A stretch of 64,000 bases of DNA, from the NCBI RefSeq assembly GCF_000210295.1, contig NC_026738.1, forward strand, positions 1,116,001 to 1,180,000, given 5' to 3'. Both the position numbers and the translations under genes were made by a program. The notes below the pieces were generated by a model that made no database searches, had not been told where the DNA came from, and worked only from the letters and a program-made list of their open reading frames with translations. Each line of letters opens with the position of its first letter. Positions within the stretch are counted from its first letter, which is position 1. Source of the stretch: Trypanosoma brucei gambiense DAL972. Its lineage: Eukaryota; Euglenozoa; Kinetoplastea; Trypanosomatida; Trypanosomatidae. Below are positions 1 through 64,000 of this stretch, piece by piece.

Positions 1-34
1 CACGTTTTCTCCCCTTCCCCTTCACGAATAAAAC

Positions 35-1518
35 ATGCACAGAGCCGCGTATGCGCTGGGGGGCTCATGTGCCAAAGAAACGGCTGCGGGTGCGGCAGGT
101 GGTACCACCGCATTCAGCCGCAAGTCCCAGCGACGCCAAGTTTTAAAGGCACCCGCATTCGTAAGCAGCGATAACATCAGAACTAGCACATCAATCAGCC
201 TTAGAGACGAAGCAGTGCGCCGCATGGAATCGTTTGTGTTGAACGTTATTTATGAAATTGTGACTTATCAAGGGATGAAATATGAGAGACAGCGAAAGGG
301 AGATGCGCAACATCCAGCTGATGCCGCACTCCGATCCGAAGATGGGGACGATGCATGCGAGTTGAGATCCCCGGAGCGACAACCATCCGGTCCCAACCTC
401 CTGACGGTATCGTCACAGCAACAACAATTGCCCCGACTGCGACTATTATGTCAACAGCTATTGGTTCTTCGTCACCTCTATGCTAATGTTCAACTTGGTG
501 TTATATGCACGCAGCGGGACGTTTATTACCGGCTGGTTCGGTTTTTTCCGGATCAGGGCTGTGTCAACCGTGTCATTCCACAACTAGTCCAACAACTCGG
601 TTTGCCTCGACAGCTGTTGGGTGTTGTTCCGGGAACACGCGGTTGTGTAGGCGGTTCATTAAGCTTCCACGGAATTGATTACGGCGGTACTCGTCTGAGG
701 GTCTTCCATTACCTGTTCTACGGGAGGAACTAAGTGTTGTGTGGCGCCCGAAACATGAATGTGAGTCAACACCCGTCCATTCCCCTGAGGATATTGAAGG
801 ATTTGAACTTCACAACGACATACGCTACATTATTGTTGTGGAAAAGCATGCAGTGTTTTTTCGGCTGATGGAAGAAAAAATATTTGATCGGGTTTCGTGC
901 GTTTTATTAACCTCCCATGGGTTTCCCACCGCTGCAGCTTTGACGCTGCTTTCAAATTTGCATCGGACGGCAACAGATGTTGGTGTACCTGTCGTCGCAC
1001 TGGTTGACTATAACCCCAGTGGGCTTTCAATTCTCCAACAGTACAAACATGACACGGGACGGATTCAAGAAAACCGTTATGCTTCCGTTCACTCACTACG
1101 ATGGTTAGGTTTGCGTGGATGCCACGTTTTGCATGATGGGAGTACTGAAGTAACGGATTCTCAATGTTTGTCATCAGGAATTCATGCGGGTGATGCGGTG
1201 GGTCATATACCGCGTGTTGCTCGCCTACCATTCCAGCCGTTTACTCAACGTGATGATGTTATGATTTCAAACATTATTGCAAGATGGGCCGCTATTTGGA
1301 AGGGATGTGACGATGGCGAAGATGCGCAGCGTGTGTGGTTTAGAGAAGCCCAAATAATGCAGACGTCACGTGTTAAGGTGGAGTTGGAGGCGATCTATGA
1401 GTGTAGTGCAAGTGGCCCATACGAACCTACGCAAAAAGGATTTTCCTCACAATCTTTACATAAAGGCAACTTCTCTACGTGGGTGTGTAGGGGATTATTT
1501 AGGCGGGACTACATTTAG
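35..1518 (+). pseudogene. SPO11: SPO11-like meiotic DNA transesterase, interrupted by a frameshift
   Basis: Spo11 is the topoisomerase VI A-like protein that makes meiotic double-strand breaks. The locus is two abutting reading frames. The upstream frame (35-733) has the winged-helix/5Y-CAP part, with the RDVYY motif and candidate catalytic Tyr164/Tyr165. The downstream frame is open from 679 to 1518 and holds the Toprim part, with the acidic VVEKHAVFF motif near 837 and LVDYNPSG near 1000. Homology runs out of the first frame and into the second, so the reading frame is lost between 679 and 733. A missing base near 697 would restore continuity. The downstream half has no credible own start. 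The restored protein would be about 490 residues, longer than typical Spo11 but plausible here. Either this is a true inactivating mutation or a sequence error. The family call is firm; the pseudogene status is conditional. Confidence 0.8.
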
Positions 1519-3261
1519 CTCTGAGGAAATAAAATAATATATATATACGCATCACCTCTTGGACGCGGTGGAAGCTAAATGTTTTTCCCCTCCCACTCCT
1601 CCTTGCTGAAAATGCTTCTGTTGGAACCGTGTGGGCCATAGGGAACGGCCTGTGACGCTTTGCGTCCATCTCTTTTTTTTAAAAAAAAACATTGCTCGTA
1701 TTGTTGTTCTCGTTTATTTATTTATTGTGTTTTATTTCGTTTGCTGTTCCTGCATGTGTGCAGTTTGTTCGTTACGTGTTTGGTTGTTTTATGACTCTCT
1801 AATATAGTTTTTTTTGCGCATGATTATATATTTTATTGTTCTTCTTTAGTAAGTAAATGCATATTCACATGCGTGTAAATAATTCACATAATTTATCTGA
1901 CGTGTTGGTTTCAAGGCATTGTTGTCCCTTTCCGCCGTCGGTTCGCTCAATCTGTGCGACTCTTGTTCTGGTTATTATTTTTATTGTTATTATTATTATT
2001 GTTATTTTTTTTTTTTACGGTGGTGTGAATATTTTTCCTTATACTCGATACTTCGTTGCCCTCATGTGATGAGTTGTTGGCAGTGCTGCATCGGAAATTA
2101 TTTTTATAGTGAGCACGTTCTCATTCCTTATGGGCTTTCATAGTGATTAAAAAAATAAAACGACAACTTAATGCCAGGAAGCGGCTGCACGTGATGTCAA
2201 AGGACTTCAAAGTTTTTGATGGAACTACGCAAATAACTTTAAAACAAAACATATAAAATAATTATATTGTCACTGGTTGGCTGAAATCGGAGTAGTGTAA
2301 CCGTCATTTTGCCTTCAAACCCTTTCGTTACTTTATCAACCTCCCAATTCAGTATATGAAATTGATGTTTTTTTATTGCAACACATGACGTGATGTGTGA
2401 TATGTACGGTGACAAGCTTGCCACGAAGTTAAACTTTGGCCATTTCACATGCACAGCCTGCGATTGCCTTGGAATTGCGATTGATACATATATATATATA
2501 TATTTTATTTACTTATGTGTGTGGAAGGCATCGTGTTGTTTCGCTGGAGTGTTGTGGTTTTTGGTGCAAGTTGTGTTTCTCCTCCTCGGCACTAAAGTCG
2601 CCACCTTTTTTTTCTTGTGTTTCTCTGCTTTATTTTTTTTTTTTTGTATGAAGATATGGAGCTAAAACCTCTTAAGGAGTTACGATTATCACAGGGACAG
2701 TGTAAAATGAAGGTGTCGTTTGCTTTCCATTTATTAAACAGAAGAAATTATGTTTCCCACCCCCTTTTACCCATAGCATGGAGATACCGAGTAATGAATA
2801 TTTCTCATCGACAAATCAGTGTAGCTCATACAAACAAAAAAAAAATGTGCCTTTCCTCAACAGACATTCGCGACTGAAATCGCGAATGTACAATTTGTTT
2901 ATCCTTTTACAATTAGCAGAACAGCAGAAGACTTACAATGGGAAAAAGAAGAGATTCAGAGAAAGAGTACATATATCACTTATAGTTTCACTGAGATTTT
3001 CTTGAAGGTGTTGCAACAATATTAGCACTAGGGACCAGTTAAAAGTTCCTTTCTCGTTGAACCCTTTCGCTCTTAAATGCTAACATTATTATCTTCTCTC
3101 TTTTTTCTATTTTTTAAATTTTTGTTAGTTGCGTTGAGCTTAGTAGGAGTTCGTCGTTACACGGAGAGACGTGCGTTGCCATTTTTTTTTTTGTTTTGAA
3201 GAAATATAATTATTAAAAAAAAAATCTCGGGCACCTTTTGAAATAAACATCCGTTGGTACA
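1519..3261. other. Intergenic spacer, AT-rich
   Basis: No credible gene. The spacer holds T runs, a short (TA)n tract near 2487-2503 and many short open frames rich in Phe, Leu and Ile that come from composition. A T11 tract at 3182-3192 near its end belongs to the splice signal of the next gene. Confidence 0.6.
3182..3201 (+). promoter_or_regulatory. Predicted spliced-leader acceptor for the first Tc-38-like gene
   Basis: A T11 tract and a further T4 are followed by the first AG at 3200-3201, 60 nt before the ATG at 3262. This is the usual layout of a trypanosome trans-splice acceptor. It is inferred from sequence only. Confidence 0.5.
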
Positions 3262-4407
3262 ATGAGACGGTTTGTGCCACATCACATGCTGGTTACACGG
3301 AGTTTATGGTACTCTGCTGTCTTTTTTCGAGGACGGAGAGAAATGTTAAAACCCCTGGCGATGTCATCAGAAACTCCCGCATGTGCTGTTGAGGAAGTTG
3401 CAACACATCCTCAAGTTTCAATTAATGAAAGTATTTGCAACTCACTTGACAACCTGCTCAGTGAAACCGCTTCCCAGCGTGCTGCGGTTACGAGGGTTGG
3501 ATCTCTACCATCATACTACAAACCGATGAACCTTCGTGGTGTATTGTATGAAGGCGATGTGGCACAACAACTTGCGAATGCAGCGGAGTTACGAGGTTTC
3601 CGATCGCCTGTTTGGGCTACAAATGCATCATATATACGAGGGGGTTACACAGTGCTGGAATGTGAGGTTGGGGTTGAAGTGAGCACCTCGATGTTTAACG
3701 TGGTTCTTTACAACCTGCAGCAAACGAACTCTCCGGAGGCCGATTCGTGCGTTGCGCTTGCGTCGGTGAAGGCCACGCCACTCTGCGCAGCGGGGCGACC
3801 CTTCTCTCGAAGACTGCGGCTGGTGCTTATGAGTCACCCCTTCTATACACGATTCAAGTCACAATATTGGGTAACTGAAGAGGAAGCTGCAGCACTTGGA
3901 ACAATGGTGATGACAAGTGAGCGGGGGCGTTGTGTTCCCGTGCCCTGTCCTCCTACAGTGACTGAAATGTCTTCCGCCACAAGCCGTGATCCTCGTGTTG
4001 AGGACAGCGACACTCCTCCAGGGGAATCTGCTGTTCCTTTGATGTTGTATAATGCGGAGCAATTGGAGAACCCCAATGCAGCAAGCAGTGAGACTTGTCC
4101 TCGAGTTGAATGCGTAAATGCCAATGGGAGGCGTTATAGCACTCTCTTGACTATTCACATGCGGCGGTATTGCCAACTGCACCAGTTGTGCACAGATCCC
4201 TTTGCAACATTTGTCACATGTGTCCGTCTCCGCTCTCTTGGAGGTGATATTGTACCTGGTGCCGGTGTTCCTCTTACTTTGGTTGTGAGAGATGAATTAT
4301 TGACACTTTATCATGTGGATCAAACAACGATATCTAACACGTTATTTCGGCAGGCCTTGTCTGGCCAGCGGAAGTATATGGACCGGGTTTCTGTGATTCA
4401 AGTTTAG
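3262..4407 (+). CDS. Tc-38 (p38)-family mitochondrial nucleic-acid-binding protein
   Basis: This 381-residue protein has a basic, Ser/Arg-rich N-terminus that looks like a mitochondrial presequence. I see about three copies of a 70-90-residue module. Each starts with a G-x-x-Y/F turn, runs through a W(A/V)T-x-x-x-A element (VWATNAS, YWVTEEEAA) and ends near a Y(N/H)-x-x-QT element (YNLQQTNSP, YHVDQTT). That pattern is typical of the kinetoplastid Tc-38/p38 family. Its founding members bind single-stranded DNA and are tied to kinetoplast minicircle replication. A paralogue lies at 40211-41125. The family assignment rests on motif style recalled from memory; the specific ligand is unknown. Met9 and Met29 are alternative starts, but Met1 follows the predicted splice site. 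Confidence 0.62.
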   Translation: MRRFVPHHMLVTRSLWYSAVFFRGRREMLKPLAMSSETPACAVEEVATHPQVSINESICNSLDNLLSETASQRAAVTRVGSLPSYYKPMNLRGVLYEGDVAQQLANAAELRGFRSPVWATNASYIRGGYTVLECEVGVEVSTSMFNVVLYNLQQTNSPEADSCVALASVKATPLCAAGRPFSRRLRLVLMSHPFYTRFKSQYWVTEEEAAALGTMVMTSERGRCVPVPCPPTVTEMSSATSRDPRVEDSDTPPGESAVPLMLYNAEQLENPNAASSETCPRVECVNANGRRYSTLLTIHMRRYCQLHQLCTDPFATFVTCVRLRSLGGDIVPGAGVPLTLVVRDELLTLYHVDQTTISNTLFRQALSGQRKYMDRVSVIQV

Positions 4408-5343
4408 AGTTTGCACTTGGGTGTGTTATTTTTTTTTTGCCACCGTTACATGATCATTTCTTGCAGCAAACGTTTTCGGATATGTCCTCCTTTTTTTTTT
4501 TTGTCCCTTAATTTGGAATGGTTAGGACGGAAACAGCATATGGTTATAATTTATCACAGGTAATGTGTTTGTAACTTTGATGTCGCAGACTGTCACAATA
4601 TGATACACAATTTCTTGTATTCGTATTTGTATGTGTTTTCGTGTTTCTTTCTTTCTTTGTTCGTGTGTTAAGGTGGTAAGGTGCCATGCAGCATTTGTGC
4701 GGCTCAACAACTTTAGTTTCATATTTACTTTCTTTCGACTGGGTGTTGTTACCTACTGATTATAGTTGTTTTTTAATTTTTGCTTTTTGTTGATTGCAAT
4801 ACTACTTTACATACTTTTTTTTTTAATTATCTGCATCTTCTTATTTTTGTGCTATTTTTTTTTTCTTTTGTTCCGTGCTTTTATGTTTATTCTGAGTGAT
4901 GTATTTGTTCTGTTACTTCTTTTTCACTGTTTATTTTCTGTAACCTGTGCGGGTTGTGCTCCTTCACTGAAGTGGGCCTTACGTATGCACATTCTTATGG
5001 ACATTTGCATTTGGGTTTGGCTATGAAGGCGGCTTGTTCTTACCTTATATTTTGATGAATCTGAGAGCATTTTTTTTTACTCTTGGAGGGACTATAATGT
5101 TATTTGCAGTTTTATGTAGTGGTGTTATTATAAATGGTGAGTTTTCTTTTTTTTTAAAAAAAACTATTCTTGTCGAAATATTTCTTATTTTGTATCTTTT
5201 TTTTTTTTAATGAGAGGATTTATAATATAATTCTATTTTGGGAGTGTAAAAAAAAAATAGGGTTATTTGTGTATGTTATTTATTTATTATTTATATTTGC
5301 AAGCTTTTCTCTTTGTTCACACCTTCACTGCTGTTGTTACTAT

Positions 5344-5422
5344 TCTCCCTTTTTTAAAGTTTATTTTTTCTTTCTTTCTTTCTTTCTTTCTTTCTTTTTG
5401 TTTTTCTTTTCTATTTTTTTAG
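5344..5422 (+). promoter_or_regulatory. Predicted polypyrimidine tract and trans-splice acceptor
   Basis: A long T/C tract with a TTTC microsatellite is followed by an AG at 5421-5422, 47 nt before the ATG at 5470. A second T-rich run (about 5453-5466) lies inside the predicted 5' UTR. This site argues for the 5470 start over the longer upstream frame. Confidence 0.55.
5366..5399 (+). repeat. (TTTC)n microsatellite
   Basis: About seven tandem TTTC units sit inside the pyrimidine tract upstream of the P-loop kinase gene. Confidence 0.85.
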
Positions 5423-5469
5423 TGAGTGAAGTGACCTTTTGCCAGGACATACACTTTTTTTTTTTTGTC

Positions 5470-6717
5470 ATGAGTGTATCTCGGACACAAGTTGTGCTCA
5501 TCGGTGTTTCGGGGTGCAGCGCATCGGGAAAATCGCTTGTATCGTCACGATTAGCTGCCATGTTGGGTTCTCCATTATTTCCTGTTGCTATGGATTCGTT
5601 CTTTGATGAGGATGAATGTGAGCGATTGGGTGTATGGGAAGATCCCCGTTGCCTACGAGCTGCGGAATATACTCAATGCGTTGCTACAATTCGTGCATTA
5701 ATTGAGCAATATGGCGTGGCAGCCGCACCACTGCATACCGTAAAGGATGCCGCACAGTTCCTTCGGTTTGAAGCAAGCTCAGCTGTGTCCCATCCTCCCA
5801 TGCGCGAAAGCGCGGTCAGTTACACGGTTAAGTCCTATGGTGAGGCGTCGAAAAAGTGTGTTAGCGAAGCTAATAATATAGTCCTCTCTTCCCTCTGCAT
5901 GAATGACGCGTGCGTCGCTGGTAACGCTGCAGATGGGACAGATGTGGCGTTGGAAAAGGTGTTTATTGTGTGTGAAGGGTTTTTAATTTTCGGTTATCCC
6001 GAATTATGCAACATGTTTGACTTCTTCGTTTTTGTTCACAGCGATAATGAAACAGCTTGCTTGCGTCGTTTCTTCCGCGGTTCGCGGCGGAAAAAGCGAA
6101 AACCACAAGGTGGCAATTGTGACCGTATCTTGCGCATGCGCACGTCCCGTGTTAACGCGGAACTCTGGAGTAGTGAAGGAGCTGCGGCAAATAAGACGCT
6201 TTCCCCTTCATTTTCATCCGTACTTCCGCATCTTAAATATATGCCACCGCAACCATCGTCTCCAAATGATTACCAGGGTTTCTGGCTTCAGAGCGAATAC
6301 AAGGAATTACCGCCGCCGATGCCCTTTGGAATGAGTGGCTTAAAGGCTCCACCATATGACTGGCTGGAGGTGAAGGACTTGCCGTATGTTAAACAAATGC
6401 TTCATCAATGGGCAAATGCGTCCTGCGTGGATGATGTCGAGGGTGTCCTCGGGCGTTATTTCGAATTTCGGTACTGGTTCTACTACGAAGTATTGTTTTA
6501 TCACTATCAGTTGCGTGGGATTAGTGAAGAAAATGTGACAACGGCTTGCCAGGCGAAAGGCACCACCAAAACCTCCCCATCCCAATCTGTGCTTCATATT
6601 AAAAATGACGCGAGCGTTTCGTGTGTTATGCTTGACAGTCAACTTTCAGCTTTAGCACGACAGGTTTCGGGAGATCTTATTAATGGGGAAGGAGAGGTAA
6701 GATTACTTTTGGGGTGA
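5470..6717 (+). CDS. Nicotinamide riboside kinase-like / uridine kinase-like P-loop kinase
   Basis: This 415-residue protein starts with a Walker A loop, GCSASGKS (Lys21), then an MDSFF segment around Asp42 where nicotinamide riboside kinases and uridine kinases have the D-D/S-F-F substrate site. A central strand, IVCEGFLIFGYPEL, resembles the VEGFLLFNY element of NRK. It is followed by an arginine-rich lid-like segment (RRFFRGSRRKK) and a late NDYQGFW element like the G-Y-F segment of NRK. Vertebrate NRKs are about 200 residues, so this one carries large insertions (roughly residues 75-150 and 225-280) and a C-terminal extension. The likely reaction is ATP-dependent phosphorylation of nicotinamide riboside, feeding NAD salvage. 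A uridine-kinase-like substrate remains possible. The start is the first ATG after the predicted splice site. Confidence 0.7.
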   Translation: MSVSRTQVVLIGVSGCSASGKSLVSSRLAAMLGSPLFPVAMDSFFDEDECERLGVWEDPRCLRAAEYTQCVATIRALIEQYGVAAAPLHTVKDAAQFLRFEASSAVSHPPMRESAVSYTVKSYGEASKKCVSEANNIVLSSLCMNDACVAGNAADGTDVALEKVFIVCEGFLIFGYPELCNMFDFFVFVHSDNETACLRRFFRGSRRKKRKPQGGNCDRILRMRTSRVNAELWSSEGAAANKTLSPSFSSVLPHLKYMPPQPSSPNDYQGFWLQSEYKELPPPMPFGMSGLKAPPYDWLEVKDLPYVKQMLHQWANASCVDDVEGVLGRYFEFRYWFYYEVLFYHYQLRGISEENVTTACQAKGTTKTSPSQSVLHIKNDASVSCVMLDSQLSALARQVSGDLINGEGEVRLLLG

Positions 6718-8314
6718 AATTAAGAAGAGGGAATACATGAGCGCATAAATGAGCGAATATTTATTTCTATATATATGTGACTTAATCAGTCATTAAAGTA
6801 GGAAACGGAATAGATGAAAGCAAAACTAGAGGGAAGGTGTAGCAGAAAAACGAAAAAAAAGAATAGGGGAAAACATTTTTTTTCTTTAGGAAAGGTTTAT
6901 TTTCGTTTTCCTTGATTCCATTTTCTGTTTTTTTTTCTTTCCTCCTTCCTTCAGTTTAGTGCTGTTAAACAACCCAAGAAGTGAAGAAGAGGAAGGGGAG
7001 GGGGAGGCGGATGGGTGGTAACACCTGACTTTATGTGTAAAGCTACTGTTGTGTACGATTTGGCGAAGCGAGATGTGGGTAACACATTCATTTAATGTGA
7101 TGCTTCGCTTTTACTCGATTTCTCAAGTTTGTGCCTCTCTTCTCCCTTCACTTTCCTTTACGTTCTTCTAATTCCTCTTTTTTTTTCTTCTTCTTCTTCT
7201 TTGAATATTCGCCTTCAAACGTGTTTTTTGAGGCGCTCTTTCTTCTTCCCTTTCTTGTCGCTAGCGGTTTCTCTTGTTCAACGTTCCCCCATAGTGTTCG
7301 TCTGTATTTTTCCCCCGCGTGTACGTGTTTATTTCGTGTTGTATTCATCAATCGGTGGGGCAGTTTATATTTCGTGTTACTCACTGATTTTTATTGTCAT
7401 TTCTTTTTAGAGGAGCAGCGCAAGTGTAAGCACGTAGTTCTTTATGTCCTTCATTATCCCTTTCTTTTATGTTTTTTTTTTCCACTCTTTCTTTGTTTCG
7501 ATTTTACGTCGTTGCGGCTGCGTTGTAAGTTGAGAGGTTAGGAGGAGATTAGGAAAGCTGTGTCCACTTTTACGGTATAATCTTGCCGTTGAATTTTCTT
7601 TTTTATTGTTGTTCTCTTCTTCTTCTACTCAGAAACTAAGGTTATATGAAATTCTTCTCGATGTAGTTCCCTTTACATTTCATTTTTTTTTTTTACTATT
7701 ATTACTATTATTACCATTTATTTATTTCACTTCTCGGAGTTGTTATTGTTGGGTGCCTTTTTTGTTTTTTTTGTTTTTGCAGCGGTGCTCAGATTCGGCA
7801 TGAAAGAAGCATGTGATGTGAAGAGGTGAAATGAACCGGAAGCTTAAAGGGAAAAAAGAAAAGAAAAAGAAATATCAGCATCTTGGTTAGAAGTATTTGT
7901 GTGTGCGTTTGCTTGCTTCTTTGTTTTCTTTTTTCTTTCTTTTTTTTTGTTTCACCAGCCTTCGTTTCTGTGCTTGAAGTTTTTTTTTTGTTATATCCGA
8001 CGAAGGTAAAGTAGTGTCACTGATGCACATTTCCTTTGCTGATTGCTCTTCGGTTGCTCACAGCTTTCGCAAGGGTTCGGATGAATTCCTACCTTTTTAT
8101 TTTTATTACGCCCCCTCTTTGAATTACACACTTTTTCGCTAATGCTCGCATTTTTCCAAATGGGGCGTCACAAATTTTACTCATGATCTTTTTTTTTTTT
8201 CGTTATTTCCTAAACCTCTCGTCACACCTTCTCTCCGTTTCTCTATTCTTCTTTTTTTAAAAAAAAATAATGTCTTTACGTTATTGCACCATTTAGTTTA
8301 GTGCGTTAGTTTCT

Positions 8315-8338
8315 GTTGTTGTTGTTGTTGTTGTTGTT
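8315..8338 (+). repeat. (GTT)n microsatellite
   Basis: About eight GTT units in the spacer upstream of the tetraspanin-like gene. Confidence 0.85.
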
Positions 8339-8520
8339 TTTTCGTTGCTCCGCGGTTGTTTGCTCCCGCCTCTTTTTCACTTCCTTCACGACGTGTTGGA
8401 AACGCGGGAAGTCATTAAATTTAAAAAATAATCCTGTCGCACGAGGTTTTGGTTGTCGGTGAGACTTCCATTATTCTCTTAGGCTTCGTTTCACACATAA
8501 GAAAGCACAGAAGCAAATAT

Positions 8521-8543
8521 TATATATATATATATATATATAT
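8521..8543. repeat. (TA)n microsatellite
   Basis: Eleven TA units lie about 110 nt upstream of the tetraspanin-like start codon, where a pyrimidine tract would usually be. Confidence 0.85.
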
Positions 8544-8649
8544 TATATTTATTTATAAATACTGATCGATATTCCAATCCAAAGAGGAAGGAAAATATTA
8601 CTCGCATCGAAAAGGTTGAAATAGAAAGGCACATAAATAAGCACAAAAG

Positions 8650-9441
8650 ATGAAAGCAGAATCACCTCATTCGAACTATCAGCCACTTAACAGCGAGGAA
8701 GGAAGGTGGTTTCACCGGCTCCGAAACTTTATTATGGGAATAAACGTGTTTTTAATGGCATTTGCAGTTAGTGGACTTGTCGTTGGTTTCATAGAACTCG
8801 ATGAAATCGACTCTGCCATCAGGGAAATATGTTCTCCTTGTCAACACGCTCACGTCATTTACATGTCGAGTTTTGGTGCCCTTTTGTTATTATCATTCCT
8901 GGGATTTGTTGCCCTTCATACGCGTAAGAGATGTTTGAGGATTTTGAACACTACGTGTTTGGTACTGGTGTTTATTCCATTAGTTTTCGGTTCAGTTTTA
9001 TATGTTTTAATGAGCACGGAGCACATTAATATGCAATACGGGTGGAATTTGGTGGTTGCTGAGCGTAGTGACGACACGTGCAAGTTGGAGTTGCAATGGA
9101 AATGTTCTGGATGGAATAAACTATGTGCAACTCATTCCACTATTGGTTTGATAGATTTAAAACCGCTGGAGGGGACCGAAAAGGAAAATATCATTAATAA
9201 CTTAAGTGTCGTTACGAATACCACGTCGTACTGCTCGGGGGCTGATGAAATATGTGCTTGTCCTATATGCACTGAAGATGACCAGAAATATATTGATAAG
9301 TTTGACCAAACGTGTGAAATGGTTGTTATGGGTGCACTGCGATCACACTTGATTGTATTTCTTTTTGTGTCGCTTTGCGTAGTAGTTTTAACGGGCGCCG
9401 GTATTGTGGTGTCTGTTGCATATCCTCATGCAGAGTGGTGA
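8650..9441 (+). CDS. Tetraspanin-like four-TM membrane protein
   Basis: This 263-residue protein has four predicted membrane helices at about residues 27-48, 69-89, 101-121 and 232-257. A large loop of about 110 residues separates helices 3 and 4 and is rich in cysteine (144, 152, 159, 195, 202, 204, 207, 222). That topology and spacing are those of tetraspanins. The usual CCG motif is not intact; KCSGW (151-155) lies in the matching region. The loop has N-x-S/T sequons (for example NLS and NTT near 184-192), which fits an extracytoplasmic loop. Its partners are unknown. A generic four-TM trypanosome surface protein is the alternative. Confidence 0.65.
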   Translation: MKAESPHSNYQPLNSEEGRWFHRLRNFIMGINVFLMAFAVSGLVVGFIELDEIDSAIREICSPCQHAHVIYMSSFGALLLLSFLGFVALHTRKRCLRILNTTCLVLVFIPLVFGSVLYVLMSTEHINMQYGWNLVVAERSDDTCKLELQWKCSGWNKLCATHSTIGLIDLKPLEGTEKENIINNLSVVTNTTSYCSGADEICACPICTEDDQKYIDKFDQTCEMVVMGALRSHLIVFLFVSLCVVVLTGAGIVVSVAYPHAEW

Positions 9442-9798
9442 ACCCTGAGAGTTCTCATCGCCAAAGCAGGATGGAAATTGGCGAGATTGTTTCGAGAGGC
9501 AGCAGGAAGGAAACAGTAATGTAAATGTGCACAATATTTATGCACACGCTTACTTTTCTTTTTTTTTCTTTTTTTTTTCTCTTTGTTGATGTTTTTGTTC
9601 TCAGGCTCAATTGTCCTGCCCTTTTCCTCTCTAATATCACTCTCCAAATTTATTTCTCCCTCCCCTCCCCCTTCCACACCGTATTAGTCGCATGCTTCTA
9701 ACTTGTTATTAACGTGCGTGCACATGTGTGTCTCATGCAGATATGCGTATATGAGTAAATATTGGTCTGCACACATCCACGTGTATTTGTTCTTATGC

Positions 9799-9840
9799 AT
9801 AATTATATATAATTAGAAGTCATATAATTATATATAATTA
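9799..9840. repeat. Direct duplication of a 16-bp perfect AT palindrome
   Basis: The 16-bp palindrome TAATTATATATAATTA occurs twice (9800-9815 and 9825-9840), each preceded by A, separated by nine bases. Each copy could form a hairpin. Its function is unknown. Confidence 0.8.
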
Positions 9841-11580
9841 TGTGGGCGTGTCACCGTGTGCTTGTTGTTTTTCCCATGTAATGACTGTGTGGACGCAACC
9901 GAACGTAGCATTTAAGGCTATATATTTTATTTTTATTTTTATTTTTGCAGAGTTAGAAAAGTCATCGAGTGTGTCTGGCAAGCGACTGTGGAAAAGGTAC
10001 ACATATGAGGGAGTAAAGAAAGAAGAAAGAGCGAACTTACTTTAAGCAGCAGTATTCTGAAAGGGGGAAAAAATTTAAAGGTATTTATTATGTTTTGTTT
10101 GTTTTCGATTTTGTTTTTTTTTTAAACTTTTTGGGTGTTACTTCCGCTCCTTCGAGATGTGTAAAAGCGAAGGAAGCGGGGGGAAAAAAGGTGGTGGTGG
10201 CGATATTCATTCGAAGTAAAAGGTGGAAGAAAATGTTTTGTTTTTGCACATTTTAAAAAGAATAATGGATGTAAGTTAGAAAGGATGGGATCGTATAAAA
10301 TGGAAATTTAAAAAAAAATCCATACGGAGTTAAACCTAATTAGCCCTCTATACACACAAATAAACGAAGAATAAAAACAAAACAAAACAAGCAGATGCAT
10401 TTAGTATATGTATACAAATAGTATTTTTGATATATTGCGTGTAATTTGGTATGGATTCTGTATTCCATTGGTTTGGTATAAGCACATGCCAGTAAAAAAA
10501 ATAACTGACTACTGAAATCTCGTCTCTCGTATCTCTTTCCCCCTTCCTTCCTTCCTTCCTTTTTCTCCGCGGGGTTTTCTTTTTGTTCTTTCCGTAATTT
10601 TTTCTTCTCATTATCCCTTTCGGTCGTACAGATAATGTCTTTTGTTGTTGTTATTGTTATTATTATTATTGTTCGCTATTTGTGTTTGTGTCCCCATTTG
10701 TACTCATTTCTTCCTTTGATCTCGTGTCATGCACTCATCATTTCTATTTTATTTTATTTTTTTTTTTAATCTCCACCTTATTTATTATTACTCCCTTACT
10801 CTTCCTTTTATTCCTTTTTGTTACTAAGGCTCAAGCAATCGCTTACTACAGGGGAATAAACGAAAGGGAGTGTCGCGAAGGGAAAACAAAAGTAAATTCT
10901 TTTTTTTAAAAAAGAAGAAAAAGGGAATAAAAGTGAGAAGTTTTTTAAAAAAAAAGGAGGCACGTTGGGTTGCGAAGGAATAATAAGTGTAGGTAATATA
11001 TATTTACTTCTGTAAGTACATAAGTTTTCATTTTTGTTTTTTTTTGTTGTTGTTGGTATCTGTGTGTTTGCGTGTTCTCTCTAAGTTTGTTTACACGACT
11101 TCTTTCCGAGTAAGAAACATATCATACCTATACACACCTACGCTAAGAAGTAAAGAAAGAAAGGAAAAAAAAAAAGTAAAAAGTTTAATAAAAGGGGAAA
11201 GTCGAAGACACGGGACTGGAGAAGGTTTTCACCGTCATTATTGCGTAAGGAAAACGAAGTCGAATACAGAACAAGAAAAAAAAACAAAAGAGAAAAGTAG
11301 AGATTTTTTCTTTTGTTTTCTTGATTTCCGTATATCGGCAAGTAGACAACAGGAAGCACATTACAAAGAAGTAAGTGAATAGGGTGAATAAATAAAGTCA
11401 AGTCCGAAGAGCGCGTTCGTCTACACCCCAGTTCCGATACTATTTTCCCCTAAGCAATCACACATTTTGTAAACCTTTTTTTTCCCTCCTTGAGTGGAAT
11501 CCAAAAAAAAAAAAAAGCACAAGTGGGAGGCACCAGGCCGAGAGGAAACACGCAAGGAATCGAACGAGTGACACAAAAAG

Positions 11581-11598
11581 TTGTTGTTGTTGTTGTTT
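11581..11598 (+). repeat. (TTG)n microsatellite
   Basis: About six TTG units in the leader region of CPS II. Confidence 0.8.
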
Positions 11599-11822
11599 TG
11601 GTCCACCGCACGCGTGACTAAACCCTCATCGCAACCCTGAGGGTGTCGGCATTTCCCGTGAGTTCAAGGCGTTGTTTTTTTTTTTTGGGGGGGGTGTTGT
11701 ACAGTTACACTCACTGTAGTAAGTTCAGCATTACTGACACAATATAATCACTAATAATATTATCAGCGACAGAAGAAACCCATTAGTGCGGCGGAACACT
11801 CCTCCGCCACCACATAACAGAG

Positions 11823-14800
11823 ATGAAAATAGGAACAAAAGCTGAGCTCATTTTGCACGGGGGCGAATGTTTTAGCGGAGTTTCATTTGGTTATGAAGAA
11901 AGCGTTGCGGGAGAGGTTGTTTTTACCACAGGAATGGTTGGTTATCCTGAAAGTCTTACGGACCCTTCGTATCACGGTCAGATATTAGTGCTTACCGCAC
12001 CCATGGTCGGAAATTATGGAATCCCTCCACTGGAGACGGATCCTTTTGGAGTAACAAAATACTTCGAGAGCATGAATGGGGAGATTCGTGTGAGTGCGCT
12101 CGTCGTTTGCGAATGTTGTGAAGAACCTTCGCATTGGCAGATGTATGAGACACTTGGTGCATGGCTAAAGCGAAATAAGGTACCAGGAATCATGATGGTG
12201 GACACTCGCAGTGTTGTACTGAGGCTTCGGGAAATGGGTACAGCTCTGGGAAAGGTTGTTATCAACGGCGCTGATGTGCCTTTTGTGGATCCTAATACAC
12301 GCAACTTGGTAGAAGAAGTGAGCACAACAGCCCCTCAGTCCTATGGGCATGGTACATTGAGGATCCTCGTTATTGATATGGGTGTAAAATTAAATTCGTT
12401 GAGGTGCTTACTGCGGTATGATGTCACACTTACTGTTGTGCCACATGATTGGGATATAACGAAGGAAACATATGATGGCTTATTTATTTCTAACGGACCA
12501 GGTAATCCTCAACTGTGTACCAAAACGATTGAAAATGTACGATGGGCTCTCACTCAAGAAAAACCGATATTCGGTGTTTGCATGGGTAATCACATGTTGG
12601 CCCTCGCAGCAGGAGGAACGACGTACAAGATGAAGTTTGGTCACCGAGGTCAGAACCAGCCATCGACATCGAATCAAGATGGACGTGTAGTAATTACAAC
12701 GCAAAATCACGGGTTTGCCGTAGATTTCAAATCCTTGCCGCAGGGCGATTGGGAAGAGTACTTCTTTAACCCCAATGATCAATGTAATGAAGGGTTACGG
12801 CACCGCACGAAGCCCTTTTCATCAGTTCAGTTTCACCCTGAGGGTTGCTGCGGTCCACAGGACACCGAGTACCTTTTCGGAGAGTTTATTGACCAGGTGA
12901 AGCGTTCAAAAACGAAGTTGGCAGCACAGTTTAAACCCCGCAAGGTTTTGGTATTGGGTGCTGGCGGCATTGTTATTGCCCAAGCTGGCGAATTCGACTA
13001 CAGCGGCTCCCAGTGCTTAAAGGCTCTGAGAGAGGAAGGTGTGAAGTCTATACTGGTTAATCCCAACATTGCCACTGTGCAGACAGATGATGAAATGGCT
13101 GACCAAGTGTATTTTGTACCCGTCACTCCTGAAGCTGTGGAACGAGTGATTGAGAAGGAGCGTCCAGATGGTATTATGCTCGGATGGGGCGGGCAAACAG
13201 CACTCAACTGTGGGTTACAGTTGGACAAACTTGGTGTCCTCAAAAAGTACAATGTGCAGGTTCTTGGAACAGCTATATCTACAATCACTGTGACCGAGGA
13301 TAGGGAGCTCTTCCGCAACGCGCTTTTGCAGATAAATGAGCCTGTGGCAAAGTCCGTAGCAGTGACCAGTGTGGCGGAGGCATTAAAAGCAGCGGCAGAC
13401 ATCGGATTTCCAATGATGGTGCGAGCGGCTTTTTGCCTCGGTGGTCAGGGTAGCGGTATTGTAAATAGTGAAGAGGAACTGAGTAATAAAGTTGAGGTTG
13501 CCCTTACTGTGGCACCTCAAGTCTTACTTGAGGAAAGCGTTGCTGGTTGGAAGGAGATCGAGTACGAAATTGTCCGTGATATCCATGATAATTGCATTAC
13601 GGTGTGCAACATGGAGAATTTTGACCCCATGGGCGTCCACACAGGGGAGTCCATTGTTGTGGCCCCGTCTCAAACTTTGACAAACGAGGAATATCACATG
13701 TTGCGTACCGCAGCGATCAAAATCATCCGTCACCTTGGCGTGGTGGGCGAGTGCAACATTCAATACGGTTTGGAACCCCACTCGCGTCGTTACGTTGTTA
13801 TTGAGGTGAACGCCCGCCTCTCACGTTCCTCCGCACTTGCGTCTAAGGCCACGGGTTATCCACTCGCACACGTGGCAACCAAAATAGCCCTTGGTAAGGG
13901 TCTGTTTGAAATTAAGAATGGTGTTACAAAAACAACGATGGCTTGCTTTGAACCCAGTCTTGATTACGTCACCGTCAAGGCTCCCCGTTGGGATGTGGCA
14001 AAGTTCAATATGGTGAGTCAAGAGATCGGGTCCATGATGAAGAGTGTTGGTGAAGTAATGGCCATCGGTCGTACATTTGAGGAGGCCGTGCAGAAGGCAC
14101 TGCGAATGGTGGATCCATCGAATAACGGCTTTGACACTCCCAAAAGGCTTGCTGAAATGGGTGACAAGTGGGACTACATGCGGGCGCTGCGCGTTCCTAC
14201 GCCAGATCGCATCTTTGCGATTTGCCGTGCCTTGAAGGAAGGCATCACAGTGGATGAAATACATCGGTTAACTCGCATCGACAAATTTTTCCTCAACAAG
14301 TTACAACTCCTGATCAAGATGCAGAGGGAACTGACCACGCTATACAGGGGTAAACTGGACACAATCACATATGACCACCTCCTTGCTATGAAAGCGCACG
14401 GTTTCAGCGACGCGCAGATTGCTGAGTACCTCCAGTGCACAGCTGACGATGTACGGAAACGGCGCTACAAGTTGAACATTACCCCCAAGGTGAAGCAAAT
14501 CGATACAGTCGCTGGCGAATACCCCGCCGCGCAGTGTTGCTATTTATACACCACCTACAACGCACAACACGATGATGTCGAATTCAACGATCGTATGTAC
14601 GCCGTGCTTGGTTGTGGTGTGTACCGGATTGGCAGCAGCGTGGAGTTTGACTACGGTGGTGTCTTAGTCGCTCGTGAGCTCCGTCGACTCGGTAACAAAG
14701 TGATTTTGATTAATTATAACCCCGAAACAGTGTCCACAGATTATGATGAATGTGACCGCTTGTACTTTGAAGAGGTGTCAGAGGAGACAGTGCTCGACAT

Positions 14801-16697
14801 CCTGCTCAAAGAAAAGATTAGCGGTGTTATCATATCACTGGGTGGACAAATTGTCCAGAATATGGCCCTTCGATTGAAAGAGCATGGGCTGCCGATCCTT
14901 GGGACAGATCCTGTAAACGTTGATAAGGCAGAAGATCGCAACAAATTCTCGAAAATGTGCGATCAACTGGGTGTACCGCAGCCCGAATGGATTTTGTCAA
15001 CAAGTGTTCAAGATGTTCACGCGTTCTGCCAGCGCGTCGGTTTCCCGACACTTGTGCGACCAAGCTATGTGTTGAGCGGCTCTGCTATGGCTGTCATATC
15101 GTCTCCGGAAGATATTGACCGCTACCTCACTAAGGCTTCGTTGGTTTCTGGTACTCATCCTGTTGTGGTGAGCAAGTACTACGAAGGTGCAATGGAATAC
15201 GACGTTGATATCGTTGCCCATCACGGCCGTGTGCTCTGTTACGCGATTTGCGAGCATTTGGAAAATGCTGGTGTACACTCAGGAGATGCCACGATGTTCC
15301 TTCCTCCACAGCACACCAAAAAGGAGGTCATGAAACGCATATACGAAGCGGCCACACAAATTGCCGGAGAGTTGGATGTTGTCGGGCCCATGAACGTTCA
15401 GTTCTTGCTCACTAAGGACGAGCAGCTGCGCGTGATTGAGGCGAACATCCGCAGCTCACGTTCCGTGCCGTTTGTTTCCAAGACGCTTGGCATATCGTTC
15501 CCAGCCGTCATGGTTTCCGCGCTTCTATCGCGTCCCGACTCCGAACTTGTGCCAATCCGTCGTGCTAAGATGACTCACATTGGTTGTAAGGCTCCTATGT
15601 TCTCATTCAACCGACTCGCTGGCGCTGACCCTATCCTCGGTGTGGAGATGGCATCCACGGGTGAAATTGGCGTATTTGGCTGTGACAAACGAGAGGTGTT
15701 TCGTAAAGCAATGCTTTGCCAGAATTTCCGGTACCCGACAAAAGGTGTTTTTATCAGCTCTGATGTGGACGCAGTCACTGAGGAGCTCCTCCCCCACCTC
15801 GACAAGATTTCAAAGACGTTACCACTTTTTGCATCAACACACACCGGTGCTGTGCTCACCAAGCACGGCATTCCGCACACTGTCTTAACTCAAAGGCATG
15901 AGGATGGTGACAATCCCACATACGAAGTGGAGCTCGCGGCGAGGCGATTTGACCTCGTTATTCAGCTACGGAATAAAAGGAAAGATTTCATTCTGCGAAA
16001 CTGCACGCGCGAAAATGCACCACCAGACTACTGGGTCCGACGCCTTGCTGTTGACTACAACGTAGCACTCCTTACCGAGCCCAACGTTGTGAAGATGTTC
16101 TGCGAAACCCTTGACATCATTGGTGATATCGAGATCGAACCATTCCGCTACTACGTACCTCGCGTATATCACAAAATAGAGAGCAACAACTGCACTATGC
16201 TGCGCCACCACAAGGTTGGTCTCTGTATTAATCCTACGATGGATAGCAAGGTCCTCGCCATACGTATGCGCGAAGAGAAAATCGATCTCACATGCTTCCA
16301 CGCGTCTCTCGGTGGATCGGTCACGAGCAGCGAGGCCTTTGCTGAGGAGTTCCGGTCACTTAAGGTTCCCGTGGAAGTTGTAGATCTCCGTAACGAAATG
16401 GCAGAACTCGCCTTCGATATGGTGATGGCTCTCATCGCAGAAGAAGATAACAGGTGGCACTTGCCAGCGCTGGCTGAACACGTCATTGGTGTGCACCTCC
16501 TCACTGCGATGCAGGAGCGAGGTGTTACTGTTGTTGCACAGTGCTCATCACAAGGGAGGAAGGGAATGAATTTTGAACGCTATGCCCGCATGCTTCAGCC
16601 GAAGATGGGTGTTTATAGCCCGTGGCGAGACCAACGTATGCTAAGTGATTTCCCTACAGAGGCTGAAAAAATCAATTTTCTTAAAAACATGAGGTAA
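11823..16697 (+). CDS. CPSII: Glutamine-dependent carbamoyl-phosphate synthetase II
   Basis: This 1624-residue fusion carries the first step of de novo pyrimidine synthesis: glutamine, bicarbonate and 2 ATP give carbamoyl phosphate. Residues 1 to about 370 are the small subunit plus class I glutamine amidotransferase, with SNGPGNP, nucleophile Cys253 in GVCMGN, and His338/Glu340 in QFHPE. From about 380 to 900 is the first ATP-grasp synthetase half, starting at KVLVLGAGG. The second half runs from about 935 to 1450 and the last part is the allosteric domain. There is no fused aspartate carbamoyltransferase or dihydroorotase, so it is not a CAD protein. Those activities are separate genes in trypanosomatids. 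GVCMGN replaces the more common GVCLGH/Q. The ATG follows a clear leader. The next ORF starts only 17 nt after the stop. Confidence 0.97.
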   Translation: MKIGTKAELILHGGECFSGVSFGYEESVAGEVVFTTGMVGYPESLTDPSYHGQILVLTAPMVGNYGIPPLETDPFGVTKYFESMNGEIRVSALVVCECCEEPSHWQMYETLGAWLKRNKVPGIMMVDTRSVVLRLREMGTALGKVVINGADVPFVDPNTRNLVEEVSTTAPQSYGHGTLRILVIDMGVKLNSLRCLLRYDVTLTVVPHDWDITKETYDGLFISNGPGNPQLCTKTIENVRWALTQEKPIFGVCMGNHMLALAAGGTTYKMKFGHRGQNQPSTSNQDGRVVITTQNHGFAVDFKSLPQGDWEEYFFNPNDQCNEGLRHRTKPFSSVQFHPEGCCGPQDTEYLFGEFIDQVKRSKTKLAAQFKPRKVLVLGAGGIVIAQAGEFDYSGSQCLKALREEGVKSILVNPNIATVQTDDEMADQVYFVPVTPEAVERVIEKERPDGIMLGWGGQTALNCGLQLDKLGVLKKYNVQVLGTAISTITVTEDRELFRNALLQINEPVAKSVAVTSVAEALKAAADIGFPMMVRAAFCLGGQGSGIVNSEEELSNKVEVALTVAPQVLLEESVAGWKEIEYEIVRDIHDNCITVCNMENFDPMGVHTGESIVVAPSQTLTNEEYHMLRTAAIKIIRHLGVVGECNIQYGLEPHSRRYVVIEVNARLSRSSALASKATGYPLAHVATKIALGKGLFEIKNGVTKTTMACFEPSLDYVTVKAPRWDVAKFNMVSQEIGSMMKSVGEVMAIGRTFEEAVQKALRMVDPSNNGFDTPKRLAEMGDKWDYMRALRVPTPDRIFAICRALKEGITVDEIHRLTRIDKFFLNKLQLLIKMQRELTTLYRGKLDTITYDHLLAMKAHGFSDAQIAEYLQCTADDVRKRRYKLNITPKVKQIDTVAGEYPAAQCCYLYTTYNAQHDDVEFNDRMYAVLGCGVYRIGSSVEFDYGGVLVARELRRLGNKVILINYNPETVSTDYDECDRLYFEEVSEETVLDILLKEKISGVIISLGGQIVQNMALRLKEHGLPILGTDPVNVDKAEDRNKFSKMCDQLGVPQPEWILSTSVQDVHAFCQRVGFPTLVRPSYVLSGSAMAVISSPEDIDRYLTKASLVSGTHPVVVSKYYEGAMEYDVDIVAHHGRVLCYAICEHLENAGVHSGDATMFLPPQHTKKEVMKRIYEAATQIAGELDVVGPMNVQFLLTKDEQLRVIEANIRSSRSVPFVSKTLGISFPAVMVSALLSRPDSELVPIRRAKMTHIGCKAPMFSFNRLAGADPILGVEMASTGEIGVFGCDKREVFRKAMLCQNFRYPTKGVFISSDVDAVTEELLPHLDKISKTLPLFASTHTGAVLTKHGIPHTVLTQRHEDGDNPTYEVELAARRFDLVIQLRNKRKDFILRNCTRENAPPDYWVRRLAVDYNVALLTEPNVVKMFCETLDIIGDIEIEPFRYYVPRVYHKIESNNCTMLRHHKVGLCINPTMDSKVLAIRMREEKIDLTCFHASLGGSVTSSEAFAEEFRSLKVPVEVVDLRNEMAELAFDMVMALIAEEDNRWHLPALAEHVIGVHLLTAMQERGVTVVAQCSSQGRKGMNFERYARMLQPKMGVYSPWRDQRMLSDFPTEAEKINFLKNMR

Positions 16698-16714
16698 AGG
16701 TTCAATCAGCAGCG

Positions 16715-17323
16715 ATGGAGACACACAGTAGTATCTGTGGCATTACATGTGGATTGGGCGGCGAAGTCGCAACGCCTACACCACGGATGGTTCTCCCTGC
16801 GTCTAAATGTCCCGCCACACCCGAGTTTTGCTCTATTGCATTCCGTGCGGCACGCTGCGTCCGCATCAACGACGTCGATGTCACACCGGTTCAGGCCCTG
16901 CAGCTGGCGAACGAGATTGCCGGTCGCAATGGTGTCGGTCTTGAACACACTCAAAACAATGAGATGTGCGAGGCGCCAGGTATGACACTACTTTCCAAGG
17001 CTCTACACTTTATCTATGACGTGTGTTTCGATCGCGGTAACACTGATGCCTTCCGTATGTACTCCCGGCATGTGTCATCCATGCTTTCCTCACGCGGTTT
17101 CGTTGAGCGCCAAACACTATCTTCATTGGAGGCTATCCGTCATTTAACAGCGGATGTGGACGGTGTGGTGGATGTGGAAGTGAACCGAGGTGAAGTGATA
17201 TTCCTAAAGGTATCGCACGTCTCACGGCCCGTAAAGCTTCGACTGACCAAAATCATGACTGACGAAGAGCTCGAGGAGGTGTTCCAACCCGGTGACGGCA
17301 CGTTCGGTGATGTACAATGGTAG
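16715..17323 (+). CDS. Orphan C-terminal argininosuccinate-synthase-like ORF
   Basis: The ORF encodes 202 residues with a different frame from CPS II. From about residue 45 it follows the C-terminal half of bacterial-type argininosuccinate synthase (ArgG): a V-x-x-ALQLANEIAGRNGVG segment (GRNGVG at 70-75) matching ArgG EANRIGGRHGLG, then EAPGM (86-90), and a late FQPGDGTFG like the ArgG FSPDDRIG region. The N-terminal ATP-pyrophosphatase domain is missing. Between GRNGVG and EAPGM it is about eight residues shorter than ArgG, removing the ENR stretch that helps bind substrate, so catalysis is unlikely. The frame is fully open with gene-like base composition, which suggests constraint. The stop of CPS II lies 17 nt upstream, too close for a normal trans-splice site. 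It may be a relic, or a repurposed protein made from a bicistronic or internally spliced RNA. Confidence 0.6.
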   Translation: METHSSICGITCGLGGEVATPTPRMVLPASKCPATPEFCSIAFRAARCVRINDVDVTPVQALQLANEIAGRNGVGLEHTQNNEMCEAPGMTLLSKALHFIYDVCFDRGNTDAFRMYSRHVSSMLSSRGFVERQTLSSLEAIRHLTADVDGVVDVEVNRGEVIFLKVSHVSRPVKLRLTKIMTDEELEEVFQPGDGTFGDVQW

Positions 17324-19202
17324 GCCGCTGACTAAAAATACGTATGCGTTTGAGTGTAGTGAATGTGAGTTGACGTAACTTCCTTAGAAAACTTATTTTA
17401 GTTAACGCCCCTCTTGACGAGATACTGAATGTGCCTGAAGTGGAAAGTGAAAGCGGGGAGCGGTGTGGATGTATTTCACTTATGCTTCCAATTTTCCCGT
17501 TTCAACATGATACTGCAAGGATATGAAGGGAAAGGGACGTTAAGGAAGCAACCGAGGTCAGAACATTTCTTACTGCTAGTGGGATGGTCCCACAAATCAA
17601 CAGCATGGGCGCCGGAATTGAGTGGTCATTTTCACGATACTGTTTACCACATTCTCCGTTCTGTCAATTGTGCCTACACAAATTTATTTTATCCCGTTTC
17701 CATTCTTGCACCTTCTCCGTTTTTTGGTTTCATTTTTCATTTTTAGTTATGCCGTTTCTCCACCCATTTTATTTTGTTTGGCCCCTCTCTTTCTTCCCCT
17801 GTCCCTCTCCTCCCCCCTCCCCCTCTTTCCTCTTTTTTTCTCTTTACTACGGTCAGGTTGAGGTTTCTGAAAGGAGGGAGGGTAAGGGACAGGGGAGGGA
17901 TGTAAGCGTCACGAGGGTACTGAATTCAAAACGGAAGCAACGTTTAAAAAATAAACACACACAAACGTTCGTTGATAACGCTATTGCCGGTATATTTTTG
18001 TTAAGGAATCAAACAAGAGAGAGGGAGAGGAAATGATAGCATGCGACGGTATCTAACTTTACTTCCCTCATCGATATATGGTAATTCCCTTCCCTGAAAA
18101 CGAATCGAGGGCAAGCGCGGCATTAAAAATTCCCCCACCGTGTTTTTTTTTTTCATTTGTGTTACTAAACTTCTCAAATGAATCATGAGAAGTAAAAAGG
18201 AAGGAAGGGGGGGGTGGGGGGTAAAGTCATTGTTTTATGTGTATGCGCCTCCGTGTGTTGCGGAACCCTGCAAAAGGAGAAGGAACCGTACCGCAGAGTC
18301 GGTGTAAATTTACCCTGAAGTCACGTAGACGAGTAAATGGCGGTTACTAATAAGTAATATAATTAATTTAACTGCACAGTATAGATAAGAGGACGGGTTG
18401 GGCGTGAAGAAAAAAAAATGAGAACAGTCACAATGGAGAAAAGGGGAGGGTAAGCTGACTTTTTCGACGTGTCAAAAAATTAGTATAATGATCGATTCTT
18501 TCTTTGTTTCTCTCCTTCTTTTTGTTTTTTTCTCTTCTTCACGCGCTCTCTTTCTCTTTATTTTTACCGTCTTTGACCCCTTTTCCCCCCTCCTCGTTTG
18601 GCCGTGGCTGCGATAACTGATTTCACTTCAACTCCCTAAAGGAATATAGTGGAAGCAAAGATTTGGGAGCGTGACTAGAAATGTTTTGTGCACAGCCCTC
18701 CCACATGGCGAATAATTGTAGCGGCAGTTTCTAACGGTTATATGTTTAACTGCATTATGCCCCTCTCTCACTTGGCGCTATCTCTGTGTTACAACATGCG
18801 TTTGATCTATCAGTTTATTATATTGTTTTCCCTCAAACACATGCGAAGCGAGTAAGAGTTGAAAATGTTACGGCAAAGGCCAATGGGCACTGGTAGAAGG
18901 CAACGGATCGCGGTTATGAGAGTTCTTGTGTATATGTTTATGTGGGGGTGGGGGTGGAAGTTGTGGTAGTGTCATCTCGTGTACATTGTTAAACTCGCTT
19001 CAACCTTGTTTCTTTTTTCCTTTTCTTCTTCTTAGCTATCTGATTGGGTTTTCATACTAAGTTGGATCCGCTGCTTGACTTGTATATATAAAGCAGCAGT
19101 ATTCTAGGTAAAGAAGACCAAATAAAAAAGAAAGAGATAAGTATAAATTGAAGACACATATATACAAACCAACAAGTGTTGTGAAAGGCAAACAGTTACA
19201 AA
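17324..19202. other. Spacer between CPS II/ASS-like ORF and OMPDC-OPRT
   Basis: No gene is supported in 1.9 kb. It has T/C tracts, G-rich runs near 18200 and 18950, and a pyrimidine tract with AG at 19034-19035. In T. cruzi, as I recall the published cluster, dihydroorotase lies between CPS II and OMPDC-OPRT. I see no trace of that enzyme here. Confidence 0.6.
19009..19035 (+). promoter_or_regulatory. Predicted spliced-leader acceptor for OMPDC-OPRT
   Basis: A 25-nt T/C tract is followed by AG at 19034-19035, giving a 5' UTR of 167 nt before the ATG at 19203. Confidence 0.6.
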
Positions 19203-20579
19203 ATGTCCTCTACTTTCTTTGATATGCTTAACAAACGGGCGAAAACCACGTTGCTCTGTATAGGCTTAGACCCACGGGCTGACACTGCAGCGGCAGCAGT
19301 TCTCGAGTGCAAGCGGATTATTGACACCACATCCAACTATGCGGCGGCATATAAGCCGAACGCAGCCTTTTTTGAGTGTTTTGGAGCAGCCGGTTGGTCG
19401 GCACTCGAAGAAGTGATCGCTCACATTCCTCAGGACATTCCCGTTTTGTTGGATGCGAAGCGTGGTGATATCGCTGACACGGCAGAGGCATATGCGAAAT
19501 CTGCCTTCCAACGCCTCAAGGTACACGCCATAACTGCTTCACCATACATGGGGGGTGATTCCCTGCAACCCTTTCTGAAGTACTCATCGAAGGGAGTATT
19601 TGTTTTGTGTAAAACCTCCAACAAGGGTTCCAGTGAGCTTCAATGCCTACAAACAAATGGGCAGTCTCTATATGAAACCATTGCCGAACGTGCTGAGAGA
19701 GTTTGGAATTACAACCGTAATGTCGGTTTGGTTGTTGGTGCCACGGACCCTGTTGCCCTCTCCCGCGCACGAGCATGTGCCCCCACATTGTGGATTTTGG
19801 TTCCTGGTGTTGGAGCACAAGGCGGCGACCTGAAGGCAGCACTGCAAGCTGGGCTGCGTACGGACGGGAGCGGTCTGCTAATTAATGTCTCACGTGCAGT
19901 AACCCAAGCGAAAGATCCGCGCGCGGTGGCACAAAAGCTCTGCGAGGATATTAACCGTATCCGGCTGCGCACAAACAACGTGTCGGAAATGGCAGGCGCA
20001 CTTGTGGCATCGCAATGTGTACGCTTTGGTAAGTTCACTCTGAAGTCAGGGAAAACATCGCCCATTTACATTGATCTGCGCCGTCTCGTAACACATCCGT
20101 TGATAATGCGTTTGGTGGCCCGTCACTACGCGCGTATATTAACCACTATGCAGTTTGACCGCATTGTGGGTTTGCCCTACGCTGCGCTCCCTATTGCGAC
20201 CGCCATTTCACTTGAGATGAATGTTCCTCTTATCTACCCACGCCGGGAGAGGAAAGATTATGGTACGAAGGGTCTCATTGAGGGAGATTTTCAGAAAGGC
20301 GACCGTGTCGTAATTGTTGACGACCTCGTGACAACAGGTGAGACAAAAGTAGAGGCTATTGAGAAGCTGAAGGCAGCCGGGCTTCATATTGTTTCCATAG
20401 TTGTGCTCATTGACCGAGAGATGGGCGCCAAAAAGTTCCTCGGTAGTCTTGGTTATGAGTTCCATGCAGTTGCCACACTTTCTCAATTACTCCCGCTTTG
20501 GTTACAGCAAGGTGCCATTACGGATAAGCAGATGCGAGAAGTCACCGCCTTCATGTTGGAATCCACTAGCAAGCTGTAA
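19203..20579 (+). CDS. UMPS: OMP decarboxylase-orotate phosphoribosyltransferase fusion, glycosomal
   Basis: This 458-residue bifunctional UMP synthase carries the last two steps, orotate + PRPP to OMP and OMP to UMP. The domain order is OMPDC first (1 to about 265) and OPRT second (about 268-458), the reverse of the animal enzyme and typical of kinetoplastids. The OMPDC catalytic motif is DAKRGD (84-89, Lys86). The OPRT PRPP loop is VVIVDDLVTTG (369-379). The last three residues are SKL, a canonical PTS1, so the enzyme should be imported into glycosomes while the earlier enzymes lack such a signal. PEX6, needed for recycling the PTS1 receptor, is encoded at 46827-49772. The start is the first ATG after the predicted acceptor. 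Confidence 0.97.
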   Translation: MSSTFFDMLNKRAKTTLLCIGLDPRADTAAAAVLECKRIIDTTSNYAAAYKPNAAFFECFGAAGWSALEEVIAHIPQDIPVLLDAKRGDIADTAEAYAKSAFQRLKVHAITASPYMGGDSLQPFLKYSSKGVFVLCKTSNKGSSELQCLQTNGQSLYETIAERAERVWNYNRNVGLVVGATDPVALSRARACAPTLWILVPGVGAQGGDLKAALQAGLRTDGSGLLINVSRAVTQAKDPRAVAQKLCEDINRIRLRTNNVSEMAGALVASQCVRFGKFTLKSGKTSPIYIDLRRLVTHPLIMRLVARHYARILTTMQFDRIVGLPYAALPIATAISLEMNVPLIYPRRERKDYGTKGLIEGDFQKGDRVVIVDDLVTTGETKVEAIEKLKAAGLHIVSIVVLIDREMGAKKFLGSLGYEFHAVATLSQLLPLWLQQGAITDKQMREVTAFMLESTSKL

Positions 20580-21699
20580 GTGGGTCGGAGCTCTATGTTT
20601 AAGCTATTGCGGACGTACACACATGTTTTCGTTGCAAATTATTTTCGCATCTACTTCAGATCGTAAGCGTGGGGAGTAATAATAATGCTCCCTCCCATGA
20701 ATTTAAGCAGTTTGGTGAATGAACAATTCGCTTTAAATTGATGGACCATGAAATGCACTTTTACGGTCGCAGCGTTTAACTAAGTGGCGAAGGCAAGTTT
20801 TTAATAATAATAATAATAATAATAATAAAGCAAATAGTAAACTATATGAGACAGCAATGGGGTTTGGGAGGGAAGGTTTAATCGCTTCAAAGGCATTTGT
20901 GTGTATTTGAGGAGGTGATAGCGAAGTTGAGGGGTTCTAATAACTGTAGAGCAGCAATAAAAAAGAGCTAGCAGTTGATCAATTTGCTGTGGTGCCCTCT
21001 GCATTGAAGGGTTTCTGGGATGTATGAAGTTCCATCACTCGGAGCCATCACCTTTCCCTCATTTCTCGTTTACATCCTTTACATGTTGGGTGGTGGCATT
21101 AATTCTTCACTTAACAAATAAACAAAGGGGACTGCAAGAGGAACAATAAGGATATTGTGTGACTTCCCCCGCCCCCCTCTCTCTTCATTTAGTTAGACTG
21201 TCAGTGGATACACACAAGGAAGGTTTCGGATGAGGCTAAAAAGGAAAGAGGATGATGTTAAACGATGAGTATGATAAATATGCGTAATTGCTAATTGGGT
21301 GGACAACAGAGAGAAGCAGAAAATAAAAATGTTGAGACCAGGTTGGAAGTGTTGTGTAGACAGATAAACTGGGTTGTATAGCGTACAGTAATAGCATTGA
21401 CTCTCTTTTGACAACTTACGCTGTTTCCCCCTCTTTTTTTTTCTTTTCACTCCTTCCTTCGTTATGACGCACCACTGGAAAGGCAAATCGCCTTCTTTAC
21501 ACGTTATTTAAACGGTGAAACGACCGGAACTGACAGGGTTGACAACAGAAAAAAAGAGGAAAAGAAAGGAAGGAAGTGTGAGATACCTGCGGTCTCGGAA
21601 CTTGCTAAATTTTCACAGCTATCGAAAACCAGTGGCGATAGTTCTCATAGGGTCGGACGTGAGCTACCGTTTTCTCTGACGTCGGACTCAGACAAATAA
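20580..21699. other. Intergenic spacer
   Basis: No gene is supported. It holds a (TAA)n tract at 20802-20828 and a T/C-rich stretch near 21420-21470. Short frames on both strands have no recognisable domains. Confidence 0.6.
20802..20828. repeat. (TAA)n microsatellite
   Basis: Nine TAA units in the presumed 3' UTR of the OMPDC-OPRT gene. Confidence 0.85.
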
Positions 21700-22683
21700 A
21701 TGGCGGAGCTGCAACCTGTAACTAGTTTGAAGGGGAAGAGCATAATAACCGCAGCTCAGTTCACCCGCCCCGATATTGATGCTCTCATTCGCCTTGCCAC
21801 TGCACTGAAAGAGAAGATATGTGCAGGAGAGGTGTTACGTTTTCTTGAGGGTCGCATCATGACACCTCTATTCTTTGAGGATTCCTCCCGCACGCTTAAT
21901 TCCTTTTGTGCGGCCATGGCGAGGCTTGGAGGTCGCGTTGTGTACTTTAAAGCCGAAACCTCCTCCGTGAACAAAGGCGAGACACTCGGGGATACGGTTC
22001 GTACGCTGGATTCCTACAGTGACGTACTTGTGCTGCGTCACCCAAAGCAGGAGGCCATTACGGAAGCGGTTGCCAAAGCTACGCATCCCGTTTTGAATGC
22101 CGGGAATGGGGCCGGTGAGCATCCAACACAAGCACTTCTCGATGTGTTAACAATACATTCTGAACTGGGCCGCGTTGACGGTAGCACAATCGCGATGATT
22201 GGTGATCTTAAGATGGGACGTACGGTCCACTCACTACTGAAGTTGCTGGTGCGTAACTTTAAAATGAAAACCATCTTCTTTGTTGCGCCGGATGCACTTC
22301 AAATGCCACAGGATGTGGTGGACTCACTAAAGCAGGAAATAGCAGCAAGTGGCGTGACAATTCGAAGTAGCAACTCGCTGACAGAAGAAATTTTGGGACA
22401 ATGCGATGTGTTGTACGCCACCCGTCTGCAGAAGGAGCGCTTTGCCGCAGCGGCTCCGGACGAAGCGAAGGCGTTACAGGCATTTGAAGCGGCAAAGGCG
22501 GATATCGTCATTAATGCCGAGCGCATGAAGAAGGCGAAGGCGAAAATGATTGTCATGCACCCACTTCCCCGTAATGATGAATTGTGCACCAGTGTGGACG
22601 AGGACCCACGCGCGGCATACTTTAGGCAGATGCAGTACGGTATGTATATGCGGATGGCCATACTTTATAGTGTTCTCACCTAA
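21700..22683 (+). CDS. Aspartate carbamoyltransferase
   Basis: This 327-residue enzyme condenses carbamoyl phosphate with aspartate to carbamoyl-aspartate, the second pyrimidine step. The carbamoyl-phosphate loop is FFEDSSRT (58-65), where most family members have FxxxSTRT, so the first Thr of STRT is Ser. The HPTQALLDVLT segment (near residue 141) and HPLPRNDE (287-294) are the other two family signatures. Length is that of a lone catalytic chain, with no regulatory subunit or fusion. It has no PTS1 and is presumably cytosolic. It lies between OMPDC-OPRT and dihydroorotate dehydrogenase, as expected for the kinetoplastid cluster. Confidence 0.96.
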   Translation: MAELQPVTSLKGKSIITAAQFTRPDIDALIRLATALKEKICAGEVLRFLEGRIMTPLFFEDSSRTLNSFCAAMARLGGRVVYFKAETSSVNKGETLGDTVRTLDSYSDVLVLRHPKQEAITEAVAKATHPVLNAGNGAGEHPTQALLDVLTIHSELGRVDGSTIAMIGDLKMGRTVHSLLKLLVRNFKMKTIFFVAPDALQMPQDVVDSLKQEIAASGVTIRSSNSLTEEILGQCDVLYATRLQKERFAAAAPDEAKALQAFEAAKADIVINAERMKKAKAKMIVMHPLPRNDELCTSVDEDPRAAYFRQMQYGMYMRMAILYSVLT

Positions 22684-23492
22684 GGCACAAACGGAAGCAG
22701 GAGTGTAAAAGAGAAAAGAAAGGAACAACAGAGCCCAAGGAGAAACCCACAGGTTGATTGGTTTAACTTCGCTCAATAGAGAGTGGATTAGCACAGTGAG
22801 GGTGTTCAACACGTTAACAAAGTGAGGAAACGATAAGGAGCATCGGCCTCCAGTGGAGCGAATTATTAATATTCGGAAGGTAAATGATCGCATTAATATC
22901 TTGGATGTTGGCAAGAGGATCGGCAGCTGAAATGGTTTAGTGACCGGTTTCCCTTTAATTTTTTTAATCGTGACTTAGCTACAAGCAGGTGGGAGAAAGA
23001 TAAAAGAAAATGGGGGATCACACAACGACCATGAAGGGTCCTGCCACCAAGCGCAACCGAGTAGTTACGTGAGAGTTACAAGTTGCTAGTGAGCGGTAAC
23101 TTAACAATCCACACCCTTGTAACTTTTTAAAAGAAAAATAAAAGAGAAAACACCTGTTAGGGAATATTTCTTGACCTGACCACAGTTTCGTACATCTTTC
23201 CGTTGTCTACCTGGATACCACCCAAAATGCTTTGCGAATCATCCCGTTTTGCCTTTTTTTCTTTTTTTAATTTGTGCGCTTTGAGCCATTGATTCTTCGG
23301 TTTTGACCAATAATTATCAAACATCTCAAGGGGAACACTAACGGGGAAAAGGGTTAAGGGGAAGAGGCACTTAAAGGAAGTACACAACATTTGTCGATAT
23401 TGAAACGAAACGAGGGAGTCAGTACATCCACGCAACTGAGTGAGGTGTGGTAGTAGTGCAACCGTAAACGCATACGCAAAGGGAAAAGTAAC
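22684..23492. other. Intergenic spacer
   Basis: No gene is supported in 0.8 kb. Antisense frames here lack recognisable domains. Pyrimidine runs near 22955 and 23250 are possible splice signals for the next gene. Confidence 0.55.
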
Positions 23493-24434
23493 ATGAGTTT
23501 GAAAGTTAATATTCTCGGACATGAGTTTTCCAACCCGTTTATGAATGCTGCGGGAGTTCTCTGCACAACGGAGGAGGACTTGCGTCGCATGACGGAGAGC
23601 GAAAGTGGTTCACTTATTGGAAAGAGTTGCACACTCGCCCCTCGTACGGGTAATCCTGAGCCACGCTATTTTGGTTTGCCACTAGGGAGCATTAACTCAA
23701 TGGGGCTTCCAAACCTTGGTGTCGACTTTTATTTGAGTTATGCTGCACAGACGCACGATTACAGTAGGAAGCCGCTGTTCCTCTCCATGTCCGGCTTGTC
23801 TGTAGAGGAGAGCGTGGAGATGGTGAAGAAACTCGTTCCGATAACGAAGGAAAAGGGTACCATTCTTGAACTAAACCTCTCTTGCCCGAATGTACCTGGG
23901 AAACCACAGGTCGGATATGACTTTGACACAACACGTACGTATCTTCAGAAGGTGTCTGAGGCGTACGGTTTACCGTTTGGGGTGAAGATGCCACCCTATT
24001 TTGATATTGCTCACTTTGACATGGCAGCGGCCGTGCTAAACGATTTTCCTCTCGTGAAGTTTATCACGTGTGTGAACAGTATCGGGAACGGCCTCGTCAT
24101 CGATCCAGCCACCGAGACAGTCGTGATAAAACCTAAGCAGGGATTCGGTGGACTTGGAGGGAAATACATTCTCCCAACTGCACTAGCGAATGTGAATGCC
24201 TTTTTCCGTCGTTGCCCCGACAAGTTGGTGTTCGGATGTGGCGGTGTTTACAGTGGAGAAGAAGCTTTTCTACACATCCTCGCCGGTGCCTCTATGGTAC
24301 AAGTCGGCACTGCTCTGCATGATGAAGGTCCCATCATATTTGCTCGACTCAACAAGGAACTGCAAGAAATTATGACAAGCAAGGGGTATAAAACCCTTGA
24401 TGAGTTCCGCGGACGCGTGAAGACAATGGATTGA
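23493..24434 (+). CDS. DHODH: Dihydroorotate dehydrogenase (fumarate), class 1A
   Basis: This 313-residue FMN enzyme oxidises dihydroorotate to orotate using fumarate, the fourth pyrimidine step. The catalytic loop NLSCPNVPGKPQ carries the active-site Cys131, and Cys rather than Ser marks the soluble class 1 type. FMN-site glycines follow in FGCGGVYSGEEA and ASMVQVGTAL. There is no N-terminal membrane helix or mitochondrial targeting segment, in contrast to class 2 enzymes, so a cytosolic location independent of the respiratory chain is expected. This class-1A enzyme is thought to have a bacterial origin in trypanosomatids. The start has only four residues before the first beta strand (KVNILG), as usual for the class. 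Confidence 0.96.
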   Translation: MSLKVNILGHEFSNPFMNAAGVLCTTEEDLRRMTESESGSLIGKSCTLAPRTGNPEPRYFGLPLGSINSMGLPNLGVDFYLSYAAQTHDYSRKPLFLSMSGLSVEESVEMVKKLVPITKEKGTILELNLSCPNVPGKPQVGYDFDTTRTYLQKVSEAYGLPFGVKMPPYFDIAHFDMAAAVLNDFPLVKFITCVNSIGNGLVIDPATETVVIKPKQGFGGLGGKYILPTALANVNAFFRRCPDKLVFGCGGVYSGEEAFLHILAGASMVQVGTALHDEGPIIFARLNKELQEIMTSKGYKTLDEFRGRVKTMD

Positions 24435-25440
24435 GGCATACATGGGTGTTGATCAGCATGCAATTACGCTTAAGAACGTACACACCGACGGATATGGGCT
24501 TGTAACAAGGCATACAAAATGCGTTATTGAGTCTAACATTCTCTGATATAGTGTTTAAGTACGAAAACGAGTTAAGGGACGAATTGCGCCGATATGACAA
24601 AATGTTCTGCCTCATTATTTCTTACTCTGTAGGGCCACGATTATCCCTCTTTACACATCTTTTCGTGGTTCTTTCTCCCATTTTTCCCCGTTTTGAATTG
24701 TTGTGTTAATGGAAAATTGTGCCCCTTGTGAAAGTGGATGCAGGGCAATAAAAAGCATTACATCTCCGATGAAGGTAAGGGGCGAACTATTGACGTCTGG
24801 CTTGTGAATGGCGTATCTCTAACTTGTGTCTTTCTCGTCCTCTCCATGCTGTTACCTTTGGCACACCTCTATCTTCTTTGTTAGCCCTCACAACCGTTTT
24901 CCCCTTTCTTCATCTATAAGTTAGTTGTGCACTCAGCACTATTCGTGCAGAATGTAGCTTCTAGTTATGCGCCAGCTTCTCTTTTTATCCAATTTCGTGT
25001 ACCGACAGCACATCTTCCTATCTTTCACCACGGGGGTTGAAGGCGTTATCGTCGCCACAAGCTTTGCAGATGTTTTACCGCTGTTCCGTGAATTATTTGC
25101 GATTGAATGGGAAGCGGAAGGATAGTAGTTTTATATCTGTTTTTTTTATTTTTTAATGAATATTTGATTGTGTTAGGGAAAGTGTGGATGCCTCAGTGTC
25201 AACTTTCGGCCGGTTGTGTGGTGACACGCCAGCTCCGCTGAATATTTTACATAGCCTTTGCTGCATCGGGTGCCTCATGTGTATACACGGGTCTTACAAT
25301 GATGTTTTTTTTTGTTTCTTTCATCATAATTATCATCAAACTCAATGTATTTACCTGTATTTCTTTTAATTGCTTTTTCCTGATTACATTTTTTTTTTTG
25401 GTGGTACAAGGGGGTATCAGAAACCTTTTTAGAAATCCTA
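24435..25440. other. Intergenic spacer at the end of the pyrimidine cluster
   Basis: No gene is supported in 1 kb. It contains T-rich runs and the acceptor predicted at 25389-25410. Confidence 0.6.
25389..25410 (+). promoter_or_regulatory. Predicted trans-splice acceptor
   Basis: A T11 tract is followed by AG at 25409-25410, 30 nt before the ATG at 25441, which supports that start. Confidence 0.55.
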
Positions 25441-27168
25441 ATGCATGGAGCTTCAGTCGGAGCCACTACTTCGATGCTGTCAGCCGCGGTCGAGTTGGGA
25501 ACCAGTCAGAGACAGTTGATGCGAACCAGGTGTTTTCGTTCCGCTTTGCGCTGTGGCTTCAGGGCGGTGCCGCCCCTCTTGTTTACCGATTGCTCGCAAT
25601 TTCTGCACCAGCAACGCAATGCAAGTAGCTTTAACAAGTTTGAGGCGGTCTCCTATGCGGGTCGTTCTCGCAATGTGGCGAATGCTTTTAACCCACTAGA
25701 GTTAAATTTGTTTGACGATCCGACTGGTGGCCTTACTGCTGGTCCTGCGGAGGAGCTTCCATCTACTGATATCGCGAGCCAGGTCCGGCTTTGTGTTGCC
25801 ACATACTCTCGTCATCACTATTACCTGCTCTTCACGCCTTTTGTAGACGTTATGTCGATTGTTTTCCAACTTGGTTTGGCTCCGAATGTGGCGCGACCTG
25901 GTGAAGTGATGGCTCGATGGTTCACAGATGCTGTGGCAACATTGCAGAACCCTTCTTGTATGGAAGAGGTGATGGGGTTGAAAGCATGGCAACGACTCTG
26001 CGAGGGACTTGATAAATTCTATGAAGATGTGGAACCGGTAATGCCGCTTACCGCTGCTGTGCGAAAACATGGGCTACCGGAGAACTTGTTGGTACCTTTC
26101 ATGAGACAACTTGCTATGGATTTGTTGCTACCGGCGCGCAGGCGAGGAGTTGTGGAGATCTTACCAGGGTTGATATTAGGTCTTGCTAACGGAAGAGCAC
26201 CTCCGGAACTTGGATTTCCGGAGGCTGCGGGAGCAGCCGCATCGACGTCCACAGCGTTAAAGGGTGCTGCTGAGGAGCTGCAACGAAAGCGAGCCACCAT
26301 GGCGGCAGATCTCTTCCTTGGTGTAGGGCAGGAAACGGGAAACACGGACTTTGCCTACCTTGGTATTCAGCTCCTGCGCGCAAACGACATCGCAGTCCCT
26401 TTCCCAAAGCAAAAGCAACTGACCAATGTTTTTTCCGCTGCAACAAGAATTCAAACAGATTGGCAGATGCGGGTGAGCGGCCAACTTATGGAGGTGTTGC
26501 CTAAATGGATGGATTACTACAAAACGGTGTATAGCGACAACATGCGTGCCATCAAGAAGTTACACGAGAAAAGTGAGACGATACCGGAGCGGGGTAACAT
26601 CAAAAATCCCGCTGCTTCTCGGGGTAATAAACAATCGCAGCAAACCCAAAAAGGGGGAGACGAATCTGACGAAACACGGTGCACCGACGTTGGAAGTGAC
26701 AATGGCGATGATGGTATGCATGACTACTTCACAAGCAACCGGAGGGAAAACATTGCTCGTGTTGCCGATCTAGAGAGTCGTATTGAGGAGTGCGTACGGA
26801 AGAGAGACATTGAGTGGCGTGACGACGGTGATCAATTGTATGGTCGGTTCAAGCGGAAGAAGTCCCTGGCTGCTGGAGGGTCTTTAAAAAATGACGTGAC
26901 TAGTGAAGACGTGGCGGAAGGAAAAGATCAATGTAGTGTAAAAGTGGTTGACGCGGAAGGTTTGGTTAAGGCGCAGAGGCAGACAAGTATGGATTTGGGG
27001 GATGAGGATTGCGCTGATGTCGCTTCTAGGTTCAGGGTTTCCACCAATCAGGCACCACCTGAGCACTTAAAAAAAGGTATGGCTGAAGACAACGCGTTCA
27101 AGAGCGCCTCGAAATACCATAGGGGAACCATTAACAATTGCGAAGAGGAAGAAATATGGGAACTGTAA
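25441..27168 (+). CDS. Hypothetical protein, possibly mitochondrial
   Basis: I do not recognise this 575-residue protein. Its first 60 residues are rich in Arg, Ser, Ala and Leu and almost free of acidic residues, as in a mitochondrial presequence. Residues about 100-360 look globular and largely helical, with alternating hydrophobic segments. From about 375 on it is low-complexity and charged, with many Lys, Glu, Asp, Gln and Ser, and probably disordered, apart from a possible helix near ARVADLESRIEECVRKR. It ends in an acidic EEEEIWEL tail. No catalytic motif stands out. It lies between DHODH and XRNB with normal spacing. A role in the mitochondrial gene-expression machinery is a guess only. 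Confidence 0.75.
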   Translation: MHGASVGATTSMLSAAVELGTSQRQLMRTRCFRSALRCGFRAVPPLLFTDCSQFLHQQRNASSFNKFEAVSYAGRSRNVANAFNPLELNLFDDPTGGLTAGPAEELPSTDIASQVRLCVATYSRHHYYLLFTPFVDVMSIVFQLGLAPNVARPGEVMARWFTDAVATLQNPSCMEEVMGLKAWQRLCEGLDKFYEDVEPVMPLTAAVRKHGLPENLLVPFMRQLAMDLLLPARRRGVVEILPGLILGLANGRAPPELGFPEAAGAAASTSTALKGAAEELQRKRATMAADLFLGVGQETGNTDFAYLGIQLLRANDIAVPFPKQKQLTNVFSAATRIQTDWQMRVSGQLMEVLPKWMDYYKTVYSDNMRAIKKLHEKSETIPERGNIKNPAASRGNKQSQQTQKGGDESDETRCTDVGSDNGDDGMHDYFTSNRRENIARVADLESRIEECVRKRDIEWRDDGDQLYGRFKRKKSLAAGGSLKNDVTSEDVAEGKDQCSVKVVDAEGLVKAQRQTSMDLGDEDCADVASRFRVSTNQAPPEHLKKGMAEDNAFKSASKYHRGTINNCEEEEIWEL

Positions 27169-27757
27169 GCCCTTTAAATGAATTTTTTTTTATGTGTGTG
27201 TGTATATGCTCGTGTAAAGTGTGGACAGCCGTATCTCAGGGCACTAAAACTATTCGTCTTTTTTTTTTTTTAATGCCCGCGTTGATTCTTTGTTTTAATG
27301 GTGTCCCTACTGATAATCTGTGTGTTTACGTTTCATAAGAACCTTCATGGCGACGTACAACGGATAAATTTCCGATTTCGACCGTATGTGCCACTGCTAA
27401 TGTGTATTTTAGACAGTCCGAATAATGTTGTCCACCATGCATCACCGCGTACCAGCGTTTGCACGGGGAATCAGTGTTTAGTTCTCCAGTTATATCGCTT
27501 GGGTAAAGAGTCGTGGAGAATTATTCGTCACACTTCCAGTTATTTGGTATATGTAAATATGCATACACGTAATCTTCTCTTGTGGTATGTTATGTTTTTT
27601 TTTTTTGCTTCTTTAGGATTCCTCCACGGTAGTGCAAACTGCGACTTGAGTGCACGGATAACAGTACGCAAATAACAGCGGTTATAGTGAGCGAAGGCGT
27701 GAGGAAATCCCAACTGACACAGTGCACGTTTGCCGCTTAGCCGGGTCGCCAAGGTAA
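27169..27757. other. Intergenic spacer
   Basis: No gene is supported. It holds T11-12 runs near 27260 and 27596. The second is followed by CTTCTTTAG (AG near 27615), a candidate acceptor for XRNB. Confidence 0.55.
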
Positions 27758-29920
27758 ATGGGGATAATAGGTCTGCGCAAATTCATTGATTCCTCATCGT
27801 GTTCGAAACTCCTTCATATTGATACGCAAGACGAGGATGAAGAGACTTTACAGCGCCCACCAGAACGGAATCTGTCGAGGGCCTCAAGCACACTGCAGGA
27901 TGAATACCAGGGGATTGAAGGTCCTGTGCTCTGCTCAAGTGATACCGTTACGCCACACGCGGATCATGTTTTAGTTGATTTGAACTGTATTGTTCACTCC
28001 AGTCTTAGAAAAAGTACTGTCAGCGGCGATGTGAGCGCGTCTGGCGCCGCCTCCATGACGAAGCGCGATCTTATACAAGCGGTGCTGCAACGCCTACGGT
28101 TTCTACTTACGCGTGTAGTTGTTCCAACTGTCTCTCTGACAATTTGCATTGATGGCCCCGCACCGTACGCCAAGTTGGGCACCCAACGAATGCGCAGGCG
28201 TCAAGTTGGACTTCTCGACACCAGTAGTGCACAGCAGTTGTCCTCTCTTGCCATTACCCCGGGTTCGTTGCTTCTAGTTGAGTTGGAGAATGCGTTGGCG
28301 GCACAGTTTAAACTTCGCAACGGGAAGGGCTTCTTAGCGGAGTATGTTCCCGTTTTTCTTCATGGTTCGACAGTTGCCGGTGAGGGCGAAGCGAAAATCG
28401 CTCGGTCTCTCGCATTCCTCGCTTCGGGTGGTTTCGGGCGCCACTCGGAAGCTAGTCGTCGGTACAACCCTAATGATACCATAGTTGTTATTGGCAATGA
28501 CATCGATCTCACGCTCACGTGTATTGGTGCCACTCAATATCACAATTTCTCCGTGTTAGGCCCATCGTCTATGCATTTGATAGATGTATCAACTCTTCTT
28601 TACCGTTGGCTCTACAGTGGCGTCTTAACGGAGAAGCAACAACTTCCTAGTTGCGGGGAGTTCCGGTTAACTGCACGCGAACTCGCATCAGTTCGCGTGG
28701 ACTTTGTGTTTCTGTTTCTTCTTAATGGTGGTGATCACTATGCTGGGGCTGGGGAAGTGGCGCATGTCTTGTGGCGTCGGTACCGTACCGTTCGCGGGGC
28801 TTCGAGCATGAAGCGCTCGCTTGTTTCTGAGGACCTCTGTTCTGTTGACGTTGATATGCTGGCCGACGTGTTGCAATCTGGTGAATATACCGGGGATGTG
28901 GACACGAAAGTCGGGATGCAACTTCTTAGGGCGACTCTCTGGTCACTACAAACGACGGTTTCTGGAGCATGCCCCGATTACCGTTTTGTTCCAAGAATAT
29001 GCACTGATGCGGGGGGACCGCATCTCAACCATGTGCGGGCTGCAGTAGCTCACTGCCACCGTAAACGGCGACCTATTTCTTTTATTGCACGAAAGACGTT
29101 TACGCGGTGTAGTAGCAGCGACCCCAAGGCTAATGCGCAACTCGTGGACGGCAATGAGAAGTCGCGTCCGCCGCTTCCACTAACGCCCCTGGAAACTCTG
29201 GTTGCTCTGATGCCCACAGAGGCATCACTGCCCACAAGCGTCGCAACTGCTCTCCGGTCATCCCGAAAGTTTGAGCACGTCGCACACGTTCTTGTATCAA
29301 GTAATGATGCTCATGCCGTTGCCGACGCTGCTCGTGAGGCCGTAGAAGCCGCCGATGCATATCTAACGGCCAGCGAAAGATACTTGCGTGACTTCACAGA
29401 CCCCGTTCAAATCAATGTTCCACAGAAAGCGAAACGTCTTTCCAGGCATGAGCAACACCGTATGCTGGCGACTACAGGGACGATTACCGTGGAGCAACCC
29501 ATGCCAGTCGTGCGCCGCGTTCAGATGCCAGTGTCTTTTCGCTATCTCGGTGTGGATTATCCGACATACGTGAAGGATTTGATCTTCTTCTCCCCTTTGG
29601 ATCTCTCTGCTTCTGGTGAAGCGGCAATGGAAGAAGCGGAAATTTCTGTTGGTGCCGATACCAGCTGCCACACCACTGGCAACCCGTATTTGGGACACGA
29701 AAACAGCAGTTTCATAACTGATATCAAGCACGCTATCATCTCTCGTGATTGTGTGGCCGGCGTCTCAAAGACGCCTTCCAACATGCGTCGCGTGCCTGCC
29801 CACCCCAGTCTTCCTGAAGCTACGTCACTCAAGGAAGTGTGGGCGGGAAGAAGCCGGCTAATGTTAAGCAGGCACATCGGGCTGAAGGTGCTGAGAGAAA
29901 CCGACATGATGGGGCTATGA
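27758..29920 (+). CDS. XRNB: XRN-family 5'-3' exoribonuclease, XRNB-like
   Basis: This 720-residue protein opens with the XRN signature MGIIGLRKFI, followed by the PIN/FEN-like active-site segments: VDLNCIVH (Asp74), CIDGPAPYAKLGTQRMRRRQ, GEGEAK (209-213) and GNDIDL. A further NGGDHY segment matches the XRN helical region. XRN enzymes degrade RNA with a 5' monophosphate; T. brucei has four (XRNA-D). At 720 residues this lacks the long C-terminal domains of XRN1. The symbol XRNB is from my recollection of its place on chromosome 5, so treat it as likely rather than proven. Its stop codon overlaps the ATG of the next ORF as ATGA. Confidence 0.88.
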   Translation: MGIIGLRKFIDSSSCSKLLHIDTQDEDEETLQRPPERNLSRASSTLQDEYQGIEGPVLCSSDTVTPHADHVLVDLNCIVHSSLRKSTVSGDVSASGAASMTKRDLIQAVLQRLRFLLTRVVVPTVSLTICIDGPAPYAKLGTQRMRRRQVGLLDTSSAQQLSSLAITPGSLLLVELENALAAQFKLRNGKGFLAEYVPVFLHGSTVAGEGEAKIARSLAFLASGGFGRHSEASRRYNPNDTIVVIGNDIDLTLTCIGATQYHNFSVLGPSSMHLIDVSTLLYRWLYSGVLTEKQQLPSCGEFRLTARELASVRVDFVFLFLLNGGDHYAGAGEVAHVLWRRYRTVRGASSMKRSLVSEDLCSVDVDMLADVLQSGEYTGDVDTKVGMQLLRATLWSLQTTVSGACPDYRFVPRICTDAGGPHLNHVRAAVAHCHRKRRPISFIARKTFTRCSSSDPKANAQLVDGNEKSRPPLPLTPLETLVALMPTEASLPTSVATALRSSRKFEHVAHVLVSSNDAHAVADAAREAVEAADAYLTASERYLRDFTDPVQINVPQKAKRLSRHEQHRMLATTGTITVEQPMPVVRRVQMPVSFRYLGVDYPTYVKDLIFFSPLDLSASGEAAMEEAEISVGADTSCHTTGNPYLGHENSSFITDIKHAIISRDCVAGVSKTPSNMRRVPAHPSLPEATSLKEVWAGRSRLMLSRHIGLKVLRETDMMGL

Positions 29921-30432
29921 AAAATGGCACTAATCATCACAATGAAGGTAAAACCGTAACTGGAGAAAGTATGGAAGAGCTGAGGAGGCACTTCCTTCGC
30001 AAGAAAGACAAGGCCTTCGTCAAGGAAGTCAAGCAGTTCCTGGGAAGCGATGACTTTGATAAGGACTGGGTAGTGCGTGGCAGGAAGAAACCAGAGACAC
30101 GAGGGAAGGAAAAGCTAGACGCGAAAAAAAATAACAAATCCGGGAAGAAGAATAGTGTGGTGAAAACTAAGGCTACCAAGCGAAGCAATACAAAAGGAAA
30201 CGTTAAGAAGAAGGTTAAAACGAATAAAAAGAAAAGGGGCAGCAAAGGTAAGCAGTCGACTCCAACACAGGGTGCCGAAATCTCGCAGGCTCCTGCAGAA
30301 GGTGACGTACCACAACTCAAGCGCAACCGAGAGGATTCACAAACTGGTGGGGACGAAAACACGCGGCACGATGACTCAAAACCACAGAGCCGAAACAAGC
30401 GACAGCGGAAGGAACAGGACCATCAAAGATGA
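29917..30432 (+). CDS. Lysine-rich basic protein overlapping the XRNB stop
   Basis: I do not recognise this 171-residue protein. The first ATG overlaps the XRNB stop as ATGA. A second in-frame ATG at 29971 would give 153 residues starting MEELRRHFLRKKD and may be the used start. After a short helical N-terminal part with DFDKDWVVRGRKK, most of the chain is Lys/Arg/Ser/Thr/Asn-rich (KKVKTNKKKRGSKGK and similar), typical of nucleolar or RNA-binding tails, with several nuclear-localisation-like clusters, and it ends in KRQRKEQDHQR. There is no intergenic room, so its splice acceptor must lie inside XRNB or it is translated from the XRNB mRNA. A C-terminal extension of XRNB by frameshift is less likely but not excluded. 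Confidence 0.6.
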   Translation: MKNGTNHHNEGKTVTGESMEELRRHFLRKKDKAFVKEVKQFLGSDDFDKDWVVRGRKKPETRGKEKLDAKKNNKSGKKNSVVKTKATKRSNTKGNVKKKVKTNKKKRGSKGKQSTPTQGAEISQAPAEGDVPQLKRNREDSQTGGDENTRHDDSKPQSRNKRQRKEQDHQR

Positions 30433-31183
30433 CATTTATCTCTAACAGTGGCAAGGTGATCGTAGGTTGGAGGACAACTGCTCGAACTCGTGGCGGCTCT
30501 TGGTGAAGAGAGCGATTTCGCAGAACAAGTATAACGAGGTAAGTAAAAAATTTATTAAGGTTAACTGGTAAGCGTGCGGAGACGTGTTATCAACTTGCAT
30601 CTTGTGGCGTGTTGCGCGGTTAGTGAGCAGTGGCACGTATTGCCACCAGCGCTTCCTGCTTTCAGGGGAGAAGTAGTACCTTACACACGAATTTCGATTT
30701 GTTGATGTTATACGCACCGTTCCTTGCTCCACTTTGTTTCCAATTTAGGGGTTACAAAAAGCGTTCTTTCTTTCACCCTGCTTGTTTTTTTTCCTGCGTT
30801 CTCTCTGATTTATTTTCGTTGGTGCTTTGCCCGCGAATTTGATGGGTTGTGCTGTTACAAAAAGTAGGTTAGGTGAAGGAACAAAATTAGAAAGGAAAAA
30901 AGAAGGCACTCAAGGGGAGGCGCAGGTAACTCTGCTGCGGGGGATTCTATGCGTGTGTGGCTGCTGATCACCTCCGTTCCACTAATAATTTATTAACTGA
31001 ACTGTATTAGCAGACGAAAAAGCAATTGCGTAGAGTTGTTGTCAATCATCTTACGGGGGCAGCTGTGTGTGTACCGCGCACCTCTTGTATACTGTGTCAT
31101 CGAACCGAACAAAAACACAAAGAGAAAAAAGAGAACACATTCACTTACGCAAGGGAGGGAATCCTTGAGGAAGCTATATATAT
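30433..31183. other. Intergenic spacer
   Basis: No gene is supported in 0.75 kb. T/C runs near 30785-30795 could act as splice signals. The TTLL1-like ATG sits in a TA-rich stretch. Confidence 0.55.
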
Positions 31184-32758
31184 ATGTTCCCTAATACATC
31201 GCTGCGACCCGGTGGGGCAGCAAACATTGGCCTTCGAAGTAAGAAAACTGAGCTCTATGGAGGTGCGAGAGGCGCGAAACCCCTGTCTTCTGCATCATCG
31301 GTGTACGGCATGTCGGGTTCTAATGGCTCCAATTTGCCCCATGCCATCGGAGGGAGCGGCAGGATTACAAATGTTGGGTCAGGGTCACCACCAATCTCTC
31401 AAGTCATTCCTGTAGGTGGTAACTCTCAACTTAGTAGCCTACGGGATGGCGATGTGGCCAAGTCAAACCCCGTCCGGTACAGAACTCCGCAGATGCAAAT
31501 GATCGTAGCTGAACTGAGCGGTGCGCGGCAGGACGGGCCCATGCTTCGCTACCGAACCGATTTAGATAAACACGTTATTCACTTTGCATTTCGTCGATTT
31601 CCACGTAGTGTTGAAATTGTGGAGGATGAAGAAATTACAGCAGGTGACTGGCATTTCTTTTGGATGAGTGTTGGACGTGTGCGCAGTCTGTTTTCCTCCT
31701 CTGAGTATAGGTTGTCTGACTCTCAGATCATCAATCACTTTCCCAACCACTACGAGTTGACACGAAAGGACCTCATGTACAAAAATATCAAAAAGTACAT
31801 AAAGGATCCTAACAACGTACAGTTGAGGATGCCGTATAGCTTACCGGAGCAACTCGCCAATGGTGGGGACAATGTGACATACTTGCGATTTGCTGACTGT
31901 GTTCCCATCACATACAACATTCCGAACGATCTTGCGATGTTTGAGGAGGAGTTCCGTCGGCAACCCGGCTCCACGTGGATAGTGAAACCCACATCCCGCT
32001 CTCAGGGCCGTGGAATTTTCCTTATCAATCGCCTTTCACAGCTGAAAAAGTGGCTTAAGGAGCGGAAGGAGTTGGATGAATTTGAGGGCGTAATGATGAT
32101 GAACAGTTTTGTGGTATCCAAGTACATCAGGGACCCTTTGCTGATCGGCGGGAAAAAATTTGACCTGCGCCTGTATGTCCTTGTTACTTCCTTCAAACCA
32201 TTGGTGGCCTACCTGCATGATCAGGGATTTGCACGGTTCTGCGCGACACGGTATGTTGCTAATGCGTTGAGTGATGAGGATCTATGCTCCCACCTCACCA
32301 ACGTTGCTTTACAAAAGGGTGAGAAAGAATATAACGCCTCGCATGGAGGTAAGTGGACGTTGGCAAATCTCCTACTTTTCATTCAAGGTCGTTTTGGTGC
32401 GGCTGCTGCCGACTGGTTGATGCATGGCATTGAGTTTGTTATCTACCATAGTCTTCGTGCACTGGAATCTGTGATGTTCAACGATCGCCACTGTTTTGAG
32501 TTATATGGGTACGACATATTAGTTGACTCGCAACTTCGACCACATCTTATTGAAGTAAACTCGTCACCGTCGTTGTCTACGACAACCGTCTCCGATCGAC
32601 TACTTAAGGAGGAGGTATTGCAAGACGTTCTGCAGGTGGTTTTCCCACCCGATTTTCCATCGAACAACGCAATGCCGTACTGGGAGTATCGCTTGCGGGC
32701 GGATTTAACCACCGCACTGCCAACTGGATTTCGACTTTTGCAAGTAGGAGAGTGCTGA
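31184..32758 (+). CDS. TTLL1-like tubulin polyglutamylase
   Basis: This 524-residue protein belongs to the tubulin-tyrosine-ligase-like ATP-grasp family. After about 110 disordered residues it has the TTLL1-type blocks: WHFFWMSVGRVRSLFSS, HFPNHYELTRKDLMYKNIKKY, WIVKPTSRSQGRGIFLI, KKFDLRLYVLVTSF, HLTNVALQK, and the metal-binding HLIEVNSSPSL (Glu457, Asn459). These match TTLL1 more closely than TTLL9 or tyrosine ligase, notably WMSV and RLSDSQI-x-NHFPNHYELTRKD. It most likely adds glutamate side chains to tubulin of the flagellar axoneme or subpellicular microtubules. In other organisms TTLL1 works in a multi-subunit polyglutamylase complex. The low-complexity N-terminus means the true start could lie at a later Met. 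Confidence 0.88.
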   Translation: MFPNTSLRPGGAANIGLRSKKTELYGGARGAKPLSSASSVYGMSGSNGSNLPHAIGGSGRITNVGSGSPPISQVIPVGGNSQLSSLRDGDVAKSNPVRYRTPQMQMIVAELSGARQDGPMLRYRTDLDKHVIHFAFRRFPRSVEIVEDEEITAGDWHFFWMSVGRVRSLFSSSEYRLSDSQIINHFPNHYELTRKDLMYKNIKKYIKDPNNVQLRMPYSLPEQLANGGDNVTYLRFADCVPITYNIPNDLAMFEEEFRRQPGSTWIVKPTSRSQGRGIFLINRLSQLKKWLKERKELDEFEGVMMMNSFVVSKYIRDPLLIGGKKFDLRLYVLVTSFKPLVAYLHDQGFARFCATRYVANALSDEDLCSHLTNVALQKGEKEYNASHGGKWTLANLLLFIQGRFGAAAADWLMHGIEFVIYHSLRALESVMFNDRHCFELYGYDILVDSQLRPHLIEVNSSPSLSTTTVSDRLLKEEVLQDVLQVVFPPDFPSNNAMPYWEYRLRADLTTALPTGFRLLQVGEC

Positions 32759-34730
32759 AGACAAGGGGATGTGGCTTATTTCGGTGCTAAACCATATTAT
32801 TCCTGTTCTCCTTCTTCATTCCTCCACCTCGTGGATCAGTGGAGACGTTAGGGGGTGGAGCAGGCGTGTCAGACAAGAGTGTGTGCTTTCACTATTTTCA
32901 TGATACGTTGTGTTAACACGTGTTACTCCGACATGTGTATAACATGTTTTTTTAATCTTTAACTCGCTATTCGCCTGAGCATCGCAGAGAAAGCCGCAAC
33001 CTTGAGGAAATTGTTTTGAATATTACAACCCAAGCAATAGAGTGCTCAACGATACGATGAAAGGAAGTAAGGCAACGCAGTTTTGGGGGTTGGTGGGTAC
33101 GGGCCAATCAAGACGACTTAGCATTTCTTGTACAAGTGATGCATCCCGCAATTAACTTTGCTGCCTCCACTTAACAGGTCAGAGAAACCGGCGCTCGTAT
33201 GCCGAACTTCGCCATGTGAAGTTACTCGGAACGGGCCCGACCCGCGACAATCGACATTTAGGTGCATTGCACCGAACCTAATCGTCGCTTGCGGTTATTA
33301 TTGTGGCGTGTGATGACGGTGACTAGATCGCAACCTTTCAATTGTTTTTCATCCGTTTGTGTTGGGTCCCGTGCTGAGTCTCCAAAGGCGTAATCATGAC
33401 AGCAACGTGTTGTCCTGTGGTGACATGCAAACCTGTTGGATATAACATCGTCACACGTTTGTGCTAAGGGCCGCCACTCATCTCGAAAAAATGGAGGTGT
33501 GGTGCCATATGTAAGGTTAGTCACTAAACAGCGAGATGAAACATCAACTGAAAGTTTGAAGTGCGTGCCCACTCGGCTTTAGGGAGAAGAAAAGGAACAG
33601 AGCGCATAGCTACATATTGCTTATTTCTGGAATTTCGTTTTGCAGTGGTCATATTTCTTGGTGTGACTACTATCTCGTCGCTGCTGCAGGTAAATTTGAG
33701 GTGCGAGGGAAGGAGACATGAAGGGGAAAGGACATGTGATAGATAATGGAAAGGTACCGGGTATATTACCAAACGCACTTGAAGGCGACGGTAAGCACAC
33801 TCAGTCCTTCTCCTCCCAGTTGCATGTAATGATCTTCAGGGAGGAGGTATACGAGGAACCCTTCCTTACAATAATAGAGATGCCGTTGCGGCAGAGAAAC
33901 CATTGTACAGTAGCAACTGCACGCCCAAATGTATCCCGCTTCCGTCGTCCCGTTCACCGTGTATTGCGCGGTCACGTACAAATGCAAGACAGCGGGTTCT
34001 TTTCTTCGGCACCGGCCAAGTGATAAACTCTGGCTCAGGAGGTGGAGTGTGAAGGATGGGGAAGTTTGTAGATATCCATAACTTCGCCCTCACTTCATCT
34101 GTTACTTTCTTCTAACTTCTTGTGTCGCGCCAGCTTCCCACGGACGAGGGTTGTTAATGACGCTAGAGTGCCGAAAAGTCGTGAACCTCATCTGCGGGAA
34201 GGGTGTGGTTGGGCCACAGGGAAATGATCACCGTACCCGTAATGCACGACGGTGAGTGGCAGCCTTTTTGAACGAGTACATGCATGTTCTGAGTGAGTAT
34301 AGCAAGAGACATATTCTGGCATTTCTTCTTTTGTGTATTCAACGCCCGAGTGGTAGCGTAGTCTATCTCATAAAACATGATTTAAAGAAGTTTTCTCGAT
34401 GTTAGTTGCGTTTTTTTTTGTGTTGTTATCTCTCTGATGCCGACACTCAGTTTCGGTCACTGCGTTATACATTTCTGTACGTAATCTTTGCTCTCACACT
34501 CGGCATCGTGACTTAGCTGAATGAGGGCGGTTCTCGTTTCGCTATGCTTACTTTGATGCCGAGGTGCGTTGTTGTGAAATTGATACGCCGCCCGTATATG
34601 AGTTAGTGTTAAATTACTTCTTTACCTTTCCTCAACTCTCCGTCGTTTAAAATGCTAATAGGAAGGGAGGTAAGTTCTTACATTGACCCCCTTCTGTGGC
34701 GTAGGTTTAATTGGGGTCCAACCGTGAGCG
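32759..34730. other. Two-kilobase gap without a recognised gene
   Basis: No gene is supported. Unlike the other spacers, much of 33000-34250 is not T-rich and has nearly balanced base composition. A short + frame at 33718-34023 (101 codons) and overlapping antisense frames have no recognisable features. A hidden non-coding RNA or a decayed gene is possible. Confidence 0.5.
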
Positions 34731-36926
34731 ATGAGGCGCTGCGGGAATGATCGTGCGGTGGCACTGCTGAGAGCAACTACGGGGGCTATGCGTCTCGTGA
34801 AGCTAAAGTTAAGCCCAGATCGTACACGAAATGAAGAAATACAAGACAGACAGAATGCATTTGTGTGGTCAGACGAGCATATCTTCCGACCACACCAGCA
34901 CTTCACTCACGACCCGTGCAGTTGGAGCCGATCATTGGAACAAAGTATGAAGAAACAGCGAAAATTATCGATGGTGGAGCGGCTGCGTTCGTTGGAGCAG
35001 CGCCAATTGGAGGAAAAGCAGTCGGCAAGTGCTACTGCCGGTGGATCGAGTAAATGTGCCAATCATATGGATGGCGAAAAGGCGGAGGGACCTCGGTTTT
35101 ATGGTGCTGTTGGGGATTCTGAGGACTTAAAAGAATATGTCGCGAACGAGGACTACTTTTATACAATGCAACAGGAGGAAAAACCAAATGACCCTCCTCT
35201 GCAGGAGCTTGTCGATGAAGTGCAAAGTCTCCACGTACTCTTATCATCACCGAGATATGAGGACACTCCACTGGCAACGGTAGAGCGCCTACAGTGTGCG
35301 TACAGTGAAGCACTTCGATGCGTGTTTGACCGTGTGCGTAACGCCAGTGTGGGGAAAACGATGAGTTGCAACGCGCTACTTTTTTCTTGGAGTCTGCTGC
35401 TTCAAGGGGTGCCTGCGTTGCTAGAGTCACTTGCAGAAAAGCGAACTGAAGAGTGTCTGGTTAGGGCTTTGAGTACCGTGCACGAAGCCCTCAACATAGT
35501 TCTGCAAGAATTCAATCGAATTACACATTCTAAAGAGAGGGTTGAGTTGCTCCCACTTGAGGGGTGGATTGAGTCTCTCGATGTCGTCACCCATCCGCTC
35601 ACCAACAAGGATTATACGAGTTTAAAAGGCAATATAAGATTACCTGAGTCGTCATTCAACCCCCAGTGCAAACTCGACAGCGCCACGGTGGAGTTTGTCC
35701 ACTCCCGCGCTATACAAGCGGCTGCAATAAGGATGATAGAGAACGACCAGTCAGATGTGGAAACTGAGCCACTGGACCCGTACCATCTCTATATTCTTCT
35801 ACGGTGCATGGTGCGCCTGGCAGAGAAGGGGGTCAATGACTCCCATATTCATCGTGCTGCGCTGCTCACGGGAATGGTGGGTGAGAGGATTTTTTCTTCT
35901 CTTGAACGAACTGTAGCGCCCCCTCGTCGTTACTCGTTGCGCCATGCGCTTCTGGGGAAGCAACTGCGCGACGCATCGAAACCCCACGCGATCCCACTTG
36001 ATGTGTGTGCACCGCCAGGCGGAGTGAAAAAGCCGCCAACGGCCGCCGACGATGTGCTCCTCCTCACTCGCGCTTGCACGTTACTAATGAAAGTTGCGAC
36101 TAATGTGTTACCCCAAACTAAGTTTAAGGTGTTGGAAACAGTTGATACGGTGTTGAAGACATTGTCATATGCACCAAACTACGACCTTAGCACCGCTGAT
36201 ACTGTGATTTTTTCGAATATGGTGTTGGAAGAACTTCATCATGTGGACGAAGCGAGCGCAACAGATCGGCACCTCCGCGTTCTTCTGCTTCTATCGCGAC
36301 TGCGGTTGTCGATGTGCGCAGACCGTAGTGCTCTGAGTCATTTGTTCAGTTGCCTATGCAACCTGTTGCCTCCTCACTCTATTCAGCAAGACAAGCTTCG
36401 GGAGTGGAAACGACTTCGTGGACTTGTCATGCGGCATTTACTTTATTCTGTACGGGGCGAGGAGGTCGAGCAACATTACACAAGAGTGCTCAAGTCATCT
36501 GAAACATGGGTAGAACATTTAGCGTTCGGGCAGTACAGTGGTGGCTTACCCCTATCCCTCTGGTTGGAAGCTTGTCACATATATTTAACAGCAGGGAGGA
36601 AGTTGACAGTTTCATGCGCTGAAGCTCTCATTACACTGCGTGGGCGGTGCAAAGATGGTGGTGTGCTTCGCAGTTCCAATTCTGCTGGTGTTGGTCCGCT
36701 GGATTTTGTTTCAGTGACCCTTTTAGCGCAACTACTCGAAGTTGTTTCGCATGGGTACTGCTCCGCTGATGACCTCGTTGCCTCCCCGGTTGCATGGGAT
36801 AAGGTGAGACAGACAATCCAAGGGGCAATTGGGGAGGATGAAAATACAATACAGCTGTTGCGGGCTGGACGCCTTTGTGTGGCGGACAGGCAAGCTACAG
36901 GAAGTTTGGTTACGACGTATCCTTAA
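34731..36926 (+). CDS. Large hypothetical helical protein, possibly mitochondrial
   Basis: I do not recognise this 731-residue protein. It begins MRRCGNDRAVALLRATTGAMRLVKLKL, a basic, amphipathic-looking start like a mitochondrial presequence. A charged segment follows (MKKQRKLSMVERLRSLEQRQLEEKQ, about residues 73-97, predicted helical). The rest is dominated by Leu, Ala, Glu and Arg with a rhythm of paired helices, suggestive of helical repeats, though I cannot assign PPR or another class. There are no membrane helices and no catalytic motif. It is transcribed in line with its neighbours. The long gap upstream means its splice site cannot be fixed from sequence alone. Confidence 0.75.
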   Translation: MRRCGNDRAVALLRATTGAMRLVKLKLSPDRTRNEEIQDRQNAFVWSDEHIFRPHQHFTHDPCSWSRSLEQSMKKQRKLSMVERLRSLEQRQLEEKQSASATAGGSSKCANHMDGEKAEGPRFYGAVGDSEDLKEYVANEDYFYTMQQEEKPNDPPLQELVDEVQSLHVLLSSPRYEDTPLATVERLQCAYSEALRCVFDRVRNASVGKTMSCNALLFSWSLLLQGVPALLESLAEKRTEECLVRALSTVHEALNIVLQEFNRITHSKERVELLPLEGWIESLDVVTHPLTNKDYTSLKGNIRLPESSFNPQCKLDSATVEFVHSRAIQAAAIRMIENDQSDVETEPLDPYHLYILLRCMVRLAEKGVNDSHIHRAALLTGMVGERIFSSLERTVAPPRRYSLRHALLGKQLRDASKPHAIPLDVCAPPGGVKKPPTAADDVLLLTRACTLLMKVATNVLPQTKFKVLETVDTVLKTLSYAPNYDLSTADTVIFSNMVLEELHHVDEASATDRHLRVLLLLSRLRLSMCADRSALSHLFSCLCNLLPPHSIQQDKLREWKRLRGLVMRHLLYSVRGEEVEQHYTRVLKSSETWVEHLAFGQYSGGLPLSLWLEACHIYLTAGRKLTVSCAEALITLRGRCKDGGVLRSSNSAGVGPLDFVSVTLLAQLLEVVSHGYCSADDLVASPVAWDKVRQTIQGAIGEDENTIQLLRAGRLCVADRQATGSLVTTYP

Positions 36927-37412
36927 ACTATCAGGGGATTGCAACTCGCTTTCGAACTCTCCCATCGCACAACCAGTGAATGCCTCCTGACACTACCGTG
37001 AAAAAAAATCATGCACATTTTTGTTGAACACGTGATGACAACTTGGTATTCTGTGTGTGTTTGTGTGTAGCGTGCATCTTTGCTGTATAAACATTTTGAA
37101 ATATTTTTTTGGTATCGTTGGTTTCCCCCATTTTTGTTCCTTTTTCGAATTTCTTTATCTCCATATCCACTCAGGAAGTGTGTGCAACGGCATTCTTTTT
37201 GATATCTTGTTGCGCACAGCGACGTTATCGAAAAAATGGGTGAATGAAACTTGGCTATTTTCCTTTAAAAAACGAGTGGGTACACGACACACACACACAC
37301 ACACACACAAAGAGAACTCATAGATATTTCAAAGGTGTTGAAACATCGATCAATTAACCTGTTTCCCCTTTCTCGTTCTGGAACTTTACCATAGGGCACT
37401 GTTGTTTTCCGT
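36927..37412. other. Intergenic spacer with a CA repeat
   Basis: No gene is supported. T-rich runs near 37100-37160 and a (CA)n tract at 37287-37309. The ATG at 37413 follows a TGTTGTTTTCC tract. Confidence 0.55.
37287..37309. repeat. (CA)n microsatellite
   Basis: About eleven CA units, 100 nt upstream of the MORN-repeat gene. It is a candidate for a polymorphic marker. Confidence 0.85.
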
Positions 37413-39635
37413 ATGGTCGGCAGCGCATCGCGGTCGTGCGGTACGGACATGGTGAACGATGCGGAAATGTATGGTGGTAGCGAGAACCAACCCCAAAACA
37501 GTTCTAATGCGGTAACTGATTCCACGCCTAAGTTGTCCCGGTGGCCTGATGGTACGACGTTTGAGGGGCCACTTGTTGATGGTGTGCCTGAGGGTCACGG
37601 GACTTGCGTGTATAAGTCCGGCTGCGTGTGTGTGGGAAGTTTTAGTCGCGGTTGCGTCGAGGGGCCGGCGGAGGCGCTACTGCCGTGTGGTGCGTTCTTC
37701 GTTGGTAACTTCTGCCGCTCTGCTGCGCACGGTCATGGTGTTTTGCTTCAAAATGGGAGATTGGTACGTGGGGAGTGGCGCGACGGGGTGTTGGTTCGCC
37801 GAACGTTGGAAAATGTTAATGACGCGCGGGATGTTCAGTTTTATACGCGTGTCATCGCAAAGCTGTGTCACCGTGTTGAGGAACTCAATGGTACGATCGA
37901 ACGAGACTCTTCTTCAGTATTTCAGCAAACAAGCAATAGCGGCCTGTGTATCAGAGAGCCAATTGTGCTTTTGAGGGATGAGCAGCAGCAGGAGAGGGAC
38001 GCAGTCCAAATAAGGCGATGGGCAAGGGTTGCCACTCAGAGCCCTCCCTACATGAGGAATGAGCCCCATGGTGCAGGGATGCCACCCCTCGCGCGGGAGC
38101 CGGACATCTCGCCTCGCTTCGATCGCGGTAGTTTTTCGTCTTTAAACACACATAGACGGCAACCGACAGCTTTAGACTTAAATCAACTGACGTCCTTCGC
38201 GAGATCTGTGCTCGCTTCTGGGGCTTCGCAACAGGCAATATTCGCATCGGCGGCGCCTGCAGCAAATGAGTTCTTTTCGCCAACTAGATACTTGCAGTGC
38301 TTCTTCATAATGCTTTTTCCATTTATATCACTGCCCCAGTTCTCCTTCTCGCCCATCCGCCGCGTCATGTTGAAGATGGAGAGGGAATTTGTTGTGAGTG
38401 GTGCGTTTCTCTTCCGGTCGTTTAACGTACCCATTTACACCCTTACCTTCAGCACAATAGCTACCTGCTGCCTCATCGCCACAGTTGTAATAGTTTCCCT
38501 AAAAGTGGAGCTTGGACCAGTGACTGAGGGGAAGGTTACTCTGGAGGAGTTGTTTATTCCGTGCATTCTTTGGGTAGCTCAGTCAGCTCTTTACGCCGCC
38601 TATAATAGTTACGTGCGTGTGGCTCATGCGTTAGAAAGGTTGGACCGCCGTTTGACCCCTCAGTTGTACGCGTGTGCCGCGGGGATTGTAAATACGAAAG
38701 CGAAGGTGTGCATTTTTACGTGGGATGATGAAGGACGTCGTGTAGTGACCAACGTACACTATCGGTACCGATGGTTAGGAGAATCTCTGTTCGTTGGTAT
38801 TCTGTTTAGCTTAGCTGGGCCCCTAACTCGGGTAAGTTACAAACAACCTATGTTTGGATATACAAAGTACGAAGTGTCTGCGCTAGTTCTTATTTCAGCA
38901 TCTGTCTTGGTGTTTGCAGCTATGGTAACGTTCAACGCCCTCAAGTTGACTGACATGCAACGTCAGATCAAGGAACAGATGCGTGCGTTAACACACTTAG
39001 CGTACGTTGAAGGGAAGAGTGTGATGCACCCCAGTGAGCATCTGCTGCAACGATTTAACCTTGATGAACCCTTCAATGTAAGCGATATTTTCAATGGGGT
39101 TTCCGGTTGGTATGTGATACGATCCGTTGTCGTGTACGCGGCATCGTGCTCAAACCATGCGGCACGTAGCCTTGCCATGAGCGTGTTCTTTATGCTTGTA
39201 AACTCATGCTTTCTAGTGACTGCGTTGGATATGATTTGCATGCTTTCCTTCCATTACAATGATCTGGGAAAGCGTTTTTCATGCATGCATGCGTATGGAG
39301 TGGTGACGTGCTCAGTATGGGGTATACTGCTCCTCCGCTACCTCTACAAGTGCGTCGAGACAGTTTGTGAGAGCGAGAGGCATCTTTACCTTCTTGATGT
39401 TGCCTCCCTATATCATCGTACGAGGTACAACAATGCCGAGGGATGTGCTGATATAATCACAACCTGCCGAAAAATGGTGAAGGCATATGAGCAACTGCCT
39501 TGCGTTTTCTTGTTCCCCATCACACCGTTTATCATCACGATTGTGGTCATTCTCTACATAGTAGCGTTGTTAATTGCTACGATACATGTGTACTTCGCGG
39601 CTGTAACGCGATTTGCGGATACGGGAGGGAGATGA
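37413..39635 (+). CDS. MORN-repeat multi-pass membrane protein
   Basis: This 740-residue protein has two parts. Residues 44-128 form about four MORN repeats (DGTTFEGPLVDGVPEGHG, YKSGCVCVGSF, CGAFFVGNF, NGRLVRGEWRDG). From about residue 285 onward there are roughly eight hydrophobic segments long enough to span a membrane, the clearest ending in TPFIITIVVILYIVALLIA near 715-735. Between the parts lies a polar linker. MORN repeats commonly bind phospholipids or act as membrane scaffolds. Their fusion to a multi-pass domain is unusual. I cannot assign the membrane part to a transporter or channel family. The location may be the flagellar pocket or another cortical membrane, but that is speculation. 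Confidence 0.75.
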   Translation: MVGSASRSCGTDMVNDAEMYGGSENQPQNSSNAVTDSTPKLSRWPDGTTFEGPLVDGVPEGHGTCVYKSGCVCVGSFSRGCVEGPAEALLPCGAFFVGNFCRSAAHGHGVLLQNGRLVRGEWRDGVLVRRTLENVNDARDVQFYTRVIAKLCHRVEELNGTIERDSSSVFQQTSNSGLCIREPIVLLRDEQQQERDAVQIRRWARVATQSPPYMRNEPHGAGMPPLAREPDISPRFDRGSFSSLNTHRRQPTALDLNQLTSFARSVLASGASQQAIFASAAPAANEFFSPTRYLQCFFIMLFPFISLPQFSFSPIRRVMLKMEREFVVSGAFLFRSFNVPIYTLTFSTIATCCLIATVVIVSLKVELGPVTEGKVTLEELFIPCILWVAQSALYAAYNSYVRVAHALERLDRRLTPQLYACAAGIVNTKAKVCIFTWDDEGRRVVTNVHYRYRWLGESLFVGILFSLAGPLTRVSYKQPMFGYTKYEVSALVLISASVLVFAAMVTFNALKLTDMQRQIKEQMRALTHLAYVEGKSVMHPSEHLLQRFNLDEPFNVSDIFNGVSGWYVIRSVVVYAASCSNHAARSLAMSVFFMLVNSCFLVTALDMICMLSFHYNDLGKRFSCMHAYGVVTCSVWGILLLRYLYKCVETVCESERHLYLLDVASLYHRTRYNNAEGCADIITTCRKMVKAYEQLPCVFLFPITPFIITIVVILYIVALLIATIHVYFAAVTRFADTGGR

Positions 39636-40210
39636 GAGTTCACTCCACCTGCATCTTCCGTCTCTTCTCACCGGGTGTTGGCGAAAAGAACTGGAGGTAG
39701 ATGGAGGGATACATGAGGATTTTTTCGAAATGTTTCAATTATCCTTACGGCACTGGGTTGCAATGTGTAGTGTACGTGTGATTATATGCGAACTCACGCA
39801 TTCGTGAGGAAAGTTTTAGATGACAAATCAGCACTTTGGCGAATGTACGCGTTAAACTACTTCGACTCGTGGCGTTCTTGTCTTTTCATCTCCCCCTGTT
39901 GCTCAAACGTGATTTGAAAACTATTAACTTTATATTACAGTGCCTCGCTACAAATCTTGTTCCCTTTGTCGCCGGTTCAACGCGGTGTGGCACACGGAGA
40001 AGAAATGACTTGTGTTTCGTTCACGGATGCGGCTGCAACATCTTTGCTACTGTGCGTGGCTGCTGCGATTGTAATTGTACGGTCTCGTTCCTCTTTGGTT
40101 TTCCCATTGTTTAAATTATGTGTCACGTATGTTAATAAGCCGGAAAGACACAAATACAAACGAGCAGAAACGCGCACTAGCTGTTCCTTCGATTTGCTGA
40201 GTCCCAAACG
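39636..40210. other. Intergenic spacer
   Basis: No gene is supported. Short frames near 39836-40214 lack recognisable features. T-rich runs near 40085-40110 precede AG at about 40138, a candidate acceptor for the next gene. Confidence 0.55.
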
Positions 40211-41125
40211 ATGATGACTGGGGGAGTCGTGGAAACTCTATGCGTAACGGGTCGTACCTTCTCACCTCAGGTGGCGGCGACTCTCTGGACGCACGGCATG
40301 GCACGGCGGCACTCGTCAAATGTGTGGGTGCCGGCGGAAATTATTGACCGACTTGGTTTGAAATTGTCAGGGACGAACCCTCCGGCTCCGGTCGGTGTCG
40401 ATGCCGCGAATGGCCGGCGATTTTTTTACAATGCATCACAGTTGGAGTGCTCACAGGAGGAGTTGGTAGCGATGACTAAAAGTTTGCTGGAGGCCCGGCG
40501 TGGCATTGCGGAGGCCATTAATGGAGATACGCATCCGCTTAACACAAATGGTGAACCCTTCCCACTGGAGTTCGCTCAGCAGGCACGACTGCGAACGAAA
40601 ACATATGAGGCAGCAGTGCAAAGCCGGTTTTGGGCGACAGAGTATGAGGCGGCTTACATCTTTCGTAGCCCGTTCAAACCATCGTTCTTAACGCCCGAGA
40701 ACGCAGTCACGGTTCGTGGTGGTGCGGTGTACCCCCGGCTTTGTTACTATAACGTTTGTGGCACACGTGATCCTAGCATCTTCAGTCATGAAACTTGTCG
40801 ACGCTACCGCCCAGTTAATTACTATGGTCAACCGTATCCTGCAGCAACTTCTGTACAGATGAAGGCACTCTCCATTCAATATGGTTGCATGAATGACACA
40901 CTGTGGGTATCGACCAGGCGTGCAGAGCGCGTAGGCGTTAAACTTCGCAGCGGTGTGAAACCATTGCTGTTTTGTGTAGAGGATATGACTTCCCTCGTAA
41001 ATGTTGCGATGACGGAGGATCCGGATCGTTTGAAGAGGGACATCCTTTCGTTCACACAGCACGGCGCAGTGAGTGGGGTTGCGCCGGCATTCACTCCAAA
41101 GAGTTTCTCACTACTCGTCTCGTAG
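40211..41125 (+). CDS. Second Tc-38 (p38)-family protein
   Basis: This 304-residue protein shows three tandem modules of 70-90 residues that share W(V/A)x-x-x-x-A/E-x-G-like elements (NVWVPAEIIDRLGLKL, RFWATEYEAAYIF, TLWVSTRRAERVGVKL), preceded by a G-x-x-(F/Y)-P/F turn (NGEPFPLEF, YYGQPYPAATS). The same pattern occurs in the protein at 3262-4407, so the two are likely paralogues of the kinetoplastid Tc-38/p38 family, which is mitochondrial and binds single-stranded nucleic acid. The basic N-terminal stretch HGMARRHSS may be a processing region. Two adjacent ATGs begin the frame. A role in kinetoplast DNA or RNA metabolism is inferred from the family. Confidence 0.62.
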   Translation: MMTGGVVETLCVTGRTFSPQVAATLWTHGMARRHSSNVWVPAEIIDRLGLKLSGTNPPAPVGVDAANGRRFFYNASQLECSQEELVAMTKSLLEARRGIAEAINGDTHPLNTNGEPFPLEFAQQARLRTKTYEAAVQSRFWATEYEAAYIFRSPFKPSFLTPENAVTVRGGAVYPRLCYYNVCGTRDPSIFSHETCRRYRPVNYYGQPYPAATSVQMKALSIQYGCMNDTLWVSTRRAERVGVKLRSGVKPLLFCVEDMTSLVNVAMTEDPDRLKRDILSFTQHGAVSGVAPAFTPKSFSLLVS

Positions 41126-41674
41126 GAGAAACCAAGTGCTTCAATCACCCCTTTAAGTATTGAAATTTATAACATATCGTCTTTTGTGCTTATTTTATCG
41201 ACTTTTTTTTGTTTTTTTTTGGGGGGGTGCAGAAATATTCAGTTGGTTACTTCGTTTTTTGTCATAACGTACCAGAGTGTCTGGGACTGCTTTTGTTCGT
41301 TTTGTTTTTTTGCTTCCTTACTCGTTCAGTGGCACATGGCTCTACTTCATAGTTGTTCAAGTACGTTCTCATGAGTTTCACATATAATAGCCCTTTCCCC
41401 ACCGTTGGTGGTGTTCTTTATAATGTGTGTATTCGTGTGTGTCACCATAAAATGTGCTCCATTGCCACCACTTTTTAAAAAAAAACAAAGAAATAATTAA
41501 TGTTTCCCCTCCTCTTCTTTGATTTAATTTTTTTTCTTTTTCTTTATTCGCTGCTCCACGCCATTTTCACTGCCACACCATTATTTTAGTGCCGGAGCGG
41601 AGGTACTGACACGTCCTGCAAGCAAAAGTGTTTTTTGAACACATTGCATTTACAGTAACGAAACCGGTACCAAA
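41126..41674. other. Intergenic spacer
   Basis: No gene is supported. It contains a T9-G7 junction at 41212-41227 followed by TGCAG (AG at 41231-41232), and a T-rich run near 41525-41547. Confidence 0.55.
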
Positions 41675-41965
41675 ATGCAAAGCAGTTGTATGCGCCGTTG
41701 CTTGAGTGCGCTGCAGCTTTACGTACTGGAGCAGAGAAAGACGGTCATGTCATATAAATATGTTGAAGACGCTGTAGGTGTTAAGGCTGCATTTAACCGT
41801 CTGAGCGCTGAGGATGTTGCGTTACTGGAGAATAAAGCGGAGGCTCTCCGCCATGACATTGCACTTCAATCTATTCTGTACAGCAATACACCACCCACAG
41901 AGGACGAGATGAATTATATCGAGAATGAAAACGATGAAGATTCTGATGAAGTTGTGACATTTTGA
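41675..41965 (+). CDS. Small hypothetical protein, weakly HMG-box-like
   Basis: The 96-residue ORF starts at an ATG in a normal context. The central part, from SALQLYVLEQRK through AFNRLSAEDVALLENKAEALR, has the spacing of an HMG box (basic-aromatic first helix, then a LSxED-x-x-LExKA-like third helix), as in small kinetoplast-associated proteins. The Arg/Cys start could be a mitochondrial presequence. The C-terminus is acidic (ENENDEDSDE). The resemblance is weak and may be coincidental. It fills one slot between the Tc-38 paralogue and the kelch gene. Confidence 0.6.
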   Translation: MQSSCMRRCLSALQLYVLEQRKTVMSYKYVEDAVGVKAAFNRLSAEDVALLENKAEALRHDIALQSILYSNTPPTEDEMNYIENENDEDSDEVVTF

Positions 41966-42499
41966 TACCCCACGGAAATCGAGATTATGGCAACAATGGT
42001 GCAGGAAGAACACCGATGCGTATTGGCTTCAGCGCAACAGAATATGTTGTGTGGGTGGGGAAGGAGGGAAGGGGGGGGGGTCAACCCATTTTAAAAAATA
42101 TATATGCGGTTTGGTGGTGAAGGTTCGTTGATAGCACGGTGAGTATTTATACTTCGCTAGTAATTTCTTACCGTGTGTTGCCGGTGGTGCCACTGCCATC
42201 AGTTTGTACAATTAAATGTTCTTTACCAGGGACCCCGCCAATCTGTCGAGCGCCCCATTGCCCTCGTATTTTTTTTTTTGTAAGCTTTAGATTCATTATT
42301 CTCCCCTCGCATACTCCGCTACTCATTTTTTATTGACTTTGTTTCTTACGGTAAGGAAAAGTCGGTTTTCATCGAAGGCGTCTCCGCACATCTCAGGGTA
42401 AAGAGACGCACTACAGAAGGGGGAAAATAATAATAATAAAGGAAAGCGGAGCAATTTTTTTTTTTTGGGGGGGGGCTGTAGTTTCAAATATTTTTTTCC
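41966..42499. other. Intergenic spacer
   Basis: No gene is supported. It has a G10 run near 42071-42080, T10 near 42270 and a T12-G9 junction at 42455-42475. Confidence 0.55.
42455..42481 (+). promoter_or_regulatory. Predicted trans-splice acceptor with a T12-G9 block
   Basis: A T12 run followed directly by nine G leads to the first AG at 42480-42481. The ATG of the kelch gene is 18 nt downstream, giving a very short predicted 5' UTR. Confidence 0.5.
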
Positions 42500-44734
42500 A
42501 TGGGCAAGGGTCGCGACAAGCGAAAGAAGCACGAGGATCCCTCAAAGGCTGCACGACGAGCATGCAAACAAGCACTTAAGTTGGCAAAAGGACGAGGGGT
42601 CCGTACCAATGATGCGGGTGGCGATGGTGAAGGAGGCTTCAACAATGAGGAAGCCCCAGAGGTGACGCTGAACCGCATCCGAAAAGTTGAGAGTAAAACC
42701 CGCACAACACTTGAGCAAGAAAATGTGACACCACCAACACCACGCGCTAACGTTGTTTTTGCGCCGCATCCAGCTCGAGATCAGGAGCTACTTATATTTG
42801 GAGGGGAGTATTGGGACGGCGTGAGCACGGTGGTGTATAATGACTTGTATTTTTATCATACGAAGCGGAATACGTGGGCCAAGTTAGTAACGGCCGTGAA
42901 TCCACCACCGCGTAGCAGCAGCCAAGGATTAGTGTACAAACACTACTTTCTTATTTGTGGTGGTGAGTTTGTGTCGCAGTCGCAGTCACAGTTCCTTCAC
43001 TTCAAGGATGTGTGGCGCTTCGATGCCCGGAAGTACGAGTGGGAGGAACTAAAAACTTTGAGGGGTGGCCCATCATCTCGAAGTGGCCATCGGATGTGCA
43101 TGTGGCGCCGTAACGCCGTACTCTTTGGGGGGTTCTACGATAACGCACAGGAGTGTCACTATTATAATGATTTGTGGGTGCTTTCACATCTTGACGGCGC
43201 AGGGAAATGGACAGCAGTCAAGACGGCTCCACATGGCGAATCCCCTCACGCACGCAGTGGTCACTGCATGGCTGTGCATGACGACACTTTATTTGTGTAT
43301 GGTGGATATTCCACAGAAAAGTTTAACCGCTTCAAGAAGTCGGAGGCAACGGTACACCACGACCTTTGGACGATTAAGCTGCCGAAAGATATGTTTGACG
43401 GTGGTAACAGCAAACCAGCTGACCAGGACGGTGAGAATTTTGTTTTTTGGACAAAAGTGAGGCTTGGAGGCATTCCACCACCAATCTGCTGCGGTGTTAG
43501 TTGTGCTTTCAAGGACAAAAAGATGTATCTTTTTGGAGGCGTGGTGGATGTGGAGTCGCCTGGAGGGAAGATGATTTCGAGTTTCAACAACGATTTATTC
43601 ATCTTTCATATGGATACTAATCGGTTCTATCCTGTTGTGTTGCGTACAAAGCAAGGAGGGTTGGTAGGAGGCACCGGAAAAGTATCCGGCGGACAGGGCA
43701 TGAGTCTTGAAGAGGAACTAAAGGCCTTGCAGCTGCAGCATCTTGCGAGTGAGGGCTCTACCGCTGGGGCTGGTGGTGACGGCGACGGCGAATCTAGTAG
43801 CGAAGATGACAACGATGATGATGATGATGATGCAGAAAATGGAACCGGACACGACACAGTTGATGCCCGCAAACTTAAGGAGAGTTTTGAAGTGAACAAA
43901 CGAGGCCAAGTTTATCCCCATCGACGCATGGATGCCGCCATGCTCGTTGTGGGCAATACATTGTACATCTTCGGTGGTCAGTTTGAATGTGGTGCACGTG
44001 AAGTTACCATGTGTGATTTGTTCTCCCTCAACCTCAATACATGTGACACGTTCCGTGTGTTGCTTTCACAGGACCTTTCGAGCGCTGTTTGGCTTGGGAA
44101 GGATGATGAGGCAAGTGACGCCGGCTCCTGGGAGAGTGGTAGTACTGCCGTTACCGCGGTTTTTGACCTTGACTACGGTTACGAAGAGGATGAAGACGAA
44201 GGCGAAGGCGAAAGCGGTACGTTGGACGACCGTCAAGTGGTGAATCAGATTGATGATGGTGATGAGGCACCTGAAGCTATCCCTGCTGAGCTTGACACTA
44301 ATGCGACACCAGCACTTGATGAAGTAGATGGTATCACGATAGTGAAGGGGAAGAAGGGACTTAAAGTTCACAAAGAACAACTCGTGGCTCAGCTGAGTGC
44401 GAGCTGTGGCGTGCCCACACCGCTGATGAATGAAAGTGCGGCTGAGTTCCTCACACGTACATCCGCATTTTGGACGACAATGGCGGAGGAGTCGTTTAAG
44501 GACGCGGGGAACACGAAGCCTCAGTCCGAGCGGAGAATCCAAAAGGAAGCCGGGAGGTTCGCCAATCGACGTTACCGTGAGGCGAAGAAACTTCTTGAGC
44601 AACTTCGTCTCGTCGAAGAGCGTGAGGAGGAGGAAGCACGCTTCTTTCGAGAATTGCGCCGACAGAAAGAAAAGGAATGGGAGGAATACGAACAGCAGTT
44701 GGCTGAAAAAGGTGAAGGAGATGAAAATAGTTGA
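42500..44734 (+). CDS. KLHDC4/Kel3-type kelch-repeat protein
   Basis: This 744-residue protein follows the KLHDC4 plan. It has a lysine-rich start (MGKGRDKRKKHEDPSKAARR), then five or six kelch blades from about residue 85 to 400 with the family's LLIFGGEYWDG, FLICGGEF, RSGHRMCMWRRNAVLFGGFYD, ARSGHCMAVHDDTLFVYGGY and MYLFGGVVD elements. A long insert (about 400-470) carries an acidic run (EDDNDDDDDDAE). A further blade follows (LYIFGGQFE). The C-terminus is charged and probably coiled coil. The kelch part would form a protein-binding propeller. The precise role is unknown, although KLHDC4/Kel3 proteins are widely conserved. The start is the first ATG after the predicted acceptor. Confidence 0.85.
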   Translation: MGKGRDKRKKHEDPSKAARRACKQALKLAKGRGVRTNDAGGDGEGGFNNEEAPEVTLNRIRKVESKTRTTLEQENVTPPTPRANVVFAPHPARDQELLIFGGEYWDGVSTVVYNDLYFYHTKRNTWAKLVTAVNPPPRSSSQGLVYKHYFLICGGEFVSQSQSQFLHFKDVWRFDARKYEWEELKTLRGGPSSRSGHRMCMWRRNAVLFGGFYDNAQECHYYNDLWVLSHLDGAGKWTAVKTAPHGESPHARSGHCMAVHDDTLFVYGGYSTEKFNRFKKSEATVHHDLWTIKLPKDMFDGGNSKPADQDGENFVFWTKVRLGGIPPPICCGVSCAFKDKKMYLFGGVVDVESPGGKMISSFNNDLFIFHMDTNRFYPVVLRTKQGGLVGGTGKVSGGQGMSLEEELKALQLQHLASEGSTAGAGGDGDGESSSEDDNDDDDDDAENGTGHDTVDARKLKESFEVNKRGQVYPHRRMDAAMLVVGNTLYIFGGQFECGAREVTMCDLFSLNLNTCDTFRVLLSQDLSSAVWLGKDDEASDAGSWESGSTAVTAVFDLDYGYEEDEDEGEGESGTLDDRQVVNQIDDGDEAPEAIPAELDTNATPALDEVDGITIVKGKKGLKVHKEQLVAQLSASCGVPTPLMNESAAEFLTRTSAFWTTMAEESFKDAGNTKPQSERRIQKEAGRFANRRYREAKKLLEQLRLVEEREEEEARFFRELRRQKEKEWEEYEQQLAEKGEGDENS

Positions 44735-45137
44735 CGTTGCAACCACGATTGAGGAGAATAACGTTCTGTATGTGGGGTTGGGGTTGTGTTACCATGCAAC
44801 GGAGCTGTCTGGGGTCTCGGACATCAACTTAACGAGTGCTGCGTGACCTTTGCTCACGCATGAATAGGGAGTGTAGGGACCCGTTCTTTCTTCTAAGGGA
44901 GTTGAAGAGAACAAAATTTAGCGGTGGAAAGGGGCAATTTTCCTGGTTGCATTGTAATATTGGCATGCGCGTTTTGTGCCTTCACCATTTTGGAGAAGAG
45001 TGCTCTAACAATTGCTTTCCTGTGAAGTCGTATACATTTGGTGGATGATGCGATGAAGTCCACGTGATTACTCCCTTGTTTTCATTTTTATATCCCCGTT
45101 TGAAGTTATGAAATAAGTCTGGCGTGTTGGTACAACA
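44735..45137. other. Intergenic spacer
   Basis: No gene is supported in 0.4 kb. A pyrimidine run near 45074-45093 may be the splice signal of the next gene. Confidence 0.5.
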
Positions 45138-46256
45138 ATGCGTAGGAACAATCGCACACGTTGCACTATTGATGATGTGAATGGAATGCTTGCCAGAAAC
45201 GCGCAGCTACGCAACGCGTTACAGGAAAGGTACAAGCAGTTGAAAATGCGATATGAACAGCTGGCAGCTCTGAGAGCGGCCCTCTATCCTTCGCGGGGGG
45301 TGACTCTGAGGAAACTAGGTGTAAGACAGGAAACTGCTGACGGTGCTGGGGAGGTACGTTTCCTTGACGATTATACAACGGGAGGTGTGGGTAATCCCCC
45401 CTTTCGTGACGCTGGTATTTATTCAGCCAAGAATATTGTATGTTACGCACCGGTTCCACCTACACGAGACGAGTTGCGATGGAAAGGAGTGACGTTGGCA
45501 TTTCCACAGTTGGCATACGTACATTCTTTGGCAATGCTGCCGGAAACGGCGAACAGTTTTTCTAAAGCTCTCCAGTGGAGTCGAGAAGAAGATAGTGCAC
45601 TCAGAGAGCAGGTTCACGCCTACAAGGGCGCAAGGTGTGGACCTTCTTTTTGGAAAGCACTTGGTGCACCCGGTCAATCACGATTCGAAGTGGCGAGTCA
45701 TTATATTAGGTTGCAGCAGCTTGGACTCATCGAACCGGGGGCAAACGACAAAACGATGATGTGGATCCCAGAGGAACAACGCGATATTGCTTTGCGGGAG
45801 GCAGTGTGGCGTCATTTAGGTGATGAGGGTGGCATTATGGCGGCTTACGTGGAAATTATTAGCGTTGCAGCACGGAAATGTGTGTACCTTTCGGAGGTAA
45901 CATGTAATGAATCACTTGTGTTCCCTCCGTATGTGTGGGTGAAGCGTACCACCTTCAATTGGCTAACTTCACTTCTCATACAGAGAGCGAAAGCTCCTCT
46001 CGTGCGATGTGAAGGAGAATTTTCAGATGATACACCTTTGTGCATGCACTTTAAGAGTGACATTTCCCTAAAACTTTCTGCAGAAGATATGATGGCGTGT
46101 TTGTTGGCTTTCAAGGGTGAGGTGTTCGGAGAGGTGGGTGGACTGCGGTTTATTGAGCGCGCGTTTTTGCCGAAGAATAGGACCTATGCACTGAAGGCCA
46201 CAGACTTCATGGCTAAAAGAGAGGGCAAGAAACATAAACTGGATGAAGAAGTTTGA
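45138..46256 (+). CDS. Myb/SANT-domain protein, candidate SNAPc subunit
   Basis: This 372-residue protein (about 42 kDa) has a coiled-coil-like N-terminus (about 20-48) and a Myb/SANT-like domain at about 145-195: WSREEDSALREQV, then WKALG and a third helix VASHYIRLQQLG. The C-terminal half is globular and ends in a basic tail (KREGKKHKL). T. brucei has a SNAPc-like complex that drives the spliced-leader RNA gene, and one subunit of similar size (tSNAP42) has been described as Myb-like. I recall it mapping to chromosome 5. The size, domain and location agree, but the identification is tentative. Another Myb-type DNA-binding protein is the alternative. Confidence 0.6.
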   Translation: MRRNNRTRCTIDDVNGMLARNAQLRNALQERYKQLKMRYEQLAALRAALYPSRGVTLRKLGVRQETADGAGEVRFLDDYTTGGVGNPPFRDAGIYSAKNIVCYAPVPPTRDELRWKGVTLAFPQLAYVHSLAMLPETANSFSKALQWSREEDSALREQVHAYKGARCGPSFWKALGAPGQSRFEVASHYIRLQQLGLIEPGANDKTMMWIPEEQRDIALREAVWRHLGDEGGIMAAYVEIISVAARKCVYLSEVTCNESLVFPPYVWVKRTTFNWLTSLLIQRAKAPLVRCEGEFSDDTPLCMHFKSDISLKLSAEDMMACLLAFKGEVFGEVGGLRFIERAFLPKNRTYALKATDFMAKREGKKHKLDEEV

Positions 46257-46826
46257 GGTGCCTGGGGGCGATCAAAAATAAAGGAGCATAGTGCCAAGTA
46301 ATGTGATTATCACGCACAATATATCACTGTTTCTCACCTTGCGCGCACTCGCATATGAACTTGCTGTTGCGCCATATCTATGTGTGCGTGGGTGTTACTG
46401 AGAACCCTCGCTTTCCTTTGCATACCCTTCGTATGACCGCCTCTTTTCCTTTGCTTGTTTGCCGATGCTGTTGCTGCTGCGGTTCCTCCTGCCCATTTGT
46501 GTGAGTACTGCGTATAAATTAATGCGAAAATATATACGGCACTGAGGAGTTTGTATGTTTGTTTCTGTAGTTTATCTCACTGAGACTGAGTGTTTGATAT
46601 TGTATGTTTTGTGTATTAGCGTGACAGACTTCCAACTGGGGCACATTGCTCGGTACTTCGCTAGGATCTATTTTTCTTCTTTACCTATCCTATTACCACA
46701 TTCCGTTCGTAGGGAATCAGTGAGGTAAATTAATTTGTTCATTATTATTTTTTTAATAGCGAGAAGGGAATCGAACGAAGGCCTTTTAAGGAAAAGGAAG
46801 GGATTTTTTTTTCTGTTTGTGGAATA
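46257..46826. other. Intergenic spacer
   Basis: No gene is supported. Two T runs (about 46748-46754 and 46805-46812) precede the PEX6 ATG. Either could define the splice acceptor. Confidence 0.55.
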
Positions 46827-49772
46827 ATGTCACGCACCGTTGAGCTCGAGCGTTGTATCCTGCGCACCAACACGTACGAAGCATACAAGAATGTTCTGCA
46901 GCAGAGCACATCCATGACCGATAACGCGCAGTCGTTAGTGAGCACCTTAATTCAAACACATGGTGAGATGCACCTTGGGGAGAAGATTCCATCCGGTGAC
47001 GGTCGTCCTGTTGAGTTCGTGGTGGTTGACTTGGTTCCTGCAACAGTCGGTACCTTAACAGAATCGACTACTGTTATTGTCCTTCCACCTTCCTCGGATG
47101 GGAAGGAGCTGCCGCCTACCGCTGCCATGGGAACGACGGGGAGCTCCGCTGAGGGCACCGGCGCCGATGGGGTGAGTACAAATAATGAATTGGAGAGAGG
47201 CGGTATATGTTCCGTTAGGTTAGACTACTCGCTTTCGGGTTCCTCCACAGCTGCATCGGAGGCTTTTCTTCTAAGTACACTTCTGCAAGACGGCAGTATT
47301 GTGTGTGTGGGCGACGAGGAATACACGACTGCGTTTACACTCGTTAGGCAAAGGGATGACCCAGTGCCTACGACAGGGCAGCAGGAGCAAGCAGAAACGC
47401 AACGAGGAAAACAGCAGTGCGATACACTACCCACCTTGTATGCTTCACCAAGTGTCTTTCGCAACATTCGGGCCTTTCTCATGCTTGACGTGCTTCCTAC
47501 AATCATGAAATCGCGTTTCCAATACAATGATGATCAGTTGTGTGTACCTGTGTCGCTTTTTCGAGAGGTGCACAACGGAAGTGGCGCCCCAATAACTATT
47601 GAGGTGGTTAGTAGCGGAAGCCGAAAGGAGTTGCATCTGAGTGCTGTTGCAGTTACACCTGCATGGCCGGTGTTTATTTTAACGGAAGTGTTTGGTGAAA
47701 GCTACGAAACTCTTCTCACCGCAACTCTAAAAGCATCCGAGAGAGCCCTTCATGGGCGGATTGTAGCTGAGGGGGATGTTATTGTTCTTTCTGTCACCCC
47801 GACTCAACTTGTTGAAATGCAGTTAGAGCCTAATACTGCTGTGGAGGCGGTGCTGGTGCAGGTTATCCATGCCGTACAGAGCGGTTGTGCCCTACCACCG
47901 GTGGTTACATCTGTGCTGCACGACGGCGCAATCGCTATCCCCTTCCGAGTTCTTGAAGTGAACACGCTGTCAGGCGCTGCATACGGCCGCATTGAGCTAG
48001 AAGACAAGGGCAACGGTACGGAGCTGCTCTTGTTATTACAAAATGCTCTGGCTTCTCCCGACACTACGCCGCTCTTTCCGCCCCCTCCCATCCCTCCGAC
48101 GTTCTTCCCACAGCTGTCTCTGACAATGAACATCCGCAGCGCATTGGAGCGTTGTTACGTGCCAAGCAATGCAGGCACCACCAGTGTGTTTGTGGTGCAT
48201 GCAACTAAGGAAAACTTGCCAGTTGAGTGTGTTTCGATGGTTATGGCACTTCTTGGCGTGGAGTGTCTTCTTGTTGACATGGAACGGAAGAGCGACGAAG
48301 AAGTGCAGAGGCTTCTGGGGTCGTATATGAGCTGTTCTGGGGAAGTCGCTTTGGTTATTCGTAATGCGCAGAAGCTTGATCAACGCACCGAACTGTTGCG
48401 CTTGTTTGACGCAGACAACTCAGGCAGTGGAGTTGATGGCACTTGTAGCGACGGTGATTGCTTAAATGGTATTCGTGTCATATTTCTTGTTTGTGAGTGC
48501 GTGGAAGCTCCCCCACCTGCAGTAGCTGCGCAGGCGCGCAACGTCGAGGGGGTGTTGAAGGGTACACATCCTTCTGAGAAGGATCGTCGCTTAATTGTTG
48601 AAAATATTTTCACAGGAGCCCAGCGGTCCCGTGGCTTTTGCAAGAGTTTACTACTATCATTTGATTCTGTTGCGTCGTGGACCGTTGGTCTAAGTACCGT
48701 CGATGTGGTGGCGTATGCTGAAGAATGCGTGTCTGTCTTGGCGTCCATGTCACTTCCGGAGGGTGTTCTACCGGTCCTATCCGAGTCCCTGTGCAGCAGC
48801 ATTTTGGAAAAATTTCAGAAGGCTCACGGACACAATCTGGTGTCAACAAAACTACAACCTGTACGCTGGAGTGATGTTGGTGGTCTCGAGGACGCCAAGC
48901 GCGAGTTGCGTGAAATGATTCAACTGCCGCTGCTCTACCCGGAGCTGCTGGGAAACGGTGGTAACGCAAAACATGGGGCCGGCATTCTTTTCTACGGCCC
49001 GCCCGGCTGCGGCAAGACGCTCTTGGCGAAGGCCGTAGCCACCGAAATGAACATGAATTTTATGGCTGTGAAGGGCCCCGAGTTGATCAATCAGTATGTC
49101 GGTGAAAGTGAGAAAAATATACGTCTACTGTTCCAGCGTGCGCGCGACAACTCGCCGTGTATTATATTCTTTGATGAACTGGACGCATTGGCTCCGGCGC
49201 GTGGAGCCAAAGGTGACGCCGGTGGAGCAATGGATCGCGTCGTGGCACAGCTGCTCGTGGAGGTTGATGGTGTTGGCCACAGTCGCAGCGATGGAACTGC
49301 AGCCGGGAAGGTGTTTATTATCGCCGCCACCAACCGCCCAGATTTGCTTGACCCCGCACTACTGCGGCCCGGTCGCTTTGACAAACTTTGTTACCTAGGT
49401 ATTCCTTCCACACGCAGTGAGCAATTGGTTGCATTACGAGCACTGACACGCAAATTTGACCTCGCTGAAGATGTTGATCTGGAAGCTCTACTGCAGCCAA
49501 TGACTTTGGATTACACAGGCGCTGATCTGTTTGCATTGTGCTCCGACGCTATGATGTTTGCGGTCGAGGCTATGCTGCAGGAATCTCTAACTTTTAACGA
49601 GGAGGGTTCCCCCTCTATGTTGGCAGAGCCGGCTAAAAACTTGGTCGTCCGCATGAACGACTTTGTGAGGGCACGTGACCAACTGAAGCCATCGGTGACT
49701 GCTGAAGACCTTCGCCGATACGAAAGCCTTCGCACCAAATTTACCGCTAATTCGGGTCGTGTGGCTGATTGA
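46827..49772 (+). CDS. PEX6: Peroxin 6, AAA ATPase of glycosome biogenesis
   Basis: This 981-residue protein ends in a complete AAA module. VGGLEDAK starts D2; Walker A is GPPGCGKT (Lys730), Walker [11 protein letters not shown] (Asp783, Glu784), followed by [20 protein letters not shown] and [15 protein letters not shown]. The last two blocks, and YLGIP, match PEX6 more closely than PEX1, p97 or NSF. The preceding D1-like region (about 430-600) has no recognisable Walker A, as in other PEX6 proteins with a degenerate D1. PEX1/PEX6 extract the PTS1 receptor PEX5 from the glycosome membrane. In trypanosomes glycosomes house glycolysis, and also OMPDC-OPRT encoded in this window. Length is close to that recalled for T. 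brucei PEX6. Confidence 0.93.
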
Positions 49773-50202
49773 AAACTCCGTACTGTTACTGTTCAACGTG
49801 TGTTCGAAACAGTGGCTGTGACACGAGACAACCCGCAGGATGAGGGTTCCGGAGCCGGCAGAAGGAGATACCACTTCGGCGAGGAGCACTAGTAATGAAC
49901 CCTTTTTTCAAAAAAAAAAAGTTGTTTTGTTTGTGGCGCAAGCTGTTTTTTCCTTTTTAAAAAAAAAAAGGCGTAACGAATGGTATTATACGCTGGCGCT
50001 GCGTAGGCGTCGGTGGGGCTGGTGTTGTTAAAGTCGTTCTTTTCTCCCCTTCTAAGCGTTGGGGTTTTCTTTTCGGTGTCATTCCCATTCCCCTTCCCGG
50101 ACATTTTTTTTGTACATGAACTTCAATGAACCGGCCGACACACGTAACTAACGGTTTGTTGGAGGGTGCTAGAAACAAGGTGCAGCCTAACGTGCGGCAG
50201 AA
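49773..50202. other. Intergenic spacer
   Basis: No gene is supported in 0.43 kb. T-rich and A-rich runs near 49905-49972 and a pyrimidine stretch at 50037-50111 are the likely 3' UTR and splice signals. Confidence 0.55.
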
Positions 50203-51570
50203 ATGACGGGAAAAAATCACTCGGTCGACAGGAGTAGCGGATTTAGCTTATTAATTGATGGGAACGAGCAGGAAAATGCCGAGCTCACCTCCGCAGCCGC
50301 CTCCTCCCCCTCCTCCTTTACCGTGAGGCGTCGCATGAGCATGCGGGAGCACCTTAGTCTATTCGCCATGTCCTTTAGCTACGGATTGTGCTTTAACACT
50401 CTTAATAACATTGTTATTCCCAAGACTGTCGCAAGAATAACACACGGCAAGGAAAGTCTCTGGGTTGGTGTGCTAATGGGTATTGGGGCCCTGTGTCAAA
50501 TCACTTCCCCTCTGTTTGGTGCCTGCAGCGACCGGCTGGGTAACCGAACCATGTTCTTGACGAATGGAGCCATGCTGACAGTTGTTGGCCTCGTCTTATT
50601 TACCTTCGTTGAGATTACGAATTCAATGTTAGTTTTGTGTACCGCACACTTCGTCTCCTCGGTGGGTCTCTCAGTTGCGTACAGCATGGTAGTTGCTCTC
50701 CTGAATGATTATGTTGCTAAGGAGGAGACTGGAAAGGGGAGCAGTGCCATGGCACTGCTAGCAATTATAGGAAGTGGTGTTGGCTACACGATGTTGGCTG
50801 TCGGTGTCTCCACAGTTTTCTGTCTCGGGACGTATGCGCTTGCAACCATCTTTTGTTTAGTAATCACATTAAATTCTATTCCATCGGAATCACTGAGACA
50901 GCCGCCTCAAGCGTTGCACTTCAGTGACACGATACTGAACTCCTTCACCATTCCATCCTTTCGAATTTTCCCCGACTTTGGCTTTGCGTGCGTCGGGAGG
51001 GGGCTTTTTAACTGCGGTCTGGCAGTACAAGTATATATCATATTTTTCCTGCGAGACATTGTGCAGTTGGCGAGCCCCGCAGAGGTAACCTCGGCGCTGT
51101 CTGTTGCAGCTCTCCTCGGTGGCCTGTTGGGAGCCGGGTTGAGCGGTCCCGTCTCCGACCGTGTGGGACGTAAGTCACTGATATATCTTGCAGCGGTGAC
51201 ATGCTCCCTATCGCTGCTCATGTTATTAGAGGTAAGAAGTTTGGAGTTTCTGTACATTATTGGGTTTGTGCATGGAATGGGAAGCGCGTCATTCCTTTCG
51301 GTGGACTACGCGATTGGTGTGGAAACGTTACCGCGGAAGGACGGCATGCCGATTGATACAGCAAAGGATTTGGGCATCTTCGGTGTGAGTGCGACAATTG
51401 GAACGTTTGCCGGACAGCTACTGTACGGTATGCTGCTTCACATGTATGTGTCTAAGGGGGAAGGCAACACCCAGCGCTACAGCAGTATCGGGTTTGTTGC
51501 CGTCTACAGTGTGTCGTGCATGGCTTTTATTTGCAGTGGGATCACACTAGCGTTTATTAACACGAAGTAA
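50203..51570 (+). CDS. Major facilitator superfamily transporter
   Basis: This 455-residue protein has about 50 cytosolic residues then about twelve membrane helices. The MFS motif A is present in both halves: ACSDRLGNRTMFL (Asp110) between helices 2 and 3, and GPVSDRVGRKSL (Asp319) between helices 8 and 9. This internal symmetry is typical of the superfamily. The C-terminal half has an acidic VDYAIG-x-E-x-L segment in the position seen in some trypanosomatid MFS transporters. The substrate cannot be read from sequence. No signal for glycosomal or mitochondrial import is evident, and the plasma membrane or an endosomal membrane are both possible. Confidence 0.85.
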   Translation: MTGKNHSVDRSSGFSLLIDGNEQENAELTSAAASSPSSFTVRRRMSMREHLSLFAMSFSYGLCFNTLNNIVIPKTVARITHGKESLWVGVLMGIGALCQITSPLFGACSDRLGNRTMFLTNGAMLTVVGLVLFTFVEITNSMLVLCTAHFVSSVGLSVAYSMVVALLNDYVAKEETGKGSSAMALLAIIGSGVGYTMLAVGVSTVFCLGTYALATIFCLVITLNSIPSESLRQPPQALHFSDTILNSFTIPSFRIFPDFGFACVGRGLFNCGLAVQVYIIFFLRDIVQLASPAEVTSALSVAALLGGLLGAGLSGPVSDRVGRKSLIYLAAVTCSLSLLMLLEVRSLEFLYIIGFVHGMGSASFLSVDYAIGVETLPRKDGMPIDTAKDLGIFGVSATIGTFAGQLLYGMLLHMYVSKGEGNTQRYSSIGFVAVYSVSCMAFICSGITLAFINTK

Positions 51571-52395
51571 AGGATTTGACACTGGCGCAACCATATCTCG
51601 AGTCGGAGTGTGGTTCAGGGAACAGGTAACAGCGGAAATTGAAGCAGGTGAAGTCCTACGATGTGTTTGCTAAGTTGCTGCTTGATGCGGTTCCACCCGC
51701 AGGTAGCCTCCATGAAGTTCACGAGTAGCCGAAAGAGTCCGCGTATGACAAATAGATGAGTGGCTTGCCACAGATAATTTTTTTTTCCTCTCTTTTGTGT
51801 TGGTCGTTTAAATAACGGCCACAAGGTGCGTTTGTCTGCGTAGCACTCCGGTGGAAATAATATTATGTTGTGGCACATATGGGGTGAAGTTGCTGAGCAT
51901 TTGTATGAACAGTCCCGCGTAACGCTGGTTTTGAACTTGCCGTGTGTTGTCTTTTTTTTTTTTTTTTGAAGGTTTTGTTTATTCTACCCATTTTCCTTAA
52001 TCGGTGATGTGGGCCAAGGTTCTCTTAGAAGATGCAATTCCGCACAATCTCTTCTCTCTTTTTTTTTCGGTTTTTACATGACTTTTTATCCGTTTATACG
52101 TGCACAGGGGTCCTGGCAGAGATGGAGCCGTGTGGTAGACTTCTGAGACGTTACTTCCTTTTGCCGCGGCCTCACATTGTTATGCACCAATAAGATGGTA
52201 TTTGGTATGTACCTAAATTGCAAGTCGTGTTTGCCACTGGCGCTACTCTTGTGTTTGTGCTTCGTTTGGAGCGAAAGGACTGGAGAAGTGGCTTTGGTTC
52301 CATCTCTAAACCCTCTTCCAACTATTTAATCATTCAAGTTACTCCTTCATCTTCACCCACTGTGACTAACCAACAAAACAAAGAAACATAAAGAC
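51571..52395. other. Intergenic spacer
   Basis: No gene is supported in 0.8 kb. T15 run at about 51952-51966 and further pyrimidine tracts near 52050-52060 and 52310-52330. The ATG at 52396 lies in an A-rich leader. Confidence 0.55.
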
Positions 52396-54411
52396 ATGTC
52401 GTCTTCAGACATCGCGGTGAAGCGGATCCGTCGTCAATGGGAACCTGAAGATAAGGCATGGCACGATGAGGCGCTGCAGCTGCCATGGGAGGAGGTCTCA
52501 CCGCCGCTGCACAGCGCCACCTTATTTGCCTTACGTAACGTCTTTTTCTTTTCTCACGCTACAGCAGTCCAGGCACGCACAATTAGTGTCTTTTGTTCTT
52601 CGGGAAACAGTACCATAGTTGAAGCACCAACTGGTAGCGGGAAGACACTTGCCGTGCTCATTCCACTGATGGAACGTACAGTACGGGCGTGTGATGCTTT
52701 TGTTGCAGCGCACAACTTTCCGTTGCTACGGCGCGATATTATCGGCATCGTTCTGGCCCCGTCGCGCGTCCTTGCGGAACAAACGTTTGTGGTCGGTCGC
52801 AACCTTGCCGCACGCCTGCCGCATACAATACGGTTCGCCCTGTGCGACGGGGCGGTACAGTCAGCGGATGTAGTTCTAAAGAGTTTAAAGGCTGCGGCGC
52901 GTGGTGCGGGAACTTTTCTGGTGACAACGCCACGTGACTTAGTTGACTTTATTGCTGCTTTAAATACAAAGCGTCCTACAGAACACCCACCTGTAGCGAG
53001 AAGTGACGCCGAAACTAGCGAGGGCGGCCGGTCAGTGCACAACGAACCGGATGAACGGGAGGAGCTTCTGGCCGCACAAGACGAGGAAACACTGCGACGC
53101 TACTATGAGAAGCGCGGTAGGCGTAAGGACACGAGCGAGAAAAACACTGGACACAACGTACAGCTGCATGGCTGTCACAATGAGCGGTTTGTACTTGTAG
53201 TGGATGAAGCGGATCTTGTCTTTCATTCAGTTGAGATGCGTGGAATCGTGACTGAGTTTGTGGCGACGCACGCTTATTTGGAGCAACCACTGGACAAGCG
53301 GCTGAAGGAAGAGCGTGGTGAATCCACGTCAACATCGACAAATTCCTCGGAGAAAACCTTATCGATGGATTTGTCATTTGTCGGCGCAACTGTGTCAACT
53401 TCGACGGAGGTACAGACTTATGCTGAGAGGGCGTGTGCTGCTCTCCAGTCCAAGTTACACAAAGTGGTGCTTAATAGCAATGAAGACTTTGTAACCCAAC
53501 TGCAGAACCGCTATCTGCTTTGTGAGGCACATGACTTTTTACCGATATTGATTCAGCTAATGAACTTACACTCATCCAAGAAGCATTTTATCTTCTTTAA
53601 CAGTCCCAGAACGCTCCGTTTTGTTGAAAAGTTGTTTTCCCGTTTGGTGGAGAGCCATCAGATGTTGTTGTGCATCAACCATGTGTTTGTTATGTACGAG
53701 GGAATGAACGAGCGCACCCGACTGGACCAGTACAATGCTTTCCTCAATCACAAAGCGGAGGTGAAGGCGGGCACTACAGATGGGAAGAAGGCTGCACTGC
53801 TCTCCGCAACTGAAAAAAAAAACCAGTTTTACACCAGCGGTTGGAAACGGGAAGGTCGACAACCCGGTGGCAGGGGTGCGATTCTTCTTTGCACGGATGT
53901 GGCTGCGTTTGGCTTGGATGTACGTGATGTAGATTATGTCTATCACTTTGAACCTCCAACAACTGTGCAATCGTACGTGCACCGCATTGGACGTGTTGGG
54001 CGGATGGGTATGAGAGGAAGCAGTATACTGATTCTTCCTTGCTTCAGTACAGATTCCTCACTGACAGAAGCTCCCGAACGAAAGTCAACGAGCACGAGGT
54101 TTAACACATTAATCAACACGAAGAGCGCAACGTCCAGCATTCAGACACAGCAGGTATCAGAGGCTGACCTTAGCGAAGAGCGACGCCAGTATCTGAAAGA
54201 GTTGGGCGAGCGAAGTGAGTTGCAGCCGTGTTCCATTCCCCCTTTCGCCCCCATCGCGGCAACTGTACGAAACGTGATTTCCCAGCACAATAAAATTAAG
54301 ACATTGGCTCAGCAGGCGGCCATGTCCATGTGCACCGCTCCATCTTCTATGGAAGGGGCGAAATCATGGTTTGACCCTAAACTCGCTCTCCACGCCCTTC
54401 TGCTTAACTGA
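52396..54411 (+). CDS. DEAD-box RNA helicase, Spb4/DDX55-like
   Basis: This 671-residue protein has helicase motifs in order: I APTGSGKT (Lys83), a divergent Ia (PSRVLAEQ), a divergent Ib (TTPRDLVDF), II DEAD (270-273), III GAT in place of SAT, TDVAAFGLD, and VI HRIGRVGR (529-536). A large charged insert (about 200-265) splits motif Ib from motif II. The overall pattern, including a weak Q-motif and the HFEPP-like segment before motif VI, fits the Spb4/DDX55 or Dbp9/DDX56 group of ribosome-biogenesis helicases, but I cannot choose firmly. Nucleolar action on pre-60S particles would be expected. Motif deviations may mean weak ATPase activity. Confidence 0.8.
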   Translation: MSSSDIAVKRIRRQWEPEDKAWHDEALQLPWEEVSPPLHSATLFALRNVFFFSHATAVQARTISVFCSSGNSTIVEAPTGSGKTLAVLIPLMERTVRACDAFVAAHNFPLLRRDIIGIVLAPSRVLAEQTFVVGRNLAARLPHTIRFALCDGAVQSADVVLKSLKAAARGAGTFLVTTPRDLVDFIAALNTKRPTEHPPVARSDAETSEGGRSVHNEPDEREELLAAQDEETLRRYYEKRGRRKDTSEKNTGHNVQLHGCHNERFVLVVDEADLVFHSVEMRGIVTEFVATHAYLEQPLDKRLKEERGESTSTSTNSSEKTLSMDLSFVGATVSTSTEVQTYAERACAALQSKLHKVVLNSNEDFVTQLQNRYLLCEAHDFLPILIQLMNLHSSKKHFIFFNSPRTLRFVEKLFSRLVESHQMLLCINHVFVMYEGMNERTRLDQYNAFLNHKAEVKAGTTDGKKAALLSATEKKNQFYTSGWKREGRQPGGRGAILLCTDVAAFGLDVRDVDYVYHFEPPTTVQSYVHRIGRVGRMGMRGSSILILPCFSTDSSLTEAPERKSTSTRFNTLINTKSATSSIQTQQVSEADLSEERRQYLKELGERSELQPCSIPPFAPIAATVRNVISQHNKIKTLAQQAAMSMCTAPSSMEGAKSWFDPKLALHALLLN

Positions 54412-54727
54412 TGTGTCAGTGCTTCCAATGTGCACAAAAGACTGGCACAATAAGTGTTTGTCGTCTTGTTACTACTCTGTGAGGCTCGCCTCCCGCCTAT
54501 TTCGATTAAAAAACTACACACCTCTTTCACGGTATGATAACGGTACTAAACATCTTGTTCTTCCTAATAACTCTTTTTTTTTTCCCCCACCAACATACCA
54601 CCTCCCGTTGTAGCGGTTGCCAGTGAGTTGTGCCTAATACATATTCTTAACTGGGGGTGTGGTTTTTGATTTTAATTTCATCTTCTTTCACATAATATTT
54701 GTGTGATCAACGTTAGAGCCAGATGTG
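54412..54727. other. Intergenic spacer
   Basis: No gene is supported in 0.3 kb. A T10-C5 tract at about 54575-54590 and T/C runs near 54665-54690 are likely splice signals. Confidence 0.5.
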
Positions 54728-55684
54728 ATGTACAGCTATAACAACATTATTGAAAAAAATGAGCCATGCAAAAAGGATGTGATTGAGAACCTTCAACTAA
54801 GCCTCTCACCAACCGGAGCGGTCAGACAATTTCGTGTGGACGAGCGCGTGGATGTGGTGGTGGTGGAGGGTTTTTTGTCGAATGACGAGTGCGACCAGCT
54901 CATCGCTGCATGTGAAAAGGTTGGATACACATTCTGGCGGCAAAAGGATCCTAACGCTGAAGGGGAAGAAGCTGGATGTTGCGGGGAAGCTGAAGCCCGT
55001 GCCTTCCGTGTGGTGGACACTATCGAAGCGAATTTCCCTACGTTGTCGCAGGTTCTCTCCTCACGAATAGAGAAGGTAGTGAAGCTGGATCCAAAAACGT
55101 TTTCTCCCTCCATGGAAGGGGCTGAGGAGTTATTTGCACGTGACCTTGAGGGTACATGGGTTCCCCAACAACTAGCACAAAACCTTTTGTTTGCGCGCTA
55201 CGGTGCGGGTGGTCACTTCTCTCCGCATATTGACGGCTCCACCATCGTTGATATTAACACTCGGTCCCTTTACACTTTGCTTATTTATCTTAATGATTGT
55301 GAAGCAGGTGGAGAAACGGTGTTGTTTGACGGGGAACAGGCGGAGGTGCTGAAACGTGATCCAGAAAGTGGGAAATATATTGGGAGGCGGGAGAACCGCA
55401 TAGGTGCTGTGAAACCTACGAAAGGCACCGCTGCTTTCTTTTACTATGATGTGTTGCACGAGGGATCGCCTGTGGGAGAGGGGCACTCCAAGTACATCAT
55501 TCGCGGTGATTTTCTGTACCGTCGCAACCCACCGATCCTAACAGCGGAGAACGATATGAAGGCGTTTGAATTGTATGAAAAGGCGCGCGTAGCCGAAAGT
55601 AATGGAGACGTTTTCGCAGCGTGTGAAATGTTTCAGCGGGTGCGAAAGCTCTCCAAAGGAATAGCAGAGTTATACCAACTGTGA
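54728..55684 (+). CDS. 2-oxoglutarate/Fe(II)-dependent dioxygenase, prolyl-4-hydroxylase-like
   Basis: This 318-residue protein has the double-stranded beta-helix iron site: His167 and Asp169 in HFSPHIDGS, distal His244 in DVLHEGSP, and Lys255/Arg259 (KYIIRGD) as candidate 2-oxoglutarate ligands. The strand LLIYLND followed by GGETVLF is the usual element of the P4H-like superfamily. I chose ATG 54728; a GTG one codon upstream is not a plausible start. The C-terminal 40 residues (DMKAFELYEKARVAESNGDVF) look helical. The substrate could be a peptidyl proline, another protein side chain or a small molecule. There is no obvious signal peptide, so a cytosolic or nuclear location is likelier than secretory. 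Confidence 0.82.
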   Translation: MYSYNNIIEKNEPCKKDVIENLQLSLSPTGAVRQFRVDERVDVVVVEGFLSNDECDQLIAACEKVGYTFWRQKDPNAEGEEAGCCGEAEARAFRVVDTIEANFPTLSQVLSSRIEKVVKLDPKTFSPSMEGAEELFARDLEGTWVPQQLAQNLLFARYGAGGHFSPHIDGSTIVDINTRSLYTLLIYLNDCEAGGETVLFDGEQAEVLKRDPESGKYIGRRENRIGAVKPTKGTAAFFYYDVLHEGSPVGEGHSKYIIRGDFLYRRNPPILTAENDMKAFELYEKARVAESNGDVFAACEMFQRVRKLSKGIAELYQL

Positions 55685-56122
55685 GCTAAGGAGCCGCTTC
55701 ACTACTTTGTTTTATTTTTCGTTTCGGCGCGGCCGTCCGGGTGGGGTACAAGATATATTGCTGGCAACCCACCCTTACACGTTTTACAAAGCAAGTTTAC
55801 GAGTAACAATGGGTGAGAACCGCCCAAAAAATGGAAAGAAGACTTATATGCGGCGGGCGGAAAGGGGGTTTTATGGTTTTTTTTTTCACTTTAGCGTGGT
55901 GTTAAGAGTCAATCAAGGGGGTTCTGTGAACGGCTTTAACGAGAACATATTACAGCACTAAGACAAGTCTAAATAGTGAACCCCGTAAGTTTTTAAAGGA
56001 CTGTTATTTGATCCTCCAATCCCTTTTTTAATATATATATATATATCTTCGCCTTCTGATTAGGAGGTTCGCGCATTACTTTGCTTACATTCCTTCACCA
56101 CAACCCTATCGTCAACCACAAG
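55685..56122. other. Intergenic spacer
   Basis: No gene is supported. It includes a (TA)n run at about 56031-56046 and a frame to 55961 with no recognisable feature. Confidence 0.5.
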
Positions 56123-57229
56123 ATGGAGTCCGGGGGGTTTGCAGAAGACTATGACCCAAATAGCTCTTTGCATCATCAGTACTATGAAAGTTATTCAGAT
56201 CTTGCTGTGCACCGCTTGATGCTGGAGGATGCGCAACGCATGTCGTTTTATCGCAAATCCATAGAGCAAAGTGCATCCATTGAAGGAAAAGTGGTGGTGG
56301 ACGTGGGTTCCGGCACGGGGATTCTCTCGATGTGGGCGGCACGCGCTGGAGCGAAGCACGTCTTTTCCATTGAAGCATCATCGCTGAGTGAATTTCAAAT
56401 CGGAGTCGTCGAAGACAATGATCTTTCGACGAAGGTAACGGTACTCGGAGACACAGTGGAGAATATTATTGCCGGTGGTGTAGCGAATTTCGTGAACCGT
56501 CACAAGGCTAAATTGGGGAAATGTGGCGTAGCAGTGCTTCTATCCGAATGGATGGGGTTTTATCTGTTCCATGAAGGTATGCTTCCCTCCGTCATCCGTG
56601 CGAGGAACTTCTTTCAAGATGTCAACGCCGCCCTGGGGGTTTTGCAGCCTATTGAAATGATCCCTGAGCGCGCCACTGTTTTCGTCGCCCCTATTACTTG
56701 CAAACCGTATTATGTGCAGCGATACAAAAACTTTTGGCGTGATGTTGGCGGCTTGGATTTTAGTCGCTATGGACGGATAGAATATGAAGTATATCTCGAA
56801 CAGGCGTCACCTCTCGTTGAGTGTTTACCACCCTTGTGCCTTCTCCACGAAGGTCTTTCCCTGATTGAGTTGAATTTATCAACAGTTCAGGAGGAGGTAC
56901 TCACATCATTGCAAAATACCGTCCATTTCGACTTGAAGGAATCCGCTGAGTTTCAGCAACACGCCAGGGAAGCGGGTAGTGAAGGGCGGGTTTCTGTGGA
57001 CGGTTTTACCGTATGGTTTGATGTAAGTTATGGTGCCCACACACTTAGCACATCACCTCGCAGCCCTTCCACTCACTGGAAACAAACCACCATCCTTCTT
57101 CCAAGAGAAGCCCGAAACGAAGAACTCGTGTCCTTCCCCGTAGAGGGTGGCGAGCTCGGTGTGGAGATGCATATTAGTGCATCAGATAAAACCCTTCGCT
57201 TCTACACCATTGAGCTCGAGTTAAAATAA
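56123..57229 (+). CDS. PRMT6: Protein arginine methyltransferase 6
   Basis: This 368-residue SAM-dependent enzyme shows motif I VVDVGSGTGIL (Asp60, Gly62/64/66), the double-E loop SEWMGFYLFHEG (Glu142 and Glu151), and the THW loop (His318, Trp319 in THWKQ), followed by the PRMT beta barrel. It methylates arginine in proteins. The THW loop and absence of extra N-terminal domains fit a type I enzyme such as PRMT6. I recall T. brucei PRMT6 lying on chromosome 5 with this length. The ATG at 56123 starts MESGGF; a TTG-initiated extension upstream is not credible. Its neighbours are unrelated enzymes. Confidence 0.92.
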   Translation: MESGGFAEDYDPNSSLHHQYYESYSDLAVHRLMLEDAQRMSFYRKSIEQSASIEGKVVVDVGSGTGILSMWAARAGAKHVFSIEASSLSEFQIGVVEDNDLSTKVTVLGDTVENIIAGGVANFVNRHKAKLGKCGVAVLLSEWMGFYLFHEGMLPSVIRARNFFQDVNAALGVLQPIEMIPERATVFVAPITCKPYYVQRYKNFWRDVGGLDFSRYGRIEYEVYLEQASPLVECLPPLCLLHEGLSLIELNLSTVQEEVLTSLQNTVHFDLKESAEFQQHAREAGSEGRVSVDGFTVWFDVSYGAHTLSTSPRSPSTHWKQTTILLPREARNEELVSFPVEGGELGVEMHISASDKTLRFYTIELELK

Positions 57230-57597
57230 CGTCGTAATCAATCTTTTTTGTTTCGCTTACAAATGCGTGGTGGAGCTGATGGTCGAAGGAGTGCGTACGC
57301 AAATGAGGATGGTTGTATGCATACAGAAAAGGATTGTACATGAGACATCGCACTCGGCTATTAATACATGATCCCCTCACCCCTTCTTTTCTCCTTTTGC
57401 TCCATTCTCTCCTTTTTCCCTCATGTCATGGCCTTTCAATATGTGTTCGTTCGTGCAGTTTGTACAAGAGGAGCAAGTACACAAGGAAATTTTATAGCTC
57501 GGCAAGAAACTGAAGAAGAAATATATAGAAAAACAAAACAGGAAATAAGCCAGGCGGAAACATTTCTTTTCTTTTTCTTTTCTAGAGAGGGCAGCAT
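57230..57597. other. Intergenic spacer
   Basis: No gene is supported in 0.37 kb. It ends with the pyrimidine tract and acceptor of the adenylate kinase gene. Confidence 0.5.
57563..57585 (+). promoter_or_regulatory. Predicted trans-splice acceptor for adenylate kinase
   Basis: A 21-nt T/C tract ends in AG at 57584-57585, only 12 nt before the ATG at 57598. The predicted 5' UTR, apart from the spliced leader, is very short. Confidence 0.6.
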
Positions 57598-58380
57598 ATG
57601 TCCACCGGCCAACTTTCAGCGGATGCGGTGAAATACCTTGAGGAGAAGCGTGTCACTTACCTGCTGGAGGAACTCTTTCACGATGTGCTGCGGAACCTTC
57701 CCGAAAACCCCTTAGAGTTCCTTCTTAAAGCGCTGGAACGTAAAACCACATTGCATCTCATAATTGTGGGCCCTCCGGGCAGTGGCAAACAGACGCAGGC
57801 CCGTCGCATCGCAAAGAGGTATGATGCGGTACATGTTCGCGCACAGGATATTTTTCTCAACGAAGTAAAGAGACGCACACCCGAGGGAGAAATCATAGAG
57901 CGCTGCATGCGAGATGGCGAGCAGGTGCCCTCACATATTTCCTCAGAACTTGTCATTAGGCGGCTTCGCGAGGATGATGTTGTCAAAAGGGGGTGGGTGC
58001 TTGACGGATTCCCGCAAACGCGCTCACAGGCACTGCGTCTTCAGACAGCGGGACTTTCACCTCTTCTTTTCGTTATGCTCGATGTTGGGAACGAGGTGTC
58101 GGTAAAACGCTGCGCAGGCCGTCGGTACGAACCCATAACGCGGAATATTTATCATATCGAGTATTTGCCGGCACCAAGCGGCATGCATTTGGAGCTCATG
58201 TCTCCCGATGACGAATCGAGGGCTGCTGTGGCGAGCAGGTGGAAATACTTCGATGCTAGGCGGGGTGAGCTCGTTGGTTGTTATGAACCAATGTACGTTC
58301 GCATCGATGGTGACCGACCATTTGACACTGTATTCGCTGAGGTATGCGAGCAGGTGGACTCGAGGTTTGTTTCAGTGTAA
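57598..58380 (+). CDS. Adenylate kinase with RII-like docking N-terminus
   Basis: This 260-residue kinase has GPPGSGKQT (Lys64), the AMP-site arginine in RAQDIF-x-x-EVKRR, GWVLDGFPQTRSQA, and a lid segment RCAGRRYEPITRNIYHIEYLPAP. It interconverts ATP, AMP and ADP. The first 48 residues, YLEEKRVTYLLEELFHDVLR then ENPLEFLLKALE, match the RII-alpha/Dpy-30-like dimerisation and docking segment. Such N-terminal extensions are known for flagellar adenylate kinases of T. brucei and for metazoan AK7/AK8. That suggests anchoring in the axoneme to buffer ATP locally. T. brucei has several adenylate kinase isoforms, and I cannot say which this is. The start is the first ATG after the predicted acceptor. 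Confidence 0.9.
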   Translation: MSTGQLSADAVKYLEEKRVTYLLEELFHDVLRNLPENPLEFLLKALERKTTLHLIIVGPPGSGKQTQARRIAKRYDAVHVRAQDIFLNEVKRRTPEGEIIERCMRDGEQVPSHISSELVIRRLREDDVVKRGWVLDGFPQTRSQALRLQTAGLSPLLFVMLDVGNEVSVKRCAGRRYEPITRNIYHIEYLPAPSGMHLELMSPDDESRAAVASRWKYFDARRGELVGCYEPMYVRIDGDRPFDTVFAEVCEQVDSRFVSV

Positions 58381-58922
58381 TGTTGGCGCGTGAGGCAAGA
58401 AATAATGGTGAATTAAAGAACCGCGCAACGTTCTTTGGGCTCTTGGTGGGAATACTCTCGAATGCACAAAGAAAAGGGAACATATGTATTGTAGAAGGAA
58501 GGAAATGAAAGGAGGAAACAATGGATGTTTGCGGCGCCTGCAAGTTCCGCCAGAGACATGCAACCGCCTGCGGTGGATTTGGCCGCGCATGTCGGTTGGA
58601 TATATTGTTTCTCTACCATCTCCCTTCCTAGCTTAGGTATTTGGTTGTGGATGCTCTACTTTTTCTTTCTTCCCCCCTTTCAAAAATAATTACCATCCTT
58701 AAATGGTGGCGAAGACTAATTTCTTTTTCTTTTCCTTCTTCTTAGGGCTCACTACTTGTTTCAGTGTGGCCAAGCTGTTTTGAAAACTTCAAAACGAAGA
58801 GGAATAATAAAGAAAGACACTGGAAGAAGTAAGCATTAACCTCCCGTTGTGGTGAGTACGCGCCAGCTCGGGTTCCAAGCTGTAGTAACTTAAACGATTT
58901 CCGCGTTGTTGGTAGATACGAA
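58381..58922. other. Intergenic spacer
   Basis: No gene is supported. It contains the pyrimidine tract for the uL15m gene. Confidence 0.5.
58720..58745 (+). promoter_or_regulatory. Predicted trans-splice acceptor for uL15m
   Basis: A 24-nt T/C tract is followed by AG at 58744-58745. The ATG at 58923 is about 177 nt downstream. Confidence 0.6.
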
Positions 58923-60047
58923 ATGCTCTCTGTGAGTCCGCCACTTCGGCGTTACCGCCTTTTCCATCCGCGGCGGGAGGCGATACCGATGCATATGTGC
59001 CCTGCTAAGACAATATTTCCGCTCATTAACAGCAACAATCTCCTTGTGAAGACGCGTAACAGTTGGGAGGACTTCACTGGGAGAAAAGAGTTCGATGAAG
59101 ATCACCCACTTCCAGTTGTTGGGTCGCGACTAAATGGCCGCACCACGCAACATAAATGGAACCACTGGGATCAATACCTCAACCCACAAATCACACAGTC
59201 GATTAAAGACTTAACACCAACTCCCGAATATGTGGGAATGCGCTGCGGCCACAATATGATCAAAATGGGATGGATGAAAATAGGCGGGAGCTGGAAGTAT
59301 TCAAGGGGATACAATGACAGACGCCGAGTGTTCGCAAGAGGGCAATGGCAGGAACGTAAAATGACTCCCCGCTTCATGCTTGCGCCTCGTGTCTCAGCCG
59401 GTGGCCCTCGCAATCGTTACGAAGGAAAGTTGGTGTTTTCTCCACTGAGGCTCAGCAAACTTCTTTGGGCCATCGATACAGGTCGAATAAACCCCAATGA
59501 AGTGATAACACTGTACCACCTGCGGCAGGCCAATGTTGTGGGGGAACGCGAAATTGTGTGGCCTGGATTTGTGCTTATAAGCAATGGTGTGCGCCGTGTA
59601 CCTTACCCCATTCATATCGAATTACAAAATGCATCGGCTGAGAGCATTCGTCTTATTGAAGAGGCGGGTGGTTCCTTCACGTGTGTATATATGACGCATG
59701 AAGGTCTTTACCAGGAACTGCATCCCGAGGAATATCCAATATTTATGGACCAGGAACTGCCGGAGCGCCGCGGCCTCGAGAGTTTAGCGACAAACCCCAG
59801 CAAACGTGGTTGGTTGACACGCTGGTATGAAGACAGCAGTAAATACGCACATCCCGCCGCGGGGCGCCGCTATTCTCATTATCTGAAACCGCCGACCGAA
59901 CGAGATTTCCCCGCCACAGTGGAGGAATATGAAATGGTGAAACATCATCAAAAATGGCACCTCAATCAACCGGGAACCGGAACGTTGCTTCCTTGGCATT
60001 CTTACAACACGGCGGATTTGGTAAAGCGAGCGGCAGGTCGTTTGTAG
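58923..60047 (+). CDS. Mitochondrial large-subunit ribosomal protein uL15m
   Basis: This 374-residue protein has the uL15 core. A glycine- and basic-rich linker (GGSWKYSRGYNDRRRVFARGQWQERK) matches the G-x-x-GRG region of bacterial L15. The later strand-helix unit, EVITLYHLRQANVVGEREIVW and then IHIELQNASAESIRLIEEAGGSFT, is the conserved C-terminal uL15 domain ending in IE-x-AGG. The basic start (MLSVSPPLRRYRLFHPRR) is a likely mitochondrial presequence, and the protein is much longer than bacterial L15 (about 145), as is normal for trypanosomatid mitoribosomes. It acts in the mitochondrial large subunit. It is the last intact gene in the window. Confidence 0.88.
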   Translation: MLSVSPPLRRYRLFHPRREAIPMHMCPAKTIFPLINSNNLLVKTRNSWEDFTGRKEFDEDHPLPVVGSRLNGRTTQHKWNHWDQYLNPQITQSIKDLTPTPEYVGMRCGHNMIKMGWMKIGGSWKYSRGYNDRRRVFARGQWQERKMTPRFMLAPRVSAGGPRNRYEGKLVFSPLRLSKLLWAIDTGRINPNEVITLYHLRQANVVGEREIVWPGFVLISNGVRRVPYPIHIELQNASAESIRLIEEAGGSFTCVYMTHEGLYQELHPEEYPIFMDQELPERRGLESLATNPSKRGWLTRWYEDSSKYAHPAAGRRYSHYLKPPTERDFPATVEEYEMVKHHQKWHLNQPGTGTLLPWHSYNTADLVKRAAGRL

Positions 60048-60435
60048 AGATAGATGCCGCCGATTTTTTCTTCTTTTTGCGTTTCGCCTTGCCACAATAT
60101 GCGCGGCTGGGCAGTCTACACATGGAATTGAAAGGAACTTTTGCGCTTTGGGGGGAGGGGTTGGGGTTGTTGACACTTGGTTTGTTGTTGTTGTTGTCGT
60201 TGGTATGGCGAAATAATGTGTTTAATTGTTTTCGGTCGTTCGCTCACATTCCCATATCCTTTCGGCAAAAAAGTACAGGAGTGGTGCGGGAAGAAATCTT
60301 TGTTTTTTTTTTTTGAAAACTTGCGTCGGGAATGCGTTGGGCTTACGTTTTTTCTCGGATTGGTAACCTTCACCCCTCTTTTTTTCTATTACTCAGCAGT
60401 CGTCTGCAAGAGGGTGTAACTTTTAAGTGCCAAAC
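60048..60435. other. Spacer between uL15m and the retroelement relic
   Basis: No gene is supported. A T/G repeat near 60180-60200 and a T12 run near 60303-60314. Confidence 0.5.
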
Positions 60436-61643
60436 ATGCTTGACTCAGTACGCCCACCGCTAACGGAAGTCGAGTGGTTGAAAAGTGTCAGAGCTTTTAT
60501 GGAGTTTGTTCGAGAAAAGGGGCCAATTCCTTTCCAATTTGATTTTTGACTTGCTCGAAACCCCAGACTAATTTATCACGTGGATGGTCAACTGACAATT
60601 GAAAACGGGAATCTAATGGTTTATTTTGACCAACAGCATAAAATGGAGATGGCTTCATGAAGACAATCAATGGTAAGCTTCACATTTCCAAGGAATGCGG
60701 ATTTCCCCATGGAAATTGAAGAGGCGCGAGCAGCTCTACAGACGGAGTGGGCGACAACATTGGGAGCCACAGAATCAGCGCTTTATTATCAGTTTGAAAG
60801 TGCATGTGCCCAAATGGTTGATGAAAATTTTCGGGTGCAACCGAATGCAAGCGAACTGCTGCTTTGGTGCATGCAGCAGCAACTAACGCAAATGCAAGAA
60901 AAAATAAAACGGCAGGCGGAAACGATTGAAGCGTTGCAGAAACAGATGACGGCTCCAGAAGGGAAAAAAGGGTTAAAGAAGAAAAGAGCCAGCAACGTCC
61001 CGGAAATGATGATGATGGAAAGTTTAAACTTATGGACCAATGGGTATTGGAGGGACACACGGAACAACAGGCGACAACAACTGCTCCTCTTCCCAGAGTG
61101 GTAAGTATGAGAGGTGCTTTCCAGGGCTTACGAGAGAAGGCGTCGCCGTTTGGGATAAGAAGAGAGGAAAAGATGCGCTCCTTTGATGGCGCAGTGGAAT
61201 ACACGAAGTACAGGGGCCCCAATCAACTTATCACGGCTTACCAATATGTGTTCCCCGCGACTGTATCACCGGACCCAGTGTACAGGGAAACACGGAAAAT
61301 CTTTGTGTCATGGCTTATGGGACCGCAGAATGGAATCATATCAGAGGGGTATTAACGATTGGGAAAACACTTTTATACGCAGTTGCGCTTGATTCAAACT
61401 GTTTAAGACAACCCTGGGGTGAGAATGCAGGATATCCGCGACGCTATAGAATTCCCTCACAGAAAGGAAGACATATTCCTGCAATCCGCTCTAAAAGCAA
61501 AGAAACAGAAACAATCGATTCCATTGAACCAGTCACGATGTTACACATGCGGTCGAGTGGGGCATTACAGTGCAACCTTTAGGATGAACAAGACGGCATC
61601 AGAAAAGAGACCAAAAAGATACAACAGACCCCCGAAGCAATGA
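60436..61643 (+). pseudogene. Gag-like ORF of the retroelement, with stops and frameshift
   Basis: From the ATG at 60436 one frame continues to about 61020, interrupted by TGA at 60547 and TGA at 60658. It includes a helical segment (KIKRQAETIEALQKQ near 60902-60946) and basic runs. Around 61000-61030 the coding character passes to another frame (61032-61355), stops, and resumes at 61419-61643. That part carries CYTCGRVGHYSATF, a CCHC-type zinc knuckle whose fourth ligand is Phe instead of Cys. I infer a decayed gag. It is not expected to be translated. Confidence 0.55.
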
Positions 61644-62076
61644 ACTCAAACGCCCTTAATGATAGCGTAGCTAAAGTTTCACAAAATAAATGCCTTGGGA
61701 ACCATTTTGCAGTGGAAAAACATAAGCCGTGCAGGAGGAAATAACCCGAAAAAAGGCGAGAGCAGCATGGCACATGAAAATAAAACATTCCGCAACAGCC
61801 GATCAACGGATGGGGAGGGGTTTTCCACAAGGAGGTAGAGTGGCTCTGAGAACGGTTTTACACCGAAAAACAGCAGCAGAATCTATCAACGGAGTAAGCA
61901 TTATTATTTCAGTTCCCACACGAAATGATCCATACATCTTGGCGTTGGCCTCAGAAGCCAACAGAATAGCAATGTGAATGTGGGAATGATTTCCCTTCCG
62001 TGGATACCACAGAGGATGATGCAAGCAGCGAGTAAACGATTTGATGAGGTTTGGAGCATTATGAATAGCACAGATT
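61644..62076 (+). other. Weakly coding-like link between gag-like and RT-like traces
   Basis: Short coding-like tracts occur in more than one frame (for example around 61729-61977 and 61975-62100), but I cannot assign a domain. In VIPER the tyrosine recombinase lies between gag and RT. Only about 430 nt remain here, so it must be mostly absent if this is VIPER. Confidence 0.4.
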
Positions 62077-63480
62077 ATGTGGAGAGAGAAAGTAACAAAC
62101 AGGGAATCTGAAATTGCGCGTTGTGGAAAAGGATGCCCAAATAATGAAGCAGCCGCGTATTATTGGCACAGTTTCAGAGAGACATACGACAGGATGGGTT
62201 GTGTGCCATTCTTTGTGATGGAGGAAAAACAGAATTGGAAGAAGGCGTTGATTTATTGCATGACCAAAGACCAAGAAGAAAATGGATGATTATGAGGTAT
62301 ATCTCCCATTGGGTCGCTTTTCCCAGTATTTAAATACTCTCCATGGCCAGTCGGTGGCATTGTTTGATCTAAAGTCGTTCCTCTCCCAAGTGAAGTTGCC
62401 TAAGGATATTCGGCTGGGGTTCCGATGCCTTAGCGAAAGTGAGGAACTATTGAATTTGAATCGACTCCCCATCAGTTAATAAAGGAGAATCCTGGAATTT
62501 TACACACCATAACAAGGGTCTTTTCAGAAGACGCCGATGTCGTGAGGCTGCAGCAGGCGACCCCTGAAATATTGAGGACTCAAACATGGATATGCAACAT
62601 ATTTATTAGTGTGAGGCACATGACGTGGTTAAATGTCGTGGAAACAAAATAGTTACGAACATGGAGGAATGTGGGGCACAACCATTGTTGATCTGCAAAA
62701 GATGATACAACAATGCGATTTAATTGGAGTTTTAGTTTAACCATGAAAAGCAGACAGTATGGCTGGGACAACGAAAGTGATACAACAATTCCGAGTATCC
62801 CTTGCTATATGAAAAAAACTACCATAGAATAAATGGAAACTGTTGTATCATGCATGATGTACGCGGCAGCAGGAGTGAAAAAAAACAATAGCTTTCTCCT
62901 TACTACTACTACTACTTATTTTTTAAATGGTAACATCATATTTGTCATGATGCAATACGGTCCTGATGCGACCCAATAATTTAACCGTGCCACCACACAC
63001 ACAAATACACACATGCGCTACAGCTGACACAAAAATGGATGTGCATTTTAGTAAAGAAAACACCAGTGAGCAAGCAGCGAGTTGTAGCAACTGTGGCCAT
63101 GATGGTAACGGATGCTTCCATGCAAGGGTGATGGGAGTGGTTTTATAATTCCTCAATTCGGGAAAGAAGTTCTTAACTGCAAGTGGTGCTTGTGAAACTG
63201 CGGTCCACTTGTTAATATTTGTCTTCTGAAAGAGATGGAAGAGTCTCGTACATGTATGCGTGAACAACACTACTATGATTCATGTTATTATTTTAAAAAA
63301 TATGGTGGGAATTGCAACACACATTCGAATGCCAATGGTTCATGAGGCTTTAGCCATAGATGGAGTGTGCTGCAAAATGGAAAGATTAATTCTGCATGGA
63401 GTTTCACGTGACCTCAGAAGGATAACCTGCGGCCATCCAGAGAGCAAGTAAAGGGAAGCGCTGGAGGTGAGTGAATGCGC
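62077..63480 (+). pseudogene. Reverse transcriptase and RNase H traces of the retroelement
   Basis: A frame at 62077-62289 has a gene-like composition and is followed, after frame changes, by a reverse-transcriptase-like block at 62282-62479 (LPLGRF, LFDLKSFLSQVKLP, LNRLP). Another open tract follows at 62485-62652 (PGILHTITRVF, IFISVR) and then NHEKQTVWLGQR near 62745-62777. An RNase H-like block comes later, with TDAS at 63108-63119, a TGA at 63129, an NNTTM trace near 63263 and YYFKKYGG near 63288. The YxDD active site was not found. It is multiply frameshifted and cannot make protein. Confidence 0.5.
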
Positions 63481-64000
63481 TTTCAGACACTTCCACATCG
63501 TAAATCATAGTGGTGGTTAAATGATTATATCGTTTTCTCTTTTTTTTTCAGATATGACTCACATCTAATCAAAGCACATTGTTTGAGAGGAAATATTATT
63601 TTTTCTCTTCCTTGTTATTCTTTCTATTAACTCTGTTAGAGGGAAATCAGGCTAGACCATTCCTTCTACTTGATACTAGAAGCCACTCACCGGTTTTGTC
63701 GATTGTCATCTCCTGTTCGTGCTCTTTTCCTATTATTATTTTTCTTTTTTTTTTCAGGGCGGGATGTGCGTCTGCAGCGTCATTTAGGCCGTCTTTAACC
63801 ACTGAACGAGGCAAAAGAGGTTTTGAAACAAGGTTAAATGCAGACAACCTTCTTCGCAATGGGGAAAAAAAAATTGAACACCACCGAGTGGCGTCAGTGA
63901 TGACGCTGCGCTTTGGAAAACCGGTGCATTATATTTGGGAACAAGGGTAGAAGGCGACATAGAGCTTATTTGTTTGTTTTTAGTGCCCTGTTCCTTTTTG
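63481..64000. other. End of window, unassigned
   Basis: A T/C tract ending in CAG near 63742-63758 looks like a trans-splice acceptor. A short open frame to 63950 follows, but it includes the tract itself and has no recognised domain. If a gene starts here it lies beyond the window. Confidence 0.35.

What the first reader, a model, noticed from the sequence alone, without database searches (positions are those of the whole stretch)
16715..17323. Orphan C-terminal argininosuccinate synthase domain with lost substrate segment
The ORF follows ArgG from about residue 45 (GRNGVG, EAPGM, FQPGDGTFG) but lacks the N-terminal ATP domain and is about eight residues shorter where ArgG has the ENR-containing substrate loop. 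It is nevertheless fully open over 202 codons. It may be a relic under decay or a protein repurposed beside a carbamoyl-phosphate enzyme, which is intriguing because arginine and pyrimidine synthesis share that metabolite.
Basis: partly seen in the sequence, partly recalled or inferred. Interest (0 to 1): 0.75.

Follow-up and report, generated by a model that had tools for sequence, protein, structure and literature searches.

The report
Split tail of trypanosome pyrimidine enzyme
The odd gene piece is the last part of the parasite's first pyrimidine-making enzyme, which carries a dead, borrowed arginine-making domain also seen in its relatives; the split between the two pieces is peculiar to this record and may be a sequencing slip.

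The parts
11823..16697 (+). CPSII ORF, 1624 aa: GATase, CPS large chain, MGS-like part, then the N-terminal half of the ASS-like domain
   Evidence: TIGR01368 428 bits (cut-off 307) and TIGR01369 1495 bits (cut-off 1027); PF00764 at residues 1486-1606
16212..16688 (+). ASS-like N-terminal (HUP) half, inside the CPSII ORF
   Evidence: TIGR00032 model 1-157, place G000:C5:1132212-1132688; model 1-156; PDB ASS hits
16227..16250 (+). degenerate ATP loop: INPTMDSK where free ASS of this subfamily have VSGGLDSK
   Evidence: alignments; letters checked
16539..16583 (+). former substrate loop (HGATGRGNDQMRFERY in free ASS), one residue shorter and without the G, N, D, R
16682..16697 (+). zone where the reading frame of the two halves changes; both frames meet a stop here
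   Evidence: (tblastn of the deposited T. brucei protein P0005)
16715..17323 (+). the finding: ORF of 202 aa = C-terminal half of the ASS-like domain plus tail of CPSII
   Evidence: PF20979; 201 of 202 residues identical to the C-terminus of P0005
16940..16984 (+). site of the missing ENR loop, followed by the retained EAPGM
17273..17320 (+). C-terminal tail EEVFQPGDGTFGDVQW, near-invariant but predicted disordered
   Evidence: F,P,G,G,F,D,W invariant in the 19 of 20 records that reach the end; pLDDT under 50 for nearly all of it

Best explanation
The ORF is the C-terminal piece of carbamoyl-phosphate synthetase II (CPSII). Shown: in the records found, trypanosomatid CPSII is a ~1834-aa chain of GATase, CPS, an MGS-like part and a complete ASS-fold domain ending in a conserved tail. 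Shown by alignment: the ASS-fold domain lacks the ATP loop, the citrulline/aspartate loop and the ENR loop, so it should not catalyse argininosuccinate synthesis. In this genome record the chain is cut by a frame change near 16690. Inferred, about 75%: the cut is a sequence or assembly slip and the strain makes full-length CPSII. Inferred, about 40%: the domain is a non-catalytic scaffold that holds CPSII together and/or docks the separate ATCase and DHOase through the conserved tail, doing by non-covalent contact what the fused CAD chain does in animals. Inferred, about 30%: it instead, or in addition, takes part in the unusual nucleotide feedback of trypanosomatid CPSII.
Against: No experiment here bears on the domain's role; the scaffold role rests on position, conservation and a co-precipitation reported in a review. 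The relatives were found with a query holding part of the domain, so 20 of 20 is not an unbiased count. PF00764 is barely over cut-off in the window (27.5 against 27); among five relatives it passes in P0005 (28.4), is below cut-off in P0006 and P0023 and not listed for P0010 and P0021. Strain-level reads were not available, so the frame change may be real. P0005 itself carries about 23 out-of-register residues near 1384-1408, so it is not a clean reference throughout. That the two SPO11-like ORFs are one gene was inferred from their domains, not checked against an intact relative. The model of the larger piece was poor (pLDDT 61, pTM 0.41) and supports no docking.
Confidence: 0.8

Rival explanations
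1. The frame change is a real lesion of this strain: CPSII ends early, without the C-terminal half of the domain, and the ORF downstream is an untranslated remnant.
For: The record reads so; the DNA is single-copy in the assembly. A paper title says pyrimidine synthesis is not essential for T. brucei bloodstream forms (PMC3591441, listing only), so a lesion could be tolerated.
Against: 201 of 202 residues still match the deposited intact T. brucei protein; a SPO11-like gene in the same window also appears in two frames 5 nt apart, which points to sequence slips.
Confidence: 0.2
2. A separate, decaying or repurposed ArgG gene.
For: It has its own ATG, 202 open codons and no N-terminal domain within the ORF.
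Against: 17-nt spacing leaves no room for the splice-acceptor region that trypanosome genes need (general knowledge; spacing); the N-terminal half is directly upstream; fused chains in the relatives found; in T. brucei 927 numbering CPSII (Tb927.5.3800) and ATCase (3820) are separated by a single ORF, OMPDC-OPRT (PMC3155505, passages).
Confidence: 0.03
3. Programmed ribosomal frameshifting makes both a short and a full-length CPSII.
For: The frames overlap only briefly and the downstream frame has coding-like codon usage.
Against: Deposited relatives, a T. brucei one included, are single chains; this is not known for trypanosome nuclear genes (recalled).
Confidence: 0.02
4. The ASS-like domain is mainly an allosteric nucleotide sensor giving the UDP/UTP/CTP response of trypanosomatid CPSII.
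For: It follows the MGS-like part, the place of allosteric control in other CPSs (recalled), and has a HUP-type nucleotide-binding fold; the feedback pattern is unusual (PMC5803862, passages).
Against: Both glycines of the ATP loop are gone in 12 of 12 domains aligned; an MGS-like part is still present and could do this alone.
Confidence: 0.3
5. The domain keeps ASS or a related ligase activity.
For: Fold kept; the ASS fold also occurs in nitrile synthetase ArtA.
Against: ATP and both amino-acid loops lost; no ArgH and no OTC above cut-off found in the genome.
Confidence: 0.04

Closest known systems
CPSII of other trypanosomatids (P0006 T. congolense, P0013 Herpetomonas muscarum, P0014 Strigomonas culicis, P0019 Leptomonas seymouri and others)
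   Same: Same chain with the same ASS-like C-terminus and tail
   Different: Theirs is deposited as one chain; here it is split between two frames
Argininosuccinate synthase of Diplonema papillatum (P0028) and close rows P0025-P0027, P0029
   Same: Nearest free relatives; about 30% mean identity to 12 CPSII domains for the two rows measured, P0028 and P0025; shared V-G-x-C-V-S-G-G-L-D-S-K type start, degenerate in CPSII
   Different: Free-standing ~420 aa, ASS motifs present, no such tail
Argininosuccinate synthase of Leishmania donovani
   Same: Same enzyme family, same group of organisms
   Different: Separate, active gene, said to be acquired from bacteria and absent from T. brucei and T. 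cruzi (PMC3475689, passages); trypanosomatid ASS genes grouped within Firmicutes (PMC3846528, passages)
CAD (animal CPSII-DHOase-ATCase fusion)
   Same: CPSII with extra C-terminal parts; pathway partners kept together (recalled; PMC5803862)
   Different: CAD carries the active partner enzymes; here the C-terminal addition is a dead ASS and ATCase is a separate gene (21700-22683)
Nitrile synthetase ArtA (PDB 9leh, 9lei)
   Different: 11-13% identity; not fused to CPS as far as the entry title tells

Membership tests
Argininosuccinate synthase (TIGR00032 / EC 6.3.4.5) | Sequence homology over both domains | tested here: met
   TIGR00032 model 1-366 in P0006, 2-349 in P0010, 13-348 in P0021, 1-348 in P0023; both window pieces match
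Argininosuccinate synthase (TIGR00032 / EC 6.3.4.5) | Curated equivalog cut-off, 268.2 bits | tested here: not met
   Window pieces 50.2 and 40.4 bits; the four relatives scanned 72-100 bits
Argininosuccinate synthase (TIGR00032 / EC 6.3.4.5) | ATP loop SGGLD(S/T) | tested here: not met
   S, G, G, L, D invariant in the 12 free ASS counted; in 12 CPSII domains S is kept in 4, the two G in 0, L in 3, D in 8
Argininosuccinate synthase (TIGR00032 / EC 6.3.4.5) | Citrulline/aspartate-binding loops (HGxTGxGNDQxR; YSxDxN; ENRxxGxKSR). Roles of these residues recalled from ASS structures | tested here: not met
   50 of 70 invariant columns not kept in 75% of the 12 domains, these loops among them
Argininosuccinate synthase (TIGR00032 / EC 6.3.4.5) | ASS fold | tested here: met
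Argininosuccinate synthase (TIGR00032 / EC 6.3.4.5) | C-terminal arm used in the tetramer (recalled) | tested here: inconclusive
   Not recognisable in the alignment, where another tail stands; assembly not modelled
Argininosuccinate synthase (TIGR00032 / EC 6.3.4.5) | Catalytic activity | not testable with these tools
   Needs purified protein
Trypanosomatid CPSII | GATase and CPS large-chain equivalogs above cut-off | tested here: met
   428 against 307 bits and 1495 against 1027 bits
Trypanosomatid CPSII | ASS-like domain and tail at the C-terminus | tested here: met
   Present in two pieces, 16212-17320
Trypanosomatid CPSII | One continuous reading frame | tested here: not met
   Frame changes within 16682-16697 in this record

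The most novel reading that the evidence does not exclude
An ASS of the type still free and active-looking in diplonemids was fused to CPSII in a kinetoplastid ancestor, lost its catalysis and was kept as a structural or docking domain of the pyrimidine pathway. Some trypanosomatids later took up a second, bacterial ASS for catalysis. Trypanosomatid CPSII would then depend on a dead arginine enzyme, with an exposed, near-invariant tail peptide (FQPGNGSFSDVQW) as the docking site for ATCase or DHOase.
Probability: 0.4. Interest if true: 0.68.

Novelty: new variant of a known kind. Interest (0 to 1): 0.5.

Why it matters
CPSII opens pyrimidine synthesis in parasites of people and livestock, and null mutants in T. 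cruzi and L. donovani grow slowly without added pyrimidines (PMC5803862, passages). A conserved extra domain that animal CAD lacks (recalled), made from a dead arginine enzyme, could explain how the separate enzymes of trypanosomatids are held together or why their feedback differs, and can be tested by removing it. Pfam ASS C-terminal hits are precomputed in the protein database for all 20 CPSII records, so the domain is visible to machines; but the word argininosuccinate does not occur in the main text of four papers on this pathway or these fusions (PMC5803862, PMC10208901, PMC7052976, PMC3155505; term searches). For annotation, the ORF at 16715 belongs to CPSII and should not be named as an ASS gene.

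Tried and rejected
Orphan or relic gene: rejected through the upstream N-terminal half and the fused relatives. Second copy elsewhere in the genome: none seen by DNA search with 16000-17320. A separate ASS, ArgH or OTC in this genome: none found in six-frame searches whose controls rang in 14 of 14 genomes; the only OTC-type match is the ATCase of the window, below cut-off. First protein search with the ORF alone: 4 hits of 125 candidates, one of them the ORF itself; too few to decide. Sister of the CPSII domain: unresolved. Careful tree: 12 CPSII rows one clade 100/100 on a branch of 2.65 changes per column, rooted at the midpoint; grouping with diplonemid-type ASS 80/49 only. Quick tree (6 of the 12 CPSII rows, 11 of the 17 bacterial loci): CPSII, diplonemid-type and two MMETSP rows apart from the rest at 99; holding CPSII with diplonemid-type rows is not rejected (AU p 0.716; log-likelihood 9.46 higher than the free quick tree), and the free quick tree put CPSII next to the MMETSP rows instead (80). 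P0030, P0032, P0034 and P0036 were taken as bacterial without a name. For the column count, 12 of the 15 proteins were used (P0033, P0035, P0037 left out). For one search, 15 of 20 relatives (P0005, P0007, P0011, P0015, P0024 left out). Model of a 1105-aa piece with CPS parts: too poor to read contacts. dN/dS was not possible: no DNA of other Trypanosoma was fetched. A CPS-family search of the own genome did not complete, so that CPS control is missing. Literature: the listings of ten searches showed no title or abstract start that joins CPSII and ASS in trypanosomatids; most listed papers were not opened. An older paper on kinetoplastid CPSII by Nara and colleagues is recalled, was not seen, and may describe the C-terminal extension. 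The two ASS papers differ: one says ASS is absent from Trypanosoma (PMC3475689), the other that it is in all the trypanosomatid genomes it studied (PMC3846528); fits the first for this genome.

Full report
1. The observation. The ORF 16715-17323 (+) is as described: ATG, 202 codons, no internal stop. Pfam gives the ASS C-terminal domain (PF20979, E 1.5e-9, over its cut-off). NCBIfam gives argG TIGR00032, E 2.4e-13, ORF residues 28-165 against model positions 204-349, but far below the equivalog cut-off (50.2 against 268.2 bits). The six best of 12 PDB sequence hits are ASS chains. Codon usage in the ORF's frame is that of CPSII (0.207 and 0.208 bits per codon); the other five frames are lower and hold 4-12 stops. 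It is not a chance ORF.

2. It is not an orphan. The ORF directly upstream, 11823-16697, is CPSII (GATase 428 bits, CPS large chain 1495 bits; both over cut-off). Its last ~160 residues are the N-terminal half of ASS: PF00764 at residues 1486-1606 (27.5 bits, just over the cut-off of 27), TIGR00032 model 1-156 and PDB ASS chains. A whole-genome search with TIGR00032 finds these two pieces, in order, and no third match at E <= 1. They lie in different frames, which change within 16682-16697 where each frame meets a stop.

3. Intact relatives. A search with CPSII residues 1300-1624 gave 20 proteins at E <= 0.001 among 2724 candidates. Twelve bear a source's name and eight none; every organism that the listing shows is a trypanosomatid. 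Seventeen are 1821-1872 aa long, three are shorter (1105, 1497 and 1747 aa). All 20 carry the ASS-like C-terminus (Pfam PF20979; alignment). The query held the N-terminal part of that domain, so CPSII records without it would have been harder to find and the count is not unbiased. P0005, from Trypanosoma brucei, has 1832 aa and covers both window pieces; the ORF equals its C-terminus at 201 of 202 residues. So the ORF is the C-terminal piece of CPSII. P0005 is not flawless: about 23 residues near 1384-1408 are out of register with the window and the other relatives, while the window agrees with them. A study using T. brucei 927 gene numbers has CPSII (Tb927.5.3800) and ATCase (3820) separated by a single ORF, OMPDC-OPRT (3810) (PMC3155505, passages), the order in this window with no ASS gene between.

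4. Why the frame is broken here. The gap between the two pieces is 17 nt. Among the 25 + strand ORFs of 200 aa or more (one - strand ORF left out) there are 24 gaps: this one, one of 5 nt and 22 of 313-2381 nt. The 5-nt gap lies in what looks like one SPO11/TOP6A-like gene: TP6A_N in ORF 35-733 and Toprim in ORF 739-1518, in different frames (not checked against an intact relative). Two genes split the same way in one 64-kb window suggest sequence or assembly slips. Reads were not available, so a real lesion in this strain remains possible (about 0.2). I make no statement on which base is at fault.

6. It is under constraint. Mean pairwise identity among 15 of the 20 relatives: CPS core 82.1%, MGS-like 58.1%, ASS-like N 58.5%, ASS-like C 63.3%, last 16 residues 90.2%. 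The ASS-like domain is thus clearly less conserved than the catalytic core, and about as conserved as the MGS-like part. Nineteen of 20 records reach the end; in all 19 the tail has F, P, G, G, F, D and W at fixed places (consensus EEVFQPGNGSFSDVQW). The tail is predicted disordered. A conserved disordered tail is often a docking peptide (inference).

7. Origin. With the profile of the domain the best free relatives are P0025-P0029 (E 1.9e-70 to 1.8e-65), of which P0028 is named Diplonema papillatum ASS; that search scored only the 7997 candidates sharing most words. The Diplonema ASS is 60-70% identical to ASS of 79 bacterial loci, many titled as PVC-group bacteria (79 of 87 pattern matches confirmed). 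In trees the CPSII domains form one clade on a very long branch (2.65 changes per column); the rows taken as bacterial stand apart from CPSII and diplonemid-type rows (98/100; 99 in a quick tree), but the sister of the CPSII domain is unresolved (80/49; AU p 0.716, where the free tree put CPSII beside two MMETSP rows). The active ASS of Leishmania is reported as a separate gene, absent from T. brucei and T. cruzi (PMC3475689, passages), and trypanosomatid ASS genes as Firmicutes-like (PMC3846528, passages). In this genome no other ArgG, no ArgH, and no OTC above cut-off was found, so the domain has no arginine pathway to serve. A survey of euglenozoan metabolism describes the first three pyrimidine enzymes as separate genes, and its main text does not hold the word argininosuccinate (PMC7052976, passages and term count).

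8. Most likely role. CPSII of T. cruzi co-precipitates ATCase and DHOase although they are separate proteins, and Crithidia CPSII has an unusual UDP/UTP/CTP feedback (review PMC5803862, passages). The ASS-like domain sits where CAD carries its partner enzymes (recalled). I therefore favour a non-catalytic scaffold/docking role (about 0.4), with nucleotide sensing as the main rival (about 0.3) and plain structural support of CPSII as most of the remainder. Nothing here tests these. A model of a larger piece was too poor to show contacts.

9. Verdict. The finding as titled is explained: a cut-off C-terminus of CPSII. What remains of interest is the CPSII-dead-ASS fusion with its near-invariant tail, visible in automated domain calls but in no title or abstract start listed by the ten literature searches.

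Noticed in passing
window 35-1518 (+): SPO11/TOP6A-like gene apparently split into two ORFs in different frames, 5 nt apart: TP6A_N domain in 35-733, Toprim domain in 739-1518. Not checked against an intact relative.
   Followed up: partly
P0005 residues about 1384-1408; window about 15970-16045: The T. brucei CPSII record P0005 has a stretch of about 23 residues unlike the window and the other relatives aligned; the window version agrees with the relatives.
   Followed up: partly
window 3262-4407 and 40211-41125 (+): Two Tc-38 (p38) family genes in one window; the first also matches the ArdC N-terminal domain (28.5 bits, cut-off 22.6, no single stretch passing alone).
   Followed up: no
window 15822-16076 (+): The MGS-like part of CPSII is weak: 22.3 bits against a cut-off of 24.1. 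Of five relatives scanned it passes only in P0021, is below cut-off in P0006 and unlisted in the other three.
   Followed up: no
L004-L082: The ASS of Diplonema is 60-70% identical to ASS of bacterial bins, many titled Verrucomicrobia, Lentisphaerae or Kiritimatiellae, some Myxococcota-type, hinting at lateral transfer into early euglenozoans or other protists.
   Followed up: partly
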